From the NCBI RefSeq assembly GCF_019457595.1, contig NZ_CP080419.1, forward strand, positions 3,038,001 through 3,102,000: 64,000 nt of DNA, in the 5' to 3' direction. Below the pieces are notes generated by a model. That model ran no database searches and was not told the origin of the DNA. It saw only the letters and a program-made list of their open reading frames with translations. Made by a program: the position numbers and the translations under genes. Source of the DNA: Shewanella psychrotolerans (GTDB lineage: Bacteria; Pseudomonadota; Gammaproteobacteria; Enterobacterales; Shewanellaceae). This document shows positions 1 to 64,000 of the stretch, in pieces. Each line of letters begins with the position of its first letter. Positions within the stretch are counted from its first letter, which is position 1.

Positions 1-127
1 TTAATCTAAACTCATTTAAAAACGGCCAATAACGCCAAGATTCATATTCACACCATTCAGCGTTTGTTAGATAGTTGATACTAGGCTCATGGTGAAAAGC
101 ATGATCTTGCGCTGCAATAGCGCTCAT
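1..127 (-). CDS. Partial unidentified protein, cut by left window edge
   Basis: An open frame starts with ATG at 127 on the minus strand and runs off the left edge without a stop, giving 42 codons. The peptide begins MSAIAAQDHAFHHEPSINYL and continues with several tryptophans and acidic residues (NAEWCEYESWRYWPF). That composition looks like protein and not like random translation. No strong ribosome binding site lies before the ATG, and I do not recognise the family. The start could be elsewhere, or the frame could be fortuitous. No function is assigned. Confidence 0.4.
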   Translation of the reverse strand, partial: MSAIAAQDHAFHHEPSINYLTNAEWCEYESWRYWPFLNEFRL

Positions 128-375
128 GTTGCTAAGATTTAGAAGAATGACAAAAGAGAAGTCAAATAAATAGCTAAATCAATCCGTCGAATAATGATAT
201 TTAAGTCGGTTTAATACCTTGCTCCCCTAACGAGGCCTGATTAATAGAAGCGCTGTTACAAATACAATCAATAACGAATCAAATGCCGCGACCCCGCTCA
301 AAAACCAACACGACAACAAAAACACAGCGGTAGCGCTCCAGCTGAAACAACTTTCTAATCAACGATCAACTCAAA

Positions 376-1128
376 TTATCCTTGGTGTTGTACTTGTTTT
401 GACTTGAGTTTGTTATCAGTAAGCTGTTTTTGCGCGTTTAAAATTTGCATTCCAGCGGTAATGGCGAGTACCGCCTTAGACTTAAACTCGCGGCAATAAA
501 GGGTATAGACCACCACCAGACTCGCAATAATAAACAGCAGTGGATGAAAAAACCAACTTAGTACTGCCATGGCAAAATAGTAAGACCGCAATCCATAGTT
601 ATAAGAATGTGCAGCCTGATCTTGTACTATCGCCATCTGACTAGCGTACTCCATCAGCGCTGTATTCGTGCCGCTCTTATCTATAGGTGTCGCCCCAATC
701 ATGACATTCAAAAATCCATATTGACGCATCGACCAGGTAAACTGGAAAAAAGCCATTACAAAAATAAAGGTCAATAGACCTAACTTAAGTTGAATAAGCA
801 GGTGTATCGGTGGCGCTGTCAGCGGAATAGAAGCAATCACACTTTCTAGTCGCTCAACCTGTGCAAAAAGCGTTAATACACCAGCGAGAACCAGCATTGT
901 TGTAGATGCAAAAAAGGTTATATTTCTTTCTAAATTAGCAAGTAGTGCCGCCTCACCAACCCTGACCTCTCGGCCAATAAGTTGATGCATCCAATGAATT
1001 CGGTGCTGGTGTAAACATTTAGCGATACAGTTAGTCGTTTTAGCTTTCTTGCGCGCAAAGCGAGCATAACCAATCCAGCAAGTAAAAAAACAGATCACAG
1101 CAATAATATCGAGCAACGAATAACTCAT
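376..1128 (-). CDS. DUF599 family inner-membrane protein
   Basis: The protein of about 250 residues has four predicted hydrophobic segments: the N-terminus, a stretch around VLAGVLTLFAQ, one around LGLLTFIFVMAFFQF, and a C-terminal one around FHPLLFIIASLVVVY. The conserved block RQYGFLNVMIGA and a soluble middle are typical of DUF599 proteins, which have no established function. I place the start at the ATG at 1128 (MSYSLLDIIAV). This makes the first transmembrane helix N-terminal, whereas the longer frame up to 1230 adds 34 residues that do not look conserved. It stands alone, divergent from the S41 protease gene. Confidence 0.75.
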   Translation of the reverse strand: MSYSLLDIIAVICFFTCWIGYARFARKKAKTTNCIAKCLHQHRIHWMHQLIGREVRVGEAALLANLERNITFFASTTMLVLAGVLTLFAQVERLESVIASIPLTAPPIHLLIQLKLGLLTFIFVMAFFQFTWSMRQYGFLNVMIGATPIDKSGTNTALMEYASQMAIVQDQAAHSYNYGLRSYYFAMAVLSWFFHPLLFIIASLVVVYTLYCREFKSKAVLAITAGMQILNAQKQLTDNKLKSKQVQHQG

Positions 1129-1386
1129 GGTCGGATAACACCTTAAATAACGCCTTAAGTGGCTGGGAATAAAACTATATTTAATATAAATGGAATTGGA
1201 TGATACGCAATCAATATCATAATGATTCAACTTAATGATTTTTATCAGCCTGAAAGCAATTCTTCACTGACAAAGTGAAATCATCTGTTATAGAATCAAC
1301 TTAACAAAAGCGACACCAATATTCACACACAAGAAACAACCTATCAACAATTGAACCATTAAGAGTCGAATAGTAAAGGATTATTT

Positions 1387-2976
1387 ATGCAGTTACTCAC
1401 TAAAACCCTATTAAGCAGCTTTATGCTATCAAGCCTAATATTAACAGGATGTAGCGGTGGCGGCAGCGATACTGGTAGTAGCTCAAATAATAACGGCTCT
1501 ATTGGCACAGGCAGCACCTTAAAATGGGTTGAAGGTGAGTTTCCCCCTTATCAGCAATTAGCCAATCAATGTGCGGTCAACAATTCAAGTTATGGATTAA
1601 ATGAAAAACTCTGGTTGCGCTCTTGGAGTAACGACACCTATTTATGGTACAACGAAATTATCGATAGAGATCCAGCACCTTACGGTGTCATTGAATACTT
1701 CCAATTATTAAAAACCACCGAACTATCTGCATCGGGTAAAGAGAAAGATAAATTTCACTTCTCTATGCCAACCAGCGAATGGGAGCAACTCAACCAATCT
1801 GGAGCCTCGGTGGGATACGGTTTAAACCTCTATCTGCAACAAGCCAGCGCAGATGTTGATAGGAAAGTGACCGTAACCTATACCGAACCTGGGACTCCTG
1901 CGACCAATGCTAATATCGCTCGGGGCGCCGTTATCGTGAGCATTAATGGCGTCAGTGTAAAAGACGCCAACGATACGGCTTCAATCAACACCCTCAATCA
2001 AGGTTTATTCCCGACAACTGCGGGACAACAAACTCAGTTTTCTATCTTAGACCTGGGAGCCGCTCAGCCCCGAAATGTCACTCTTACGGCACAAACTGTG
2101 GTCTCAACCCCTGTACAAAACGTAAAAACAGTGGCTACGCCCACGGGGAACGTAGGCTATATGCAGTTTAACTCTCACATTGCTACCGCAGAACGTGGAC
2201 TGGTCGATGCGATCACTGAACTAAAAACCCTTGATGTAAAGGATTTGGTACTCGATCTTCGCTATAACGGCGGTGGACTGCTAGCACTTGCGAGTCAGCT
2301 CGGTTATATGATTGCAGGTGAACAAGCAACCGAAAACCGTATCTTTGAACGCAGCACTTTTAACGACAAATACCCAACAACAGATCCTGTCACCGGAGAA
2401 TCACTAACGCCGATGCCATTTATAGATCAATCCATCGGATTTAATTCAGGCCTACTCGGTGCAGGCCAAGCCTTACCTTCACTTAATTTACAGCGCCTCT
2501 ATGTCCTAACCACCGATAGTACCTGCTCAGCGAGTGAAGCCCTCATAAACAGCTTACGCGGCATTGATATTGAAGTGATTCAACTGGGCGGCACAACTTG
2601 TGGTAAGCCTTATGGTTTCTATCCAACACCTAACTGCGGCGAAACCTACTTTACCGTGCAATTTAAAGGGGAAAATGACAAGGGCTTTGGTGACTACTCC
2701 GATGGTTTTGTTCCTAGTACCAGCCCAACACTGGCGAGCGAAATCAAGGGCTGCCAGTTAACAGATGATTTAAGTCATGCATTAGGTGACAAGGAGGAGC
2801 GATTGCTCTCAGCGGCTCTCTATTACCGAGACAACAATCGCTGTCCAACGGCTCCAGCCTCTGTAGCGAAAGCCCCGGCTAAGCCACAATTTGTTGACCA
2901 AGGTTACATACTCGAAGATACCCGACTACAAAATGTGATGTTTAATAATCGCATCTTAACTCAGGTGAAACAGTAG
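1387..2976 (+). CDS. S41 family peptidase, lipoprotein (C-terminal processing protease type)
   Basis: The 529-residue protein has a lipoprotein signal with lipobox LTGC (Cys22) followed by a Ser/Gly/Asn-rich linker. A PDZ-like region lies around residues 140-240 (RGAVIVSINGVSV). The S41 catalytic domain follows, with LVLDLRYNGGG at 287-297, the nucleophile segment TCSASEAL at 379-386 and the general-base lysine in GGTTCGKPYG (Lys407). S41 enzymes use a Ser-Lys dyad to cleave proteins or peptides near their C-termini. It is probably anchored to the outer or inner membrane and acts in the periplasm or at the surface. The next gene starts 3 bp after its stop, so the two are likely co-transcribed. 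The substrate is unknown. Confidence 0.88.
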   Translation: MQLLTKTLLSSFMLSSLILTGCSGGGSDTGSSSNNNGSIGTGSTLKWVEGEFPPYQQLANQCAVNNSSYGLNEKLWLRSWSNDTYLWYNEIIDRDPAPYGVIEYFQLLKTTELSASGKEKDKFHFSMPTSEWEQLNQSGASVGYGLNLYLQQASADVDRKVTVTYTEPGTPATNANIARGAVIVSINGVSVKDANDTASINTLNQGLFPTTAGQQTQFSILDLGAAQPRNVTLTAQTVVSTPVQNVKTVATPTGNVGYMQFNSHIATAERGLVDAITELKTLDVKDLVLDLRYNGGGLLALASQLGYMIAGEQATENRIFERSTFNDKYPTTDPVTGESLTPMPFIDQSIGFNSGLLGAGQALPSLNLQRLYVLTTDSTCSASEALINSLRGIDIEVIQLGGTTCGKPYGFYPTPNCGETYFTVQFKGENDKGFGDYSDGFVPSTSPTLASEIKGCQLTDDLSHALGDKEERLLSAALYYRDNNRCPTAPASVAKAPAKPQFVDQGYILEDTRLQNVMFNNRILTQVKQ

Positions 2977-2978
2977 CC

Positions 2979-3386
2979 ATGATAAAGCCGCGCCTTATTA
3001 ACTGTGTGTTAGGTCTCACCCCATTCCTGTTAATGGGGTGCAGTCTGCAGGCTGATGATAGTCAGACTGCAACCGCATTACCCGCTCCGGTACCAGCCTT
3101 GGTCACAGAGCCTAGCGCCGAGAGTATCAATGAACTGGAAATCGCCATCGCGAACTTACTGAAAATGGAACAGGTGACGATTGCCGATAATGCATTTACT
3201 CGCAATAGTCGCCTCTCTTTAGAGCGAGCGCCTCATACCGATCCTAATGGTCAGTTACTGATGGGGCGAAGCTTTGAACTCCCTGAAATTGTGCAGCTGT
3301 GGATCAGTGGTGATAAATGCTTTTTGACCGATAGCAACAACCATCGCAGCCCCCCACTCACCCACACTCTATGTCAGGCTGAATGA
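2979..3386 (+). CDS. Small hypothetical lipoprotein, partner of the S41 protease
   Basis: The 135-residue protein has a signal peptide with lipobox LLMGC (Cys21). An Ala/Pro-rich linker follows, then a compact domain with two cysteines (DKCFLTDSNN and the C-terminal THTLCQAE). No family is recognised. The ATG lies 2 bases after the S41 stop codon, so translation is probably coupled to the protease. A role as accessory factor or inhibitor of that protease is possible but rests only on position. Confidence 0.7.
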   Translation: MIKPRLINCVLGLTPFLLMGCSLQADDSQTATALPAPVPALVTEPSAESINELEIAIANLLKMEQVTIADNAFTRNSRLSLERAPHTDPNGQLLMGRSFELPEIVQLWISGDKCFLTDSNNHRSPPLTHTLCQAE

Positions 3387-3442
3387 TTAAACTTATTTGC
3401 TTGCAAGGACATGCCACTCACAAATAAGAGTGTACGCCTAAC

Positions 3443-3480
3443 ACAATGGCTGCTTTCCCCAAAGTAGCCATTGTTTATTT
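3443..3480 (+). terminator. Rho-independent terminator after the S41/lipoprotein pair
   Basis: Arms ACAATGGCT and AGCCATTGT enclose a 14-base loop that itself contains CTTT/AAAG pairing, and TTATTTT follows. It lies 57 bp after the lipoprotein stop codon. Confidence 0.8.
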
Positions 3481-3674
3481 TACAGCTTTGCTCAATCGAT
3501 GGTCAGCACTAACTTTATAGCAATATGTGACACCTTTTAGCCATCTAAGCCTTCGTCCCCCCTAGATCTACACTTATAGACCTTGCCTTGATCCCATTTT
3601 GTCTGAAGAACAAGACCCCATCCACTAATAATATTTAGAACCGTCCGCACTGAGTTAGTACATATCCGTCTAAA

Positions 3675-3690
3675 TGTAACAATTGTTACA
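3675..3690. promoter_or_regulatory. Perfect 16-bp palindrome, candidate operator of the TonB-dependent receptor gene
   Basis: TGTAACAATTGTTACA is a perfect inverted repeat ending 51 bp before the receptor start codon. It is followed directly by GTGATAAT, a plausible -10 element (GATAAT, 3693-3698), so a bound regulator would cover the promoter. The regulator cannot be named from sequence. The rest of the 355-bp gap between 3386 and 3742 shows only the terminator at 3443-3480. Confidence 0.6.
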
Positions 3691-3741
3691 GTGATAATAT
3701 CCCGCCAATTGAATTGTTTCCCATCTATATTAAGAGGTCTT

Positions 3742-6135
3742 ATGCGTTTAGCTGTTACCGCATTGGCAGTGTCATCTGCACTAATTATTCCTACCGTTCA
3801 CGCTGAAGAGCAACAAGCCAGCTTCGAAAAAATCGAAATTATAGGCTCACGTATCGCGCTGCGCACAGCAACAGATAGCGTTGCTCCAGTGGACATTATC
3901 ACCGCAGAGCAGCTTGAGTCGACGGGGATGACAGAAACGGCTAAAGCATTGCAATTTGCTGCACCAAGCTACAGTTTTCCTTTCTCATCGGTAACCGATG
4001 GTTCCGATGCTGTGCGCCCCGCAAGCTTACGTGGTCTATCACCCGATCACACCTTAGTACTCGTTAACGGTAAGCGTCGCCACGGCTCAGCCCTTGTGCA
4101 TCTTAGTGGCACTGTTGGTAAAGGCTCATCCAACGTCGACTTAAACGCAATTCCAATCACGGCCATCAAGCGTATTGAAATTCTCCGTGATGGCGCATCG
4201 GCGCAATATGGTTCTGATGCCATTGCTGGCGTCATCAACGTGGTACTAAAAGACGGCAATCAAGGCGGTAGTGTGTCTGCTCAGGCAGGACAAACCTACT
4301 TAGGAGATGGTGAACAATGGCGTGTTGGTGTCAACCACGGTATAAATTTAAGTGACGATGGTTTTGTTAATATTTCTCTCGAAGCCCACCACAAAAATAG
4401 TACTAACCGTGCAGGATTAGATCCGCGCCAACAATATCCAGAGTTATCTGACGACTCACCCGACCCTCGCGAAGCCACTTTTAACCGCAAGAGCCACCAA
4501 GTGGGTGATGCTGAATATGACAACCTAGGCTTATTTATCAATACGGCAAAGTCTATATCAAATAATGGCAAGCTCTACGCGTTTGGCGGCATCAGTCAAC
4601 GCGAAACCAAATCTGGCGCGTTTTATCGCAGAGCTATCGATAAACGTAACCTAACCGAAGTTTATCCCGATGGTTTCTTACCGCAGATAAACCCTAAAAT
4701 TATCGACGCCTCATTGGTATTTGGCTATGAATTCAGTCTAGACAAATGGAATATTGATGCCTCAATAGGCCATGGTGAGAATTCATTTAACTACAATATT
4801 GATAACACCTTAAATGCATCCTTAGGCCCGACGAGCCCAACCGAGTTTGATGCCGGTACACTAACGACCCGTGAAACTAATGTAAATGTCGATGTATCGC
4901 GCTATTTTTCCTTTGTAAATGATTCGGAGATCCTGTTTGCAACGGGTATTTCATGGCGTAAAAACGGCTACCAAATTGAAGCGGGTGAAAGTGGTTCATA
5001 CATCAATGGCGGTTATGATAACCGCGCCGCAGGTAGTCAAGGTTTTACCGGTTTTACCCCTGAATCAGAGGTCGATGAAACCCGCGACAATACCGGTGTG
5101 TATGCAGAACTAGAAAACCAGTTAACCGATGATTTCTATTGGGCCGCCGCACTACGTTACGAAAACTATTCTGACTTCGGCGGCAATACCAGCTGGAAAC
5201 TGGCAGGTCGTTATGACTTTACCGATAGCTTAGCGCTACGCGGAACAATTAACACAGGCTTTAGAGCACCGAGTGTACAACAACTGTACTTTAGCAATAT
5301 CTCAACCTTGTTTAATCCAGATCCTATTACGGGTCAGCTAGTGCCGATGGAATCGGGTACCTTCAACACTCTATCACCTGTGACTAAAGCACTGGAGATC
5401 AATGAACTCGATCCTGAATTATCGCAATCTTTTAGTTTGGGTCTGGTATACCGCAATGATACAGGTTTAGCGCTTACATTAGACGCGTATCAAATCACTG
5501 TGGATGACCGTATTATTCTGTCGAGCTCTGTCACCGCAGACGATTCCCCCTCAGTTGCGCAAGCACTAGCCGGAACCAATGCAGAGTCAGCACGATTCTT
5601 CATCAACGCTGTCGATACTCGTACTCGAGGTGTTGATCTTGTGATAAGCCAAGATTTTGATATCGGTTCGTGGGGGGATTTAAGGACAAACTTAGCCTAT
5701 GCCTATAATAAAACTGAGATCCAAAACATTCATTTTCCACAGGTCTTGGATGGTATAGGTGAAGAGCTATTTGATCGTATCGAACAAACGCGAATGACCT
5801 CTGCTACACCAAATAACACTGGCAATATTGGTATTACCCATGAATTAGGTGATTTCAAGACCAATATGCGTCTTAGTTACTTTGGTGACTATACTGTGGG
5901 CTATTCAACTGGCGATGTGAATTACAGCGATCAATGGGTGATGGACTTATCGGTGCGATATGCTGCTACCGATGCATTAAGCTTCACCGCTGGAGCACAA
6001 AACCTATTTGATGTGTACCCAGAGAAACGTCCAGATAGCAATAATTACAATGGCATCTTCGTATATCCGTTAACCAATACTCCATTTGGTTTCAATGGTG
6101 GTTACTTCTTCTTAGAAGCAAAATATACCTATTAA
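3742..6135 (+). CDS. TonB-dependent outer-membrane receptor
   Basis: This is a roughly 797-residue receptor with an N-terminal signal peptide (MRLAVTALAVSSALIIPTVHA). The plug domain is recognised by IVTAEQLESTGMTETAKAL-like spacing, RGLSPDHTLVLVNGKRRH and IPITAIKRIEILRDGASAQYG. A 22-strand barrel follows, with TonB-dependent receptor motifs such as LRGTINTGFRAPSVQQLYF and a C-terminal aromatic residue (FFLEAKYTY). Receptors of this group import large substrates with energy from TonB. The ligand cannot be deduced. The ATG at 3742 is preceded by AGAGG at good spacing, whereas the longer frame from 3691 would add 17 residues before the signal peptide and begins inside the promoter region. Confidence 0.9.
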   Translation: MRLAVTALAVSSALIIPTVHAEEQQASFEKIEIIGSRIALRTATDSVAPVDIITAEQLESTGMTETAKALQFAAPSYSFPFSSVTDGSDAVRPASLRGLSPDHTLVLVNGKRRHGSALVHLSGTVGKGSSNVDLNAIPITAIKRIEILRDGASAQYGSDAIAGVINVVLKDGNQGGSVSAQAGQTYLGDGEQWRVGVNHGINLSDDGFVNISLEAHHKNSTNRAGLDPRQQYPELSDDSPDPREATFNRKSHQVGDAEYDNLGLFINTAKSISNNGKLYAFGGISQRETKSGAFYRRAIDKRNLTEVYPDGFLPQINPKIIDASLVFGYEFSLDKWNIDASIGHGENSFNYNIDNTLNASLGPTSPTEFDAGTLTTRETNVNVDVSRYFSFVNDSEILFATGISWRKNGYQIEAGESGSYINGGYDNRAAGSQGFTGFTPESEVDETRDNTGVYAELENQLTDDFYWAAALRYENYSDFGGNTSWKLAGRYDFTDSLALRGTINTGFRAPSVQQLYFSNISTLFNPDPITGQLVPMESGTFNTLSPVTKALEINELDPELSQSFSLGLVYRNDTGLALTLDAYQITVDDRIILSSSVTADDSPSVAQALAGTNAESARFFINAVDTRTRGVDLVISQDFDIGSWGDLRTNLAYAYNKTEIQNIHFPQVLDGIGEELFDRIEQTRMTSATPNNTGNIGITHELGDFKTNMRLSYFGDYTVGYSTGDVNYSDQWVMDLSVRYAATDALSFTAGAQNLFDVYPEKRPDSNNYNGIFVYPLTNTPFGFNGGYFFLEAKYTY

Positions 6136-6158
6136 ACCATCATTGTCTCATTCTCCTA

Positions 6159-6188
6159 AAACAGGCCTCTAAACGGCCTGTTTTTTTA
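6159..6188 (+). terminator. Rho-independent terminator of the TonB-dependent receptor gene
   Basis: Arms AACAGGCC and GGCCTGTT with a 7-base loop are followed by a run of seven T, shortly after the receptor stop codon. Confidence 0.88.
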
Positions 6189-6347
6189 TCTCTAGAAACT
6201 CATTCAAGGCGAAGAACGATGGAACGCTTGCCCATTGTGAGGCCGTTCAACACCGAAGTAGGATGCCCATAAAGGCGATAGCACAAGCAACTTGTTCCTG
6301 CTGACTAGCTATGTGAAAATCAATGGCAATAAAATAGAGGATGTAAT

Positions 6348-6530
6348 ATGGCACAGCAACCGAGTCACACCGATGCCGCAGAAAGTGGTCTCAAGCAAGC
6401 AAGCGAAGAAGTAAAACTCGCTGTCGATCTAATTTACCTGCTCGAAACTCATGAGATTGCACCCGAGGTAGCATTAGCGGCATTAGATATCGTGAAGCAA
6501 GATCTACAAGGGAAGTTGAATAAAAAGTAA
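6348..6530 (+). CDS. rsmS: RsmS/YbaM-like small protein (DUF2496)
   Basis: This is a 60-residue protein. Its core VKLAVDLIYLLE and ALAALDIVKQDLQGKL matches the YbaM/RsmS family (DUF2496) of Enterobacteria as I know it. In Pectobacterium, RsmS has been described as a pleiotropic regulator of exoenzymes and secondary metabolism. The mechanism is not settled. The ATG is preceded by an AGAGGATG-type purine stretch (6335-6342). It is a single gene between the receptor and the subtilisin. The family call is good; the regulatory role is carried over by homology. Confidence 0.75.
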   Translation: MAQQPSHTDAAESGLKQASEEVKLAVDLIYLLETHEIAPEVALAALDIVKQDLQGKLNKK

Positions 6531-6623
6531 TGAAACCAAGCTTAGCGGCACCACCTCCAGTCTCCCGCTAGTGCTCCTGCAGATATTCTCCTCTTAATAT
6601 CCAAACACAGACCTAGTTTATAA

Positions 6624-6649
6624 AAAAACGCAGCCTTAGCTGCGTTTTT
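6624..6649 (-). terminator. Terminator of the S8 protease gene (bidirectional shape)
   Basis: Stem ACGCAGC/GCTGCGT with loop CTTA is flanked by A7 on the left and T5 on the right. It can therefore stop transcripts from both sides. It sits 25 bp after the protease stop. Confidence 0.85.
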
Positions 6650-6673
6650 GGATTAATTAATAAAACTATTTAT

Positions 6674-8497
6674 TTAGAACACAACGGTTGCATCAGCAGT
6701 ACAAGTTGAAGTACCAGCATCACAGGCTTTATAAGTGTATGTTCCGCCGCCCTTACTACTGATAGTGTCTGTATAAGTGCTGTTAGCAGAAGTTGTGGTA
6801 ATTTGATTACCATCACGATAAACATCAACATTAGCGCCAGCTGCACCGCTGAAGGTTAAATCAACTTTCTTCACGCCTTTGCTTTTATAGCCATTAGCAG
6901 CAATAGAGAAATCTCCACCAGTTCCACCACCATTATCGCCACCAGCGCAACCATTGGCAGTGAGGTATGCATCTGCCGCAGCGGCCTGAACGATACCGTA
7001 ACCGAAGTAGACATCTTTACCTGCTGCACCACCATCAAGAGCGGTTGCTTTCAGCGCTTCACGGATCTCACTACCAGTACATTGGTTATGATTAGACCAC
7101 ACAAGCGCAGCAATACCTGATACCGCTGGCGTTGCCATTGAGGTTCCACTCATAAAACCGTAATCGGCAGTGCTAATGTCAACCGTGACAGACGTTGCCG
7201 CCGTTAACGCCGCGCGATCCTCTTGCGCCGTGCCCACTGCGGGAATAGTTGTCGCATTAGTATCGCCTAATGTACCGTACAACATCCCTGGTTCATTGTT
7301 GATGATAACAGCACCGATACCACCAGAGTTTTCACAGTTAGCCACTTTATCGTGGAAAGAAATAATACCGCGGTCGATAATACACACATTCCCGTTGGCA
7401 CCAGCATCTGTAGCTTCGGCGGTTCCCATAAAGTATGTGTTACCAGTTACTGTGCCTGAATTTTCCATTGCACTACTCGCGACATAACCACCATCAGCAG
7501 TCAGATTGGAGGCCGTAGCCATGCCAGCAGGATAAGTTGACAGCGTATCAACACCTCCAGCAGTAACTTCAACACAGATAGTTTCATCTATGGTGGCTCT
7601 TTTACCACGACCAGATGTACATGAAGGATACTGAGAGAAATCTGCGATATTATTATTCGCATCATTTGCACCCACCATCATCACTGATGGATAGCCAGCA
7701 GGATATGAACGAACGCTATTACCATCGTTACCGGCTGCGGCAACAACTAAACCACCAGCATCAACGAAAGCTTGAAACGCATTGGACTCCGTAGAATTAG
7801 CACCGCCACCACCTAAACTCATGCTAATGATGTTCGCACCCGCAACACTACACAGATTAGCCGCATGTGCTAGATCTGATGAATAGCCCCATCCTTCAGC
7901 ATTAAACACTTTAATGATGTGCATATCAACGCCAGGCGCCATACCAACAACACCTATATTATTATCGGCCGCACCAATTGTACCCGCGACGTGAGTGCCA
8001 TGTGGGCCACCATTTTCATTCCAATTACCGGTACCAGAATCATTATTACCGCTAATATTATTCCAAACAAAATCAGGATTAGATGCATCAAGCCCGGAAT
8101 CAATGATACAGACCTTCATCCCCGCAGCGCTGTTAAAGCTAATTTTATCGGCTTGAGATTGATACACTGCATAGGGAGTAATCTGCTGTGTCATTGGATT
8201 ACCAGCATCGTCACTAAACCCCATTAAGCGGCGACGTTGATCTGCTTCAACCAATTTGACATGAGGATTGTTTAGTAACCCTTTCACCTGCGCCAAATCT
8301 TTACCGCTGAATGTCGCAGCAATAAAGCCATTGCCATCGACATGGATCTGCGCGCCAAGCTTCTTTGCTAACGCCTTAACGACACCTTTATTGCCATTTT
8401 CCACTTGGATGATGTAACGGTCATCATCAGCAAAAGCCTGTGTTGAAATGCCAACGCTAATTGCCATCACGGCACTTGCTAATTTAGCTAACTTCAT
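6674..8497 (-). CDS. Secreted subtilisin-like serine protease (S8) with PA domain
   Basis: The 607-residue pre-pro-enzyme carries a signal peptide (1-23), an inhibitor I9-type propeptide (about 25-85) and a subtilase domain. The catalytic residues are Asp133 (IIDSGLD), His166 (HGTHVAG) and Ser453 (GTSMATPAVSG), with oxyanion-hole Asn257 (AAAGNDG). A protease-associated (PA) insert occupies about 340-440, between the His and Ser blocks. A Gly-rich linker at about 525 leads to a C-terminal beta-sandwich resembling an FnIII or PKD module. The protein is expected to be secreted and to digest proteins outside the cell. A good ribosome binding site (GGAGAGA) precedes the ATG at 8497. Confidence 0.92.
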   Translation of the reverse strand: MKLAKLASAVMAISVGISTQAFADDDRYIIQVENGNKGVVKALAKKLGAQIHVDGNGFIAATFSGKDLAQVKGLLNNPHVKLVEADQRRRLMGFSDDAGNPMTQQITPYAVYQSQADKISFNSAAGMKVCIIDSGLDASNPDFVWNNISGNNDSGTGNWNENGGPHGTHVAGTIGAADNNIGVVGMAPGVDMHIIKVFNAEGWGYSSDLAHAANLCSVAGANIISMSLGGGGANSTESNAFQAFVDAGGLVVAAAGNDGNSVRSYPAGYPSVMMVGANDANNNIADFSQYPSCTSGRGKRATIDETICVEVTAGGVDTLSTYPAGMATASNLTADGGYVASSAMENSGTVTGNTYFMGTAEATDAGANGNVCIIDRGIISFHDKVANCENSGGIGAVIINNEPGMLYGTLGDTNATTIPAVGTAQEDRAALTAATSVTVDISTADYGFMSGTSMATPAVSGIAALVWSNHNQCTGSEIREALKATALDGGAAGKDVYFGYGIVQAAAADAYLTANGCAGGDNGGGTGGDFSIAANGYKSKGVKKVDLTFSGAAGANVDVYRDGNQITTTSANSTYTDTISSKGGGTYTYKACDAGTSTCTADATVVF

Positions 8498-9122
8498 GAA
8501 AATCTCTCCATTATATTTTTTATTAAGAGTTGCTTGTTAGAATGTTGTTTTAAACAGCAAATACCACGACATTTAAATCTTCCATTGCGACCATATATGA
8601 TATTTACCGCTAGCAAACGAAAACAAACCTATCACAACAACTTAAAAACAACAAACAATCAACAAAAAACAAACATATATTGCATTATAGTGCATTTGGC
8701 ATAGGCAGTACGGCTAAAATGAGAAAATAATAACGTCTATGCGTAATGAAAATGAGCTTAATAACAGGCCAAAAATAATGATTCAAGCGGTGACTCGCGT
8801 AGAAGACGTCGGTAACCAATAAGGTAGATATCCTCCTCAACACGTTTTGACAATGTACAGATGATCAGAAAAAAGCATTATTGATGCCTTTCGACCCAAT
8901 GACTGCAAGCTGTTCTAACCTCAATCTAGTACTAAGTCTGTGACTAGGTCTGATACTCAGGCTAGTCGTTAGCATTTCAAGGTCAAACTCCCAAAAAACT
9001 CACAGAGCATCGACTATCGCTTGTTATTCATCCAGAAGGTAAAGGATTTTATAGAATCGCTTTAGAGTTGATTCAAGGCTGATATACTAGCGAAAGAACT
9101 AACTAATAATGATGATATTAAA
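8498..9122. other. 625-bp intergenic region upstream of the S8 protease gene
   Basis: The stretch is AT-rich near the protease, with runs of AACAAAC-type repeats between 8600 and 8680. It should contain the protease promoter and, at the right end, that of the small gene at 9123. A 27-codon frame from ATG 8738 has no convincing start signal and is not called. No strong hairpin or repeat was found. Confidence 0.5.
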
Positions 9123-9374
9123 ATGAGTGATAACAATCCGCTGAAAACTCAAAAAATGGATTTTTCAGCCATAAATAAAACCACAGCCAAGTCGTTCAAT
9201 GAGCAAAAAAATCTGATTAAGAGGCTGTTCAAAGGTAACACCGTTCAGTGTGAAGTGTGTAAACAACCACTGCAATTGATTGTGCCAACCGATAAGCAAG
9301 CTAGCGGTAAATATGGCGTTTTTTGTAAAAATGGCTGCACCGATATTGAGCTAGAAATGGAAATGATCGCCTAA
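9123..9374 (+). CDS. Small hypothetical protein with a putative zinc-binding cysteine set
   Basis: This is an 83-residue protein. The N-terminal half is polar and basic (NEQKNLIKRLFKGN). The C-terminal half has CEVCKQPL and, 21 residues on, CKNGC, so four cysteines could form a zinc ribbon. I do not recognise a named family. It ends 28 bp before the oxidoreductase gene and may share its transcript. Function is unknown. Confidence 0.65.
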   Translation: MSDNNPLKTQKMDFSAINKTTAKSFNEQKNLIKRLFKGNTVQCEVCKQPLQLIVPTDKQASGKYGVFCKNGCTDIELEMEMIA

Positions 9375-9402
9375 CTAAGCCAACAGCAAACGAGAAAGCA
9401 AT

Positions 9403-10059
9403 ATGAATGCAGCCATCATTGGCGCGACCGGATTAGTCGGGAAGCAACTATTAAGACGACTTGTTGCTGATGAAAGATATCAAAATGTCTGGGTGTTAGG
9501 ACGACGAGCGCCTACTTTCGATGATCCCAAATTGGTATTTCAGTCAATTGAGCTGGATACGCTTGAGCAACTCACTTGCCCCTTTCCCATTGACCATGGT
9601 TTTTGCTGTCTTGGCACCACTATGAAGCAAGCAGGCAGCAAAGCGGCATTTTGCGCGGTTGACCAAGATGCGGTGATCCAATTCACCCAGCTTTGCAATG
9701 CCAGTAAAACTGCTGTCATTACAGCACTGGGAGCGGATGCTAATAGCCGTGTGTTTTATAACAAGATCAAAGGTGAAACTGAGTTAAAGCTTACCACTTG
9801 GGCATTAGAGCAAGCCAAAGCCCTGCTGTTAGTACAGCCAAGCTTACTGCTAGGCCAGCGCAGCCATAGTCGAATACTCGAAGATATTGGCCAGTATCTC
9901 ATGCCTGTTATCGCGCCATTAATGCTAGGTCACTTAGCGCAATATCGCCCCATAAAGGCCGAAATTGTCGCCGAGGCAATGCTGTTTACGCTGCATAAAA
10001 TGGAGCCCAAAACCATATCGACATTAAACAATTTGAAAATGCTCAACATGAAGCTCTGA
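9403..10059 (+). CDS. NAD(P)-binding Rossmann-fold oxidoreductase / NmrA-HTATIP2-like protein
   Basis: This 218-residue protein opens with a Rossmann dinucleotide motif, AAIIGATGLVGKQLL. It continues with the short atypical SDR pattern of the HTATIP2/TIP30-like group (HGFCCLGTTMKQAGS, ITALGADANSRVFYNKIKGE). The YNKIKGE stretch contains the usual SDR Tyr and Lys spacing (Y-x3-K). Reactions for this group in bacteria are generally unassigned. The start ATG at 9403 follows GAGAAAG at reasonable spacing. Confidence 0.75.
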   Translation: MNAAIIGATGLVGKQLLRRLVADERYQNVWVLGRRAPTFDDPKLVFQSIELDTLEQLTCPFPIDHGFCCLGTTMKQAGSKAAFCAVDQDAVIQFTQLCNASKTAVITALGADANSRVFYNKIKGETELKLTTWALEQAKALLLVQPSLLLGQRSHSRILEDIGQYLMPVIAPLMLGHLAQYRPIKAEIVAEAMLFTLHKMEPKTISTLNNLKMLNMKL

Positions 10060-10128
10060 CCTATGTTCCCTCGCCAATTAACGCTATACTCCGCGCCTTT
10101 TCATCATTAGACCTCAGCCTGAATTGCT

Positions 10129-10650
10129 ATGCGCTTATTAAAATCAACCACTCATCCCGCTCTCAATAGCCAACAGGCAAACGCGAAAGGCTTTCATCGC
10201 CAAGCCGCACGCGGCATTATTTTACGCGGTGAAGATATTCTGATGCTCTATACCGAGCGCTATCACGATTACAGTATTCCCGGTGGCGGTGTGGATGAAG
10301 GCGAGGATATTCGTCAAGGCTTAATACGTGAACTCGAAGAGGAGACAGGCGCCCACGCCATCTCTATTGTGTCTGAATTTGGTCGTTATGTAGAATACCG
10401 CCCTTGGTATAAAGATGGCTTTGACTTTGTTCATATGGAGTCATTTTGCTTTGTTTGCACCATAGGTGAAACCCTAGGAGACACAAAACTCGAAGCCCAT
10501 GAAATTCAAAATGGCATGCATCCAGTTTGGATTAACATCCATGATGCCATCGCCCACAATGAGCACACTATGGCCCATAGCGATAAGAAAGGGATGTCGA
10601 TAGAGCGCGAAACATTTCTGTTAAAGCGAGTTGTCACAGAACTACTCTAG
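10129..10650 (+). CDS. NUDIX hydrolase
   Basis: The 173-residue protein contains a full Nudix box, GGGVDEGEDIRQGLIRELEEETGA (given here as GGGVDEGED then RELEEETG), at about residues 47-70. Nudix enzymes hydrolyse nucleoside diphosphates linked to another group, using metal held by the REUXEE glutamates. The sequence does not identify the substrate. It lies on its own transcript between the oxidoreductase and the convergent yaiI-type gene, with a hairpin after its stop. Confidence 0.88.
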   Translation: MRLLKSTTHPALNSQQANAKGFHRQAARGIILRGEDILMLYTERYHDYSIPGGGVDEGEDIRQGLIRELEEETGAHAISIVSEFGRYVEYRPWYKDGFDFVHMESFCFVCTIGETLGDTKLEAHEIQNGMHPVWINIHDAIAHNEHTMAHSDKKGMSIERETFLLKRVVTELL

Positions 10651-10669
10651 CGAATAGTTACTCGAACAA

Positions 10670-10690
10670 AAAGGCGCAAATAGCGCCTTT
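10670..10690 (+). terminator. Hairpin after the NUDIX gene
   Basis: Arms AAAGGCGC and GCGCCTTT flank a 5-base loop. The T tail is only the arm itself plus G, so termination may be inefficient. It lies between two convergent genes. Confidence 0.55.
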
Positions 10691-10726
10691 GTGGAGAAGG
10701 TTAAAACAGCAGTTTTGACTATACAG

Positions 10727-11179
10727 TTAACGCTTGTGATGTTTAGTAATAAACCTATCCAACTGATTACCAAAGGCTTGTTTCTCACTTTGGCCTATCG
10801 CTGCGGGCCCACCTGTTTGCACACCACTGGCGCGCATGGTGTCCATAAAGTCACGCATATTTAGGATAGATTTGATATTTTGCGTGGTATATAACTCACC
10901 TCTTGGGTTTAACGCAAAGCCCCCCTTATCTATCACCTCTGACGCCAGCGGAATATCGGCTGTTATCACTAAATCTCCGGCATCGAGACGTTTAACAATC
11001 TCATCATCGGCCACATCGAAACCTGATGATACTGTCACTAAATTGATGAAACGTGACGGCGGGATGCGCATTGCATGGTTAGCCACTAACGTGACCTCAA
11101 TTTCGGCGCGATCGGCGGCGCGAAATAGCATCTCCTTTATCACCCCAGGACATGCATCGGCATCGACCCAAATTTTCAT
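10727..11179 (-). CDS. YaiI/YqxD family protein (UPF0178, DUF188)
   Basis: This 150-residue protein matches E. coli YaiI closely along its length: [17 protein letters not shown] at the start, the middle stretch [12 protein letters not shown], and [11 protein letters not shown]-type residues near the C-terminus ([15 protein letters not shown]). The family has a PIN-like fold with conserved aspartates ([15 protein letters not shown]) and unknown activity. GGAGGG four bases before the ATG at 11179 fixes the start. It is a single gene. Confidence 0.88.
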
Positions 11180-11410
11180 TTATCCCTCCAACTCGCTTGA
11201 GCAAACACCTATACGCGTATCCATTATGCCCTTGGTTCATACCGGAGGCAGTGCAATGTGCATACATCATTCATTAGCGGCGACTATAGCATAAATCCGC
11301 TTAACGCCTAAAGCTGCCCTTCCCCATCTAAACCTGTACTGAAGAAACACTTTAATAAAAAATATGGTATTTTTATCCCACAATCAGGCTTTTATCAGTA
11401 ATTAATCATT

Positions 11411-12115
11411 ATGAAAGTGGTTACCAAAAACGTACCAGCAGCTATATTTACCCCCGACACCTTCGCCTTCTTGGCCCAGCTCGAAGCCAACAACCACCGC
11501 GACTGGTTTAAAAGCAATCAAGCTGACTATGAAGCTAAGGTACGCACGCCTGCGCTACAATTTATTGAGACAATGGCGCCGCATATTCAGCAGCTCTCAC
11601 CTCGTCTAACTGCGGTGGCAAAAAAGGTGGGTGGCAGCCTAATGCGTCCCCAGCGTGATGCTCGCTTTAGCAAAGACAAAACCCCCTATAAAACGAATGT
11701 CGGTATTCAGTTTCGTCACTTCCAAGGCAAGGACGTACATGCACCTGGTTTTTACCTGCATATTGCAAACGACGGCTGCTTTATCGGTGCTGGCATTTGG
11801 CATCCCGACGGTAAGGCGTTAAACCAGATTCGCAGCTGTATCGTTGACAACCCCAATGCCTATAAACAAGCTTTAAAACAACTGATGGATGCAGGTTTCG
11901 CCCTAGAGGGAGACAGCTTAATCAGGCCGCCTAAAGGACTTGATAAAGACCATCCAATGATTAGTGAGCTTAAGCGCAAAGACTTTATCGCCATCAAGGC
12001 CATCAGCACAGAGCAACTACTTGGCAACGACTTTGCTCTCTGGTGTAGCGAGCAATTTAGCCAAGCTAACAAGCTCATGGGTTATCTTTGCTTTGCATTG
12101 GATTTAGATTATTAA
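11411..12115 (+). CDS. DUF2461 domain protein (TIGR02453 family)
   Basis: The 234-residue protein shows the family hallmarks: FLAQLEANNHRDWFKSNQADYE at the start, then SLMRPQRDARFSKDKTPYKTNVGIQFRH and GFYLHIANDGCFIGAGIWHPD. Function is not known for the family, which occurs widely in bacteria and fungi. The ATG at 11411 has no strong Shine-Dalgarno. It is 16 bp upstream of the SPFH lipoprotein gene, so the two may be cotranscribed. Confidence 0.83.
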   Translation: MKVVTKNVPAAIFTPDTFAFLAQLEANNHRDWFKSNQADYEAKVRTPALQFIETMAPHIQQLSPRLTAVAKKVGGSLMRPQRDARFSKDKTPYKTNVGIQFRHFQGKDVHAPGFYLHIANDGCFIGAGIWHPDGKALNQIRSCIVDNPNAYKQALKQLMDAGFALEGDSLIRPPKGLDKDHPMISELKRKDFIAIKAISTEQLLGNDFALWCSEQFSQANKLMGYLCFALDLDY

Positions 12116-12131
12116 AAAATAGGGATATTAG

Positions 12132-12974
12132 ATGAACAAACAATTAACGATTAAAACAATCATAAAACCACTAACGGTATTAATTAGTGTCGGTCTCTTC
12201 AGCGCCTTACTATCTGGCTGTACCAACCCAAACACCCCAGCAGGTGAAGAAGGTTATGTATTCGAAAAACCGAGAATTTTTGGTTCTGGTGGATATCGCG
12301 GCAGTCTGATTGGACCTAGCAACTATGGGGTATCATTATGGCGTAACGAAATTATTAATATCGATATGCGGCCAAATACCTACACCGAAAACTTCAAGAT
12401 ACTGGCCAATGATGATCTCAACATCAGTTTCAATTTTCATGCAGTCATCGCTATCAAATCAGGCTCAGTCAGAGAAGTGGTTGAACAATATGGCGCAGAA
12501 AACTGGTACATCCGCTTTGTGCGTGAAACCTTCAGAACCTATGTCCGCGATGAAGTGCAGCGCTATGATAGTGTTGCCCTGAAAGAAAACCGTTCAAAAA
12601 TCGCTGAATCGGTCGAGATAAAACTCAAAAACTACCTTAAAACATCACCGTTTCAGCTCAGAAACGTAGTAGTAGGCAATATCAACTATCCAGAGATTGT
12701 GGCGATTGCGGTGGAGAAAAAACTTGCCGCGCAGCAGCTGCTCTCTGAGAAAGAAACCCAAAAAGAGATCGCGCAAAAAGATGCCGAGATCCGCATTGAA
12801 GAAGCCAAAGGTATCGCCGAGGCACAAAAGATTATCAACACCACCTTAACCCCGAATTACCTGCAACATGAAGCCATTAATGCCCAATTAAAAATGGCTG
12901 ATTCGCCCAATCATACAACGGTATATATCCCTGTTGGAACCAACGGTATTCCGCTGATTAAAGGCGCGAAATAG
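12132..12974 (+). CDS. SPFH (band 7) domain lipoprotein
   Basis: The 280-residue protein has a lipoprotein signal with lipobox LSGC (Cys30). The SPFH domain spans about residues 40-230 (DDLNISFNFHAVIAIKSG; VVGNINYPEIVAIAVEKKLAAQQ). A charged helical tail rich in Glu, Lys and Ala (KETQKEIAQKDAEIRIEEAKGIAEAQK) follows, typical of stomatin/prohibitin-like proteins that oligomerise at membranes. It is probably tethered to a membrane through its lipid and faces the periplasm, which is less usual for the family. A RBS (AGGGA) precedes the ATG. The GST gene follows after 21 bp. Confidence 0.82.
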   Translation: MNKQLTIKTIIKPLTVLISVGLFSALLSGCTNPNTPAGEEGYVFEKPRIFGSGGYRGSLIGPSNYGVSLWRNEIINIDMRPNTYTENFKILANDDLNISFNFHAVIAIKSGSVREVVEQYGAENWYIRFVRETFRTYVRDEVQRYDSVALKENRSKIAESVEIKLKNYLKTSPFQLRNVVVGNINYPEIVAIAVEKKLAAQQLLSEKETQKEIAQKDAEIRIEEAKGIAEAQKIINTTLTPNYLQHEAINAQLKMADSPNHTTVYIPVGTNGIPLIKGAK

Positions 12975-12995
12975 CTTACAAAAGGAGATGGATCA

Positions 12996-13616
12996 ATGAA
13001 ACTGTACGAATTAGCCATGACCCCAAGTGCAAGACGCGTCAATATTTTCCTCAATGAGCTGGGAATTGAACTTGCTCGTGAAAGTCTCAACCTTCGTGCT
13101 GGTGATAACCTCAGCGATGAATTTAAAGCTATCAGTATCAATGGCCGCATTCCAGTACTTGAGCTTGATGATGGGCAAACCTTATGTGAATCCATGGCAA
13201 TATGCCGCTACTTTGACGAACTCAATCCAGCGGAGCATTCGCTATTTGGCAATACCCCTCTGGAAAAGGCACAGGTTGAAATGTGGCAGCGGATCTGTGA
13301 ACTGCAAGGCTTATTCGTCGCGTTTCAGGCATTTAGAAATATCACTAAGATTTACCAAGATCGTGAGCGCTGCGTCGAAGCTTGGGGAGAAGAGTCTCGC
13401 CAACGTGTTATCGAATTTCTACCCACACTAGAGAAACAGCTCAGCAAGCAGCCCTATGTCGCTGGAGAACACTTTTCGGTCGCTGACATTACCGCCTATG
13501 TAATGATGAGCTTCATCAAGAATCTTGAGATAACCCCAAGCGACGAGCAACCCCATATCAAAGCCTGGTTAAACAAGATGGAACAACGCCCCTCCATCAT
13601 CGCAGTCAACGGCTAA
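12996..13616 (+). CDS. Glutathione S-transferase family protein
   Basis: The 206-residue protein has an N-terminal thioredoxin-like domain starting MKLYELAMTPSARRVNIFL, with the glutathione-contact segment GRIPVLELDDG and ESMAICRYF. An all-helical C-terminal domain follows, with the conserved N-capping motif FSVADITAYV. It would bind glutathione in the cytoplasm and conjugate or reduce electrophiles. The substrate is unknown. AGGAG lies 8 bases before the ATG. Its 21-bp spacing from the SPFH gene suggests one transcript. Confidence 0.87.
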   Translation: MKLYELAMTPSARRVNIFLNELGIELARESLNLRAGDNLSDEFKAISINGRIPVLELDDGQTLCESMAICRYFDELNPAEHSLFGNTPLEKAQVEMWQRICELQGLFVAFQAFRNITKIYQDRERCVEAWGEESRQRVIEFLPTLEKQLSKQPYVAGEHFSVADITAYVMMSFIKNLEITPSDEQPHIKAWLNKMEQRPSIIAVNG

Positions 13617-13651
13617 CACCGCGCCCAGTTTTGAAGGGCAGAAACAAACAA

Positions 13652-13681
13652 GGCGAGCCCAAGCCAAGGCTCAAGCTCGCC
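13652..13681 (+). terminator. Hairpin after the GST gene, weak T tail
   Basis: GGCGAGC pairs with GCTCGCC, and GAGCC with GGCTC inside, but CTTCAACT follows and not a T run. It may be a pause or Rho-linked end. Its position between convergent genes supports an end-of-transcript role. Confidence 0.45.
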
Positions 13682-13796
13682 CTTCAACTAACACTTATTA
13701 TCGAAAGCCCATATAAATCAGCAGCGCCTAATATGCGACGTAAAAAATTGTAAAATGACCTAATAGGAAGCGAAAGAACAAAATTGACCAGAACAA

Positions 13797-14681
13797 CTAT
13801 TGGCCAAGAAACGCTTGAAGCTTTGGCAAGAAAGCTTTGCCATCTGATACACCGCGATGATATACCGCCTCGACTTTGGACACATCACGCTCTAAACGCG
13901 ATAGCCCCAAAGACGTTTCGGGCTGTAAAACCAGCGCAGTGCCCGCTGCCTGAGCGGAGGCTAAGTCAGTTAGTGCGTCGTTATAAACTTGATGACGGGC
14001 TAATATCGCCGCAGCGACTTTGGGGTAACGACGGTAAACGCGCTGTGCTAACCACTTAAATTTAAAGGCTGATTTTCGATAATTAGGCTCTTGGGTCAAA
14101 ATAACCACCTGGCGTTGATACCCATCAGCTCGCGCTTGCGCTAAAGGAATAGGTTCAGCAATCCCCCCATCTAGGTAAGGCATATTGTTTAGCATTGTGG
14201 GCGTGGAGATAAACGGCAAACTACTTGAGGCGATAAGAACCTCCAAAAACTGATCGTGTTCGGCAAAATCACCCTTACCAAAAAATTCAGTCTCACCCGT
14301 TAAGCAATTAAAGGCGCCTACCTTAAACTCAGCATTACTACGTTGAAAAGTCTCAAAATCGTAAGGTAACAGTTCATGGGCCATACGCCGGTAGGTAAAG
14401 TCGGTATTAACATAGTTGCCGTCACGCAAGAAATACTTAAATCCCATATAACGCTTGTCGGCAAGATAGTTCTGCTGAATTTTTAGATTGCGTCCATGTT
14501 GAAGTGATAAATAAGATGCGGGGTAAATAGCGCCAGCAGAAACACCCACTTGATATTCAAAGTGAACATTAGCCTCAAGGAAAGCATCAAGCACACCTGC
14601 AGTATAGATGGCACGAAGCCCACCGCCCTCAAGCACTAAAGCTGGTGTTGTTCTATTAATACCACTTATCTCACGATCCAT
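13797..14681 (-). CDS. Patatin-like phospholipase family protein (YjjU-like)
   Basis: The 294-residue protein carries the full patatin signature. The oxyanion loop is EGGGLRAIYTAGVLD, the nucleophile elbow GVSAG (Ser in GxSxG) and the catalytic Asp lies in LDGGIAEP. These enzymes are Ser-Asp lipid acyl hydrolases. The C-terminal half resembles E. coli YjjU, whose substrate is unknown. It lies 80 bp downstream of the marR-type gene on the same strand, so the regulator and hydrolase may form one unit. Confidence 0.85.
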   Translation of the reverse strand: MDREISGINRTTPALVLEGGGLRAIYTAGVLDAFLEANVHFEYQVGVSAGAIYPASYLSLQHGRNLKIQQNYLADKRYMGFKYFLRDGNYVNTDFTYRRMAHELLPYDFETFQRSNAEFKVGAFNCLTGETEFFGKGDFAEHDQFLEVLIASSSLPFISTPTMLNNMPYLDGGIAEPIPLAQARADGYQRQVVILTQEPNYRKSAFKFKWLAQRVYRRYPKVAAAILARHQVYNDALTDLASAQAAGTALVLQPETSLGLSRLERDVSKVEAVYHRGVSDGKAFLPKLQAFLGQ

Positions 14682-14761
14682 ATCGCTCTCACATTCCTAC
14701 AACCAAGTTTTGTTTGCACAAAAACCAATCTGCACGCCAAGAGATTACCTGAGCGAAACAC

Positions 14762-15238
14762 TTATTCTTCGGCTTGTATCTGACCCACGAGCAAAACGGG
14801 CGCTGCATCGAGTTCGTTGGCATCCATCATAGAAGCAATTCGTTCTACAGCAGAGAGCAGTTGACTTTGTTCCCACTCTTCAAGATTTTGATAACGCTTA
14901 ATAAAATGATCCTGCAATGGTTTAGGGGCACCACTTAAAATCGTTACTCCCGCATCACTTAATGACAAATGCCACTTGCGCTTATCTGACTCGCTGCGGG
15001 TTCTGACAACAAGGTCACGTGCTTCGAGTCTATCAATAATAGTCGCCACAGTGGCAGGACTTAGCGCCACCTCTTGAGCCACGTCTTTAGCTAAAGGGCG
15101 ATCTAGTTGAGAGATGGTTTGAATCACCATCAGCTGTGGACCTGTTAGGCCAGACTGCTTATTGAGTTGCCGAGAATGTATATCGATGGCTCTGATCACT
15201 CGGCGCAATGAAATTAATAGTTGTTCGTACTTTTCCAT
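14762..15238 (-). CDS. MarR family transcriptional regulator
   Basis: The 158-residue protein has a winged-helix core: LTGPQLMVIQTISQLDRPLAKDVAQEVALSPATVATIIDRLEARDLVVRTRSESDKRKWHLSLSDAG is the classical MarR pattern, with recognition helix and the DxR wing (given here as a description of residues 31-97). Members usually repress nearby genes and are released by small phenolic ligands. The patatin gene 80 bp downstream is the closest candidate target; autoregulation is also likely. The start ATG at 15238 follows AGAGGGG. Confidence 0.88.
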   Translation of the reverse strand: MEKYEQLLISLRRVIRAIDIHSRQLNKQSGLTGPQLMVIQTISQLDRPLAKDVAQEVALSPATVATIIDRLEARDLVVRTRSESDKRKWHLSLSDAGVTILSGAPKPLQDHFIKRYQNLEEWEQSQLLSAVERIASMMDANELDAAPVLLVGQIQAEE

Positions 15239-15556
15239 AATCCCCTCTCATTTCAGCTGCACAATAACAGAAATATGACTTCGACTCATGCTCGAAATGC
15301 AAAAAACAGAGCAACCTAATTAGCTTGCTCTGCTTTTGTACTGACTAGGGTCTCAATAATAGCAATTAGTATAAAGATGTGATCGCTCAGCAACGATTTA
15401 GCACTAAGGGTTAGCGGGACTTTTTAAATATCTATAGGCTCCCCGCTCTTCATCCGTAAAATAGGCCTAGCGAATCTGTTAAGCAAAGCTCCCAAAAGCA
15501 ACGACATCTGTTAAACTTGCGGCTTCGAAATTAGAACCAGCGCTAGGCAAATATTC
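15239..15556. other. 318-bp divergent intergenic region between marR and the methyltransferase gene
   Basis: It holds the hairpin at 15301-15332 and must contain divergent promoters. No clear operator palindrome for the MarR protein was recognised. Confidence 0.4.
15301..15332 (-). terminator. Terminator-like hairpin upstream of marR
   Basis: CAGAGCAA pairs with TTGCTCTG. On the minus strand it ends in six T, and on the plus strand in CTTTT. No gene on the minus strand ends here. It could be an attenuator in the marR leader, or the end of a short RNA transcribed from about 15340-15540. Confidence 0.55.
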
Positions 15557-16960
15557 ATGGTCGATACTTCAGCTTCTCCATTAACCTCAGCAGCGACAGA
15601 TAAGGCATCGAACGTGTCGATAACTGAAACCATCCATCAAGATGTAAATGCTGATACATCCCCCCATAAACGCGCATTGAGTTACAGCATCACTATTCAT
15701 CAACTATTTGAACAAGTGATGCAGAGTAAGATGCCCGCGGATCGCGTAGTCGCAGAGTATTTTCGTACCCATAAAAAACATGGTTCAAAAGACAGACGCG
15801 TCATTAGAGAAAGTTTGTTTGGGCTATTCCGCTGGCACGGGTGGCTGAAACAACTGCCTCAAGTGTGTAATGCACCTCAAGCCTGGTTTGCTTCATTAGT
15901 GTTAACGGCAAAAATCGAAGATCATCCATGGCAAGATATTCGTGATGCCTGGTTTAGTTTTGCGGCATTAACTGAACTTGAACACATTAATAACACAAAT
16001 GATATTAGTAGCTTAGTTCTCAAGCTTAAGATGATGCAAAACTGCTTTAGTGAGCTTGCTATTGCCATTACCGATTTGGTGCCTAACTGGTTCTGGGCGC
16101 ACTATCCTGACTCGACACCACAAGAGCAACATGCCCTTATCGAATCCCTATGCTCTCGTCCACCGATATGGGGACGCCTACAAGGAATAGATGGCAACAA
16201 GGCTATCGCGGCATTAAGCGATAGCGACATCCCAGCATCGATGAGCGCCTACTTTAGTGATGCCATTAATCTTGGCCATAAGAGCATTAACCTTAATGGA
16301 TTAACACTCTATACCGAAGGCCAACTGGAGATCCAAGATCTCGGTTCTCAGGTAATAGGTAATATCTGTATGCCAAAAGATGATCAGCTATGGTGGGATA
16401 CTTGCAGCGGTGCGGGCGGAAAAACGCTGCAGCTGCGCTCCTTGATGTTACAGCAAAACCCTCACAGCAAAGGCAGTATAGTGGCCTCTGATATTCGTCG
16501 TAAGCCACTAGAAGAGCTGAATAAACGAGCTAAGCGGGCAGGCTTTACACAGATACGCGTATCACCTTGGCAATCGGACGCCCTTCCCGTGCCAAGCGAA
16601 CATTTCGATGGAGTATTAGTTGATGCGCCCTGCAGTTGCACTGGCACGTGGCGACGCAATCCCGATATGCGCTGGCTCGATGATGAAACCGCGATTACCG
16701 ACAAACCGGCACTGCAGCTCGATATCTTAAGCCGCGCATCTGCCGCGGTAAAATCGGGCGGCGTATTGGTATATGCCACCTGTTCATTGAGTCCTAGTGA
16801 AAATGAAGCGGTTGTTGAGTCCTTTTTAGCCACTCACGGTGAATTTACCCTACAAGCATTAACCCACCCATTTACAGGTGATGTTTCATCAATGCTAACG
16901 GTCCTTCCCTATCAGGCCGATAGCGACGGCATGTTTGTCGCCAAAATGGTAAAGGGTTAA
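15557..16960 (+). CDS. RsmB/NOP family class I SAM-dependent RNA methyltransferase
   Basis: The 467-residue protein has an N-terminal NusB-like helical region (about 40-130, RVVAEYFRTHKKHGSKDRRVIRESLFGLFRWHG). A Rossmann methyltransferase domain follows, with the SAM loop DTCSGAGGKTLQL. The two family cysteines sit in VDAPCSCTGTWRRNPD and YATCSLSPSENEAVV; they act as covalent catalyst and release cysteine in m5C formation. The RNA target is uncertain: E. coli RsmB modifies 16S C967, but this protein differs enough that I do not use that name. It is transcribed alone. Confidence 0.87.
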   Translation: MVDTSASPLTSAATDKASNVSITETIHQDVNADTSPHKRALSYSITIHQLFEQVMQSKMPADRVVAEYFRTHKKHGSKDRRVIRESLFGLFRWHGWLKQLPQVCNAPQAWFASLVLTAKIEDHPWQDIRDAWFSFAALTELEHINNTNDISSLVLKLKMMQNCFSELAIAITDLVPNWFWAHYPDSTPQEQHALIESLCSRPPIWGRLQGIDGNKAIAALSDSDIPASMSAYFSDAINLGHKSINLNGLTLYTEGQLEIQDLGSQVIGNICMPKDDQLWWDTCSGAGGKTLQLRSLMLQQNPHSKGSIVASDIRRKPLEELNKRAKRAGFTQIRVSPWQSDALPVPSEHFDGVLVDAPCSCTGTWRRNPDMRWLDDETAITDKPALQLDILSRASAAVKSGGVLVYATCSLSPSENEAVVESFLATHGEFTLQALTHPFTGDVSSMLTVLPYQADSDGMFVAKMVKG

Positions 16961-17490
16961 CCATAGCGTTAATTGGCCGGCGATAACTCGTCGGCCAATG
17001 ATGTATCGATACTATTTTAAAGCCAAAACCTGCGATTATTCCCGCATCTGTCTGCGCCTTCACTAAACTAGCTGAGCTTAACTCCAAGTTACCTTCAGTC
17101 TAAAAGATCTGCTCGCTCAGCGAGCGTTTAGCGCTTCTGAGGTGAGGTTATTCATTGTTCCTCGGCGCTAGCATCCTCGGTAACCGCGCCATGCGTTACC
17201 CTAGCGCCTAAATTCCTTCAGTCGAGCTTTGCCCTATCTCTATATAGTCATACATTATATCGATTGGTAGTACTTAAAAAATGTCACGCTACCGTCTTAT
17301 GTTTGTCACAGCGCTGTCACTTACGCTTTTTAGTATGCCATTTGATGATTAATGAGCAAAATCTGCTGCATCGATTGACCCTGTTTTACTGCGTTGCAGG
17401 CTGTCGAGATAGCGACAACTCATCGTCTTAACCAGTAAAGGTTTTCAGTAAACGGCGACAAAAATCAACAATGTTTTACAGACGCTAGAT
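16961..17490. other. 530-bp intergenic region with hairpins
   Basis: ATTGGCCG/CGGCCAAT at 16970-16997 forms an 8-bp stem without a T tail and probably lies near the end of the methyltransferase transcript. GCTCGC/GCGAGC follows at about 17109-17125. Further on, TTGTCACAGCGCTGTCAC at about 17303-17320 contains a 16-bp GTCACAGC-type near-repeat. No gene is supported here. Confidence 0.4.
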
Positions 17491-17685
17491 ATGGATATTG
17501 CAATGTCACACTATGATGAATACTTAGACAAATATGAAATGGTACCCAATGGCTCAACACCATGGGAGCTCGACTCACAAGACAAACAGCGTGGAAAACG
17601 GGCTAAACAACGACGTCGCCAGCAGAGTGAACAGCAAAAACGACATAGCAATAGTGATAATTATCGAGAAGAACAGTGGCGTTAG
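17491..17685 (+). CDS. Small basic hypothetical protein
   Basis: A 64-codon frame has a strongly basic C-terminal half (KQRGKRAKQRRRQQSEQQKR). The N-terminal part MSHYDEYLDKYEMVPNGSTPWEL looks protein-like. The start may be ATG 17491 or the in-frame ATG at 17503; neither has a clear ribosome binding site. No family is recognised. The basic tail could bind RNA or DNA, but that is only composition. Confidence 0.5.
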   Translation: MDIAMSHYDEYLDKYEMVPNGSTPWELDSQDKQRGKRAKQRRRQQSEQQKRHSNSDNYREEQWR

Positions 17686-17768
17686 CGGATAAATATTGCG
17701 CCCAGTTAATAAAAGGCTCGTAGGCATTTAAGCAATCAGCTGAAACAAGCGACGAGCCGAGTAAAACG

Positions 17769-18302
17769 CTAAAATCTTGCTGCCGCACCGATATAAAAAC
17801 CATTATCAAAAGTGCTGTCTCTTCGATGATCGTATTGCAGACGAATATTACGGTATCCCACAAATAACCCTAACGCAGGATTCAGTTGAAACTGAATTCT
17901 GCCATCAAGTTCATATTGACCATCTATATCGCCAAAACTGAGTACCGAAGGAGCATAGTATGCCGAGGTCTTCAGCGCTATGTTAGAGCCCAGATCCATT
18001 GAATAGCGCCCACCAATGGAAACAAGGCTGCCATTTTGACTCTGCTTAGCCCAATAATGAGAAAACTTTGGACCAATTTCAAAATGGTGGATCCCCGCAT
18101 TATGAGTCATATGTGCCGCAGCCGACACCGCATGACCATCATCATCGGAATAGATATAGCCAAGTACAAGATTGGCCGACTTATTCAAATTCATCTCTAC
18201 ATCGGCAGAGAGTACATCATCATTGATACCCACATTAATATCGGTCGCATTAGCAGACAATGCCATTAAGCCTAAACTAAATACTGCAAATCTAGATTTC
18301 AT
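17769..18302 (-). CDS. YfaZ family outer-membrane beta-barrel protein
   Basis: This is a 177-residue protein with an N-terminal signal peptide (MKSRFAVFSLGLMALSANA) and then alternating hydrophobic strands. It ends with the aromatic beta-barrel signature (GFYIGAAARF). The YfaZ family consists of small outer-membrane proteins of unknown function. The start at 18302 is favoured because AGAGG precedes it at 5-6 bases and it places the signal peptide first. The longer frame from 18344 adds 14 residues. It is a single gene. Confidence 0.8.
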   Translation of the reverse strand: MKSRFAVFSLGLMALSANATDINVGINDDVLSADVEMNLNKSANLVLGYIYSDDDGHAVSAAAHMTHNAGIHHFEIGPKFSHYWAKQSQNGSLVSIGGRYSMDLGSNIALKTSAYYAPSVLSFGDIDGQYELDGRIQFQLNPALGLFVGYRNIRLQYDHRRDSTFDNGFYIGAAARF

Positions 18303-18571
18303 AAATACCTCTTTGAATATTGATCGCAGAGTAGCAAAACGCAAAAAGGTTAACTATCAAAACTTAGCTATCTTATTGTTTAAAAAGATTTAAGCAACAA
18401 AGTGCATAACATAAAGCCACAAATCAAACCCAAGTAAAACAGCTGTATCACGCAGACACATCGATAGGTTGATACATCACACTCCTCTGGAGAGGTGCAC
18501 CAAAACAAATTAAATTGCGCACAACTTAATTTGCTGCTAGTCTAAGATTAAAACAAGCATGGGAGAGTATT

Positions 18572-19051
18572 ATGTCTATTTATGATTTTTCAGTAACAAG
18601 GATTGATGGTAGCGAACAACCAATGAGTGACTTTAAAGGTAAAGTCTTGCTTATCGTCAATACTGCCAGCAAGTGTGGATTTACACCCCAGTACAAGGCC
18701 CTGCAGGCTTTGTATGATTCTTATGGCCCTGAGCACTTTGCTGTACTGGGGTTTCCTTGTAATCAATTCGGTAAACAGGAGCAAGGAGACGAGTCGCAGA
18801 TAAGTCAGTTTTGTGAACTCAATTTTGGGGTTAATTTTCCACTATTTGCAAAAATAGAGGTCAACGGAGACGGTGCTAGCCCACTGTATCGTTACTTAAA
18901 GAAACAAGCTAAAGGTCTATTAGGTAGTGAATCGATTAAATGGAATTTCACTAAATTCTTAGTCAATAGTGACGGAGAGGTCCTTGAGCGATTCGCCCCA
19001 ACAACCACACCCGAATCTCTTGAACAAAAGATAAAATCTTTACTCAATTAA
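18572..19051 (+). CDS. Glutathione peroxidase (thioredoxin/glutathione peroxidase type)
   Basis: The 159-residue enzyme has the active-site cysteine in NTASKCGFTP, the conserved block GFPCNQFGKQEQG, and the WNFTKFLV motif supplying the Trp and Asn of the catalytic tetrad. It would reduce hydrogen peroxide or lipid hydroperoxides in the cytoplasm. Bacterial members with Cys in place of Sec often prefer thioredoxin. GGGAGAG lies just before the ATG. The small-RNA array begins about 100 bp downstream. Confidence 0.9.
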   Translation: MSIYDFSVTRIDGSEQPMSDFKGKVLLIVNTASKCGFTPQYKALQALYDSYGPEHFAVLGFPCNQFGKQEQGDESQISQFCELNFGVNFPLFAKIEVNGDGASPLYRYLKKQAKGLLGSESIKWNFTKFLVNSDGEVLERFAPTTTPESLEQKIKSLLN

Positions 19052-19140
19052 TCCAAACAGATAGCAAAAATATGGCAATAAACTGAAATTAATTTGTTTA
19101 TTTTTTGAACTTTATTGACGTTACTGGCTCAAATAATTGA

Positions 19141-19245
19141 ACGCGAAGAATTGATTTTTCATGTTCATCATTCTCCCTGGGACTTCTAGCGCGGTCCCCT
19201 TGATCTTCCTAGATCAATGGCAACTAGATAGGTTGCCTTTTTTTA
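19141..19245 (+). ncRNA. Putative small RNA, unit A of a five-member family
   Basis: This diverged copy has a leader with TTTTTCATGTTCATCATTCTCC, split here as TTTTTCAT, GTTCATCAT (19163-19171) and CTCCCT. Hairpin 1 is GGGAC/GTCCC (19179-19198), with CTAGCGC in its loop (19186-19192). Hairpin 2 is TTGATC/GATCAA (19200-19217). The terminator is GGCAAC/GTTGCC with seven T (19219-19244). No coding frame of note runs through it. The 5' end is approximate; AATAAT near 19133 could be the -10 element. Confidence 0.65.
19219..19245 (+). terminator. Rho-independent terminator of sRNA unit A
   Basis: Stem GGCAAC/GTTGCC with loop TAGATAG is followed by T7. Confidence 0.85.
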
Positions 19246-19361
19246 TATTCCCAATAAAAACACTTTAAAACAACATCTTATATGGAGATAGAAATATCCA
19301 TATAAGATAATTTGAAAAATTTAAACTATTTTCACATCATTTACTGAACTTCTTTAAAAAT

Positions 19362-19520
19362 TGCGACTCTGATAATAGGTAACAGATTTTTTCATCATTG
19401 TTTGTTCATCATCTCCCTTTGGTGACCCTATCGGTCCCAAGAGCATTATCCAAAGCTAGCGCATATGGCTAATGACTCTAAAACACTTTGTTTATGGCAA
19501 CCTTTGGTTGCCATTTTTTT
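19362..19520 (+). ncRNA. Putative small RNA, unit B
   Basis: The block starts at TGCGACTCTGATAATAGG; GATAAT (19371-19376) is a likely -10 element, so the RNA may begin near 19383. The leader holds GTTCATCAT at 19404-19412, then CTCCCT. Hairpin 1 is TTGGtGACC/GGTCCCAA with one bulged base. Hairpin 2 is CATTAnCC/GGnTAATG, with CTAGCGC in its loop (19456-19462). The terminator is GGCAACC/GGTTGCC. Unit C and unit D are near-identical copies. Confidence 0.7.
19496..19520 (+). terminator. Rho-independent terminator of sRNA unit B
   Basis: Perfect stem GGCAACC/GGTTGCC with a TTT loop is followed by A and T7. Confidence 0.88.
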
Positions 19521-19608
19521 GTGCTAAACCTTTTTTATTCTAAACCATTGAAGCCGTATTGAAATAAAACTCAATTTTTTACGATAAGGTGGGAACTAAC
19601 CGTTAATC

Positions 19609-19772
19609 TGCGACTCTGATAATAGGTAACAGATTTTTTCATCATTGTTTGTTCATCATCCCCCCTTTGGAGACCCTATATAGGTCCCAAGAGCATTACC
19701 CAAAAGCTAGCGCATATGGCTAATGACTCTAAAACACTTTGTTTATGGCAACCTTTGGTTGCCATTTTTTTT
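19609..19772 (+). ncRNA. Putative small RNA, unit C
   Basis: It begins 247 bp after unit B and repeats it almost exactly. GTTCATCAT lies at 19651-19659, followed by CCCCCCTTTGG where B has CTCCCTTTGG. Hairpin 1 is changed on both sides of the loop (loop CTATATA, where B has CTATC) but keeps its stem, TTGGaGACC/GGTCCCAA. Hairpin 2 and the terminator are conserved. Confidence 0.7.
19747..19772 (+). terminator. Rho-independent terminator of sRNA unit C
   Basis: Same GGCAACC/GGTTGCC stem as unit B, with A and T8 behind it. Confidence 0.88.
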
Positions 19773-19875
19773 GTGCTAAACCTTTTTGTTCTAAACCTTT
19801 TTTGTTCTAAACCATTGAAGCCGTATTGAAATAAAACTCTATTTTTTACAATAAGGTGGGAACTAACCGTTAATC

Positions 19876-20034
19876 TGCGACTCTGATAATAGGTAACAGA
19901 TTTTTCATCATGTTTGTTCATCATCTCCCTTTGGTGACCCTATCGGTCCCAAGAGCATTACCCAAAGCTAGCGCATATGGCTGATGACTCTAAAAACACT
20001 TTGTTTATGGCAACCTTTGGTTGCCATTTTTTTT
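19876..20034 (+). ncRNA. Putative small RNA, unit D
   Basis: It begins 267 bp after unit C. The leader has GTTCATCAT at 19916-19924 and CTCCCTTTGGTGACC. Hairpin 2 carries a change from TAATG to TGATG in one arm. The terminator ends 2 bp before the stop codon of the convergent aminopeptidase gene. Units C and D also share about 90 bp upstream of the block, so the duplicated segment includes the promoter region. Confidence 0.7.
20009..20034 (+). terminator. Rho-independent terminator of sRNA unit D
   Basis: GGCAACC/GGTTGCC stem with TTT loop is followed by A and T8, abutting the end of the M1 aminopeptidase gene. Confidence 0.87.
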
Positions 20035-20036
20035 AG

Positions 20037-21821
20037 CTAGTTGGCAAACTGCTTATCTAATTGCACGACTAAAGAGGGGTGATAACCGCTCCGCGCCTTG
20101 GCATAGATAGCAGCTAACTCAGAGTGATAGCCAGCAAGCTGCAACTCGGTAAATAGCGGGCGCACAAACTTACCACGACCAATTTTCACCAGATAGCGCT
20201 CAAGCGCAGGTAGTACAAGGTCGTAGTGATTACGGATCGCCACTCGATACCAATCACAGGCTATTTCGGCGTTAGTTGAGTGGGTAAAATCAAACACTTC
20301 GTCTAACTGCATCAATGTTTGTTGATCGACACTGCCAGGCAAGCTACCCAAAAAATACTGCCAATGATGTACGCGCCAATCTTGGGTATTTTGTTTATCG
20401 ATTTTGCCTCCCATTTGCCAATCCGCCAGCAGCGCATCCACTTTATCTAAGCTGTCTGAGCTAGGCGGCGTAAACCAATAGGGCATCCCTCTTCCATATA
20501 CCCACTCTTGCAACTCTTGCTCACTGATCTTGTCGCCATGTTCAACTAACAAGGTCTGCTTTGCATAATCAACAAAAGTTTCGGTGGTGATAGCTTCAAA
20601 AGCAAAGTGGCAAACATATTGATAAAGAAACTTATCGAATGATTCACGGCCAAGACGCTTTTCTAAGTCGTGGACAAACATCGACGCTTTATCATAGGTA
20701 AAGCGGTTAAACGCATCATTTGGGTCGCCCGCTTGCACGTTGGCGGGTAACGTCTGCGCCGCTAACGGCATTAATGCCAACTCCTCTTTTAAGCGGCCAT
20801 ATTCCAGTACGACCTCAAGCTGAGCCTGCTCTTGGCCAAATACCGCTTCAACGATGCGGTTGGTGAAATAGGTAGTAAAGCCTTCATTGAGCCACAAGTC
20901 GCGCCAAGTGGCGTTACTGACCAAATTCCCCGTCCAAGAGTGCGCGAGCTCATGGGCAACGGTTGACACTAAGCTCTTATCGCCTGCTATCAATGTTGGG
21001 GTCATGAATGCGAGCCTTGGGTTTTCCATACCACCAAAAGGAAAGCTCGGGGGGAGCACAATCATGTCATAACGCCCCCACGGATAGGGGCCAAGCAGCG
21101 ATTCAGCAATCTCGACCATCTGCTCGGTATCTTCAAACTCCTTTACCGCTGCCTGTAATAGTTCAGGCTCTGCATACACCCCAGTTCTTGGACCTATTGC
21201 ACCAAACTGTAAATCCCCCACCGCAATGGCCATTAAATGAGTTGGAATAGACTTTTCCATTTCAAAAGAAAAACGGCCAGTTAATGGCGCATCGGCATCA
21301 TTCATGGCGCTCATCACTGCGCGCATCCCCTTAGGCACCTCGACAGTCGCGTTAAAGGTGATACGGGCTTTGGGGCTGTCTTGCAGCGGTATCCAACTGC
21401 GGGCATTAATCGGCTGCGACTGACTAAAAAGAAAGGGTAACTGTTTGCCGCTGGTTTGCTCTGGCGTTAACCACTGCAAACCTTGGGCATCGGCAGAAGT
21501 ACGGTAGCCAATGGATACCCACTTGGTTGCCGAGAGTAAGCGAATATTGAGCCGCTCACCACGAATAGGGTCTTGCTTATCCATGCTAAATGTTAACGCT
21601 TGCCCTGCATCATCAATAACGGATTCAATGGTTAATGTGCGGCAATCTAGATACAGCTCTCGGCACTGAGCATCGAGGTAGTCGAGTTGTAACTGCGCGG
21701 TCCCTAACAACTGCTTTTGTTCAAACCGTACCGACAGCGCAAGATCCAAATGGGTGACTCTGACATGGTCGACATTCGCAAACGAGTGATGGTCTTGATT
21801 ATTATCCCATTGCTTAGACAC
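20037..21821 (-). CDS. M1 family metallopeptidase (leukotriene A4 hydrolase-like aminopeptidase)
   Basis: The 594-residue enzyme has the exopeptidase motif GGMEN (263-267) and the zinc site HELAH (290-294) with third ligand Glu313 in WLNEGFTTYF. The downstream tyrosine lies in RFTYDKAS. The C-terminal helical domain (about 460-590) matches the LTA4H/cold-active aminopeptidase subfamily known from marine gammaproteobacteria. It removes N-terminal residues from peptides. There is no signal peptide, so it is cytoplasmic. It is a single gene flanked on both sides by members of the small-RNA family. Confidence 0.9.
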   Translation of the reverse strand: MSKQWDNNQDHHSFANVDHVRVTHLDLALSVRFEQKQLLGTAQLQLDYLDAQCRELYLDCRTLTIESVIDDAGQALTFSMDKQDPIRGERLNIRLLSATKWVSIGYRTSADAQGLQWLTPEQTSGKQLPFLFSQSQPINARSWIPLQDSPKARITFNATVEVPKGMRAVMSAMNDADAPLTGRFSFEMEKSIPTHLMAIAVGDLQFGAIGPRTGVYAEPELLQAAVKEFEDTEQMVEIAESLLGPYPWGRYDMIVLPPSFPFGGMENPRLAFMTPTLIAGDKSLVSTVAHELAHSWTGNLVSNATWRDLWLNEGFTTYFTNRIVEAVFGQEQAQLEVVLEYGRLKEELALMPLAAQTLPANVQAGDPNDAFNRFTYDKASMFVHDLEKRLGRESFDKFLYQYVCHFAFEAITTETFVDYAKQTLLVEHGDKISEQELQEWVYGRGMPYWFTPPSSDSLDKVDALLADWQMGGKIDKQNTQDWRVHHWQYFLGSLPGSVDQQTLMQLDEVFDFTHSTNAEIACDWYRVAIRNHYDLVLPALERYLVKIGRGKFVRPLFTELQLAGYHSELAAIYAKARSGYHPSLVVQLDKQFAN

Positions 21822-22240
21822 TGATGATTCCTTCTTTTAGTGGGCAGAGCGGTTGAGGATATTGTAGCCATCTCACCCGACAATACCATTGAAATTGACT
21901 GTGTTAGGTGAAGACAAAACACCAGCGCATATTTTATACAACCATAACCCAGCCTTTCTAGCGCCAATACCGACGTTGCGCTTTATGATGAAAAACCATA
22001 AAAATAAGATAGACTCCAGGCTTGAGGGTTAGACCGCACAATCTTAAGCCTCCCAACTCAACAATCACTGGCTGCGTACTGTACAGCCAATAAAGCCCCT
22101 AGCTCAAAATACGAACTTATAATCTACGCTTAAAACTCAAGATTAAAGCCCAAGTCGTTTTTCAGTTTCACTATTCGTCTTAGTTAATTATTTAAAAAAA
22201 TCAAAAAAATTTAAAAATAATCGGAACTAATTAGAAAAAG
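21822..22240. other. Intergenic region upstream of the M1 aminopeptidase gene
   Basis: It should carry the aminopeptidase promoter. From about 22180 it becomes very A-rich before sRNA unit E. No coding frame or strong hairpin was recognised. Confidence 0.4.
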
Positions 22241-22406
22241 TGCACTCTGACTATATGAACAGAATTTGCAGCAGTTGAAAATTCACTTCTTCAACTGGTT
22301 ATATTTTTCATCGTTCATCATCATTCCCTTGAGATAGTTTCTAGCGCAACTATCATTAGATTCCGAATTGGAACTTGTAGCGACCTTATTAAGGTCGCTT
22401 TTTTTT
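22241..22406 (+). ncRNA. Putative small RNA, unit E
   Basis: GCACTCTGACTATATGAACAG (first 20 bases from 22242) aligns with the block start of units B-D, with TATAT as a -10 candidate. An extra 5' hairpin CAGTTGAA/TTCAACTG lies at 22272-22297. The leader holds TTTTTCAT, GTTCATCAT (22313-22321) and TTCCCTT. Hairpin 1 is GATAGTT/AACTATC with CTAGCGC in the loop (22341-22347). Hairpin 2 is TTCC/GGAA. The order leader, two hairpins and terminator is that of units A-D, while the stems have diverged in sequence. Confidence 0.65.
22379..22406 (+). terminator. Rho-independent terminator of sRNA unit E
   Basis: Stem AGCGACCTTA/TAAGGTCGCT is followed by T7 or more. Between here and 22675 only a weak CCTCC/GGAGG hairpin followed by GCGGTTTTT (22642-22665) was seen. 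Confidence 0.88.
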
Positions 22407-22675
22407 ATCTAAAATTTGGCTGAGACGAGCGAGAGTTAGCTCTATCTGAACTCGTTCGCATTAAACAAGCAGAGACTACAAATGATACTGATGGATATCA
22501 CACAGAGTTTTCGCTCTCTTAGATTTGGCCTTATGAAAAACTGGTTGGACATTTTCGAGTTAAAACTTTAACCCTATACATGTGAGTGTCAGATTAATAT
22601 TTCTATGTCTAACGGCGCCATAAAAGGCAAAGCATCAGCAACCTCCAGCCCGGAGGGCGGTTTTTGCAGGCCTTG

Positions 22676-23293
22676 CTAGCTGATGTTACTGACAACAGAG
22701 GTTACCCCAGTAATCACCATTTGCGTTCCCATGACAGCAAGAATTAGCCCCATTAGTCGAGTGACAATACTCAGACCACTTTCACCTATTACGGCTAGAA
22801 TCTTTGAACTAAAAATAAAGCAGACGAAAGTGATAAGACACATTACTGCAAATACAGAAACAGTCACTAATATCCCCGTTATTCCTCCTGAGGAAGAATA
22901 ATTCATTGCCGTTGCAATGGTACCAGGCCCAGCAAGAAGAGGGACTGCCAAGGGCGATACCGCGATATCCGTTTCTTCATTACCTTCAGCTGAATGCATC
23001 TTGGAGCCATGCCCATTAAGCATATGATACCCGACAAGAAACACCAAAATGCCCCCTGTTATCCTCAATGCGGAGATGGTGATGCTAAATAAATGAAAAA
23101 TTGCTTTTCCAAGTAGAGCAAAAGATAAAATTACGATAAATGTAATAATGAGTGCTTTCGATGCAATTTTAATTTGCTCGGCTTTGCTTTTACCGCCGAC
23201 CAGACCAGCAAAAGCAGCGGTATTAGCAATAGGGTTCATGATCGCAAAAAAACCTAAAAAGACGGTGATCACTTGAGTATATAGATCATTCAT
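22676..23293 (-). CDS. MarC family integral membrane protein
   Basis: The 205-residue protein has six hydrophobic segments and the family motifs FFAIMNPIANTAAFAGL at the start and AGPGTIATAMNYSS in the middle. The MarC/YchE/YhgN family consists of inner-membrane proteins with no proven transport substrate. MarC itself was once linked to multiple antibiotic resistance, but that link was later withdrawn. The ATG at 23293 follows AAGAGAAAT. It is a single gene. Confidence 0.9.
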   Translation of the reverse strand: MNDLYTQVITVFLGFFAIMNPIANTAAFAGLVGGKSKAEQIKIASKALIITFIVILSFALLGKAIFHLFSITISALRITGGILVFLVGYHMLNGHGSKMHSAEGNEETDIAVSPLAVPLLAGPGTIATAMNYSSSGGITGILVTVSVFAVMCLITFVCFIFSSKILAVIGESGLSIVTRLMGLILAVMGTQMVITGVTSVVSNIS

Positions 23294-23690
23294 TCGGTTA
23301 CCATTTCTCTTATAGAGCTAACATTTTATTATGCAGGTATTTTGCCCTGTAAATACTTAATTAGCCAGAAGTGCTGGCATGAATTATTGGTTCAGAATAT
23401 CTTCGATCCAATTTAACTTGACCACTGCACCATCTTACGATGTGCGCTTGTAAGAGGTTCACAGCATAAGATGCTATTAGTGCGCATGCGCATTTCCCCA
23501 AATCGATTATCTAGCTAGATTTAAAATTAAATGACTAACTCTAAAGCTTTTTGCTCTAAAATTTTTTATTTTCATCCATACAAAAAGCACACACCGATAT
23601 CGACTTAAAATCACTTAACACTCACACAATCTAAATTCGGCTGTATGCCAGTCCAATATACCGCCAAATCGAAGAGACGATAGATACCGA

Positions 23691-23780
23691 GTGTAGATAC
23701 GCCGGTGAGCTTCCGAAACAGGGATGTTTCGGCAGAGCCTAAAGGGACTTATTCACGGCGTCTCACAGGGGTATCTGCAC
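23691..23780. repeat. Structured intergenic element, likely dispersed repeat
   Basis: Nested inverted repeats: GTGTAGATAC (23691-23700) pairs with GTATCTGCAC (23771-23780) allowing one G-U; GTGAG (23705-23709) pairs with CTCAC (23762-23766); and CCGAAACA/TGTTTCGG (23713-23732) encloses GGGA. The GC-rich block differs in composition from the AT-rich flanks. It looks like a palindromic repeat family or a structured RNA. The rest of the 668-bp gap between 23294 and 23961 contains only a 12-bp palindrome, TGCGCATGCGCA (23481-23492), and the pstS terminator. Confidence 0.6.
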
Positions 23781-23920
23781 ATCCCTCGCCGGGCAGGCGT
23801 TAGATGGCGATGAAGTTACGCCTTCAAACACTCTGCCCAACACCGACTAAACAAAACGCTACCCAAACAAAATACAACCCACCGAAACTCAAACAAAAAT
23901 ACCGCCTTCATTTAAAGACA

Positions 23921-23946
23921 AAAAAGGCCTCCGAGGAGGCCTTTTT
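23921..23946 (-). terminator. Terminator of pstS
   Basis: Perfect AAAAAGGCCTCC/GGAGGCCTTTTT with a 2-base centre works in either direction and lies 16 bp after the pstS stop codon. Confidence 0.9.
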
Positions 23947-23961
23947 GACTTAGGGTAAAGC

Positions 23962-24933
23962 TTACAGGCGGATGCCCGCTTTTTCTAAGTCTTTAGCAGT
24001 TACGCTACGTGGAAGTGGTACATAACCATCTTTCTCAACGATTTTTTGACCTTGCTTAGACAAGATAAAGCGAAGGAACTCACGCTCAAGTGGCGCTAAA
24101 TCTTTGTTTGGATGCTTGTTCACATAAACATATAGGTAACGTGAAAGTGGGTAGCTACCGTCAGCGGCGTTCGCAGCAGATGCTTCGATAAAGTCATTGC
24201 CTTTCTTAGAGATAGCGACCGCTTTAACGCCTGCAGTCTTATAACCGATACCAGAGTAACCGATAGCATTTAGTGACTGAGAAACAGATTGCACTACAGA
24301 TGCAGAACCTGGTTGCTCGTTAACATTAGCCTTGAAGTCACCTTTACAAAGTGCTTTCTTCTTGAAGTAACCGTAAGTACCAGATACTGAGTTACGACCA
24401 TATAGCTGTACGTCTTTAGCAGACCAGTCACCTTCTAGACCCACATCCCCCCAGCGCTGTACATCGCTACCGCCACACTTATGTGTTGCAGAGAAGATGC
24501 CGTCGATCTGCTCAATGCTTAGGCCTTTGATTGGGTTATCTTTGTGTACGAATACTGCTAATGCATCTATAGCAACACGAATTTGTGTTGGCTGGTAGCC
24601 GTAATGCTTTTCGAACGCTTCAACTTCGTTAGGCTTCATCTTGCGACTCATTGGGCCGAACTGTGAAGTTCCTTCAGTTAATGCTGGTGGCGCAGTAGAT
24701 GAACCAGCAGCTTGAATTTGGATATTAACGTTAGGGTACATCTCTTTATATTCTTCAGCCCATAACGTCATCATGTTAGCTAGCGTGTCAGAACCTACAG
24801 AAGATAGGTTACCCGATACACCACTGCTCTTTTCATAAGTTGGTAGTGATGGATCGATAGAAGCCATTGCGGCTACTGAAAATACACTAGCGGCTGTTAA
24901 ACTCACCGCACCGACAAGCTGTTTAAGTTTCAT
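23962..24933 (-). CDS. pstS: Phosphate ABC transporter periplasmic substrate-binding protein PstS
   Basis: The mature protein follows a signal peptide ([24 protein letters not shown]). The fold of the PstS family is clear from [38 protein letters not shown] and [18 protein letters not shown], which contain the phosphate-binding Ser/Thr/Asp/Arg residues. It captures phosphate in the periplasm for PstCAB. No pstCAB genes follow it here, so the permease lies elsewhere. The start at 24933 has GGAG at 6-7 bases; the longer frame to 25032 would run through the Pho box. The four-repeat Pho box at 25004-25043 indicates PhoB activation. Confidence 0.92.
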
Positions 24934-25003
24934 TCTTTGCTCCAGTGTTAAGCTGATTTGCTTACTTGCTTCATTTAAGTTGCAGCTAGTATCAATCGCT
25001 ACA

Positions 25004-25043
25004 GTGACAAGTCTATGACCGTGATGTGACACTTAGATGACAA
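25004..25043 (-). promoter_or_regulatory. PhoB-binding Pho box (four 11-bp repeats) of pstS
   Basis: Read on the minus strand, four heptamers TTGTCAT, GTGTCAC, CGGTCAT and TTGTCAC are spaced by exactly 4 bases (CTAA, ATCA, AGAC). This equals two full Pho boxes of the consensus CTGTCAT-N4-CTGTCAC. Ten bases further on, GATACT is a suitable -10 element, the classical layout in which PhoB replaces the -35 contact. Confidence 0.9.
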
Positions 25044-25113
25044 AGCGCAATAAAATGCAGTTTTTTATATTTCTTAAATACGATTGTCAAACGGTGGTCA
25101 TAATAAACGCCAA

Positions 25114-25136
25114 ACGCCGTCATTATATGACGGCGT
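25114..25136 (-). terminator. Hairpin between phoR and pstS
   Basis: ACGCCGTCAT/ATGACGGCGT, 10-bp arms with a 3-base loop. The following stretch on the minus strand is TTTGGCGTTT, so the T run is interrupted. It lies downstream of phoR and upstream of the pstS Pho box, and would isolate pstS from phoR read-through. Confidence 0.55.
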
Positions 25137-25194
25137 AAACGTATTAAAACGAATGCTAATTACTTGCTATCGGCCACTTTATGCAGCAAGGCTG

Positions 25195-26490
25195 CTAATC
25201 CATATCGATGAGGTGAATAGGGATAATAAAACTAAAACAACTACCTTTACCTAATTGGCTCTCAATATTGAGATCACTTTGATGATGGCTCAGTGCATGC
25301 TTAGTTATCGCAAGGCCTAAACCTGTGCCACCACTTTGGCGAGAACGGGCACTATCAACGCGATAGAAGCGCTCCGTTAAACGGGTCAAATGCTGTGGTG
25401 CTATCCCCTCTCCGGTATCGGTGACACTAAACTGCGCTCCCATAGGTACTCGCTTCCATGCAATGGAAACCTTACCGCCAGGCTCAGTGTAACGGATCGC
25501 ATTAGACACCAAATTTGAACACGCACTTCGAAGCAACATCTCATTACCGTAGATGTTGAGATCAGCATCGCTTTCAAAACACAGCTGATATTTATTCGCA
25601 GCGAGTGCTTGAGCTTCCTCTTTAAGTGTATCCATCAGCAATGCCATATTGACCTTAGCTTCAAGATTAACCGCGGACGCATCTTCAATACGTGACAACA
25701 CCAGAAGTTGCTCTACCATCGAACGCATTCTGTGAGTTTGTTGCTGCATCTGCTCCATCGCCTTAATACTTGGCGAACCTGGCTCAGCCATGCCTTGCAT
25801 CATTTCGAGATAACCTTGCAATACCGTTAATGGCGTTTTTAACTCATGAGACACATTAGCGACAAACTCTTTCCGCATCCCTTCGAGCTGACGTATTCGG
25901 GTAATATCTCGAGCGATCAGTAGCAGCTGGCCAGAGCCATAGCCCATGATACGGATCTCTAATACCCGAGCGTCATTTTGAGTATCGGTTAACTCAAAAG
26001 GGTCACTAAAATCAGCTTGCTTAAGGTAAATAGAAAAATCAGGATGGCGAATAAGATTATCAATGCGCTGACCGTTATCTTGCGGCCAAACTAAGCCTAA
26101 TAATAATTGCGCTAATTTGTTACACCATAAAATATTGTTTTCAGAATCTAACACCACTGCAGCATCTGGCAGGGCTTCTGCACCTTGACGAAAACGCGCT
26201 AACAGATAAGCTAACTGACTCACACGTTTACGATTTTTACCCTGTAAACGATAAATACCATTAAACACACCTTCCCAACTACCACTACCATTTGGTGGTG
26301 TCAGTCGTTTATCACGCCACAACCAATAATTAAGCCGAGAGAGCTGTTTATAATGCCAAACCAGCAACCCAATGGTGCCAATAAGCATAACCCACAGCAC
26401 TTGATTGATGAGCAATCCAACAGCAAAACAGAGCAGGAGGAAGATCACCAGCCGGCTGAGGAGCCGATACCCTGAGTATGAATCAAACAT
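25195..26490 (-). CDS. phoR: Phosphate regulon sensor histidine kinase PhoR
   Basis: The roughly 431-residue protein has two N-terminal transmembrane helices, a short cytoplasmic linker, a PAS domain (about 95-200) and the DHp helix with phospho-acceptor His215 in VSHELKTPLTVL. A HATPase domain follows, with the N, G1 and G2 boxes ACSNLVSNAIRYT, VTDTGEGIAP and SGGTGLGLAITKH. PhoR senses low phosphate together with the Pst system and phosphorylates PhoB. The N-terminus aligns with E. coli PhoR when the start is ATG 26490 (MFDSYSGYRLLSRL). phoB lies 66 bp upstream, in the same operon. Confidence 0.93.
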   Translation of the reverse strand: MFDSYSGYRLLSRLVIFLLLCFAVGLLINQVLWVMLIGTIGLLVWHYKQLSRLNYWLWRDKRLTPPNGSGSWEGVFNGIYRLQGKNRKRVSQLAYLLARFRQGAEALPDAAVVLDSENNILWCNKLAQLLLGLVWPQDNGQRIDNLIRHPDFSIYLKQADFSDPFELTDTQNDARVLEIRIMGYGSGQLLLIARDITRIRQLEGMRKEFVANVSHELKTPLTVLQGYLEMMQGMAEPGSPSIKAMEQMQQQTHRMRSMVEQLLVLSRIEDASAVNLEAKVNMALLMDTLKEEAQALAANKYQLCFESDADLNIYGNEMLLRSACSNLVSNAIRYTEPGGKVSIAWKRVPMGAQFSVTDTGEGIAPQHLTRLTERFYRVDSARSRQSGGTGLGLAITKHALSHHQSDLNIESQLGKGSCFSFIIPIHLIDMD

Positions 26491-26555
26491 AGATAAACCA
26501 TAGTGAGCAATTGGGCACAAGATAACGCAAATCGTCACTTGTGCCTATCAAATTA

Positions 26556-27245
26556 CTAAAGCCGAGTGGAGAAGCGGTAGCCTGCGCCCCTAACGGTTTG
26601 AATAAGACGGTCGTGACTCGATGGCTCTACCGCCTTACGTAAACGGCGAATATGCACATCGACAGTTCGATCTTCGACGTAAACGTTAGTCCCCCAAACA
26701 TTATCAAGCAGTTGCTCACGGCTATAGACTCGTTCGGGATGAGTCATAAAGAAGTGCAATAAACGGAACTCAGTAGGTCCCATGTCTAGCACTTGATCTC
26801 CCACCGTAACACGGTGACTAACAGGATCTAATACTAATCCTTGCACATCAATCGGCTCTTCTAACGCAGTAGGCGCGCTGCGGCGCATTACCGCCTTGAT
26901 ACGAGCAACTAACTCTTTAGGCGAAAAAGGTTTAGTAATGTAGTCATCGGCACCAACCTCCAACCCTTTGACTTTATCTTCCTCTTCACCACGTGCGGTC
27001 AGCATGATCACCGGTATATGACGAGTAAACTCATCTTGGCGTAGCTTCTTGGCTAACTGGATACCGCTCCCACCTGGAAACATCCAATCGAGCAGAACCA
27101 AGTCCGGATAAGGTTCCGACAACATATCTAATGCCGAGTCATAGTCCTCTGCTGTAGTTGTCGTGAATCCATGTTGTTCTAAAACAAAAGCTACCATCTC
27201 TCGAATGGCTAGCTCATCTTCAACTATCAAAATCCTAGCAGTCAT
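26556..27245 (-). CDS. phoB: Phosphate regulon response regulator PhoB
   Basis: The 229-residue protein has an N-terminal receiver domain with acceptor Asp53 in LLDWMFPGG, acid pocket VEDE and Lys in ITKPFSP. The C-terminal OmpR-type winged helix includes [24 protein letters not shown] (cited as residues about 150-175) and the recognition helix [17 protein letters not shown]. Phosphorylated PhoB activates Pho-box promoters such as the one before pstS. The start ATG at 27245 gives the N-terminus [10 protein letters not shown]; the longer frame adds 12 unlikely residues. Confidence 0.94.
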
Positions 27246-27295
27246 ATGCGATCTTCTATCAGTGAATACCCACGTGTCCATTATTAGACTTTTTT

Positions 27296-27313
27296 ATTAC
27301 AAAATTATGAAAC
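27296..27313 (-). promoter_or_regulatory. Weak candidate Pho box upstream of phoB
   Basis: On the minus strand, GTTTCAT-AATT-TTGTAAT matches CTGTCAT-N4-CTGTCAT at 5 of 7 in each half, about 50 bp before the phoB start. It is consistent with PhoB autoregulation but is much weaker than the pstS site. Confidence 0.35.
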
Positions 27314-27384
27314 TACAGCGCTATATTGTCATAAAGTTGCTGTTTTTGTCATAAAACTTAAAAACGACTTCAAAAAACAGATAA

Positions 27385-27414
27385 CAAAAAGGGAAGCTAA
27401 ATGCCTCCCTTTTG
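27385..27414 (-). terminator. Terminator of the porin gene
   Basis: AAAAGGGA and TCCCTTTT arms (with GC..GC pairing inside) are followed on the minus strand by a run of T. It is 39 bp after the porin stop codon and separates the porin gene from phoBR. Confidence 0.8.
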
Positions 27415-27452
27415 CCATATTAGGTCAAACACTAACGTGTTGACTTCATACA

Positions 27453-28403
27453 TTAAAACTTGTGTTCTAAACCAACACCGAAGTATTTATCGTCAGTATC
27501 TTTACTTTCCATAGAAGTGTTCGTATAGAATGCCAGCACTTTAGTTGGCTTACCTAACTTATAATCAATACCAACTGACCAAGAATCACCTTTATCTTCC
27601 ATGTCTTGATACTGACCTTTTAATACTGCCGCATCAATTGTGTAAGATGCGCTAAATAGGTAACCCGTCTTGCTGTCTGCACCGACAACCTCAGAACCAT
27701 CTTTCTTATAAGTCTCTTCTTGCTGCTGATACATACCGCCAAGCTTCAGGCCTGCAACCTTACCTTGAATGGTGGCACGAACAACTTCATAGCCTTTTAC
27801 GTCAGCATCATAGGCAATAGAGGCGAATACTGGGGTCTTTTTCAGCTTGGCATCACCGTACATAGCGGCAACACTGAAACCGTCTTGTCCATACTGAGAG
27901 CTTGCGCCTTCAGCAGCATAGGTCACACCTAACTTAAAACCACTCCAATTAGGCGTCATATAAGTCGCTGTTTGTTCAATGCGGTTTTCACCCTTGAACA
28001 AGTTTTTCAAATCACCAGACAGGTCGTTGAACTGATCAACTTTACCTTGTGAAATCTTAAGCATGGTGTCGTTACGACCAACAGAAACCGCACCGAAGTT
28101 ACCTTTTACACCAACGAACTGGTTACGAGCCTTGAAGTTTTCCTTAACGTCATCACCAGTGTCCACTTCATACTCAACAGTGTAGAAAGCTTCCAGCGAG
28201 CTGCTTAGCTCGAAAGCCCCTTTCACACCAAAGCGAGAAGCGTTGCTCTGAATAGTCGTCGTTGCATCACCATCTACATCGTTAGATTGAGCCGTTACGT
28301 TTAGTTTGCCGTAAACTGTCAAAGGATCTGCAGCGTGTGCAGAGGCTAAAGTGGCAGAGGCTAGCGCAGAAGCAAGTAGAGTTTTACAAAAAACGTTCAT
28401 CAT
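27453..28403 (-). CDS. Gram-negative general porin
   Basis: The 316-residue protein has a signal peptide (NVFCKTLLASALASATLASAHA) and begins its mature part with DPLTVYGKLNV. A 16-strand porin pattern follows, with FEGENRIEQT-type loops and a C-terminal phenylalanine (FGVGLEHKF). It forms a channel for small solutes in the outer membrane. Two ATGs stand side by side: AAGGA is 4 bases from the first (28403) and 7 from the second (28400), so either may be used. Its place next to phoBR suggests phosphate-related control, but no good Pho box was found upstream. The first nine bases, ATGATGAAC, are complementary to the leader of all five sRNA units. Confidence 0.9.
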   Translation of the reverse strand: MMNVFCKTLLASALASATLASAHAADPLTVYGKLNVTAQSNDVDGDATTTIQSNASRFGVKGAFELSSSLEAFYTVEYEVDTGDDVKENFKARNQFVGVKGNFGAVSVGRNDTMLKISQGKVDQFNDLSGDLKNLFKGENRIEQTATYMTPNWSGFKLGVTYAAEGASSQYGQDGFSVAAMYGDAKLKKTPVFASIAYDADVKGYEVVRATIQGKVAGLKLGGMYQQQEETYKKDGSEVVGADSKTGYLFSASYTIDAAVLKGQYQDMEDKGDSWSVGIDYKLGKPTKVLAFYTNTSMESKDTDDKYFGVGLEHKF

Positions 28404-28704
28404 TTAATCCTTTCGACGTTTGTTCGTCTTAGTTATTGGTTTGGACGGCCGAAAGTGTGCAACTTTTATATTGCAGTTTTATTTCATATATTTCCCACTG
28501 AAGTAAACTCAGTAACAAATACAAGTTCATTGATGGCGAAACCCACAGCTGACAAGGCTTACAGCACTACGGATATAAATATTACAGTTTGATGAATTAT
28601 GTCGAAGAGGCGGTTTTTATAGTGTTTTCACTGTAAACGATAGCGGTTTACCCGACGCCAACAATGGCTTACACTGCGGCTTTATTTTTGATTGAGCGCC
28701 TATC
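28404..28704. other. 301-bp divergent region between porin and rdgC genes
   Basis: It contains the porin 5' leader with AAGGA and the rdgC promoter. Isolated TTGTCAG and CTGTAA words occur on the minus strand near 28530-28560 but without the 11-bp periodicity of a Pho box. No hairpin of note. Confidence 0.4.
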
Positions 28705-29616
28705 ATGTGGTTTAAAAATCTTACTGTTTATCGTTTTAATAAACCTTTCTCTGTCGATACTGAAGCGCTAGAGAAGTCACTAGAAGACTTTACCTTTTCA
28801 CCTTGTTCAAGCCAGGACATCAGCAAATTTGGCTTCTCTAAAGCGTTAGGCAAACTGGGACAAACATTGGTCCATAGCGCTGGTGACAGACACCTTATCT
28901 GCGCCACTAAAGAAGAGAAAATCCTTCCTTCACAAGTCATTAAAGAAGCACTTGAAGAAAAAGTCGCTCAAATTGAAGATGAAGAGAATCGTAAACTCGC
29001 CAAAAAAGAGAAAGATTCACTCAAAGATGAGATCACCACCACCTTACTGCCACGCGCTTTCTCTCGCCGCAGCCAGATTCACGCGTTAATCTTACCTGAA
29101 ATCGAGATGATCTTAGTCGACAGCTCAAGCGCAGCTAAAGCAGAAGAGTTACTAGCACTGCTACGTAAAGCCTTAGGCTCACTCCCCGTAATCCCGATGA
29201 GCTTTAAAACGCCTATCGAAACTCAATTAACCGATTGGTTAAAAACCGACAGCACACCCGCTCCATTTGAGATGCAAGATGAAGCTGAACTAAAGTCAGA
29301 CTCAGACGAAGGCGGGATCGTTCGCTTTAAGCAACAAGATCTCACTGAAAATGAGGTGCTTGCTCATATCGAAGTCGGTAAGCAGGTGCATAAATTAGCG
29401 CTGCATTTTGGTCAATCTATTGCTTTTGTGTTGCAATCAGACGCTGGCATAAAACGACTTAAATTCTCCGAAGAGTTTAGGGCAGGCAATGACGAAGTAG
29501 GCACTGAAGATCCCCTAGCTAGACTCGACGCCGATTTTGCCCTGATGGGCAGCGAGCTTATTGCGCTAATGAACTCTCTGGTCGAAGCACTTGGTGGCAT
29601 GGAAGACAGTTTATAA
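28705..29616 (+). CDS. rdgC: Recombination-associated protein RdgC
   Basis: The 303-residue length and the start [15 protein letters not shown] are characteristic of RdgC, as are the middle part [16 protein letters not shown] and the C-terminal region with VEALGG. RdgC forms a ring around double-stranded DNA, binds without sequence preference and can inhibit RecA-promoted strand exchange; in some bacteria it is needed for pilin variation. It acts on the nucleoid. It is transcribed alone with a strong terminator behind it. Confidence 0.95.
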
Positions 29617-29650
29617 TAGAGAAACGTTATTGCTGCGAAAATCATATAAA

Positions 29651-29677
29651 AAACCACCGAATTGTCGGTGGTTTTTT
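29651..29677 (+). terminator. Rho-independent terminator of rdgC
   Basis: CCACCGA/TCGGTGG with loop ATTG is followed by T6, 35 bp after the stop. Confidence 0.9.
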
Positions 29678-29749
29678 GTTAATCGGCCTTTTATCAGCAC
29701 GCTATCTATTATGGATAAACCGTCAGAACTACTTCAAAAAAGCATACCA

Positions 29750-31549
29750 TTAACTTTTAAGTTTACCCTTTGAATCAAAAGGCCATTCAATACCTAACCA
29801 GGCTTTAAAAAATGCCTTTTGCATCAGAGAAGGTTTAGCCACACTTTCAAGCACTAGCTTGCCGCTTTGCTCTTGTGCTAGCGTTAGCTCAACCTCTTTT
29901 AAACGTTGATCACTAAACAGCGTCACCTTAATCGTATCGCCAGGAGCGAAGTCTTTAATTCGCTGCTTAAAACCTTTAGCCGTGACTTTTAGATCGTTAA
30001 TCGCAACCAATTCATCACCAGCAACGATACCCGCTCGCCATGCCGGTCCATCGCGTAAAATATGATTTAAACGCAACTCATCATCGGCTAATTCCATGCC
30101 CGAAAATGCGATTGTTTTACTGTCGCTGCCATAACTCATTTTTAAACCGGCTTGCTTAAGTACGGTTTCAAAATCGATAACGAAAGGTTGATTGATATGA
30201 GATTGCCACCAGTCGGTATAATCCTTCCCGGTCAACTTTTTTAAAATCTGCTGCACGTCTTTAACTGTATAACCTGTCGGAATACGGTGATCACGATACA
30301 GCAGCTGATGCACGTCGCGATATGACCGCGTTAACTGAGTATCACTGAGTAAGGAAAAATCCAACGACAATGAGGCGAGATAACCCTCAGAGTAAATATT
30401 AGCACTATGGTTTTTGGCATAATCACCACCAGTACTGACCCACTGCCCTGCACTCGCCTCGGCAATTGCTTGCACCTCGCGGCCAGGAGTCTTCTGGTTA
30501 CGCTTGATGCGTTTGGCCAGATCCTCTAAAAATTCTTTGGGCGTGATAACGCCCGCACGAAGGAGAAGCTGACTCTGAAAATAGCTTGTCGAGCCTTCGG
30601 CTATCCACAACAGCTCGGTGATCCCTTCATCCTGATAATCATAGGGCACTAACCCCTGAGGACGATAAGCCTTCACATTCCAAGTATGAATAAACTCATG
30701 GGACGCTGTTTTAATAAAACCAAGATAGTCTTTACGCTCACGATAACTAAATCTAGGACGTTGGATCACCGTTGAATTAAGGTGCTCTGTTGCGCCGCTT
30801 GCCCCACTCGTCGCATGTACCATGTAAACATATCGCTCAAAAGGATAACCATCCCAAATCGCCTTTGCTTGTCCACTGAGCTTAGTGAGATCCTCAACCA
30901 TCGTCTCTATGTCATAGTTCCCTTCCCCCCAGATCACTAGCTCATAATCTCGCCCATCGGTACTAAACTGCTTATGTGTGTTGATACCTGTTTCAATGGG
31001 GGAATCGATTAATATATCGTAGTTATCTGCAATAAAACTATGTTCATTTTTGCCACGATTCATCCCAGAATAACTGCGCCATTGCGGGGGGACGTTGAGT
31101 GACACTTCAAGCTTGTGCTCTCGAAATGAAGGACTGTAGACGAATACCCCACTGGCATCCAGATAAGCATGTGACCCATCGATATGACTGACACGCTGGC
31201 CCAAACTATTGGCATATAACTGGTAGCCAATGGTCACGCTTGTTGGCTCGGTTAAGTGAACTAACCACTCACCGCTGGCACTTCTGCGCCACTCTAAACT
31301 ATTCCCCTGCTCATCTTTGGCACTAAAATAACGCAAACTGTCAGCTAGCGGCAGCACTTGGTATTTGCCCGTACGCCAAACGGGCAAATTAACCACCAAC
31401 TCAGATAATTGGGTACGAGGAAATTGCACTTCAACTTGTGCCAGATGATGGTCTGGCGTAGTTAAGTCTATATGGTAGTTAACATTTGCATGAGCAGAGG
31501 TAATTAACAAGAGATTAAAAATCAAAATCGCCGGAACAGCTAGTTTCAC
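29750..31549 (-). CDS. M61 family metallopeptidase with PDZ domain
   Basis: The 599-residue protein starts with a signal peptide (to about residue 21). The peptidase M61 catalytic domain has zinc ligands His284, His288 (SHEFIHTWN) and Glu318 (WIAEGSTSYF). A C-terminal PDZ domain lies at about 490-575, with the peptide-groove region GPAWRAGIVAGDELVAIN. M61 (glycyl aminopeptidase-like) enzymes release N-terminal Gly or Ala and work in the periplasm. It is convergent with rdgC and divergent from the TPR gene at 31674. Confidence 0.9.
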   Translation of the reverse strand: MKLAVPAILIFNLLLITSAHANVNYHIDLTTPDHHLAQVEVQFPRTQLSELVVNLPVWRTGKYQVLPLADSLRYFSAKDEQGNSLEWRRSASGEWLVHLTEPTSVTIGYQLYANSLGQRVSHIDGSHAYLDASGVFVYSPSFREHKLEVSLNVPPQWRSYSGMNRGKNEHSFIADNYDILIDSPIETGINTHKQFSTDGRDYELVIWGEGNYDIETMVEDLTKLSGQAKAIWDGYPFERYVYMVHATSGASGATEHLNSTVIQRPRFSYRERKDYLGFIKTASHEFIHTWNVKAYRPQGLVPYDYQDEGITELLWIAEGSTSYFQSQLLLRAGVITPKEFLEDLAKRIKRNQKTPGREVQAIAEASAGQWVSTGGDYAKNHSANIYSEGYLASLSLDFSLLSDTQLTRSYRDVHQLLYRDHRIPTGYTVKDVQQILKKLTGKDYTDWWQSHINQPFVIDFETVLKQAGLKMSYGSDSKTIAFSGMELADDELRLNHILRDGPAWRAGIVAGDELVAINDLKVTAKGFKQRIKDFAPGDTIKVTLFSDQRLKEVELTLAQEQSGKLVLESVAKPSLMQKAFFKAWLGIEWPFDSKGKLKS

Positions 31550-31673
31550 GCGAGCTTCCTTCTGTTATCATTGTTTTAATGTGAAGTTCGTCATTATAAC
31601 CCGATTTAACATTAGGTTGCGGACATTATCCTAAAAACATAACAAGCCCAAAAGGGCTGGTAGTGAGAGATCA

Positions 31674-33851
31674 ATGCGCATTTTCCTGTACTCCTTGTTA
31701 CTGCCAAGCTATTTTTTTGCCAGTATAGCGCTGGCATCCGACAGCCAAATCCTGAGTAAAGAAGTTAAATTAATCGAATCAGCGCCGCAGTTTTATCAAG
31801 ATATGGCACAAACTCTGGCTTTCTCTTTAGCTTTTACTAGCGAAGCAGAATTTAACCGTATCGCAGAGGAACAAGGTTTTACCAACGCAGAACTCGAAGA
31901 GGAGATGCAATGGCTCGCACGACTATATTTAGAGCCCGGTGTCGGCGCCAAAAATGCACTTGAGAAAGCGACCACTATTTTGCACTCTCTGGAGATCATT
32001 GCTGATACCCCTTATGACGTGGCTTATCTCGCCATGCTTAAAAGTCGCAAAACTGCCAGAGAAAAACAAGATTATCAACAGGCCATTGACCTCTATAAGA
32101 AAGGCCTCGAACAACCATTGATAGATGAAGATATACGGACAACCTTACTGCTACATAACATTCATTATCAAATAGGCGATCTCTATCGTATTACCCTGCA
32201 AAAAAATCAAGCTTTAGACCATTTTAACCACTACCGAGAACTCGCTTACCAACTCAAAGATAACTATCTTATCGCCAAAGCAGAGGCGGCACTCGGACGG
32301 TTTTATAATGAAGATGAACAATTTACTAAAGCTTTACAGCACTACAGTGAAGCCATTCGCCTGTCTGAAAGCTTAGATAAGCCATTTTTAAGCGCGACGC
32401 TGTCATTACGTCTGGCTAGAGTTTATCGAGATCTACAAGCATGGGATGAAGCTTTAGAATACGCCCACAAAGCGGCTGATAATTTTAAAGCCCTCAATAA
32501 AGATAATTACCTCTCTAGCGCCATGACTGTCATAGCCATGGTTTATGGCGAACAGGGTTTATGGAATCAAGCTATCGATTACTACCTTAACGCCCAACAA
32601 ATTGATGCTAAACGTGGCAATTTAACCGCACAAGCACTGAACTATCATAATTTAGGTGAGGCTTACTTTAACAATGATCAGGCTAGTACAGGACTTGACT
32701 TTCTACTTAAAGCTAACAGCCTATTTTTGCAAAAGAAAAGCAAACATTACCTTGTATACAATGATCTACTCATTTCCCAAGTGGCCACAAGCCTTACAAA
32801 TTGGAATATGGTAAACAGCTATGCAGCCAAAGCCTTTATTTTAGCAAAAGAGCAAGATTTACTTGAACAGATGATAGAAGCGCTAAGGTATCGCACCAAA
32901 GCATTAAAGGAATTAGGAGACATTGAAAAGTCACTCAACGCCTTAGATCAGCTAATCGATTACAATGAGCAGCTAAGCAAGGTTCATAAAGAGACGCAAA
33001 CCTACAACCCTAGCAGTTTAGCCGAGCAAAAATTAAAATTACAGTTAGCTCAAATCCAATCGGCACAGAAAGAGAACGACAAACAGATAAGTCAATTTCG
33101 TTTAGCCTTAATTATTACCGCATTGGCTACATTTCTTATCTCGTTAGTCTGTTTTAATCTGTGGCGAGGGAAAAAAACGGCCAATCAACATTTACACACT
33201 ATTGGGCATAAACTCAGCCAAGATCCCGTCACCGATTTACCTGGATACAGGGCTTTTATCGAAGAGCTTAAATTAAAACAAAAAACCGCAATGATAGCGA
33301 TGCTCTCGCTCACCGATAAACATAATATGGACATAGAATTAGGTCTTGAGCCAAATCAACGTGCGACCCAACAACTGATGACAGGATTAAACCAATCCTT
33401 ATGTAATCACAGCTACTTAATACGCCCAGGAGTTGTTGCAATCACGCTGAGCCAGACTAATGATTATCTAAAGGTTTTAGAAGAACTGCGTACTATCGTT
33501 GATGACCAACCATTATTGAAAGAGACCAGGCTTCATCTCGGAATACTCAGATTACCCTTAATGAATAATCCGGACATTAAATTTGAACCGACAGTCTATT
33601 TCAACGTTTTACAAATGTTGACAGCAGGAGCAATAAGTTTAGGAGATGAACAAGACTATTTTGTCTCAATAACACCACTAAACTTTGCCCCTGCTGCAAT
33701 TTTCTCAACTCCACTATACTTACATTTAGAAAAAGGGATCACTCGTGGATTGGTCAAGGTTGAAAGCAACGGAAACAAAAGCCTAATTCGCTGGCCTAAA
33801 TGGCCATATAACGGTGACAACCAAATAGGTTTAGATGATGAAAAGCTGTGA
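31674..33851 (+). CDS. Membrane TPR protein with a degenerate GGDEF domain
   Basis: The 725-residue protein has a signal peptide, then a long periplasmic helical repeat region with TPR-type helices (about 130-440, for example LGRFYNEDEQFTKALQHYSEAI and YHNLGEAYFNND). One transmembrane helix follows (476-496). The cytoplasmic C-terminal part begins with DPVTDLPGYRAF, the usual GGDEF-domain start motif. At the catalytic site the GGDEF signature is missing (RPGVVAITL at 584-592), so it should not make c-di-GMP. It may sense a periplasmic peptide or protein and pass the signal to a partner, possibly the active cyclase encoded next. Confidence 0.8.
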   Translation: MRIFLYSLLLPSYFFASIALASDSQILSKEVKLIESAPQFYQDMAQTLAFSLAFTSEAEFNRIAEEQGFTNAELEEEMQWLARLYLEPGVGAKNALEKATTILHSLEIIADTPYDVAYLAMLKSRKTAREKQDYQQAIDLYKKGLEQPLIDEDIRTTLLLHNIHYQIGDLYRITLQKNQALDHFNHYRELAYQLKDNYLIAKAEAALGRFYNEDEQFTKALQHYSEAIRLSESLDKPFLSATLSLRLARVYRDLQAWDEALEYAHKAADNFKALNKDNYLSSAMTVIAMVYGEQGLWNQAIDYYLNAQQIDAKRGNLTAQALNYHNLGEAYFNNDQASTGLDFLLKANSLFLQKKSKHYLVYNDLLISQVATSLTNWNMVNSYAAKAFILAKEQDLLEQMIEALRYRTKALKELGDIEKSLNALDQLIDYNEQLSKVHKETQTYNPSSLAEQKLKLQLAQIQSAQKENDKQISQFRLALIITALATFLISLVCFNLWRGKKTANQHLHTIGHKLSQDPVTDLPGYRAFIEELKLKQKTAMIAMLSLTDKHNMDIELGLEPNQRATQQLMTGLNQSLCNHSYLIRPGVVAITLSQTNDYLKVLEELRTIVDDQPLLKETRLHLGILRLPLMNNPDIKFEPTVYFNVLQMLTAGAISLGDEQDYFVSITPLNFAPAAIFSTPLYLHLEKGITRGLVKVESNGNKSLIRWPKWPYNGDNQIGLDDEKL

Positions 33852-34015
33852 GCCTAGGTCACATAGCGCCTAAAGTACGTTTGCATAACATGATGGATGA
33901 GATACCATTAACGTATGCGTTGAACATAGCAAAAGAACTCAGCTACTTCTAGTCTTTATAGAGCAGGGTATTTTTAGTCAATCAGAATCACTGAAAAATA
34001 TTTACAAGGTCTAGA

Positions 34016-35572
34016 ATGAAGGACTCTATGGCAAGCGTTTCCCAAGTATCGCTACTACAGCAGAAACTTCATTCTGCCAAAACCGCGTTAGCGGAAATAA
34101 GCGAACAAAAAGAACAAAATCAACATTCATTGTTGCAATTTATCGGCCATCTAAGTCTTGCATGTAAAGGCCAAAGCATTGAGTTAGATAATAAACTGGC
34201 TAAGCTTCGCCACAACCTAGGCTCAATTGAATATATCGAACATGCTCTCCCTGAACTTGTCGAAGTAGAACAACTCCTTAAGCATCAATATAACCATGTA
34301 ATGACCCAGCTAGAGGATGGTCGCTCAAGTCTTTCAAAGGTAATACGCCAGCTACAGCGTGTTAATTCGATACCAGATAAACTGAAAAAAGAGATAGCTT
34401 ACTTTAAACAGGATCTCGCCAAACCTTTTCATACCTATTGGGACTATTTCCCTAAAGTCGAACGTTTGATTGGCTTCTATGATGCCATTTTACAAGAACA
34501 GCTAGAACAAGGTGAAAAGCTAGAAGTTTTACCAAAACATCGCCAGCTCGCCCACGAACTAGCCCAGATGATTTCTGAAATAGAATTCCGTAAAGTTCAA
34601 CGCGACCAAGTTCTTGTTATCAAAGACTACCTAGCCGGTGAGATAGACGTTGAGGGCTTGATTGATGCTTATCAAACCATACTCTCACTGCTATTAGAAA
34701 ATATCGCTTTAGAAAAGAGTGCTTCCCAAGAGTTCCTCTATGCGCTCAATGATACATTATCTGCGGTTAGAGAAGTGGTTAGTGATTCTTACAACAGCAA
34801 CCAACGCAGTTTTCAACTAAAAAAACAGCTCAACAGAGAGATTAACTCGAGAGTCGATAACGTCGGTGACGCTATAATTGATATTAATGATATCGATCAT
34901 CTTAAGTTTCAAGTTACCGAGCAACTTGCCTCGATTCGTACCGCTCTTGGTCGTAAAGAAGCATTAGAGCAACGAGAACAAGCATTACTGCGTAAATCAA
35001 TGGAAACCATGCGCGATGAGCTTAATGAGTTAAGTAAAGAAGCCAATGCCTATAAAGAGCGATTATTTGAACAACAAAAGCTCAATATGCTTGATTCGCT
35101 AACTCAGTTACCAAACAGAGCTGCTTTAGAAGAACGAATGGATCAAGAGTATCGTAACTACCAACGCCATAAACACCCATTATGGATTGCCGTGGCTGAT
35201 ATTGATCACTTTAAATTAATCAACGATAGTTTTGGCCACAGTACTGGCGACAAAACCCTACAAGTTATCTCAATGGCATTGAAAAACTCTCTCAGAGAAT
35301 CAGAATTCGTTGCCAGATATGGTGGTGAAGAATTTGTATTAATCATTCCCGATGTTTCTGCTACCGATATAGAACAGCTTTTGAATCGTGTAAGAGAAAA
35401 AGTAAAAAATATTCCTTTTAAGTTTAAAAATCAGAGAATTACAGTTACAGTGTCTATAGGTGCTGCACAAATTCTTGATAACGAACAAATAAGTGAAACT
35501 TTTGAACGAGCCGACGCAGCACTCTATAAAGCTAAACATGAAAGCAGAGACAGAGTGATTATTGACGCTTAA
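34016..35572 (+). CDS. GGDEF diguanylate cyclase with coiled-coil N-terminal region
   Basis: The 518-residue protein has no transmembrane helix. Residues 1-340 are helical and charged, with coiled-coil tendency. The GGDEF domain occupies about 355-515, with DSLTQLPNRAALEERM, IDHFKLINDSFGHSTGD and the active site RYGGEEF (436-440). The I-site position five residues upstream holds RESE where RxxD is usual, so product inhibition may be weakened. It would synthesise c-di-GMP. Two starts fit: ATG 34016 or ATG 34028, which has AAGGA in front. The degenerate GGDEF protein lies 164 bp upstream. Confidence 0.88.
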   Translation: MKDSMASVSQVSLLQQKLHSAKTALAEISEQKEQNQHSLLQFIGHLSLACKGQSIELDNKLAKLRHNLGSIEYIEHALPELVEVEQLLKHQYNHVMTQLEDGRSSLSKVIRQLQRVNSIPDKLKKEIAYFKQDLAKPFHTYWDYFPKVERLIGFYDAILQEQLEQGEKLEVLPKHRQLAHELAQMISEIEFRKVQRDQVLVIKDYLAGEIDVEGLIDAYQTILSLLLENIALEKSASQEFLYALNDTLSAVREVVSDSYNSNQRSFQLKKQLNREINSRVDNVGDAIIDINDIDHLKFQVTEQLASIRTALGRKEALEQREQALLRKSMETMRDELNELSKEANAYKERLFEQQKLNMLDSLTQLPNRAALEERMDQEYRNYQRHKHPLWIAVADIDHFKLINDSFGHSTGDKTLQVISMALKNSLRESEFVARYGGEEFVLIIPDVSATDIEQLLNRVREKVKNIPFKFKNQRITVTVSIGAAQILDNEQISETFERADAALYKAKHESRDRVIIDA

Positions 35573-35617
35573 TACCAATCGATCATCGGTTTATTGATAA
35601 CTAAATCGGTTGCTACT

Positions 35618-35650
35618 GGTATAACCAATAACGATTTATTGGGTTATACC
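35618..35650. repeat. Long perfect hairpin between the cyclase gene and ppnN
   Basis: GGTATAACC pairs with GGTTATACC, and AATAA with TTATT inside, around a CGAT loop. One unpaired base breaks the otherwise continuous stem. No T run follows, so it is not a standard terminator. It may be a dispersed palindrome. Confidence 0.5.
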
Positions 35651-35787
35651 TTGTAGAAGCGCATTGAGGCCATCAAAGATGAGTGGTTCATATACGCGCT
35701 TGGTATAGCACTTCTCCACATGAGTTGTGCAACCTTCTCCATCTCCCCGTCATATTCATGAGTCAATTCTGCAGCTAAGGAGTTGTC

Positions 35788-37140
35788 ATGATCGTAAATA
35801 TCAGTCCCAGAGGCAGTATGGATCAGCTTTCACAATTGGAAGCAGATCGCCTAAAACAAAATGCCAGTAGTGAACTTTATCAACTGTTTCGCAGTTGTTC
35901 ATTAGCCGTTCTCGCATCCGGAGCCCAAACCGATAATGCCCACGATTTATTCGAACAATACCGCAATTTCAATATCAACGTATTGAGGCGCGAACGTGGG
36001 ATCAAAATTGAATTAGTTAATCCACCAGAAGCCGCCTTTGTTGATGGCAGCATCATTGCTGGAATCCAAGAACATCTATTTTCCGTCTTAAGAGACATCG
36101 TTTTTATTAGTGATCGCTACGATAATCTCAAGCATATCAACCTGACTAACTCCAATCACATCACCAATGTTGTGTTTGATATTCTGCGAAACGCACAGGT
36201 GCTCCCTCGTCAGGAGCCTAATGTGGTGGTCTGTTGGGGTGGCCATAGTATCAACCCTATCGAATATCAATATACCCGTGAAGTCGGTTATGAACTCGGC
36301 CTGCGTAGTTTAAATATTTGTACAGGTTGTGGACCCGGTGCTATGGAAGGGCCAATGAAAGGTGCCGCTATTGGTCACGCGAAGCAGCGTGTAAGAAATG
36401 CACGATATATCGGGTTAACCGAGCCCAGTATTATCGCAGCAGAGCCACCAAACCAAATTGTCAATGAACTCGTCATCCTGCCTGATATTGAAAAACGACT
36501 CGAAGCATTTGTTCGCTTAGGCCATGGAGTGATCATCTTTCCTGGTGGAGCGGGGACAGCTGAAGAGTTGCTTTATCTACTGGGTATTTTGCTCAATAAA
36601 GAAAACGCTTCTCGCCCCTTTCCATTAATATTAACGGGTCCCAAAGAGAGCGAGGACTATTTCCGTAAAATAGATCAGTTTATTGCCGCAACTCTTGGGG
36701 AAGAGGCACAGAATAAATACGAGATCATCATTGATGATCCTGTCCGCGTGGCAAGAGTTATGAGCCACGGCATGGATGAAATTAAAACGTACCGTAAAGA
36801 TACAGGTGATTCGTATCAGTATAACTGGTCACTCAAAATCGAGCCTGAATTTCAACTACCATTCATTCCCACTCATGAGATGATGAATAATTTAAATTTA
36901 TATTTTCAACCAAATAAAGCGGAGCTTGCAGCCAACCTAAGGCGAGCATTTTCTGGTATAGTCGCGGGCAATGTGAAAATGGACACCATTAAAGAGATCG
37001 AGCACCAAGGACCTTTTGAACTTAAAGGCGACCAGAACTTAATGAAATTAATGGATACACTATTGCAAGCGTTTGTGACCCAACAACGCATGAAATTACC
37101 AGGCAGCGAATATATCCCTTGCTATAAGATAGTGACTTAA
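35788..37140 (+). CDS. ppnN: Pyrimidine/purine nucleotide 5'-monophosphate nucleosidase PpnN
   Basis: The 450-residue protein aligns end to end with E. coli YgdH/PpnN, beginning [18 protein letters not shown]. The LOG-type nucleotide-binding motif [17 protein letters not shown] lies in the middle (cited as PGGAGTAEE). It hydrolyses nucleoside monophosphates to base plus ribose 5-phosphate; in E. coli it is stimulated by (p)ppGpp and affects stress tolerance. AAGGAG precedes the ATG. The xni gene follows after 22 bp, probably on the same transcript. Confidence 0.93.
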
Positions 37141-37162
37141 CACTCGAGATCCCTAGACAGCT

Positions 37163-37930
37163 ATGAACACCTTTTTAATCATCGACGGACTTAACCTTGT
37201 AAGGCGAATACACGCCGCACAACCTAACGAAAATGATGTAAATGGATTGCCAGAAAGAGTGCGTAGTGCTTGTTCTAAGCTGTTAAAAACCCATGCTCCA
37301 ACCCACGTAGTTATTGTGTGGGATGGAGATGGGATCTCTTGGCGAAAACGCTTATACGATGATTATAAAAAAGGTCGAAAGCCAATGCCTCAAGCGCTGG
37401 CTAACGCACTTAACGATATAAAAAAATGCCTCAGTGAAATAGGCATAAATTCAATTAATGCCGAATCCGAAGCCGATGATGTTATTGCGACGCTAGCAGT
37501 AAAAGTTGCCCAATCTAATCAAGCCATTATCGTTTCAACCGACAAAGGCTTTACTCAGCTGTTAAACCCTAATATTTCTCGCTGGGACTACTTTAATCAA
37601 ACGGCATTAACCATCGAAGAGCGGGAACAAAAACTTGCGGTCGATCGAACTCAATTTATCGATTTCTTAGCACTTGCAGGAGACAGCGGCAACAAAATTT
37701 CTGGCGTACCAGGGATCGGGCCAAAATCCGCGGCTGAACTACTGAAAACATTTCGAACCTTAGCTAATATCTATAACTCCCTAGATAAAATTGGCGCTAA
37801 ACAGGCTAAGAAGCTTGAAGAAGGTAGGCCGCTTGCCCGACTAAGCTATAAATTAGTTCAACTACAAACTGATATTGCACTCAATACACATCTTGCTAAT
37901 TATCGAGTAAAGCAATCAACTCCAACGTAA
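37163..37930 (+). CDS. xni: Flap endonuclease Xni (exonuclease IX)
   Basis: The 255-residue protein belongs to the 5'-3' exonuclease family. It has the N-terminal IIDGLNLVRR, the metal-binding cluster NAESEADDVIATLA, STDKGFTQLL, and the helix-hairpin-helix SGVPGIGPKSAAELL. Xni proteins lack part of the metal set of PolI and act as flap endonucleases in DNA repair or replication. In Gammaproteobacteria the gene often neighbours ppnN, as here. Confidence 0.92.
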   Translation: MNTFLIIDGLNLVRRIHAAQPNENDVNGLPERVRSACSKLLKTHAPTHVVIVWDGDGISWRKRLYDDYKKGRKPMPQALANALNDIKKCLSEIGINSINAESEADDVIATLAVKVAQSNQAIIVSTDKGFTQLLNPNISRWDYFNQTALTIEEREQKLAVDRTQFIDFLALAGDSGNKISGVPGIGPKSAAELLKTFRTLANIYNSLDKIGAKQAKKLEEGRPLARLSYKLVQLQTDIALNTHLANYRVKQSTPT

Positions 37931-38072
37931 ACATTCGGTTACTTATTTCTTTTTTACGATAACCGCTATTAGGCTATCTTCCATTTTTCATCTGTTTTAT
38001 ATTGTAAAAATCATGTTGCCAAAGTGACATACACATACCGATGCCGTATAAACAGAAGGATTGTTTAGTACA

Positions 38073-38459
38073 ATGAAATCAAAAGCTCCTGTCATAATAG
38101 GCTCAGTTTTTGCCGCCTATCTCGCCTTTGTCGCCGTTGTTGTTTTGGTTTATGAGCCGACGCCCGATAGTATGGATTGGGAAGATAGGCAGGCTTATAA
38201 CAAGGCCAAGCTAACTGAAATCACACTCGGCACTCCTGTTGATGAAGTAAAAACACTCCTAGGCCGAGCTGACTTTTCTGAAGCAAAGACAATAAATAAT
38301 GACACGCTTCAAGTGCTATTCTATCGCACTCATCACATTAAATCCGATGGCGAAACGACTCGGGATGAATGTACGCCTTTGCTATTTAAAAACAATAAGC
38401 TCATCGCTTGGGGACAAGATACGTATCAACAATATTTAGCTAGCGCTATCGACGGTTAA
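38073..38459 (+). CDS. DUF3192 domain protein
   Basis: This is a roughly 128-residue protein with one N-terminal hydrophobic segment (VIIGSVFAAYLAFVAVVVLVY). A small periplasmic domain follows, in which ITLGTPVDEVKTLLGRADFSE resembles the BamE/SmpA-type fold entry. The two conserved cysteines of BamE are absent. The family is found in Shewanella, Vibrio and relatives; function is unknown. ATG 38073 is preferred over TTG 38061 because the AAGGA would abut the TTG. Confidence 0.75.
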   Translation: MKSKAPVIIGSVFAAYLAFVAVVVLVYEPTPDSMDWEDRQAYNKAKLTEITLGTPVDEVKTLLGRADFSEAKTINNDTLQVLFYRTHHIKSDGETTRDECTPLLFKNNKLIAWGQDTYQQYLASAIDG

Positions 38460-38556
38460 TAACGCAAATCAATAGCTATACCAATATTAAACAACATATT
38501 GGCCTCTAAGAAACCAACAAGTATCCTCGACGTCAGTGCATAAAAATGTCTGTGGC

Positions 38557-38584
38557 AGGGCTGAGCAAAATCAGCCCTGTTTAT
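38557..38584 (+). terminator. Hairpin after the DUF3192 gene
   Basis: AGGGCTGA/TCAGCCCT with loop GCAAAA is followed by GTTTAT. It overlaps the end of the convergent methyltransferase gene. Confidence 0.55.
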
Positions 38585-39051
38585 AACCATCTCCTCACTC
38601 TGCGACAGTACTCACCATACTCCTTAGGAAACTTCTGCTGCAAATAACGCTCTTCTGGCTTTATCGCTACTAGGTAAATAGCACTACAGGCAGGAACGAC
38701 ACTCACCATCAGCCATAATGACTCAAGCATACAACCAAGACCGAGAGGATAAAGGCAAAAAATTAAATAGATCGGATTTCGCGAATAACGATAATAGCCA
38801 TGGGAAATGATCACCGATGTCGGTTTCCATGGTTCAATAGCGGTTTGCTGACGTTTAAAGATAAACAAAATATGCAATAAAACGCCCCCCCCTAATGTCA
38901 TCAACACTGCAGCAATGAGTTTTAGCCAATCTGGACTAGGGAGAGAAATAGGATAGAAATGGCCTCCCCAATAGAACAGCGCCATAAAGCTTATAAAAAT
39001 CAGCGGCGGTGGAAATTTGACTCTAGCACCTTTACTATCTATTTCAGCCAT
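38581..39051 (-). CDS. Isoprenylcysteine carboxyl methyltransferase-like membrane protein
   Basis: The roughly 156-residue protein has four or five hydrophobic segments. The C-terminal ICMT/PEMT-like motif is GYYRYSRNPIYLIF followed by PEERYLQQKFPKEYGEYCRRVRRW. This family methylates lipids or isoprenoid compounds using SAM; bacterial substrates are mostly unknown. AAGGAG five bases before ATG 39051 fixes the start. A hairpin separates it from the S9 peptidase gene upstream. Confidence 0.82.
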   Translation of the reverse strand: MAEIDSKGARVKFPPPLIFISFMALFYWGGHFYPISLPSPDWLKLIAAVLMTLGGGVLLHILFIFKRQQTAIEPWKPTSVIISHGYYRYSRNPIYLIFCLYPLGLGCMLESLWLMVSVVPACSAIYLVAIKPEERYLQQKFPKEYGEYCRRVRRWL

Positions 39052-39070
39052 AACAACTCCTTCATAACAA

Positions 39071-39099
39071 AAAAGCCGAGCTAACTCCTGCCCGGCTTT
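39071..39099 (-). terminator. Terminator of the S9 peptidase gene
   Basis: On the minus strand AAGCCGGGC pairs imperfectly with GCTCGGCTT and T6 follows. It lies between the peptidase stop and the methyltransferase start. Confidence 0.7.
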
Positions 39100-39134
39100 C
39101 CTAAAAAAGACCACTTATACCAACCGATATAAGC

Positions 39135-41948
39135 TTACTCTGGCTTTTTATACTCAGTATAGACTTCGCCTTGAGTTAGCCATTGCGGAGCAGGCTTCCC
39201 CTTAAGATAATGATCGAAATACTGCATCATCCTCAAACTATAATCGACCTTATTAGGGTACTTTTTCAAATGATGAGGCTCATTTTCATACTGCAAAAAC
39301 ACCACATCCTTACCCGCTCGGCGCATCGCTAAATATAGCTCAATACCCTGCTCCCAAGGCACCGCATCATCTTTATCACCGAACATGATCATCATTGGCG
39401 TCTGAATACGTTCAACGTAAAAAATGGGCGAATTTTCTATGTATTTTTGCGGTGCCTTAAATAGGCTTTCGCCGATACGACTTTGGCCCGTTTCATATTG
39501 AAACTGCCTCGCAAGACCGGTGCCGTGACGAATACCACTATAAGCACTCGTCATATTCGATACGGGGGCTCCGGTAACCGCAGCCTTAAAAATATGAGTT
39601 TGAGTGACAGCGAACGCAGTTTGATAGCCTCCCCAAGAATGGCCTTGGATCCCCACAGCTTCTTTATCTGCAACCCCCATGTCGATTAGCTTTTGCACAC
39701 CAGATGTTAATGCTTGTACCGATGTCGCCCCTGGGTAACCGACCTCAAAGCGAATATCCGGTAAGAAAATCGCATAACCATTATCGGCATACCACGCAAA
39801 ATTCGGTCTATGGTTAAGCTTCATTTGTGGAAACGCATGCAAGCGATCACTCATAAATCGGTAAAAATAGACCAAGACAGGATAACGCTGACCTTCTTTA
39901 TAATTCGTCGGCTTAATCAATACACCATCAAGCGGCTGTCCATCGCCATTCGTCCAATGGACTAATTCTGAGTGCCCCCAATCGAGTGCTCTTCGCTGAC
40001 TATCTAAGTCTGTTTCACGAACTGCTTGTTGTGGTGCGTCAAATTTAGCACTGTAGAGATCAGGATAGAGATCATAACGCTCTTTCGAAAACAAGATTTC
40101 ACCACTCTCTTCTGCGCGCGCGACCACCTTAAGTTTATAGTCACCTTGCATTAATGGCTCAACACCGGACACACCAACTTTAGCTTGATAAAAACCATCG
40201 GCTTTAGTGCGTTCGTTATAGCCATGCAGCAACAAAGCTTGCTCTTTATCTAGTGTTACAGGGGCGTTTTCATCCTCAAATAACCCAGTCACTCTATACT
40301 GGATCTGATTTTCTCGGCCTTTCGCCGCGGTGATTCTAAAGGCGGCCAATGAATCAGTGTTGAATTGCCAAATATCATATTTATCGTAAGCTAAAAAGCC
40401 AGAACCATCTTTTAGCCAAGGACCAAAACCGTAACTAGGGGGTGTTGATGGATAATCATGATCTTCATCCCCAAAGGGCGTTTTAAAATCTTTCGTTAAC
40501 TTAATCCGAGTATCTTGCGCAATTTTATATAGGTAAATGTCACCTTGCTGATAATAGGCAGCAAAACGCTCATTTGGCGAAAGTATTGGTTTTTCACCGC
40601 TAGGCTGCTGAATTAAGAATGGCACTCTTCGACCAGTGTTTAAATCAATAATGTAATAGTCACGATAAAAACCAGCCCAGGTGATCATCTTTAAATAGGG
40701 AACATCACTGCTCGCTAACACATAGCGCTGTTGCTGTTGAATCTCAACATCAGGAACTTGCTGATCGGCCAATTGAACTATCTGTTTACTATCAATATGC
40801 AATACGGCTAAATAAGTGCGTTTTAGCTCCTTCTTATACTGCTTGATCTCATTTGGCTTAATACGAGGATCGTCCCCATGCCAAATATGCAGTTCTCGTT
40901 GTCCTGTAATAATTGAAGGATCAAATAGATCCGCCTCAGTATCAACTTTAGGTAATTCGAGCTGCTGACTCACTTGAGGCACTCGACCAAAGAACAAGCG
41001 CTTGCCATCGTCCGAAAATCTTAATTCAGTATAACGATTGAGCATCCAGCCATCAGATTGAGACGTGAGATGCAGTTTGCCATTATTAATATCAAGTAGT
41101 GCCAATTGATATTCTCGACCATACGGCGCCTCTTTTGCCGCGCCATAGGTATAAGAAATCATCGCATGATCACTAACGGCAACAGCGCCTATTTGCTGAT
41201 CCACATAGCCCTGTACAACCGATTGTTGATCATTTTTTAGGTCAACAAGGATTACGCGGTGTAGATTGGTAGCAATATCATTTTGCGCAAGCACGACATA
41301 CTCGCCCGACTGACCAAAGTGATACGCAGTCACATTTTCAATCGTTTGGCTTTCACCGCTGGCTAAACTAACCAGTTCAATTCTGCGTCCTTTATCGTAC
41401 TCATCAACTTTGAGAGTCTTCTCTTCTGTACTGCTCAAAGACTTATTATCTGCGGTTTGCTCTTCTGATTTTGGTTCTGGTTCTGACTTAGCTTCAGCTT
41501 CTTCATACCAAATAGCCAAATGAGTACCCGCATCATTAAAGGCAAACTCTTTTACTCTTTGATAACTACGCTGTTGACCACTTTGGGTATCGAGTAAGAC
41601 GAGGCCCGATTTCAACTTCTTACGCTGTTTTTCTGTGGCCTTTTCCCGCTCGAGTAAACCAGGCTCGGTAACAAATGCCGCAAAGCGACCAGTACGGTTC
41701 ATTTTGGGTTTTGAACCACCTTGAACCTCAAATGACTTAGCTAAATCGAGCCTTTTGACCATACCATAGCTATCACCACGATCTGGAGCCACTTCCACAG
41801 CAAACGCGTTACCTTGTGCAGAAATAACAGGTTTATTAAGAGACTCAAATTTCATAATGGATTCAGGGGTGACATCCGCGGCAAAAAGTGAGGGGGATAA
41901 GAGGCTGGCACAAAACAGTGCTAGGCTTGCAATTGGTAATGACTTCAA
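39135..41948 (-). CDS. S9 family prolyl oligopeptidase-like serine peptidase
   Basis: The 937-residue protein has a signal peptide (MKSLPIASLALFCASLLSPSLFA), an N-terminal beta-propeller region with a charged insert rich in Glu and Lys at about 165-195, and a C-terminal alpha/beta hydrolase domain. The catalytic residues are the Ser in GIQGHSWGGYQTAF, the Asp in MFGDKDDAVPW and the His in ENEPHHLKKYP. It would hydrolyse peptides in the periplasm or outside the cell. Substrate preference cannot be read from sequence. Confidence 0.88.
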   Translation of the reverse strand: MKSLPIASLALFCASLLSPSLFAADVTPESIMKFESLNKPVISAQGNAFAVEVAPDRGDSYGMVKRLDLAKSFEVQGGSKPKMNRTGRFAAFVTEPGLLEREKATEKQRKKLKSGLVLLDTQSGQQRSYQRVKEFAFNDAGTHLAIWYEEAEAKSEPEPKSEEQTADNKSLSSTEEKTLKVDEYDKGRRIELVSLASGESQTIENVTAYHFGQSGEYVVLAQNDIATNLHRVILVDLKNDQQSVVQGYVDQQIGAVAVSDHAMISYTYGAAKEAPYGREYQLALLDINNGKLHLTSQSDGWMLNRYTELRFSDDGKRLFFGRVPQVSQQLELPKVDTEADLFDPSIITGQRELHIWHGDDPRIKPNEIKQYKKELKRTYLAVLHIDSKQIVQLADQQVPDVEIQQQQRYVLASSDVPYLKMITWAGFYRDYYIIDLNTGRRVPFLIQQPSGEKPILSPNERFAAYYQQGDIYLYKIAQDTRIKLTKDFKTPFGDEDHDYPSTPPSYGFGPWLKDGSGFLAYDKYDIWQFNTDSLAAFRITAAKGRENQIQYRVTGLFEDENAPVTLDKEQALLLHGYNERTKADGFYQAKVGVSGVEPLMQGDYKLKVVARAEESGEILFSKERYDLYPDLYSAKFDAPQQAVRETDLDSQRRALDWGHSELVHWTNGDGQPLDGVLIKPTNYKEGQRYPVLVYFYRFMSDRLHAFPQMKLNHRPNFAWYADNGYAIFLPDIRFEVGYPGATSVQALTSGVQKLIDMGVADKEAVGIQGHSWGGYQTAFAVTQTHIFKAAVTGAPVSNMTSAYSGIRHGTGLARQFQYETGQSRIGESLFKAPQKYIENSPIFYVERIQTPMMIMFGDKDDAVPWEQGIELYLAMRRAGKDVVFLQYENEPHHLKKYPNKVDYSLRMMQYFDHYLKGKPAPQWLTQGEVYTEYKKPE

Positions 41949-42436
41949 GGTATTCCTCGTTTTAATTATTTTATTAACGGATTTTTCTCGATGTAATAGG
42001 GACTGTCGATCGTTCTAGCTTGGTTTTTGTTCTTACTCAATGATGTAAAAGACTCTAACGACCCTTTATAAGACTTAGCGTGTTAGCTATGTTTTACAAT
42101 ATCACCAACCGAGATGGAGAATAACTGCACACCTAAACCTTCGCCTTGCTACACGAGGTAGTCAATAAATTCGAGCAGCAACAATCGCGAAAGATCAATC
42201 GCTCATAGACTAAAGTAGACTTTTTTAACACTTAAGATTCAATCATCCTCATTAGCCTTTATTAATGCAAGTTAGCCTACACAAAAAAACGTGAGATTGC
42301 TCACTATTTCCTGTAAAACTTGCGTAAAAGTAGTTAAAATAGAGTCGATAAGATTCTACAAAATTCATAGTCATTAACCGTGTCGCTCGACATGGCCAGA
42401 CAATAGCAGTAACGACCAACCGTGGAAGGACTCTCC
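41949..42436. other. 488-bp divergent region between the S9 peptidase and isocitrate dehydrogenase genes
   Basis: The region is AT-rich with no recognised gene. It must hold both promoters; GTGTCGCTCGACATGG near 42379-42394 is an imperfect dyad close to the dehydrogenase start. No clear operator was identified. Confidence 0.4.
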
Positions 42437-43444
42437 ATGTCAAAAAGAACAATTACCGTGATCCCTGGTGATGGGATTGGACCTAGTATTATCGACTCAG
42501 CCATCAAAATCCTCGACAAAGCAGGATGTGATTTTGAATATGAGTTTGCCGATGCTGGTTTAGCAGCGTTAGAGAAGCAAGGCGAACTGCTTCCTCAACG
42601 TACGCTTGATCTCATTGAAAAAAACAGCATTACGCTCAAAGGTCCACTCACAACACCCGTTGGAGAAGGTTTTACCTCAATCAACGTCACATTGCGTAAA
42701 AAGTTCAGCTTATATGCCAACGTCCGTCCAGTGCTTTCTTTTAAAGGAACTCAAGCTCGCTACGATAATATCGATATTATTACGGTACGCGAAAACACTG
42801 AGGGAATGTATTCAGGTTTAGGTCAAACCATCTCAGAAGATGGTGCTACCGCTGAAGCAACGAGTATCATTACCCGTCAAGGTGCAGAACAAATCACAAC
42901 GTTTGCTTATGAATTAGCACGCAAAGAGGGCCGTAAGAAGGTCACTATCGTTCATAAAGCTAACATCATGAAATCAACTTCGGGTCTATTCCTTAAAGTT
43001 GCTCGTGAAGTCAGTCTACGTTATCCAGACATCACTACCGAAGAGATGATTGTGGATGCAACGTGCATGAAACTGGTAATGAATCCAGAAAACTTCGACG
43101 TGATAGTTACCACTAACCTATTTGGTGACATCCTATCTGACCTTTGTGCGGGTCTTGTCGGTGGACTGGGGATGGCTCCTGGCGCCAACATTGGTAAAAA
43201 TGCCGCAATTTTTGAAGCGGTACACGGCAGTGCACCTGATATCGCAGGCAAAAACCTCGCGAACCCAACTTCAGTGATCTTGGCATCAATTCAAATGCTT
43301 GAATATTTAGGCATGTCAGATAAAGCGGAAGCGATTCGTAAAGCTGTGTCAGCGGTAATTGAAGAAGGAGATCGCACGACCCGTGATCTTGGCGGTACCC
43401 ACGGTACAACTGACTTCACTCAAGCTGTGATTGAGCGTCTTTAG
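42437..43444 (+). CDS. Isocitrate dehydrogenase, NAD-dependent type
   Basis: The 335-residue protein belongs to the isocitrate/isopropylmalate dehydrogenase family. It has the start ITVIPGDGIGPSIIDSA, substrate-binding SINVTLRKKF and RENTEGMYSG, metal-binding NLFGDILSDLCAG, and the nucleotide loop EAVHGSAPDIAGKNLANP. Asp-Ile in APDIAG, where NADP enzymes have Lys-Tyr, indicates NAD as cofactor. It oxidises isocitrate to 2-oxoglutarate. ATG 42437 follows GGAAGGA at 7 bases; the GTG at 42422 is an unlikely start. Confidence 0.9.
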   Translation: MSKRTITVIPGDGIGPSIIDSAIKILDKAGCDFEYEFADAGLAALEKQGELLPQRTLDLIEKNSITLKGPLTTPVGEGFTSINVTLRKKFSLYANVRPVLSFKGTQARYDNIDIITVRENTEGMYSGLGQTISEDGATAEATSIITRQGAEQITTFAYELARKEGRKKVTIVHKANIMKSTSGLFLKVAREVSLRYPDITTEEMIVDATCMKLVMNPENFDVIVTTNLFGDILSDLCAGLVGGLGMAPGANIGKNAAIFEAVHGSAPDIAGKNLANPTSVILASIQMLEYLGMSDKAEAIRKAVSAVIEEGDRTTRDLGGTHGTTDFTQAVIERL

Positions 43445-43465
43445 TCCACTCATTAAAATGAGATT

Positions 43466-43502
43466 AAAAAGCCCCGAATAGTGACTATTCGGGGCTTTTT
43501 TA
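43466..43502. terminator. Bidirectional terminator between isocitrate dehydrogenase and rlmM
   Basis: Perfect GCCCCGAATAG/CTATTCGGGGC around a 3-base loop is flanked by A5 and T7, serving both convergent genes. Confidence 0.92.
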
Positions 43503-43517
43503 ACATGCTACGGTCGC

Positions 43518-44600
43518 CTAAAAACCAACACTTGGACGCAACCATAAATGCACGGTGACTTCATCACGATCATGATATAGATGCTTACAAGAGAGCTGAA
43601 ACTCTTCTATACCATTCTCTTTTAAGATACTTCTCATCGTATCCAAAATCGTCGACACTTCTTTGTAACGACTCTTCATCGGCAACTTAAGATTGAAAAT
43701 GGCCTCTTTAAACCAGCCATTAATCGCCCAAGCTTCGATAAGCTCGGCAACGCGAGAAGGCTTTTCAACCATGTCGCACACTAACCAATAAATGTTCTTA
43801 CGCGGTGGCTCAAAACGAAATCCATCGGCCTGGTAATGTTTTACCTGCCCGGTATCCATTAAACCTTGATCCATCGGCCCGTTATCTACTGCCGCAACAA
43901 ACATACCGCGACGAACTAATTGATAAGTCCAACCGCCAGGACACGCACCTAAATCAACAGAGTTCATCCCGCTGCGTAAACGCTGCTCCTGATCTTCTTT
44001 AGGAATAAAGTGGATAAAGGCTTCATCCAACTTTAATGTGGAGCGACTCGGCGCATCAGCAGCCATCTTTAACCTGGGGATCCCCATAAAGTAGGGTGAG
44101 CTGTTATTACTCAGGGAGTATCCGACATAGGCGGTGCCTGAGCCGACAAAGCAAACATGGATAATGGGACGCTTAGGGTTCTCTTTTTCTAATAAGCTAC
44201 CGCTGCGCTTTAACGCTTGACGCAAAGGTACAGTAAACTTACGACAAAAATTAGACAGCTCTTTCGCTTCATTGGTATCTGGGGTCTCGACTCTAAGCTC
44301 ACCCGCTTTACTGACCTTAGCCAACGCCTCAACAATTGGAGTAACGCGATCGCCTTCAGGTAATGCTTTAAGTAATTCATTGGCAGCAAACATCTGGCGG
44401 GTAAAAATGAGTGAATCGAGATCGAGCGATTTAGCTAATATATCGGCGTCACCCGCTTGAAAACACTGGAAAATAACATAGGCATCATTCTTGTTGGTTT
44501 TAACAAAGCCACCAATATCCAATTCAGCCGCACGCTGTTGTATCTCAGCGGCACACTCTTTTTCGTAGCCGGCACGGCAATATAAAAATAGGTTAATCAT
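43518..44600 (-). CDS. rlmM: 23S rRNA C2498 2'-O-methyltransferase RlmM
   Basis: The roughly 360-residue protein has an N-terminal THUMP-like region ([20 protein letters not shown]). The RlmM signature follows: [19 protein letters not shown] for SAM binding and [10 protein letters not shown], with the catalytic lysine pattern of 2'-O-methyltransferases ([10 protein letters not shown]). E. coli RlmM methylates C2498 of 23S rRNA. AGGAAG before ATG 44600 sets the start. The order rlmM, DUF423, gcvA matches the E. coli rlmM-ygdD-gcvA locus, here with one hydrolase gene added. Confidence 0.94.
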
Positions 44601-44699
44601 CAGAACTTCCTGAATAAAAAATGGCGACCAAAGCAATTGGCCGCCATTCTACACTTTCTCTAAAATGAATACGATTATCTTAATTCAATCCAAGATAGC

Positions 44700-45089
44700 T
44701 TAATCATCGAGTTCAACCACCCGATTGCGCCAAACGGCAACCGCAATGAGTAACCAACCAAGCAAGAAACATACACCGCCCATCGGTGTGATAGGTCCAG
44801 TCCATTTGACCCCTAATAATGCATAGAGGTAGAGAGAACCAGAAAACAGCACTATCCCAAGTAAAAATAGATAACCCGCCCAATCGATTAGACGAGACGT
44901 TAACCAATGTCCACTAAAAGCCACCGCGATCAATGCGAAGGTGTGGTAAAACTGGTACTCAACGCCAAGATTAAAAATGGCAATCATCTCACCTGTGGTA
45001 ACACTCTTGAGCCCATGAGCAGCAAACGCGCCAAGTGCAACAGCCATAAAGCCACTTAATGCGGCCATTAAAAAAAATCCCTTACGCAT
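44700..45089 (-). CDS. DUF423 family membrane protein (YgdD-like)
   Basis: The 129-residue protein has four transmembrane helices with ALGAFAAHGLK at the first loop and TPMGGVCFLLGWLLIA near the end, the pattern of DUF423/YgdD. Function is unknown. Its ATG overlaps the stop codon of the upstream hydrolase by 8 bases, so the two genes are translationally coupled. rlmM lies 100 bp downstream. Confidence 0.9.
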   Translation of the reverse strand: MRKGFFLMAALSGFMAVALGAFAAHGLKSVTTGEMIAIFNLGVEYQFYHTFALIAVAFSGHWLTSRLIDWAGYLFLLGIVLFSGSLYLYALLGVKWTGPITPMGGVCFLLGWLLIAVAVWRNRVVELDD

Positions 45090-45783
45090 TTAACCCCCTA
45101 ATAAAACTAACACTGTGAGATATAGCCTGCTCAAGATTAGCCGCTTGCGTGGTGCCTGACGACTTCCTTGGTACAAAACTATGATCACCGTCGGTTAACC
45201 AGGCTAATTGAGCAGAATATGGTGCGAGCCAAGTTTCCACTTCGCCTTTTGCACCAAATTTATCTCTCTCTCCCTGAATCACTAACAGAGGAGCCTTACT
45301 GTTTGCGATAGGCTCGAATCTCGGCTCACCGCCTTTTGGTGGGACAAATGGATATCCTAAACATATCACCCCATCGACAAGCGCCTCGCTAGCAACCATA
45401 GCGGCCATACGCCCCCCCATAGATTTCCCCATTAGGATGAGCCTTACAGGCTTAAAGTGCTGGCGAACAGCTTCTATATGCAAAATAAAATCCATCAACA
45501 GCTTAGGAGCCCTGTCTGGTGGCCTACGTTTACCATCGATGGCATTATTTCGCATATAGGGAAAATTAAAGCGCACAACGTTCATCCCTTTACCTGCGAG
45601 CCCACTAGCCATCTCCGTCATGAAAGCATGGTTCATATTGGCTCCAGCGCCATGAGCCAAAAGAATCAAGGTGTCTGACAAGTCCGATTGAGACTCACAA
45701 ATAGGTCCTTCGACTATGCATTCACTTTGGGGCAGTTCGTTTGCCAGCATCGATGATGAAATAGTAAATAGCGCGTCCATCAT
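45082..45783 (-). CDS. Alpha/beta-fold hydrolase (TEX30/COG3571-like)
   Basis: The 233-residue protein has the nucleophile elbow GKSMGG, an oxyanion segment LAHGAGANMNH, the catalytic Asp in VIQGERDKFG and His in LTDGDHSF. It resembles the KAT/TEX30 group of predicted hydrolases of unknown substrate. Two adjacent ATGs (45783 and 45780) follow GGAGCAGG. It overlaps the DUF423 gene and is 33 bp downstream of gcvA, forming a likely gcvA-hydrolase-DUF423 operon. Confidence 0.82.
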   Translation of the reverse strand: MMDALFTISSSMLANELPQSECIVEGPICESQSDLSDTLILLAHGAGANMNHAFMTEMASGLAGKGMNVVRFNFPYMRNNAIDGKRRPPDRAPKLLMDFILHIEAVRQHFKPVRLILMGKSMGGRMAAMVASEALVDGVICLGYPFVPPKGGEPRFEPIANSKAPLLVIQGERDKFGAKGEVETWLAPYSAQLAWLTDGDHSFVPRKSSGTTQAANLEQAISHSVSFIRGLNA

Positions 45784-45816
45784 CCTGCTCCGAGCATGGT
45801 GACCAACTCTCCTCGA

Positions 45817-46728
45817 TTAACCTGGCAGCAATTCACTACGTGACTCCTCTTCAAACATATCCAACATCCACTCTCTAAATGCGGCGATCTTACCGATCTC
45901 AGCATGATTTTGCAGACACACCAGATAGTAGGCATTTTTACTCACAAGCACTTCGGGGAAAGGACACACCAATCGACCAGCCTTAATATCAGGACGTGCT
46001 AATACACTATAACCGAGCGCGACCCCTTGACCATGAGCCGCAGCTTGCAGCACTAAGGACGAATGGCTAAAAATAGGACCTTGGTTCACATTAATATCAT
46101 TAATCCCACATTGTCTAAACCATGCCTGCCAATCTTGACGGCTAGAGTCGTGCAATAGGGTGTGAAATTTAAGATCGCTTGGCTGTGATAATGGCTTAGG
46201 TCCATTAAGTAGCATAGGCGAGCATACAGGGATCAATACCTCATTACGCAGCTTATCGGCACGAACACCTGACCAATTGCCCATACCATAATAGATAGCA
46301 ACATCCACATCATCAGTAAGTGAGCTAGATTCACTATCGACAGCCTTGATCCTCACATCGATGTCAGGATTCTTTTCACTGAAGTTAGCTAATCTTGGAA
46401 CCAGCCACTGAATTGCAAAACTGGGTGAAGTACTGACCGTTAGTGAACCTATAGCACTTCGGGCAAGTAAACGATCTGTTGCATCGGCCAGTTGCACAAA
46501 AATATCTTTTATATCGAGAAAGTAGCCCTGCCCCTCTTCGGTGAGCAGCAAAGATCTATTTTTACGACGAAAGAGTTTAAGACCTAAATACTCCTCTAAT
46601 GCCTTAATCTGATGACTAACAGCAGCTTGCGTTACAAAAAGTTCTTCCGCTGCTCGAGTGAAACTCAAATGCCTTGCCGCGGCTTCAAATGCTTTAACCG
46701 CATTTAGGGGAGGTAAACGTCTAGACAT
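45817..46728 (-). CDS. gcvA: LysR family regulator GcvA
   Basis: The 303-residue protein is close to E. coli GcvA along its length. It has MSRRLPPLNAVKAFEAAARH, the helix-turn-helix SFTRAAEELFVTQAAVSHQI and the effector-domain stretch INVNQGPIFSHSSLVLQAA. GcvA controls the glycine cleavage operon and, in enterics, the sRNA gcvB. No gcv genes or gcvB-like sequence are found in this window. The gene is divergent from a small secreted protein gene at 46908. Confidence 0.92.
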   Translation of the reverse strand: MSRRLPPLNAVKAFEAAARHLSFTRAAEELFVTQAAVSHQIKALEEYLGLKLFRRKNRSLLLTEEGQGYFLDIKDIFVQLADATDRLLARSAIGSLTVSTSPSFAIQWLVPRLANFSEKNPDIDVRIKAVDSESSSLTDDVDVAIYYGMGNWSGVRADKLRNEVLIPVCSPMLLNGPKPLSQPSDLKFHTLLHDSSRQDWQAWFRQCGINDINVNQGPIFSHSSLVLQAAAHGQGVALGYSVLARPDIKAGRLVCPFPEVLVSKNAYYLVCLQNHAEIGKIAAFREWMLDMFEEESRSELLPG

Positions 46729-46907
46729 AATGATCCTTGACTCACATTTCGATTAGTTTTTCTAATCCTCATTGTTACATTTTATCGTTTGTAAAGAAAC
46801 GCATTTTTGGTTAAATTTTGTGCCAATGAAACATATGAAGTTAGACAGCCTCTACGACCTAATTAGGGCGCGTCTGACACCTTAGTTAGCCGCCCGGAAG
46901 CACCACT

Positions 46908-47135
46908 ATGATTAACCTTAAAACTGTTTTTGCTATCGCACTACTTTCTGTTTCAACTGCAGTAAGTGCCGATGAAATTATTATTGATACCACAGATCTA
47001 CATGCATCAATCAGCGCTCAATTAGCTGAAGGATTAGCCCAGATGCAACAGGATATCAATGAGGATGTTAACGCTGTTCTAATTGCAGAAAAAGATGAAC
47101 AGCCAACAACCTTCAATGCTCAACGCACTGAGTAA
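46908..47135 (+). CDS. Small secreted hypothetical protein
   Basis: The 75-residue protein has a clear signal peptide (MINLKTVFAIALLSVSTAVSA) and an acidic mature part of about 54 residues without cysteines. No family is recognised. GGAAG lies 7 bases before the ATG and a strong terminator follows, so it is a genuine short transcript. It is divergent from gcvA and might be its target, but this is only position. Confidence 0.72.
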   Translation: MINLKTVFAIALLSVSTAVSADEIIIDTTDLHASISAQLAEGLAQMQQDINEDVNAVLIAEKDEQPTTFNAQRTE

Positions 47136-47166
47136 CGCCTTATCGCGTAATTCGAATAGATAATGT

Positions 47167-47192
47167 AAAGCCGCAGCCGATGCGGCTTTTTT
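47167..47192 (+). terminator. Terminator of the small secreted protein gene
   Basis: AGCCGCA/TGCGGCT with loop GCCGA is followed by T6. Confidence 0.88.
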
Positions 47193-47239
47193 GTATCTTC
47201 AGCTCCGCTGAATGTATCTGCTGACACCGAAGGATAACC

Positions 47240-47274
47240 AAAAAAAACCACCATCTAACGGAATGGTGGTTTTA
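47240..47274 (-). terminator. Terminator of thiI
   Basis: On the minus strand CCACCAT/ATGGTGG, with flanking A/T pairing, is followed by T8. It lies 22 bp after the thiI stop codon. Confidence 0.88.
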
Positions 47275-47295
47275 TTATTTCTAGGAGTAAAACGA

Positions 47296-48750
47296 TTAAG
47301 GACGATACACTTTAACGTTGTTATACCCTTGTTCTTGTAGATATAGCGCTTGAAGCTTACTCATCACGCCTCTATCGCAATAAAGCAGGTAAGTCTTATC
47401 TTTATCTAAATCTGCAAATTTAGTCGCAAGCTTAAAGAAAGGAATCGCTTTAATCTCCACCCCATCGATAGCCAGAGGACTTTGCTCTTCCTCTTCTGGA
47501 GCGCGTATATCAACAACAACTTCGCCGCCACTAATCGTATCGACTGTCTCAGTTTCAGTGATTTTAGTATCCATGCTCGTTGCAATCTCTCTTATATCGA
47601 TAATTTCTGCCGCTTCAATAACTCTATCTAATAGATCTTCAGAGAACTTAGCCTCTTCGGCTTCGATTTTAGATAGTACCGCTTTCACGGTTGGCTTTTG
47701 TGAAATCACGCCACAATATTCAGGAATCGATTTCGCAAAATCTTCGGTACCGATCTGACGACTAATGTTTATGATATCCTGTTTGTCCATCACGATCAGC
47801 GGGCGCAGAATCAACATCTCGGTACAACGGTCAATAACATTCAGATTAGTCAATGTTTGGCTAGAAACCTGGCCCATCGCTTCACCAGTCACTAACGCTT
47901 GAATGCCCATTTTATCGGCGACGCGGGTAGCCGCACGCATCATCATACGTTTTAATATGACGCCCATTTGGCCGTTATCGATTTTTTCTAGGATTTCGGT
48001 GACCACAGGATCGAAGGGAACAGAAATAAACTTAACCTTATGCGACTCACCATATTTTTGCCATAAATGATAAGCAACCTGCTTAACACCTATCTCATGT
48101 TGATCACCACCAAGATTAAAGAAGCAGTAATGAGTTCGAGAGCCACGCTTAATAAACTGGTAGCTCGATACACCTGAGTCGAATCCACCTGAAATCAATG
48201 ACAATACATCTTCCTGCGTGGCCATAGGGAAGCCACCAAGCCCGTCAATCCGCTTTTCAACCAAATAGAGATTCTCTCTATCGATTTCTATATTAACCGT
48301 CATATCAGGGTTTTTAAGTCTAACGCCTGCAGCATCGGTAAATTGATTCAATCCACCACCAACATAACGTTCCACCTCAATTGAGTTAAAGTCATGCTTA
48401 CCGCTACGTTTTACTCGAACACAGAAAGTTTTACCCGCAAGGAGATCTTTATAAATTGGTAACGTCTGTTGATAAATATCATCAATCGATTCAAAAGTAC
48501 TCTCTTTGACTTGCAGTACATGGGCGATCCCTGGAATACATGCTAAACGTTCCGCATAAATAGCAACCATTTCAGGCTTATCGGCAGGCACCTTGACCAT
48601 GATTTTGTCCCACTGACGCTGCACTTTTGCATCGTCGTCGACTTTTCGAAGCACATTACGAATATTAGTTTCAAGCATCTTGGTAAAGCGCATTCTTACC
48701 GGTTTGCTTTTCATCATGATTTCAGGAAACAGTTTTACGATAAATTTCAT
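47296..48750 (-). CDS. thiI: tRNA 4-thiouridine synthetase ThiI
   Basis: The 484-residue protein has an N-terminal ferredoxin-like/THUMP region (1-165). The PP-loop ATPase domain carries [13 protein letters not shown], and [11 protein letters not shown] holds the resolving cysteine. The C-terminal rhodanese domain has the sulfur-carrying cysteine in [12 protein letters not shown] (Cys458). It adenylates tRNA U8 and inserts sulfur delivered by IscS; the rhodanese domain also supports thiazole synthesis for thiamine. It is a single gene. Confidence 0.95.
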
Positions 48751-48858
48751 GGAGGTTCCGAGGGAATAAATTTAGACAGCAATTTTGTTATTATACCAAG
48801 GTCAGTATGCAAATGCCTATCGAGCCGCAGTAAAAGATGACAATTTTAGAGATCTTAA

Positions 48859-48892
48859 ACAAAACAGGCCCTCGATGAGGGCCTGTTTTGTT
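48859..48892 (-). terminator. Terminator of pomAB
   Basis: Perfect 13-bp arms AAAACAGGCCCTC/GAGGGCCTGTTTT with a GAT loop, 22 bp after the pomB stop codon. T run on both strands. Confidence 0.9.
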
Positions 48893-48914
48893 ATATCAAT
48901 CGTTCACTTAAAGG

Positions 48915-49859
48915 TTACTGGCCAACCAATATCTCATCCGACTCTTTTGCCTTACCTTGCTCAATAGCAATTTCAACCCGGCGATTTCGTGCACGATTAT
49001 CGGCTGAATCGTTAGGCACCAATGGTGCCGAACTTGCCATTCCAACCACCTTCATACGTGTATCATCAAACCCTTTGACTTTAATCAACTCATGAGCCAC
49101 AGCAACCGCACGTTTACTCGACAGATCCCAGTTAGAACTATAAAGTTCATTACTGATATTCATATCATCGGTATAACCTGACACTGTCACTATTCCGGGA
49201 ACATCTTTAAGTAGCTCTCCGACTCGACGCACCACAGGTTTAAACCTAGGCTGCAAGAATCCTGAACCGGATGAAAATGCGCCCTTCTCTCTAATTCGAA
49301 TAATGATCTGCTGCCCTAAAGACTCGATCTCAATGGCACCATCGACAATCTCTTTGTTAAGCTCTTGAGCCATTTTCTTCACTTGATCATTAATCTGATC
49401 TTGAGAGGATGCTTGTTGCTGTTGTGATTGAGATTGCGCTTCGGCGTCGGCTTGCTCTTGCGCGGTAGATGACGCCTCGCCACCTCGTTGCTCACCACGT
49501 TGTTGCTGCACTCCACCGGCACTGTCATCTTCACCAGCCTGAACTTCAATAGTGGGCTCGGTCATCTCGTTGGTTTGCTGGTTAATGATCTCTATGGGTG
49601 TTGGCTCTGGTTTACCGGGACGAAACTCGAGTGCAATCACCGATGTTCCCTTGGGAATATCTTTTACCTCTACTTTATTTTGCACACCGAAGGCATATTT
49701 CATCGAACCGGCAATTTGCTTGAATTTCATCACATCCATTTCAGAAAACGCGAGCAAAAGAACAAAGAAACACATCAGCAGCGACATCAGATCAGCAAAG
49801 GTCGCCAACCACATGGGAGCACCTGCGGGTGGACAGTCACACTTCTGCTTCTTAGCCAT
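48915..49859 (-). CDS. pomB: Flagellar motor stator protein PomB (sodium-driven type)
   Basis: The 314-residue protein has one transmembrane helix with the ion-binding aspartate (Asp23 in WLATFADLMSLLMCFFVLL) and CDCPPAGAP before it, as in PomB. A Gln/Ser/Ala-rich linker occupies about 115-165. The C-terminal OmpA-like peptidoglycan-binding domain (195-305) includes VSGYTDDM and LSSKRAVAVAHEL. With PomA it forms the sodium-conducting stator of the polar flagellum. Four bases separate it from pomA. Confidence 0.93.
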   Translation of the reverse strand: MAKKQKCDCPPAGAPMWLATFADLMSLLMCFFVLLLAFSEMDVMKFKQIAGSMKYAFGVQNKVEVKDIPKGTSVIALEFRPGKPEPTPIEIINQQTNEMTEPTIEVQAGEDDSAGGVQQQRGEQRGGEASSTAQEQADAEAQSQSQQQQASSQDQINDQVKKMAQELNKEIVDGAIEIESLGQQIIIRIREKGAFSSGSGFLQPRFKPVVRRVGELLKDVPGIVTVSGYTDDMNISNELYSSNWDLSSKRAVAVAHELIKVKGFDDTRMKVVGMASSAPLVPNDSADNRARNRRVEIAIEQGKAKESDEILVGQ

Positions 49860-49863
49860 CTGG

Positions 49864-50631
49864 CTATTCCCCGTCCGTAGTATCTATCTGGCGTTGTTTT
49901 TCAGAAAGGTAGTTCTTCAAGAACCCTTCGATGACCCTTGGGTTTTGGCCATCTTGAATGGCAAGCACCGCATCCATAATAAGGTTGCGGTTGAGCATCT
50001 CTTCCCCCATGCGCAAAGTCAATTTATCAGCAATAGGAATGGCAACCATGTTGGCGATAATCGCGCCATACAGGGTTGTTAGTAGCGCAACGGCCATCGA
50101 TGGTCCGATAGATTTTGGATCATCCATATTCGACAACATGGCAACCAACCCCACAAGCGTACCTATCATTCCCATAGCGGGTGCGACATCACCTAGCGCC
50201 CTGAAAATACCAATCCCCGCTTTATGGCGCTCTTCAGTCAGGGCGATATCTTTTTCTAGAGCTTCACGAACCACATCACCATCGTGTCCATCAACCAACA
50301 TATCGACGGCTTTTTGCATAAAACTATTACTAATTTCAGCTTCTTCTAATGCGAGAAAGCCACCTTTACGCGCGGCATCAGCCATAGTGACTGACTGCTC
50401 TATCAGCACATCAGGTTTGTCGATTTTGAACATAAACGCTTTGGCTGCAATTTTTACCGCGCCAAGAAACTGTTTGAGGTTGTATTTCATCATCACCACA
50501 AACAAAGAACCTATCATAACGATAAGCACTGAGGGCACATCAATGAAAATGGCGATCCCGCCACTACTAACCATAGCTCCGATAATAAAAGCAAATGCAC
50601 CAATGAGGCCTATCAGGGTCGCTAAATCCAC
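49864..50631 (-). CDS. pomA: Flagellar motor stator protein PomA
   Basis: The 255-residue MotA/TolQ/ExbB family protein has four transmembrane helices: two near the N-terminus (LIGLIGAFAFIIGAMVSSGG) and two around 150-205 with LGDVAPAMGMIGTLVGLVAML. The cytoplasmic loop carries charged residues for FliG contact. The start MDLATLIGLIGAF is typical of PomA. It is the first gene of a pomA-pomB pair. Confidence 0.94.
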   Translation of the reverse strand: MDLATLIGLIGAFAFIIGAMVSSGGIAIFIDVPSVLIVMIGSLFVVMMKYNLKQFLGAVKIAAKAFMFKIDKPDVLIEQSVTMADAARKGGFLALEEAEISNSFMQKAVDMLVDGHDGDVVREALEKDIALTEERHKAGIGIFRALGDVAPAMGMIGTLVGLVAMLSNMDDPKSIGPSMAVALLTTLYGAIIANMVAIPIADKLTLRMGEEMLNRNLIMDAVLAIQDGQNPRVIEGFLKNYLSEKQRQIDTTDGE

Positions 50632-51029
50632 AACTGTTCCTTATTTATTGTACTGGCTGTTTCTAAAACATCGACTGAGGTGTCTAGGTTTTAATCAGCT
50701 TTAAAACATCAAAGATAGGGTTTTGATGATCTTACCCCAAATCCTCCCTAAAGATAGGGTTTGTAGCTAAAGTTGAGCAAAATAAAGTTCTCTAATTGAC
50801 CTTGATAGGCCTAACCGCACGTATCGCTTTAGGATATAATATCTGACAAAATTGAATATTGTTCTAATTCTGTTATCGGACAGCTTACAAGCAAGTTTAG
50901 CTACAAATTCAATTTTTTATAAAAATTCCTCCGTAAATCGTGCTATTGCACAAATATACGACACCCTAATTTGACCCATGAAGTTCACTAAGATACTTTG
51001 TGTGTCGCTAATTTCTTGGGAATATTACC
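50632..51029. other. 398-bp divergent region between pomA and xseB
   Basis: AAAGATAGGGTTT occurs twice in direct orientation (50711-50723 and 50750-50762, 39 bp apart), and may be a regulatory repeat for pomAB. TATAAT at 50835-50840 is a possible -10 for the plus-strand operon, without a clear -35. A weak sigma-28-like pair (TAAAG and GCCTATCA, wrong spacing) was seen upstream of pomA on the minus strand. Confidence 0.4.
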
Positions 51030-51269
51030 GTGGCTAAAAAACCTGAAAACCTGACATTTGAACAATCATTATCGGAATTGGAGCAAATAGTTGCCGCGCT
51101 AGAGCAGGGAGATGTTTCTCTGGACGATGCGTTAAAACAGTTTGAACGGGGTATCAACTTAGTCAGAAATAGCCAAGGTAAGTTGGAACAAGCCCAACAA
51201 AAAGTGTCTATTCTTACCCAAGAACATGATCAACCAAGTTTGCAACCCTACTTAGCAGAGGGCGAATAA
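51030..51269 (+). CDS. xseB: Exodeoxyribonuclease VII small subunit
   Basis: The 79-residue protein matches XseB: ENLTFEQSLSELEQIVAALEQGDVSLDDALKQFERG (residues 6-41). It is the small subunit of the exonuclease that trims single-stranded DNA; the large subunit gene xseA is not in this window. The start codon is GTG at 51030. The ispA start codon follows the xseB stop directly, so the genes are coupled. Confidence 0.94.
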   Translation: MAKKPENLTFEQSLSELEQIVAALEQGDVSLDDALKQFERGINLVRNSQGKLEQAQQKVSILTQEHDQPSLQPYLAEGE

Positions 51270-52151
51270 TTGCTAACCGAAGCGATAACCCAATATCAGC
51301 AGCGGGTCGATAATCAGCTGCGTCTATTTATCAATGCTCAGGACGATACCGAGCCGAAATTAAAAGCGGCAATGGAGCATGGCGCCTTAATCGGTGGCAA
51401 ACGAATTCGACCTTTTTTGGTTTATGCCATAGGCGAGATGCTTAATGTGCCACTGGAACATCTCGACAGTTGCGCTGCGGCAATAGAATGTATCCATGCT
51501 TATTCTCTAATTCATGACGACCTTCCGGCGATGGACGATGATGCACTGCGCCGCGGTAAACCAACCGTACATATCGCCTTTGACGAAGCCACAGCGATTT
51601 TAGCTGGCGATGCATTACAAACCTTAGCCTTTGAGATCCTCAGCCAAGAAACGACGGCGTTAACACCAACACAGCAAGTATTAATGATACGCTCACTCGC
51701 TAACGCTTCTGGTTACCGAGGCATGTGTGGTGGCCAGGCAATGGATCTTAACGCGACGAACACCCCCATAGATTTAGACACTTTAAAACGCCTACACAGA
51801 TTAAAAACTGGGGCGTTAATCCGCTGCGCCGTTGAATTACCTATCATTGCCGCTGGCGTCACAGATATAAACAGAGAACTCCTGTTAGAATTTGCTGATG
51901 CGGTTGGCTTAGCCTTTCAAGTGCAAGATGACGTACTCGATATTATTGCCAGTACCGAAGAGCTAGGTAAACCTCAAGGTTCTGACTGTGAATCAAATAA
52001 AAGTACCTACCCTAAACTGCTTGGTTTAGAGGGTGCGCAAGAGACTGCTAAAAGTTTGATCGACGATGCACTATCAGCGCTGGCTAAATTACCATACAAT
52101 AGCCAGTTAATTGCCGAATTCGCCCGTTTCATCATAGAGCGAAGAGTATAA
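51270..52151 (+). CDS. ispA: Farnesyl diphosphate synthase IspA
   Basis: The 293-residue protein has [15 protein letters not shown], the first Asp-rich motif DDLPAMDDD and the second motif DDVLDI, with [10 protein letters not shown] between. These are marks of short-chain trans-prenyl synthases. It joins IPP with DMAPP and GPP to give farnesyl diphosphate. The start is TTG at 51270, with AGAGGG seven bases upstream inside xseB; the protein would lack conserved N-terminal residues if a later ATG were used. dxs follows after 22 bp. Confidence 0.93.
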
Positions 52152-52173
52152 TAAAGAGCCAAAGAATCTCGCT

Positions 52174-54042
52174 ATGAGTTTGGATATAACGAAATACCCT
52201 GTGCTAGCGCAGGCAAACACTCCCGACGAGCTAAGACAGCTTCCTCAAGGCGTGCTCCCAAAACTTGCTGATGAACTCAGAAGTTATCTACTGCAATCGG
52301 TAGGTATCTCGAGTGGCCATTTTGCATCAGGTCTTGGCACGGTAGAGCTAACGGTCGCCTTGCATTATGTCTACAACACACCTTTCGATCGTTTGATTTG
52401 GGATGTAGGCCATCAAGCCTATCCTCATAAAATTTTGACAGGTCGCCGAGATCGAATGCACACCATACGCCAAAAAGGTGGGATTCATCCTTTCCCTTGG
52501 CGTGAAGAAAGTCAATACGACACCTTTAGTGTTGGTCACTCTGGCACCTCAATCAGTGCGGCTTTAGCCATGGCGGTTGCCGCTGAAAAAGAGCAAGCTG
52601 GGCGCAAAGTGGTGGCAGTTATCGGTGACGGTGCCATGACTGGTGGTATGGTATTTGAAGCCATGAATCACGCTGGCGATCTGCACAATGACATGCTTGT
52701 GGTACTCAATGACAATGAGATGTCTATTTCGGAAAACGTTGGTGCACTTAACAATCATTTAGCACAACTCATGTCTGGTCGCTTATATACCACCATACGT
52801 GAAAACAGCAAAAAAGTGCTTAAAGGCATGCCTGTTATTAAAGAGATGGCTAAACGTACCGAAGAGCACCTTAAAGGCATGGTTGTACCTGGCACCATGT
52901 TTGAAGAGCTTGGTTTTAACTATATTGGTCCAATCGATGGCCATGATGTCGATGCCTTAGTCGAGACCATGCGTAACATGCGCAATCTCTCCGGGCCACA
53001 AATACTCCATATCATGACCAAGAAAGGTCGTGGTTATGAGCCTGCAGAGAAAGACCCTATTGGCTGGCATGCTGTCCCCAAATTTGATCCATCAACCTTT
53101 GCTAAACCCGCTTCAAAGCCATCAAACCCTACCTTTTCACAAGTGTTTGGCCGCTGGCTATGTGATATGGCAGAGAAAGATGAAAAAGTATTGGGTATTA
53201 CCCCAGCCATGCGAGAAGGCTCTGGCATGGTGGAGTTTTCTCAACGTTTTCCAGGGCAATATTTTGATGCGGCAATTGCCGAGCAACACGCTGTCACCTT
53301 GGCGGCCGGTTTTGCCTGTGAAGGATACAAGCCCGTGGTCGCGATTTACTCAACCTTCTTGCAGCGCGGCTACGATCAGTTAATTCATGATGTTGCACTG
53401 CAAAAACTGCCTGTGATCTTTGCTATCGACCGTGGCGGTATTGTCGGCGCGGATGGTCCAACCCACCAAGGGGCATTTGACTTAAGCTTTATGCGCACCA
53501 TTCCTAATATGGTGATCATGGCGCCATCTGATGAAAATGAATGTCGGCAAATGCTTTACACTGGCTACTGCTATAACGATGGCCCAACGGCAATCCGTTA
53601 CCCTAGAGGCAGTGCCACTGGCGAACCTCAAGTGGAAGCAATGACCGCATTTGAAATTGGTAAGGGTCTGATTAAACGTCAAGGTAAGAAGATCGCTATC
53701 CTCAACTTTGGTACCACCTTGGCGTCAACATCTCACGCAGCCGAGACATTAGATGCAACGCTGGCTGATATGCGCTTTGTTAAACCGTTAGATGCAGAGT
53801 TAATTAAACAGCTCGCCACCAGCCACGAACTCCTAGTAACAGTGGAAGAAAACGCAGTGATGGGGGGCGCGGGATCGGGTGTGCTCGAACTATTGCAAAA
53901 AATGAAGTTGCCAATGCCAGTGCTTAATATCGGTCTCCCCGATGAATTCATCAAACACGGTAATTCAGAGGAAATTTTGGCAGAGCTCAAGCTGGATGGT
54001 GAAGGGATCTTAGCGCAAATTAATCAATACCTTAGCGAATAA
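52174..54042 (+). CDS. dxs: 1-deoxy-D-xylulose-5-phosphate synthase Dxs
   Basis: The 622-residue enzyme contains the thiamine diphosphate site ([31 protein letters not shown]) and the transketolase-type catalytic histidine segment [20 protein letters not shown]. The second half includes the catalytic Glu in [15 protein letters not shown]. It condenses pyruvate and glyceraldehyde 3-phosphate, the first step of the MEP isoprenoid pathway. It shares an operon with xseB and ispA, which use its downstream products. Confidence 0.95.
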
Positions 54043-54082
54043 TCACCTTTAGATAGTTGATTAAACAAAGCGTCGATTAAGC

Positions 54083-54109
54083 AAAAAGGCCTCAAACTGA
54101 GGCCTTTTT
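54083..54109. terminator. Bidirectional terminator between dxs and grpE
   Basis: Perfect AAAAAGGCCTCA/TGAGGCCTTTTT around AAC, between convergent genes. Confidence 0.92.
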
Positions 54110-54188
54110 CATATCTAAACTTGGTGATAAATGACTTATCTTGATTGAGATGACTCCCAAATGTTAGTCATTTATCGATTTTCTCAAA

Positions 54189-54806
54189 TTAGGCTTGGGT
54201 ATCGACAGAGCCGCCACCTTGAGACACCATGACCATAGCAGGACGCAGCAGACGCTCATTGAGCATATAACCTTTTTGCATCACCAACATCACCGTATTG
54301 GCAGGAAACTCTGCGCTAGGCTGCATACCAATGGCCTGATGATGATCAGGATTGAACGCTTCTCCTTGAGGATCAACCTGAGTTAAACCAAACTTTTCAA
54401 CTGCGCTAGTGAAACTCTTCAGCGTCAACTCCACCCCTTCATAAATTGCCTTGGTCGCTTCATCTTCGGCATTGGTTCCTTGAAGCGCACGCTCCATGTT
54501 ATCAATGACAGGTAAAAGTTCGTTGGCAAACTTTTCTAGGGCAAACTTATGCGCCTTTTCAACATCCATCGCTGCGCGGCGGCGAACATTATCCACTTCC
54601 GCAGCAGCTCGAATTACAGAATCTTTCTGCTCTTCAACTTTAGCTTCAGCAGCCGTTAGCGCCTGTTCAAGCTCTTCTACACGAAAATTAGCTTGGGTAA
54701 GTTCATCCATCAAACTGGCTGGATCTTCAACCACTTCAGTTTCCATTTGTGGGTCGATGGTTTCTTCAATTTGTGGCTCTTGTGCTTTGCTTGATTCGTT
54801 GCTCAT
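54189..54806 (-). CDS. grpE: Nucleotide exchange factor GrpE
   Basis: The roughly 205-residue protein has an acidic, disordered N-terminal part. A long coiled-coil follows ([23 protein letters not shown]), then [37 protein letters not shown] (cited as residues about 75-110) and the beta-wing region [38 protein letters not shown]. GrpE releases ADP from DnaK. The start ATG 54806 has TGGAG five bases upstream; the frame beyond it lies in the promoter. A sigma-32-type promoter precedes it. Confidence 0.95.
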
Positions 54807-54851
54807 TGTTACTCCAGCTAAAAATGCTTTGTTTCTGCATGCTCTGGGCAT

Positions 54852-54880
54852 ATTATGGGGATCAAATTTGAGGTTTCAAG
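54852..54880 (-). promoter_or_regulatory. Sigma-32 (heat-shock) promoter of grpE
   Basis: On the minus strand CTTGAAA (-35, 54874-54880) and CCCCATAAT (-10, 54852-54860) are 13 bases apart, which matches the RpoH consensus well. It ends about 45 bp before the grpE start codon. Confidence 0.9.
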
Positions 54881-54906
54881 CCCTAAGGCATGGATCAAAG
54901 ACAAAT

Positions 54907-55785
54907 ATGAGCAAAGCGTTCCAAACAATTGGCTTAATTGGCAAACCACACCATACTGGCACACACAAAACCTTAAAGCGCTTGCATCATTGGCTAACGA
55001 TGCAAGGTCTTGATGTTTATGTTGAAGAAAGAATTGCCACTGAAATTGGCACTCACGTCAAATCCGTTGACCTGCTACAAATTGGCGAATATTGCGATCT
55101 TGCGATTGTTGTTGGTGGCGACGGTAATATGCTCGGTGCCGCACGTGTATTAGCACGTTTCGACATAGGCGTTATTGGGGTCAACCGTGGTAATTTGGGT
55201 TTCTTAACGGACTTAGCACCCGATAACTTTGAAGAAGCCTTAGGTAAAGTATTACAAGGGGATTATGAAACTGAGCATCGATTCTTACTCGAATCAGAGG
55301 TACATCGCCACGGCATCGTAAAATCGAGTAATACCGCAGTTAATGAAACTGTACTCCATCCTGGTAAAATTGCTCATATGATTGAATTTGAAGTCTATAT
55401 TGATGACAAGTTCATGTACAGCCAACGCGCTGATGGAATGATCGTTTCAACACCCACAGGATCGACAGCGTATTCACTATCGGCAGGCGGTGCGATTCTC
55501 ACCCCGAATTTAGAAGCCCTGATCTTGGTGCCTATGTTCCCCCATACACTCTCGTGTCGCCCAATAGTCGTCGATGCCTGTAGCACCATCAAACTGGTGG
55601 TTTCTCCCGATAATGGTGACACATTAGAAGTGAGTTGTGATGGACATGTTGCCCTGCCAGTATTGCCTGGTGATGAAATTATTATCAGTCGCAGCCAAGA
55701 GCGCCTGCGCTTAATCCATCCAAAAGGCTATAACTACTTTCACGTATTGAGAAATAAGCTGGGATGGGGAAGTAAACTGTTTTAA
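54907..55785 (+). CDS. nadK: NAD kinase
   Basis: The 292-residue protein has the same length as E. coli NadK. Motifs include [51 protein letters not shown] and [13 protein letters not shown]. It phosphorylates NAD to NADP with ATP. The start ATG at 54907 gives [14 protein letters not shown]; upstream in-frame sequence belongs to the antisense of grpE. The gene is divergent from grpE. Confidence 0.95.
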
Positions 55786-55816
55786 CGCTTTTATACAACC
55801 AAATAAAACCAAACAT

Positions 55817-55849
55817 AAAGCCCCAGCGATTTATCTGAGGCTTTATTTT
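55817..55849. terminator. Terminator between nadK and the TonB-C gene
   Basis: AAAGCCCCAG/CTGAGGCTTT (one mismatch) with an 8-base loop is followed by ATTTTAT. It sits between convergent genes. Confidence 0.75.
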
Positions 55850-55866
55850 ATCTAAATATTGAGAGT

Positions 55867-56937
55867 TTAACGACCTAACGAAAAGTCTAGCTGCACCGTT
55901 GCCTCGGCAGCAACCGGTTTACCATCAACAAACTTTGGCGCATAACGCCACTGTTTAATCGCTTTAAGAGACTCCCTAGCAAACAATTTTCCACCTTCAG
56001 AGGCCAACAGAACTGGATCTTTCACAAACCCCTGCTCATCGACCGTAAACGACATCTGAGCCCAGCCCTCTTTACCATCGAGAGCATAAGCAATCGGATA
56101 ACGAGGAGGCTTTCTAAACAATGGCGTCTGCTCTTGGGTATCGTTCCACGGCGTCATGCTGCCGATAGCGATACAGTGCTGAGTTGATTTATCACTCGCC
56201 CCCTCAGCCTCATAAAGCTCAACTAAACGCGCATGTGCGGCAAGTTGATAGGGATGACTGTAATCAAGCACAGAAAACTGCTTAACGACCTCTTCAAGGT
56301 ACGTTATCGCTTGGCTATTCTTATGTTGCGCAGCCTTAATCATTCCCGCTGAAAATGTGGCTTTCACTCGCTCAATGGCATCGGCGGGTAACAGGGCGCT
56401 ATAAATTTCATGGGCCTCTAATGCATAGTCGCGAATGTCACGAGTATAGACAGGAGTCGGAGCAAGTTCGTTGAAGGCCAGCATCTTAAGCTCAGCCACC
56501 AACAGAGGTTTTTCAGCATCTTCAGCTATTTCAATAGCCAGTTTAAATAAACGCTTCTTCTCTTCAGAAGCGGCAATGGTCTGCGCAGCGCCAATAAGAG
56601 GATCGACAAGCTCAATCGCATTACTCCCAACTTGCTTACGATAGGCCTTTATCACACGATCAAAATGTTGAAATGCTAACTTATCATCGCCATTTTGCTG
56701 CAGAGCAGTGGCTAGATTGAGTTCTAGATGAATGACATCAAGACTATCCCTCTCAAAATAACCTTGGCCGAATTCATAAGCCTGTTTAGCGTATTTCACC
56801 GCAGCATCAGTATCGGCAGCATCTATCGCCCGCTGATATGCGGCATAGCTTTCGCTAAATGGAGAGGCATTTACGAGGGAACTAACACTTATCAGTGCAC
56901 TAAACGCAATTGCGACGACTTGAAACTTTAAAACCAT
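55867..56937 (-). CDS. Periplasmic TPR protein with TonB C-terminal domain
   Basis: The roughly 356-residue protein has a signal peptide (VLKFQVVAIAFSALISVSSLVNA) and helical repeat segments between about 30 and 260 (ELNLATALQQNGDDKLAFQHFDRVI). A TonB C-terminal domain lies at 275-356, with PRYPIAYALDGKEGWAQMSF and KQWRYAPKFVDGKPV. It lacks the transmembrane anchor plus Pro-rich spacer of TonB itself, so it is unlikely to be an energy transducer. It may bind an outer-membrane or envelope partner. ATG 56937 is preferred over TTG 56943 by ribosome binding site spacing. Confidence 0.8.
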   Translation of the reverse strand: MVLKFQVVAIAFSALISVSSLVNASPFSESYAAYQRAIDAADTDAAVKYAKQAYEFGQGYFERDSLDVIHLELNLATALQQNGDDKLAFQHFDRVIKAYRKQVGSNAIELVDPLIGAAQTIAASEEKKRLFKLAIEIAEDAEKPLLVAELKMLAFNELAPTPVYTRDIRDYALEAHEIYSALLPADAIERVKATFSAGMIKAAQHKNSQAITYLEEVVKQFSVLDYSHPYQLAAHARLVELYEAEGASDKSTQHCIAIGSMTPWNDTQEQTPLFRKPPRYPIAYALDGKEGWAQMSFTVDEQGFVKDPVLLASEGGKLFARESLKAIKQWRYAPKFVDGKPVAAEATVQLDFSLGR

Positions 56938-57114
56938 AAACAAATATCCTTATTTGTGAACTCTGATTAAACCTTCCGTTTAACCTCAAATATTGCAATT
57001 GATATTACACTTGAGCTTGCGGTATAAACCCGCACTATGCCACTAGGTAAAGCCAATTTCAAATCGGCATAACCAGATACAATATGTGCCACAACATCCT
57101 AACAGTAATATGAA

Positions 57115-58455
57115 TTAACTTAAATGGTCAGACAGTTTTCGCAGACGACTTACCATCCAAAATGTCAGTACCAAACTGCAACACGCCAAGGATATCCAAA
57201 CCCCAGTGACCCCAAAAATCCAGGCAAACAAATAAATCACCACTGCAATTAACAGTAATTTACTGCCTGTAAGCATAGAGGCTTCTTTTGACCTATTAAT
57301 TGCTTGGAAGAAAGCCGCACCAACTAGGATTAATCCCTCAAACGGGAGCCCCCAGAAATAAAGCCGCATCCCCTCAATGGCGACAGGTGTCAACTCTGGG
57401 TTATCACCAGCAAAGATGTAGACGAGATACTCAGGGACAATATAGATAAATAGCAGCCCAACAGCAGCCGTGACAAGGGTCATCATGATGGCAATTTTAA
57501 AAGTTCTAAATACCCTGTCGAATCGATTCGCGCCCGCATTAAAACTGAAGATAGGTTGAGTGCCAAAAGCGATCCCTTCAAACACTAAATAAAAGAGCGC
57601 TTCGGTATAACTGACGACACCATAAGCCGCCACATGAATAGGACCACCGACCCAAAGGAATGCGGTATTGTGCAGTGTCAGCACAATCGATAGGTAGAGG
57701 TTCATCAAGAAACTAGGAAAACCAACCCTAACGATATTTAAGCAGTGATCTAAGGTTAATGTCATCTGCTCAAAGGTGATCCTAAGACGCGTCTTAGCGG
57801 TAAAAAAATGCTGTAAACATAATAAGGCTGTTAATGCCTGGCAGATCATCGTCGCAATCGCAGCGCCAGCAAGACCAAAGGGAAAGCCAACGATAAATAA
57901 CCAGTCTAGCAACGCATTTAAACAGCCACTAATAATCAATACGTAGGTGACGAAGCCGGGTCTACCATCGTTTCTCAACAGCGCACTAAAAGCGATAGCC
58001 AATATGGGAAACACACCTAAAACAAAATACCAAAATAGGTAATCGTTAGCGCTTTGCAACACCTCGCCTTCCGCGCCTAGCCAAGCCAAGATCGCTCGAC
58101 TAAATAAGGTGCCTCCCAAAGCAAATAATACGCCAGAAATTAAACACAAGGTAAAGGTATTACCCAATATTTTTCGCGCTCTTGCTGCATCATTACGACC
58201 CAAGTTGATCGATACCAAAGAAGCTCCGCCCATACCAAGCAGCGCACCAACGGCATAGAGCACAGCACCAACGGGATAAGCCAACATCATCCCTGCAAGT
58301 CCCACGTCACCCAAGTAATGGCCGACAAACATGCCATCAATGGCGACATAAACTCCTGTCACCAACATAGATAAGATGGTCGGTATGGTGTAACGCCATA
58401 CGAGCGTAGGAATGGGGTCGGTAGCTAAGGCTTGATCATTGTCGACGACAGGCAT
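57115..58455 (-). CDS. MATE family multidrug/cation efflux transporter
   Basis: The 446-residue protein has twelve hydrophobic segments in two similar halves, with the family patterns ATDPIPTLVWRYTIPTILSML at the start and ALLGMGGASLVSINLGR and FGTQPIFSFNAGA at equivalent positions of the halves. MATE proteins export drugs or metabolites in exchange for sodium or protons. It follows the G3E GTPase gene by 49 bp on the same strand and may share its transcript. Confidence 0.88.
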   Translation of the reverse strand: MPVVDNDQALATDPIPTLVWRYTIPTILSMLVTGVYVAIDGMFVGHYLGDVGLAGMMLAYPVGAVLYAVGALLGMGGASLVSINLGRNDAARARKILGNTFTLCLISGVLFALGGTLFSRAILAWLGAEGEVLQSANDYLFWYFVLGVFPILAIAFSALLRNDGRPGFVTYVLIISGCLNALLDWLFIVGFPFGLAGAAIATMICQALTALLCLQHFFTAKTRLRITFEQMTLTLDHCLNIVRVGFPSFLMNLYLSIVLTLHNTAFLWVGGPIHVAAYGVVSYTEALFYLVFEGIAFGTQPIFSFNAGANRFDRVFRTFKIAIMMTLVTAAVGLLFIYIVPEYLVYIFAGDNPELTPVAIEGMRLYFWGLPFEGLILVGAAFFQAINRSKEASMLTGSKLLLIAVVIYLFAWIFGVTGVWISLACCSLVLTFWMVSRLRKLSDHLS

Positions 58456-58504
58456 ATGAAAAGTTCTATTTAAATATTTAGACCACTAGGTCACGTCAGA
58501 GATA

Positions 58505-59563
58505 TCAGAGGACAACCCGTTTAGATAGCATCATCAATTGTTGTTCCATCTCAACAAGGTTGATGGGTTGCTCGCTAATAAGCTCTATACGCGAGTCCAT
58601 TGCATCATCAAGCTCTATCACGCTAAGCTGCTCATCAACATAATTGAGCCCCGCGATGCCTTCATCACAAATAACCACCGCCTTTAAACGCAAACAGTGC
58701 TGCGCTTTAACCCAACTTAACAGCGCAGTAAAATCAAATTCGTAATAACAATCGAATACCCATCCAGCACTATAGATATCATCTATCTTATTACCGCTGC
58801 GATACACACCCTGCGGATCAAATGATACCGATTGTTGTTCAGGCGCAGCTTGTAATGGTGACGATCGAAATAGTGACTCTGGCATTGTCTCTGCTGCCAG
58901 CCCTGAAAATGAGACCATCGCCGAGGCACGTTGCAGATAATGGGTAGATAACCATTCAAACAGCTCAGTTTGCTCTACCTGCACGGGCTTATCTAATAAG
59001 CTAACGGCAACAACCTGTTTATCAATCGATTTGGCTTCAAGGTAACGATGCAAATTAGTGAGATCGTTTTGCTCAAGCAGATCGGTTTTGGTGGCAAGGA
59101 TAAGGTCAGCAATCGCTAACTGCTGATTAAAGGTGTCGTTTTGTCGATAGCGACTGTCGCTTACCTTACGAGCATCGACAAGGCAGATTGAAGATTTAAG
59201 CGCTATAACCTGTTGAAAGTGAGGTTGCATTAAGGTTTCAATTATCGCTTTAGGATGGCCTAACCCCGTGGGTTCGATCAACAATCTATCTGGTTTAGCC
59301 TTAGCAATAAGTTGATTAACTGCTACTTGGGTGGGTACGCCAGCAGCACAGCACAAGCAACCACCGGCAACCTCTTTTATTGTCACCTGACCCGACTGGT
59401 TATCGATTAATCCAACATCGATGCCAATTTCACCGAACTCATTAACCAATATCGCCCACACTTCATCGCTGGGCTTATTGGCTAACAAGTACTTAATAAA
59501 ACTCGTTTTACCCACACCTAAAAAGCCTGTAATTACATGGGTAGCGATAGGTTTTACTATCAT
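58505..59563 (-). CDS. CobW/G3E family GTPase (YjiA/ZNG-like)
   Basis: The roughly 352-residue protein has a P-loop GFLGVGKTSFIKYLL, the metal motif GGCLCC (CxCC), the switch region LIEPTGLGHP and the guanine-specificity TKTD in LILATKTDLL. A CobW C-terminal domain occupies about 230-330 (AGWVFDCYYEFDF). These GTPases insert or deliver zinc or cobalt to target proteins. ATG 59563 with GGAG nine bases before it gives the expected N-terminus. The helicase gene lies 41 bp upstream. Confidence 0.88.
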   Translation of the reverse strand: MIVKPIATHVITGFLGVGKTSFIKYLLANKPSDEVWAILVNEFGEIGIDVGLIDNQSGQVTIKEVAGGCLCCAAGVPTQVAVNQLIAKAKPDRLLIEPTGLGHPKAIIETLMQPHFQQVIALKSSICLVDARKVSDSRYRQNDTFNQQLAIADLILATKTDLLEQNDLTNLHRYLEAKSIDKQVVAVSLLDKPVQVEQTELFEWLSTHYLQRASAMVSFSGLAAETMPESLFRSSPLQAAPEQQSVSFDPQGVYRSGNKIDDIYSAGWVFDCYYEFDFTALLSWVKAQHCLRLKAVVICDEGIAGLNYVDEQLSVIELDDAMDSRIELISEQPINLVEMEQQLMMLSKRVVL

Positions 59564-59604
59564 TGAAACGAACTCCAAAGCTCGGGAAGCTTCATTCCCT
59601 TAAA

Positions 59605-60876
59605 TTATACTTTACGCGACTTATTAGCTCGGCGACTGTCGTAACTATTACCTTGACTACTGCGGCCGGAAGAGGATTTACGGCGCTGATGCCCTTTAGG
59701 CTTAGTCGTCGTTTCAACATCCAACTTGCGGTAACGTTCAGGTAAAGGCGCACCAATCTCATAACCAGGGATAACCTGACGCGGCAACGTTTGACCAATA
59801 AGCGCTTCAATCTCCTGCAGCATCTTTTCATCGTTTAACGCGACAAAAGAGATGGCATGTCCCGCAAGCCCTGCTCGTCCAGTTCGCCCCACGCGATGAA
59901 CATAGTCTTCTGCATCTAACGGCAGCTCAAGATTGATGACAAGGGGCAATGCTTCAATATCTAATCCGCGAGCCGCCACATCCGTTGCCACCATGACTCT
60001 GAGCGAACCAGACTTAAAGTGCTCAAGCGCCCGATTTCGAGCTCCTTGGGTTTTATCACCATGAAAGACTGCGTTGTTAATCCCATCGAGCTTCAACTCT
60101 TTATGCAACGATTCAGCGCTCTCTTTACTGCTAACAAAGACAAGTACCTGCTGCCAATTATTACGGCCAATAAGCTCCGCGAGCAGTTCAGCCTTACGCC
60201 GTTTATCAAGGATATAGACCTCTTGCTTAATCATGCTGGCCGTCGTGTTTTGGGTAACATTAATCCACTCTGGATTATTGAGCATCTTAGTCGCGAGCAC
60301 CTTAATGCCATTGCTAAATGTTGCCGAAAAAAGTTGAGTAGAATGTTGTTTCGCGACTAAGGTTTTAACTCGCTCGATATCCTTTACAAAGCCGAGATCT
60401 AACATACGGTCAGCCTCATCGATAACCAGATGATCAACCGAAGAAAGATCTAGCCCATGCTGACCAATAAGATCAAACAAACGGCCAGGAGTAGCGACCA
60501 ATATATCTACACCTTGCGCTAATGCTTTACGCTGTGGATTGATATTCGCACCGCCATACACAGCGACCGATTTTAACGTGGTTAACTGACTATATTTGTG
60601 AATACTCTCGCCAACCTGAATGGCTAATTCACGTGTCGGCGTCAAGACTAATACCCTAAGCGTCCCCTTTGGCTTATCTTCTTGAAGCAAACGATGTAAA
60701 AAAGGAAGACTAAACGCAGCGGTTTTACCCGTGCCAGTCTCGGCACAAGCCATTACGTCTAAACCTTGCAAGGCTGTTGGAATGACTTTTGATTGCACCT
60801 CAGTCAAGCGGGTATAGCCACAAAGCGCCGTTGCTTGGATCAACAGAGGATGTAAAGAGAGAGAATCAAAGTTCAT
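59605..60876 (-). CDS. DEAD-box ATP-dependent RNA helicase (RhlE-like)
   Basis: The roughly 423-residue enzyme has the Q-motif region MNFDSLSLHPLLIQ, motif I AETGTGKTAAF, motif II DEAD, motif III SAT, VATDVAARGLDIE and motif VI HRVGRTGRAG. A basic, Ser/Gly/Arg-rich tail after about 385 (KPKGHQRRKSSSGRSSQG) probably binds RNA. It unwinds short RNA duplexes, as in ribosome assembly or cold growth. The frame upstream of ATG 60876 is not conserved. It leads the minus-strand series with the G3E GTPase and MATE genes. Confidence 0.9.
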   Translation of the reverse strand: MNFDSLSLHPLLIQATALCGYTRLTEVQSKVIPTALQGLDVMACAETGTGKTAAFSLPFLHRLLQEDKPKGTLRVLVLTPTRELAIQVGESIHKYSQLTTLKSVAVYGGANINPQRKALAQGVDILVATPGRLFDLIGQHGLDLSSVDHLVIDEADRMLDLGFVKDIERVKTLVAKQHSTQLFSATFSNGIKVLATKMLNNPEWINVTQNTTASMIKQEVYILDKRRKAELLAELIGRNNWQQVLVFVSSKESAESLHKELKLDGINNAVFHGDKTQGARNRALEHFKSGSLRVMVATDVAARGLDIEALPLVINLELPLDAEDYVHRVGRTGRAGLAGHAISFVALNDEKMLQEIEALIGQTLPRQVIPGYEIGAPLPERYRKLDVETTTKPKGHQRRKSSSGRSSQGNSYDSRRANKSRKV

Positions 60877-61125
60877 ATTAAGCTCGCAGGTCTTGGGGAA
60901 TTGCATCAAAAGTGAGCGCGGAGTCTACCAAAAACCGCATAATAAGGATAACAAGCATTAGCATAAAAGCGTGAAAAATGATCAAATAACAAAATGAATA
61001 CCGAAAACAGATCCCCCAAGGCCACGTAGGCCAGAGGCTAAAAGCAACCCAAATACGCTACCTTAATTTACCGAGCAATATAATTTGAAACCCGAATGCA
61101 CCACATTTTGGCATTACTCGGCTGG

Positions 61126-64000
61126 CTATTTTTTCAAATAAAGCGCCTCAAACTCGGCTAATGGCATGGGCTTAGAAAACAGGTATCCTTGACCAAAATC
61201 ACATCCTGCATCGGCTAAGATCTGCTGTTGATAACGAGTCTCTACGCCTTCTGCTATCACCTTAATCCCTAACTTATGAGCCATGACAATAATCGCTTCA
61301 CACAAGGCAACGCCGTCACTATCTGACTCTAGATTTCGGGTAAAGGATTGATCGATCTTTAGGTAATCGATATCGAACTTTTTCAAATAAGCCAGTGAAG
61401 AATAACCGGTACCAAAATCATCGAGCGACACTTGAATCCCCGCATCTCGATACGCAAGTAATTTGTCGGTTACCCCCATTGAAGCATCTAGCAGGAGCCC
61501 TTCTGTGATCTCGACACAAATCGCATTACTAGACAGATCTAAATGCCTTAACAGTGCCAGCCAACTGACAAAGACGTCACCTTCATCCCTAAATTGGACT
61601 GGTGATTTATTAATGCTGATCTGGATCTCTACCCCAAATTCACTGCGCCAACGCGCCGACTGTTGAGCGGCTTTTTCAAAAACCCAGTTCCCGATATCAT
61701 TAATCAGTCCGGTTTCTTCAGCGACGGGAATAAACTCTCCAGGAGAGACCATTCCCCGCTCAGGATGATTCCAGCGAATCAGCGCCTCAGCTTTATGTAC
61801 TTGACCATTTTCCATATCGATAATTGGCTGATAGTAGATCTCAAACTCTTTTCGGCCTATGGCATTACGCAAATCTTTGATCAACGCCATACGATAATGT
61901 GCATATTCCTGCATAGACGGGGTAAAATAATGAAAACGATTACGGCCTTGCTCTTTAGCCGCATACATGGCCTGATCGGCATGCTTAAGTAAGCTATCGA
62001 TACTTGTCGCATCATCTGGATAGATGGTGATACCGATACTAGCGCTGATATAAGCAGTCTCATCCCCTAAATTATAGGGTTCAGCAATCCTCTCTAAAAT
62101 CCCTTGAGCAACACGATCTATACCTCGAGGCGAGTCTACCGCAGAGAGTACGACAGTAAACTCATCGCCACCTAATCTAGCGACAACATCAGATTCTCGA
62201 ATACAGCTCTTAAGACGCTTAGCGGTTTCCTGTAGCAGGAGATCGCCCATATCATGGCCTAACGTATCATTAACCTCTTTAAAAAAGTCTAAATCAAGAA
62301 ACATCAAAGCAAAATGGCTCTGGTTACGATCGATACGTAATATTTCGGTGCTTAGATATTCAAGTAACATACGCCGATTGGGCAATCCTGTAAGCGGATC
62401 ATAGTTGGCTTGCTTCCAAATAATATGCTCAGCTTGTTTCTTTTCCGTAATATCAGAAAACAACGCAACTCGACGAAATACCTCACCATGCTTGTCATAA
62501 ATACTATTAAGGGTCAGCCACACCATAAATTCATTGCCAAGCTTATTTTTTAACCACAGCTCTCCCTGCCAATAGCCGTGTTCCCTAATAGCGCTTTCAA
62601 GCTCTGCATATTGCTGCTTATTTTGGTCGCATTCTAAGATACTAATGTGTTTGCTGAGGACTTCATGCTCGTCATACCCCGTGATACTCGTAAAAGCAGC
62701 GTTAATGGTAATAATATTGCCGTTGAGATCTTGTACACTCATGGCCTCACTAGAGTTGTTATAAACAGATGCGGCAAGCTCTAGCGATTCCTGTACCTGT
62801 TTACGCTCAGTAATATCAGCGTGAATACCACACATCCTTAGCGGCACGCCATTAATATCACGACTAACCACTTTTCCAGAATCGAATATCCAATGCTCTT
62901 CACCGGTGAAACTAATGAGCCGATACTCTAGATTATGACTCTCCGTCTTCCCCGTAAGATGGTTATCTATCGAGGTCAAAAAAACCATTCTATCTTGGGG
63001 ATGAATAGCGTCTTGCCAAAGCCGGCTATCTTTATTTAAACGTTCGAAATCGCAACCTAATAAATCAGCACACCAAGGATTGCGCTTGACTTCATTGGTC
63101 TTAATATCCCAATCCCAAAAACCAAGGTTGCTGCTCTCTAGTACCAAAGATAAACGTTCTTGATTGGTTCTAACCTCCATTTCAGCTTGCTTATGCAAGG
63201 TGATATCGATAAATCCAGCGATCACCATTTCGACGCCCTTGTTTATGCGGCGACAAGCGACGGTCATATGGGTGTAGACGATCTCTCCATTTTTAGCGAC
63301 AAAACGTTTGTCCATTTCATAGGCATCAATCTCGCCCCTTAACATTTTCTGAAATTGCGATTCGTCAGCTTTGAGATCCTCAAAGTAGGTTAGATCGGAC
63401 CAAGTTAAGGTTAACAACTCCTTCTCACTGTATTTAAGCATTTTACATAATCGAGGGTTAACCTTAATCCAATCTCTATCGACAGTGGTGATCGCAATCC
63501 CCATATTGCCGATATCAAATTGGGTTCGAAAAATAAAATCATCTTGTAATTGGATCTTGGCATCGCGTTCTATTTCAAATCGGCGAGATAACATCATTCC
63601 AATAAGCGCTGTTACCAGAGGAAATAACAAGAAAATAGGTAAAGTGATTTGAGATAATATGCTTGAATAAAGCTCGGATGGCAGAATAAAAAAGGACGTC
63701 AAAACGACTAAATGCACTATAAAACCAAAGAAATACAATTCTTTGAATGCCATATCTGCAATTTGATTCTTACGGTAATAACGCCACAGATAACCAACCA
63801 CGCCAGCAAACAACATGGCGACGCTACCGGAAAACACCGCCGCACCGCCCTCAATTAAGCGGTAACCGATCCCAATTGATGTCGCGATAAAGGTAGGCAA
63901 GCCGCCAAAGAAAAGGCCCGAAATGGCTAACACGACAGTACGTGTATCGATAAAAATACCAGGCTCATATTCCCAAGAAGCAAGCATGGTAACAACGGTC
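61126..64000 (-). CDS. Membrane PAS-GGDEF-EAL c-di-GMP protein with 5TM-LYT sensor, cut by right window edge
   Basis: The frame is open to the window end; the first ATG at 63987 lies inside the N-terminal domain, and upstream codons (TVVT) remain in frame, so the true start lies beyond 64000. Five hydrophobic helices (about 10-135) match the 5TM-5TMR_LYT sensor found in LytS-like proteins. Three or four PAS domains follow (about 145-525), then GGDEF (ARLGGDEFTVVLS, intact) and EAL (KAEALIRWNHP, ISINKSP, EITEGLL, DDFGTGYSS, EGVET, intact). Both cyclase and phosphodiesterase activity are possible. Its input signal is unknown. Confidence 0.85.
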   Translation of the reverse strand, partial: TVVTMLASWEYEPGIFIDTRTVVLAISGLFFGGLPTFIATSIGIGYRLIEGGAAVFSGSVAMLFAGVVGYLWRYYRKNQIADMAFKELYFFGFIVHLVVLTSFFILPSELYSSILSQITLPIFLLFPLVTALIGMMLSRRFEIERDAKIQLQDDFIFRTQFDIGNMGIAITTVDRDWIKVNPRLCKMLKYSEKELLTLTWSDLTYFEDLKADESQFQKMLRGEIDAYEMDKRFVAKNGEIVYTHMTVACRRINKGVEMVIAGFIDITLHKQAEMEVRTNQERLSLVLESSNLGFWDWDIKTNEVKRNPWCADLLGCDFERLNKDSRLWQDAIHPQDRMVFLTSIDNHLTGKTESHNLEYRLISFTGEEHWIFDSGKVVSRDINGVPLRMCGIHADITERKQVQESLELAASVYNNSSEAMSVQDLNGNIITINAAFTSITGYDEHEVLSKHISILECDQNKQQYAELESAIREHGYWQGELWLKNKLGNEFMVWLTLNSIYDKHGEVFRRVALFSDITEKKQAEHIIWKQANYDPLTGLPNRRMLLEYLSTEILRIDRNQSHFALMFLDLDFFKEVNDTLGHDMGDLLLQETAKRLKSCIRESDVVARLGGDEFTVVLSAVDSPRGIDRVAQGILERIAEPYNLGDETAYISASIGITIYPDDATSIDSLLKHADQAMYAAKEQGRNRFHYFTPSMQEYAHYRMALIKDLRNAIGRKEFEIYYQPIIDMENGQVHKAEALIRWNHPERGMVSPGEFIPVAEETGLINDIGNWVFEKAAQQSARWRSEFGVEIQISINKSPVQFRDEGDVFVSWLALLRHLDLSSNAICVEITEGLLLDASMGVTDKLLAYRDAGIQVSLDDFGTGYSSLAYLKKFDIDYLKIDQSFTRNLESDSDGVALCEAIIVMAHKLGIKVIAEGVETRYQQQILADAGCDFGQGYLFSKPMPLAEFEALYLKK

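Follow-up and report, generated by a model that had tools for sequence, protein, structure and literature searches.

A tandem family of probable sigma-E small RNAs in Shewanella with predicted outer-membrane porin targets

The region between a glutathione peroxidase gene and a convergent M1 aminopeptidase gene of Shewanella psychrotolerans contains four complete transcription units in tandem (A to D), and a fifth (E) lies past the aminopeptidase gene; all five are within the window, by which we mean the whole stretch of 64,000 nucleotides that was analysed. It is likely, judging from their sequence features, that these units encode RpoE (sigma-E)-dependent, trans-acting antisense small RNAs (sRNAs) that block translation of outer-membrane proteins (OMPs) under envelope stress, and the tandem array probably shuts off outer-membrane porin production under such conditions. 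In Enterobacteria and Vibrio the envelope stress response has an RNA arm made up of sigma-E sRNAs, and the outer membrane of Shewanella carries extracellular electron transfer. In the main texts of the literature searched we found no published description of this unit family and no sigma-E sRNAs in Shewanella. A survey of S. piezotolerans WP3 predicted 209 sRNA candidates (PMC5471319); the terms glutathione, aminopeptidase, tandem and RpoE are absent from the available main text of that paper, and some units may be in its supplementary tables.

In the mechanism that we propose, RpoE would transcribe the units individually, each having a GAACTW-N16-TCWRA promoter, and every RNA would end at an intrinsic terminator and its long U tail, with a predicted length of ∼105–150 nt. 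The unpaired leader, which has an almost invariant UUCAUCAU..CCC core and differs between units at its 5′ end, would pair with the Shine-Dalgarno and start region of porin, OmpA and OmpW mRNAs and block their translation, probably with the assistance of Hfq. Two traits of Hfq-type sRNAs, an unpaired seed and intrinsic termination followed by a long U tail, are both present in the units, and S. oneidensis has Hfq (PMC3575234). Unit A is the usually single-copy and most conserved type, and the B type has been duplicated in tandem as a whole promoter-RNA-terminator cassette, to differing copy numbers, which could raise the RNA dose per RpoE pulse and let the leaders specialise.

Organisation of the units

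The features of the locus are as follows; all sRNA starts are predicted.

18572–19051, + strand: glutathione peroxidase gene (PF00255), the upstream flank, conserved across most of the genus
19107–19133, + strand: unit A sigma-E-type promoter, GAACTT-N16-TCAAA (strict motif scan)
19140–19244, + strand: unit A sRNA, with leader, hairpin 1, hairpin 2 and terminator 19219–19237 plus T run (folds, covariance model, A-type genes across the genus)
19162–19178, + strand: unit A core seed TGTTCATCATTCTCCCT, complementary to the Shine-Dalgarno sequence and start codon of target mRNAs (conserved alignment columns)
19186–19192, + strand: CUAGCGC loop of unit A hairpin 1, whose stem is GGGAC/GTCCC (folds)
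19346–19372, + strand: unit B sigma-E-type promoter, GAACTT-N16-TCTGA (motif scan)
19379–19521, + strand: unit B sRNA, with two hairpins and terminator 19494–19514
19381–19395, + strand: unit B 5′ end, a 15 nt perfect complement to porin L167 across its start codon and the codons next to it (AUGAAAAAAUCUGUU)
19593–19619, + strand: unit C sigma-E-type promoter, GAACTA-N16-TCTGA (motif scan)
19626–19772, + strand: unit C sRNA, with the same 5′ pairing element as unit B and terminator 19745–19765
19860–19886, + strand: unit D sigma-E-type promoter, GAACTA-N16-TCTGA (motif scan)
19893–20034, + strand: unit D sRNA, with terminator 20007–20027 and a 3′ end adjoining the stop of the convergent aminopeptidase gene
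20037–21821, − strand: M1 aminopeptidase gene, leukotriene A4 hydrolase type (PF01433, PF09127), the convergent downstream flank, conserved across most of the genus
22224–22250, + strand: unit E sigma-E-type promoter, GAACTA-N16-TCTGA (motif scan)
22257–22406, + strand: unit E sRNA, with seed GTTCATCATCATTCCC at 22313–22328, loop CTAGCGC and its own terminator (folds, covariance model)
27453–28403, − strand: porin gene (Porin_4), a predicted target, with start AUGAUGAACG and a 10-nt perfect complement to the unit E leader

The array, promoters included, spans 19107–20035. The initial annotation had described it as four units, three near identical and one diverged, and the alignments agree: B, C and D repeat one another almost exactly in direct orientation (repeats B and C, spacer included, share 236 identical positions, with 8 mismatches and 26 gap positions) and A is diverged. 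Each B/C/D cassette of ∼250–267 bp comprises promoter, RNA, terminator and spacer. The same annotation referred to five units while listing four; the fifth is real, being unit E (22224–22406), which was recovered by the promoter scan and also by the A-type covariance model described below, but it was missing from that list.

Every unit opens with an unpaired leader, (G)UUCAUCAU(CAU)..CCC, followed by one or two stem-loops that display CUAGCGC in a loop and then a terminator hairpin with a run of at least seven Ts. The hairpin stems that had been proposed earlier are correct by our folds, and a terminator scan recovered the four expected Rho-independent terminators of the array at 19219, 19494, 19745 and 20007; it gave a total of five terminator-like sites, whereas shuffled sequence averaged 0.6. 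All of the units are more stable than their dinucleotide shuffles, with z scores of −2.8 (A), −4.2 (B), −4.5 (C), −3.9 (D) and −3.0 (E). The longest forward reading frame within a unit is 24 aa and is broken between copies by single-base indels, in keeping with the earlier statement that no convincing coding frame is present.

Complementarity of leaders to outer-membrane protein starts

We measured the longest perfect complement between a leader and the interval from −40 to +25 of each gene start, with start codons picked by our own Shine-Dalgarno rule. The OMP set of the window genome consists of 30 genes (3 porins, 19 TonB receptors, 7 small barrels and yfaZ), and the background of 332 other gene starts drawn from 400 kb of stretches together with the window; the counts cover all 29 OMP loci plus yfaZ in this genome, and all 63 porin loci of 25 genomes. 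The longest complements are to porin L167 (15 nt, AUGAAAAAAUCUGUU, opposite the B and C 5′ ends), OmpW L191 (13 nt), porin L166 (12 nt) and OmpA L189 (11 nt), and the protein families of L189, L191 and L167 were confirmed by a separate check. Complements of at least 11 nt occur at 4 of the 30 OMP starts (two porins, OmpW and OmpA) but at only 2 of the 332 others (p = 5e-4), and those of at least 10 nt at 7 of 30 versus 9 of 332 (p = 9e-5; rank test p = 0.0011). The TonB receptors, with complements of 5–10 nt, show no clear excess. A part of the OMP excess arises because exported proteins tend to start with AUGAAA, and 11 background genes with such starts reach complements of 7–14 nt. We also note that the best background gene, which encodes an SPFH/Band 7 protein with a lipoprotein-like start (12132–12974, + strand), has a 14-nt perfect complement to the unit B/D leader.

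Shuffled leader sets reach a porin match of at least 15 nt in 1 of 2000 trials in the window genome and one of 18 nt in 0 of 2000 in genome G041, in a test that scored part of the porin set and in which the third porin (27453–28403) also stood in the 334-gene background. Among the 25 genomes with their 63 porin loci, the best porin match is 18–19 nt in 11, 15 nt in 3, 10–12 nt in 9 and 7–8 nt in 2, the weakest being those of G080 and G009 at 7 and 8 nt. The 18–19 nt matches are between unit A (GAAUGUCUUUUUCAUGUU) and a porin starting MKKTFISASV, and because they all involve a single leader type they do not count as independent cases. Strong pairing is lineage-bound, in that a single leader type accounts for 13 of the 14 genomes that reach at least 15 nt. 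In G041 the predicted duplex between unit A and this porin has an energy of −42.1 kcal/mol and lies over the Shine-Dalgarno sequence and start codon. Whole-duplex energies, scored for 17 of the 29 OMP loci, separate OMPs weakly, with p = 0.04 for unit A, 0.22 for B, 0.15 for D and 0.28 for E. Searches of eight genomes with long antisense patterns (20 and 22 nt, up to three mismatches) returned the sRNA genes themselves and four three-mismatch places elsewhere.

It is conceivable, though we think it unlikely, that these are sRNAs with the same expression logic whose main job is something other than OMP repression, for example through action of the CUAGCGC loop on a protein or another RNA, with the complementarity to start regions a by-product of the UUCAUCAU core. 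The loop does not vary in any of the aligned sequences, 14 of the A type and 37 of the B/E type, and porin pairing is weak in some species, both of which fit such a role. However, the perfect porin-start matches of 15–19 nt exceed those of shuffled leaders, and porins, OmpW and OmpA make up the top four among the OMP targets. The loop complement GCGCTAG is found at 2 of 333 background starts and 0 of 17 OMP starts, and the loop is therefore not an obvious start-site seed. OMP repression by the leaders continues to be the reading that we prefer.

Promoters, covariation and distribution in Shewanella

A sigma-E-type consensus, GAACTW-N16-TCWRA, is present upstream of all five window units, and on the + strand of the window the strict motif occurs at 19107, 19346, 19593, 19860 and 22224 only, which are the five units. 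Across the 71 named loci together with the window, and counting units with at least 300 nt of upstream sequence, 154 of 212 have the strict motif no more than 290 nt upstream of the seed, compared with 16 of 2928 control positions. Promoters of the S. oneidensis RpoE regulon have the form GAACTT-16/17-TC.., among them those of rpoE, rpoH and degQ, and the bamE promoter in the same list begins GAACTA (PMC4336711, in the portion available). Genome-wide, the narrower form GAACTT-N16-TCTRA shows no enrichment, with 3 matches versus 8 for the reversed control. A single further strict motif is located on the − strand of the window at 55413, within a nadK-like frame and ∼560 bp upstream of a minus-strand grpE-like gene (both genes named by eye); this is possibly a chance occurrence.

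These promoters bear on two further explanations. Because the units follow the peroxidase gene on the same strand they might belong to the neighbouring genes as cis-acting leaders, attenuators or 3′ UTR RNAs, but each has its own sigma-E-type promoter and terminator, the next gene is convergent and unit E is located past the aminopeptidase gene, making this very unlikely. The adjacent glutathione peroxidase gene would likewise suit sRNAs under the control of RpoE2, the second ECF sigma factor, which responds to oxidative stress. We regard this as highly improbable, as neither the array nor unit E contains an RpoE2-like TGATC...CGTA sequence, and the peroxidase described as RpoE2-dependent in the accessible part of PMC4336711 is PgpD, which is periplasmic and shares an operon with hemH2.

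Base changes among the units support the folded structures. A MAFFT alignment of 15 B-type sequences has 89.3% of cells paired and a covariation score of 0.145, versus 0.088 when shuffled. In a larger set of 114 model-aligned B-type units (107 distinct) there are 579 double-change cells versus 210.5 in shuffles, with 0 of 500 shuffles reaching 579, and the covariation score is 0.377 versus 0.124 shuffled, with slid controls at or below 0.091; this alignment was made with the model and is biased towards the model's structure. A covariance model built from 14 A-type sequences only, and run on the window, finds unit E at 4.5e-7 and B, C and D at ∼1e-4. Over the whole genome (4,368,735 bases) just the five units stand clear of noise, B to D reaching E ∼0.01 and no better at that scale, and the next match has E = 1.2; there are no dispersed unit copies above noise elsewhere in this whole-genome search. 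This covariance modelling, which the initial annotation had called for, revealed no coding or IS-related repeat. No Rfam family matches the units at gathering thresholds in a search of the whole window, and in 19050–20060 at a relaxed E ≤ 5 the best matches, RmaA and DapZ, were rejected as far below their own gathering scores.

As multicopy RNAs with several hairpins the units bear some resemblance to protein-sequestering RNAs of the CsrB/RsmY kind, but GGA triplets number just five in 19050–20040 and two in 22200–22420 and are not repeated within each unit, nor is there an Rfam match, and this assignment is hardly credible.

In the collections searched, Shewanella is the one genus in which we found the family. 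The A-type gene is present at E ≤ 0.001 in 29 of 394 genomes of the order, all 29 of them in the window's genus, and none of the 20 non-matching genomes listed is a member of the genus. The A-type core DNA pattern identified 71 stretches among 84,980 species genomes, and 71 of 71 are labelled Shewanella. The peroxidase/aminopeptidase neighbourhood is kept in most loci. Thirty-two loci are complete from peroxidase to aminopeptidase (31 of the 71 stretches plus the window, the rest being ended by locus or contig ends or having no detected flank), and these contain 2 (11 loci), 3 (10), 4 (5), 5 (2), 6 (3) or 7 (1) units. An extra unit past the aminopeptidase gene occurs in at least 16 of the 71 named loci (17 with the window), many loci ending too early to show one. 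As regards possible concerted evolution of the copies, 49 of 99 B-type units have their nearest relative within the same array, and median identity is 0.79 within arrays versus 0.51 between them. That the units are mobile or IS-related (MITE-like) repeats that happen to carry terminators, as tandem near-identity might suggest, is scarcely conceivable given the absence of copies above noise elsewhere in the genome, the conserved peroxidase-aminopeptidase locus across the genus and the covarying stems.

Several individual loci depart from the common arrangement. The upstream flank is not universal, because at one locus (L013, in G009) an ABC ATPase-like gene (named by eye) replaces the peroxidase gene in its usual place. 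Shewanella corallii (L104) has three tandem A-type units at 6549–7073, and the normally single A type can therefore also be amplified. Two loci (L023 and L032, in G036 and G005) have additional sigma-E-promoted units with another leader, of the AAGAC...GTCTTGT type, beside the other types.

With own promoters and terminators, compensatory changes, no Rfam match, no long shared frame and no dispersed copies, the units do behave as an unrecognised multicopy sRNA family, as had been suggested at the outset. The sRNA reading is supported; the sigma-E promoters, the invariant loop, the porin-start pairing and the genus-wide amplification had been missed.

Beyond the basic proposal of RpoE-dependent antisense sRNAs, we tentatively put forward the notion of an evolving antisense battery. 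One RpoE signal might fire several adjacent siblings, each transcribed on its own, the shared core hitting many OMP mRNAs and each 5′ end being tuned to one porin start, B and C to one porin in the window species and unit A to the MKKTFISASV porin, with 18–19 nt, in a whole clade. Each species would gain and lose copies and leader sequences, and in this way set how strong its envelope stress response is and where it is aimed; the invariant CUAGCGC loop could serve as a second functional site. A conserved locus with 2–7 tandem units per species is a natural series on why bacteria amplify regulatory RNAs, whether for dose, redundancy or division of labour, and the 18–19 nt porin-start matches make the predicted target directly testable in a genetically tractable genus.

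Comparison with known sRNA systems

The units resemble MicA and RybB, the sigma-E sRNAs of Enterobacteria, in their sigma-E-type promoter, an unpaired 5′ leader directed towards OMP translation starts and an intrinsic terminator, and the MicA core UCAUCAUCCCUG resembles UUCAUCAUUCUCCCUG of unit A. They differ in having no Rfam match to either, in their arrangement as 2–7 tandem units plus unit E, and in being found in Shewanella only. Covariance models for MicA, RybB and VrrA give no match at E ≤ 5 in 19050–20060 and none at gathering score in the window. The Shewanella locus is flanked by glutathione peroxidase and M1 aminopeptidase genes, whereas micA is located between luxS and gshA (PMC1804206).

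VrrA and MicV of Vibrio cholerae share with the units sigma-E control, repression of OmpA and porins, and redundant siblings (PMC2628432, PMC7602753), all three being predicted for the units. Unlike VrrA, whose gene lies between vc1741 and vc1743 (PMC2628432), the Shewanella units have no Rfam match to that family, and a tandem arrangement is not described for VrrA or MicV in the available portions of these reports (PMC2628432, PMC7602753). The units would thus be a functional counterpart of MicA, RybB, VrrA and MicV, and not family members by the Rfam models nor, for MicA, by locus.

Multicopy sRNA siblings with a shared core are also represented by Qrr1-5 of Vibrio, which have sigma-54 promoters and a quorum-sensing role; the Shewanella units have no Rfam match to these. 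LhrC1-5 of Listeria monocytogenes are multicopy RNAs of one type, induced by envelope stress, with an own promoter per copy and additive copies (PMC4132741), stress induction and additive action being predicted for the units. LhrC differs in being under the two-component system LisRK, in targeting a cell-wall adhesin and in belonging to a Gram-positive organism, and the Shewanella units have no Rfam match to it. Nonetheless, in its tandem, separately promoted layout under predicted envelope stress control the Shewanella array appears most like LhrC of Listeria.

Follow-up and report, generated by a model that had tools for sequence, protein, structure and literature searches.

Five repeated units that resemble small RNA (sRNA) genes, A to E, lie together with a porin gene in a 64,000-nt stretch of Shewanella psychrotolerans DNA (GCF_019457595.1, NZ_CP080419.1 positions 3,038,001-3,102,000, forward strand), hereafter referred to as the window. 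The question raised by this locus is whether the units encode sRNAs that silence the porin by pairing with its start codon, as proposed in an initial annotation. The coordinates of relevant features are collected in Table 1. The 9-mer GTTCATCAT, found in the leaders of all five units, indeed complements the porin start ATGATGAAC at every base, and both 10-nt extensions claimed for the match are real: with its GTTCATCATT, unit A can also pair with the A that precedes AUG, and unit E, with CGTTCATCAT, can do so with the G that follows AAC. The porin open reading frame begins with ATGATGAACG and is preceded by ...AAAGGATTAA.

Table 1. Features of the window that bear on pairing between the units and the porin mRNA.
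Feature	Position	Strand	Basis or remark
σE-type promoter, unit A	19107..19133	+	GAACTT-N16-TCAAA; pattern, fits Shewanella RpoE consensus (PMC4336711)
sRNA unit A	19141..19245	+	ca. 105 nt, hairpins, terminator ending in T7; covariance model R1 match, E 6e-23; fold z -4.0
Pairing site GTTCATCAT, unit A	19163..19171	+	exact sequence match
σE-type promoter, unit B	19346..19372	+	pattern match
sRNA unit B	19379..19520	+	two CATCAT sites; fold z, promoter/leader/T-run scan, covariance model
Pairing site GTTCATCAT, unit B	19404..19412	+	exact sequence match
σE-type promoter, unit C	19593..19619	+	pattern match
sRNA unit C	19626..19771	+	fold z, promoter/leader/T-run scan, covariance model
Pairing site GTTCATCAT, unit C	19651..19659	+	exact sequence match
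σE-type promoter, unit D	19860..19886	+	pattern match
sRNA unit D	19893..20033	+	fold z, promoter/leader/T-run scan, covariance model
Pairing site GTTCATCAT, unit D	19916..19924	+	exact sequence match
σE-type promoter, unit E	22224..22250	+	pattern match
sRNA unit E	22257..22408	+	far side of M1 aminopeptidase gene; fold z, scan, covariance model
Pairing site GTTCATCAT, unit E	22313..22321	+	exact sequence match
Porin gene (Porin_4, 316 aa)	27453..28403	-	open reading frame and Pfam, E 8e-36; adjoins phoB/phoR/pstS-like genes
Target site, porin start ATGATGAAC	28395..28403	-	exact complement; kept in orthologs
Porin Shine-Dalgarno region AAAGGA	28408..28413	-	sequence; GGA can pair with leader UCC

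The units, whose neighbours are glutathione peroxidase-like and M1 aminopeptidase-like genes (named from translations), fold more stably than shuffled sequences (z-scores -2.8 to -4.0) and contain an intrinsic terminator with a U-run, a 3' end of the Hfq-type sRNA kind. Units B-D are near-identical tandem copies. The pairing site is located ca. 20-90 nt from the inferred 5' end, in a leader that is unpaired in the consensus fold of the A-type RNA (covariance-model alignment) and is among the best-conserved parts of that RNA. The pattern GAACTW-N16-TCWRA matches the window six times versus 0.25 matches expected, and five of the six matches head units A-E. A σE-type promoter, recognized by sequence pattern only, is thus present upstream of 5/5 units, and also genus-wide. 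The main text of a study of S. oneidensis RpoE promoters gives them as GAACTT, a spacer of 16-17 bp, and TC (PMC4336711); the spacing in the unit promoters is the same.

Two further motifs were observed in the units. A second TTCATCAT, complementary to ATGATGAA starts, lies upstream in units B-D (19391-19398, 19638-19645, 19904-19911), and in the two B-type units of another locus (L007) this upstream copy is retained and the main site has decayed. The heptamer CTAGCGC is present in all five units (19186-19192, 19456-19462, 19707-19713, 19968-19974, and 22341-22347 in A to E, respectively), lies within a predicted hairpin loop in A and E, and is kept in nearly all units genus-wide, although four genomes forming a divergent clade have a degenerate version. 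A role in a second pairing interaction or in protein binding is possible.

A scan of 19 related loci plus the window revealed 83 units with a promoter, a leader, and a T-run, from one to seven per locus, and in diverged copies the promoter, leader, and hairpins were retained while the spacers changed. The variable number of units per locus (L004-L031; window 19050-20040), together with the near identity of neighbouring copies, suggests recent duplication and loss. An A-type covariance model (R1), built from 17 sequences, detected the RNA in 117/117 Shewanella genomes. In a search of 296 genomes drawn from the order, the 21 Shewanella genomes matched strongly, and no convincing A-type RNA was seen in the ca. 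275 genomes outside Shewanella, where the two matches obtained (E ca. 0.005) are at chance level. The units had no match in an Rfam scan of the window at the gathering score, and only chance-level matches at a relaxed E-value. The main texts of papers on Shewanella sRNAs (PMC5471319, PMC2659441, PMC5826389) and on RpoE (PMC4336711, PMC8552667), supplements excluded, do not mention these RNAs. The family appears to be undescribed within the open-licence literature searched.

How much weight can be placed on the match itself? The window contains six copies of GTTCATCAT, whereas shuffling predicts 0.46, and a count of six was never attained in 100 shuffles. The initial annotation cautioned that the match is short and that chance could not be excluded, and a 9-nt match alone is weak: the 9-mer has 94 copies in the genome versus 17 for the reversed word, and two of 348 sampled genes, the porin included, contain in the -25 to +15 region a 9-mer complementary to all five leaders. 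At ca. 0.6% of genes, the porin match is notable for one chosen gene, but alone it is not decisive. An 8-mer complementary to all five leaders was found in 19 of the 348 genes, mostly at ATGAAAAA-type starts. If one G-U pair is allowed, unit A and the porin form 12 pairs, with three more (UCC/GGA) to the Shine-Dalgarno sequence across a small loop. By duplex energy the porin ranked in the top 4% of the sampled genes for unit A and in the top 7-9% for units E and B, so that plain duplex energies did not single it out among the 348 genes. The loop motif GCTAGCGCA of units B-D also matches codons of the porin signal peptide, but this second match was discarded, since most orthologs do not keep it. 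All genome-wide statements rest on pattern searches and fetched stretches.

A porin ortholog was identified in 116 of 117 Shewanella genomes. In a near set, comprising 19 syntenic orthologs and the gene from the window, the start was ATGATGAAC in 20/20 cases. Among 60 genomes chosen deliberately to be diverse (the two sets may share species), 46 had ATGATGAAC, five had ATGATGAAT, in which a G-U pair keeps the match, and one had ATGATGAAA, bringing the number with ATGATGAA at the porin start to 52/60; a divergent clade of four within this set had TTGATGAAC or TTGATGAAT. Synonymous conservation in the porin gene peaks at codons 3-9: the majority-codon share is 0.95 for codons 3-8 and 0.65 over 201 later positions, and frozen positions make up 4/7 of codons 3-9 versus 3/201 later. 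The third codon is AAC in 20/20 genes, while Asn codons in the gene body are mixed (152 AAC, 119 AAT). Since the frozen stretch reaches codon 9, past the pairing site, a translation-start constraint may explain part of this conservation. The remaining two Porin_4 genes, at 3.737-3.739 Mb in the genome, begin with ATGAAAAAA, in one case after GGAAGATGATA, and can form only weak partial pairing. The porin 5' UTR (28404-28450, CCAAACCAATAACCAAGACGAA..AACGTCGAAAGGATTAA) is strongly conserved between species, hinting at further regulation.

On the RNA side, TTCATCAT is retained almost everywhere. In three genomes (G037, G104, G319) the RNA has TTTCATCAT, with the leading G changed to T, and the porins still have AAC or AAT, which means that the ninth pair is not strictly jointly constrained and that the jointly conserved core consists of eight pairs, TTCATCAT with ATGATGAA. 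In one genome (G022) the leader site is broken, the porin has AAA, and pairing is not restored. A search for compensatory leader/target changes, covering 20 genomes in which the porin or OmpA start is unusual, found none; the conservation thus supports but does not prove pairing. Loss of complementarity in relatives that keep both the RNA and the porin would have refuted the proposal; the TTCATCAT/ATGATGAA match is instead kept across the genus. We conclude that the view of the units as sRNAs acting at the porin start codon to silence the gene is supported by promoters, terminators, and genus-wide conservation, the support being comparative only.

The flanks of the genomic copies of the 9-mer, except the five in the units, were read, and about nine convincing ATGATGAAC gene starts were recognized, a list that depends on judgement of which sites are real starts. 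Five of the nine belong to outer-membrane barrels: the porin studied here, OmpA (OmpA_membrane and OmpA domains), a DcaP porin, a FadL-family protein, and the product of an L367 gene. Barrel genes make up a few percent of a genome. The other four starts are those of an MtrC/MtrF-type decaheme lipoprotein, a tetraheme-type cytochrome c3, a globin-like lipoprotein, and a COX1-family oxidase subunit. Genes with the same AGGA Shine-Dalgarno sequence but with ATGATGAA[A/G/T] starts include no barrels (0/7), and the contrast gives a probability of ca. 0.02-0.03 in an exact test worked by hand. With so few genes in each set, and with an excess of exported proteins among starts of this kind, we regard this contrast as suggestive rather than overwhelming. 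OmpA starts with ATGATGAA in 29/30 genomes, with AAG or AAA as codon 3 in 10/30; the DcaP porin occurs in few members of the genus. The case is nonetheless broader than was initially annotated, and is supported, as far as sequence can support it, by σE-type promoters and by the fit of OmpA, FadL, DcaP, and another barrel gene to the predicted pairing site.

The L367 protein (L367:508-1737, minus strand) is a 410-aa barrel-like protein ending in ...KFDVVF that starts with ATGATGAAC and has no Pfam match; among candidate targets, it is the one predicted to pair most strongly with units A and B. Strong pairing is also predicted for the ATGATGAAC start of the decaheme lipoprotein (L369:1-2740, minus strand), which might connect envelope stress with extracellular respiration.

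Three other interpretations of these data have to be weighed. The repeats might be DNA repeats, attenuators, or 3' UTR elements of their neighbours rather than sRNA genes. The near identity of the tandem copies B-D and the absence of expression data for the units leave some room for this, but every copy has its own σE-type promoter and terminator, and it is precisely the promoter, leader, and hairpins that survive in diverged copies as spacers change; we find this interpretation hardly tenable. The porin start could also have been frozen by the demands of translation initiation (tandem AUG, low structure, preferred early codons), with the leader being a generic anti-start-codon sequence and the match having no regulatory meaning. 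Such a constraint would account for the extension of the frozen stretch to codon 9 and for the complementarity of 19 sampled genes, mostly with ATGAAAAA-type starts, to all five leaders. Against it stand the five barrels among nine ATGATGAAC starts, with none among seven ATGATGAA[A/G/T] starts that have the same Shine-Dalgarno sequence, and the strong conservation of the leader relative to most of an RNA that has σE-type promoters, and we consider it very improbable.

A less drastic alternative is that the units are genuine σE-dependent sRNAs directed against other mRNAs, such as those of OmpA or FadL, and that the porin matches merely because it happens to start with ATGATGAAC. The leader does fit several outer-membrane genes, FadL and L367 exceed the porin in pairing energy with unit B, and the 9-mer is abundant in the genome. 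However, nearly all Shewanella retain 8-9 nt of the porin start, in contrast to the drifting remainder of the gene, and porins are classic targets of σE sRNAs, which makes this alternative unlikely, though less so than the two considered above. The reading that we favour, and judge to be probably correct in the absence of any experimental data, is that the units represent an undescribed, Shewanella-specific, multicopy family of σE sRNAs that would repress outer-membrane proteins, including the porin.

According to this favoured reading, envelope stress would free σE (RpoE), and the units would then be transcribed. Their RNAs would act in trans, probably with Hfq: the unpaired leader TTCATCAT and the adjacent UCC would base-pair with the start codon of outer-membrane protein mRNAs and, beyond a small loop, with their Shine-Dalgarno sequence, the predicted targets including the porin at 28395, OmpA, FadL, and the DcaP-type porin. 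Ribosome binding would be blocked, and the load of unfolded outer-membrane proteins would become lighter. The sequence match, the anatomy of promoters and terminators, the genus-wide conservation of RNA and target, and the over-representation of outer-membrane proteins at ATGATGAAC starts are observed. Expression of the units, their dependence on σE and Hfq, Hfq binding, and repression are inferred, without transcript, σE, or Hfq data for the units.

Several known sRNAs invite comparison. MicA of enterobacteria (RF00078) is controlled by σE, has a CAUCAU-rich leader followed by CCC, and represses OmpA near the ribosome-binding site, and the units resemble it in inferred control, leader, and predicted OmpA repression. 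They differ in hairpins, copy number, and gene neighbours: the MicA gene adjoins luxS/gshA, and the units do not. The RF00078 model scored above cut-off in none of 20 Shewanella genomes, while the E. coli positive control did score. MicF and MicC of E. coli pair near a porin start, as predicted for the units, and block translation, but they are not σE-driven, and their sequences are unrelated to the units. RybB of E. coli and Salmonella pairs through its extreme 5' end, unlike the internal site of the Shewanella RNAs, and its Rfam model has no match in the units. RybB is a σE-driven sRNA that acts against many outer-membrane protein mRNAs (PMC1804206), the role inferred for the units. VrrA and MicV of Vibrio cholerae, which are σE-activated and Hfq-dependent and target OmpA and OmpT through a common pairing domain (PMC7602753), provide a functional parallel of several σE RNAs with one pairing domain; they are two separate genes, whereas the Shewanella RNAs belong to a single family whose genes are arrayed in tandem, with one to seven copies per locus. 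Hfq is required for RyhB action in S. oneidensis (PMC5826389). The best reading is that the family works like MicA, RybB, and VrrA, but by sequence is neither MicA nor any Rfam family.

According to the main text of a 2009 study, the S. oneidensis porin Omp35 is controlled after transcription, micA and rybB are absent, and the mechanism was left open (PMC2659441). Although the correspondence between the porin of the window and Omp35 is undetermined, the units, as members of a genus-wide σE-type sRNA family, provide a concrete candidate for post-transcriptional porin control, for which the pairing site is defined and the list of predicted targets is short. It is possible, if short of probable, that in Shewanella this multicopy σE family replaces MicA and RybB, with the copy number (one to seven per locus) setting how strongly this stress brake acts on the outer membrane and ATGATGAA(C) marking a regulon of porin, OmpA, FadL, DcaP, and perhaps MtrC. 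If so, the presence of the MtrC surface cytochrome in the regulon would tie envelope stress to extracellular respiration. The locus points to sRNA control of porins, involving a site at the start codon and sRNA genes copied in tandem, in bacteria used for extracellular electron transfer.
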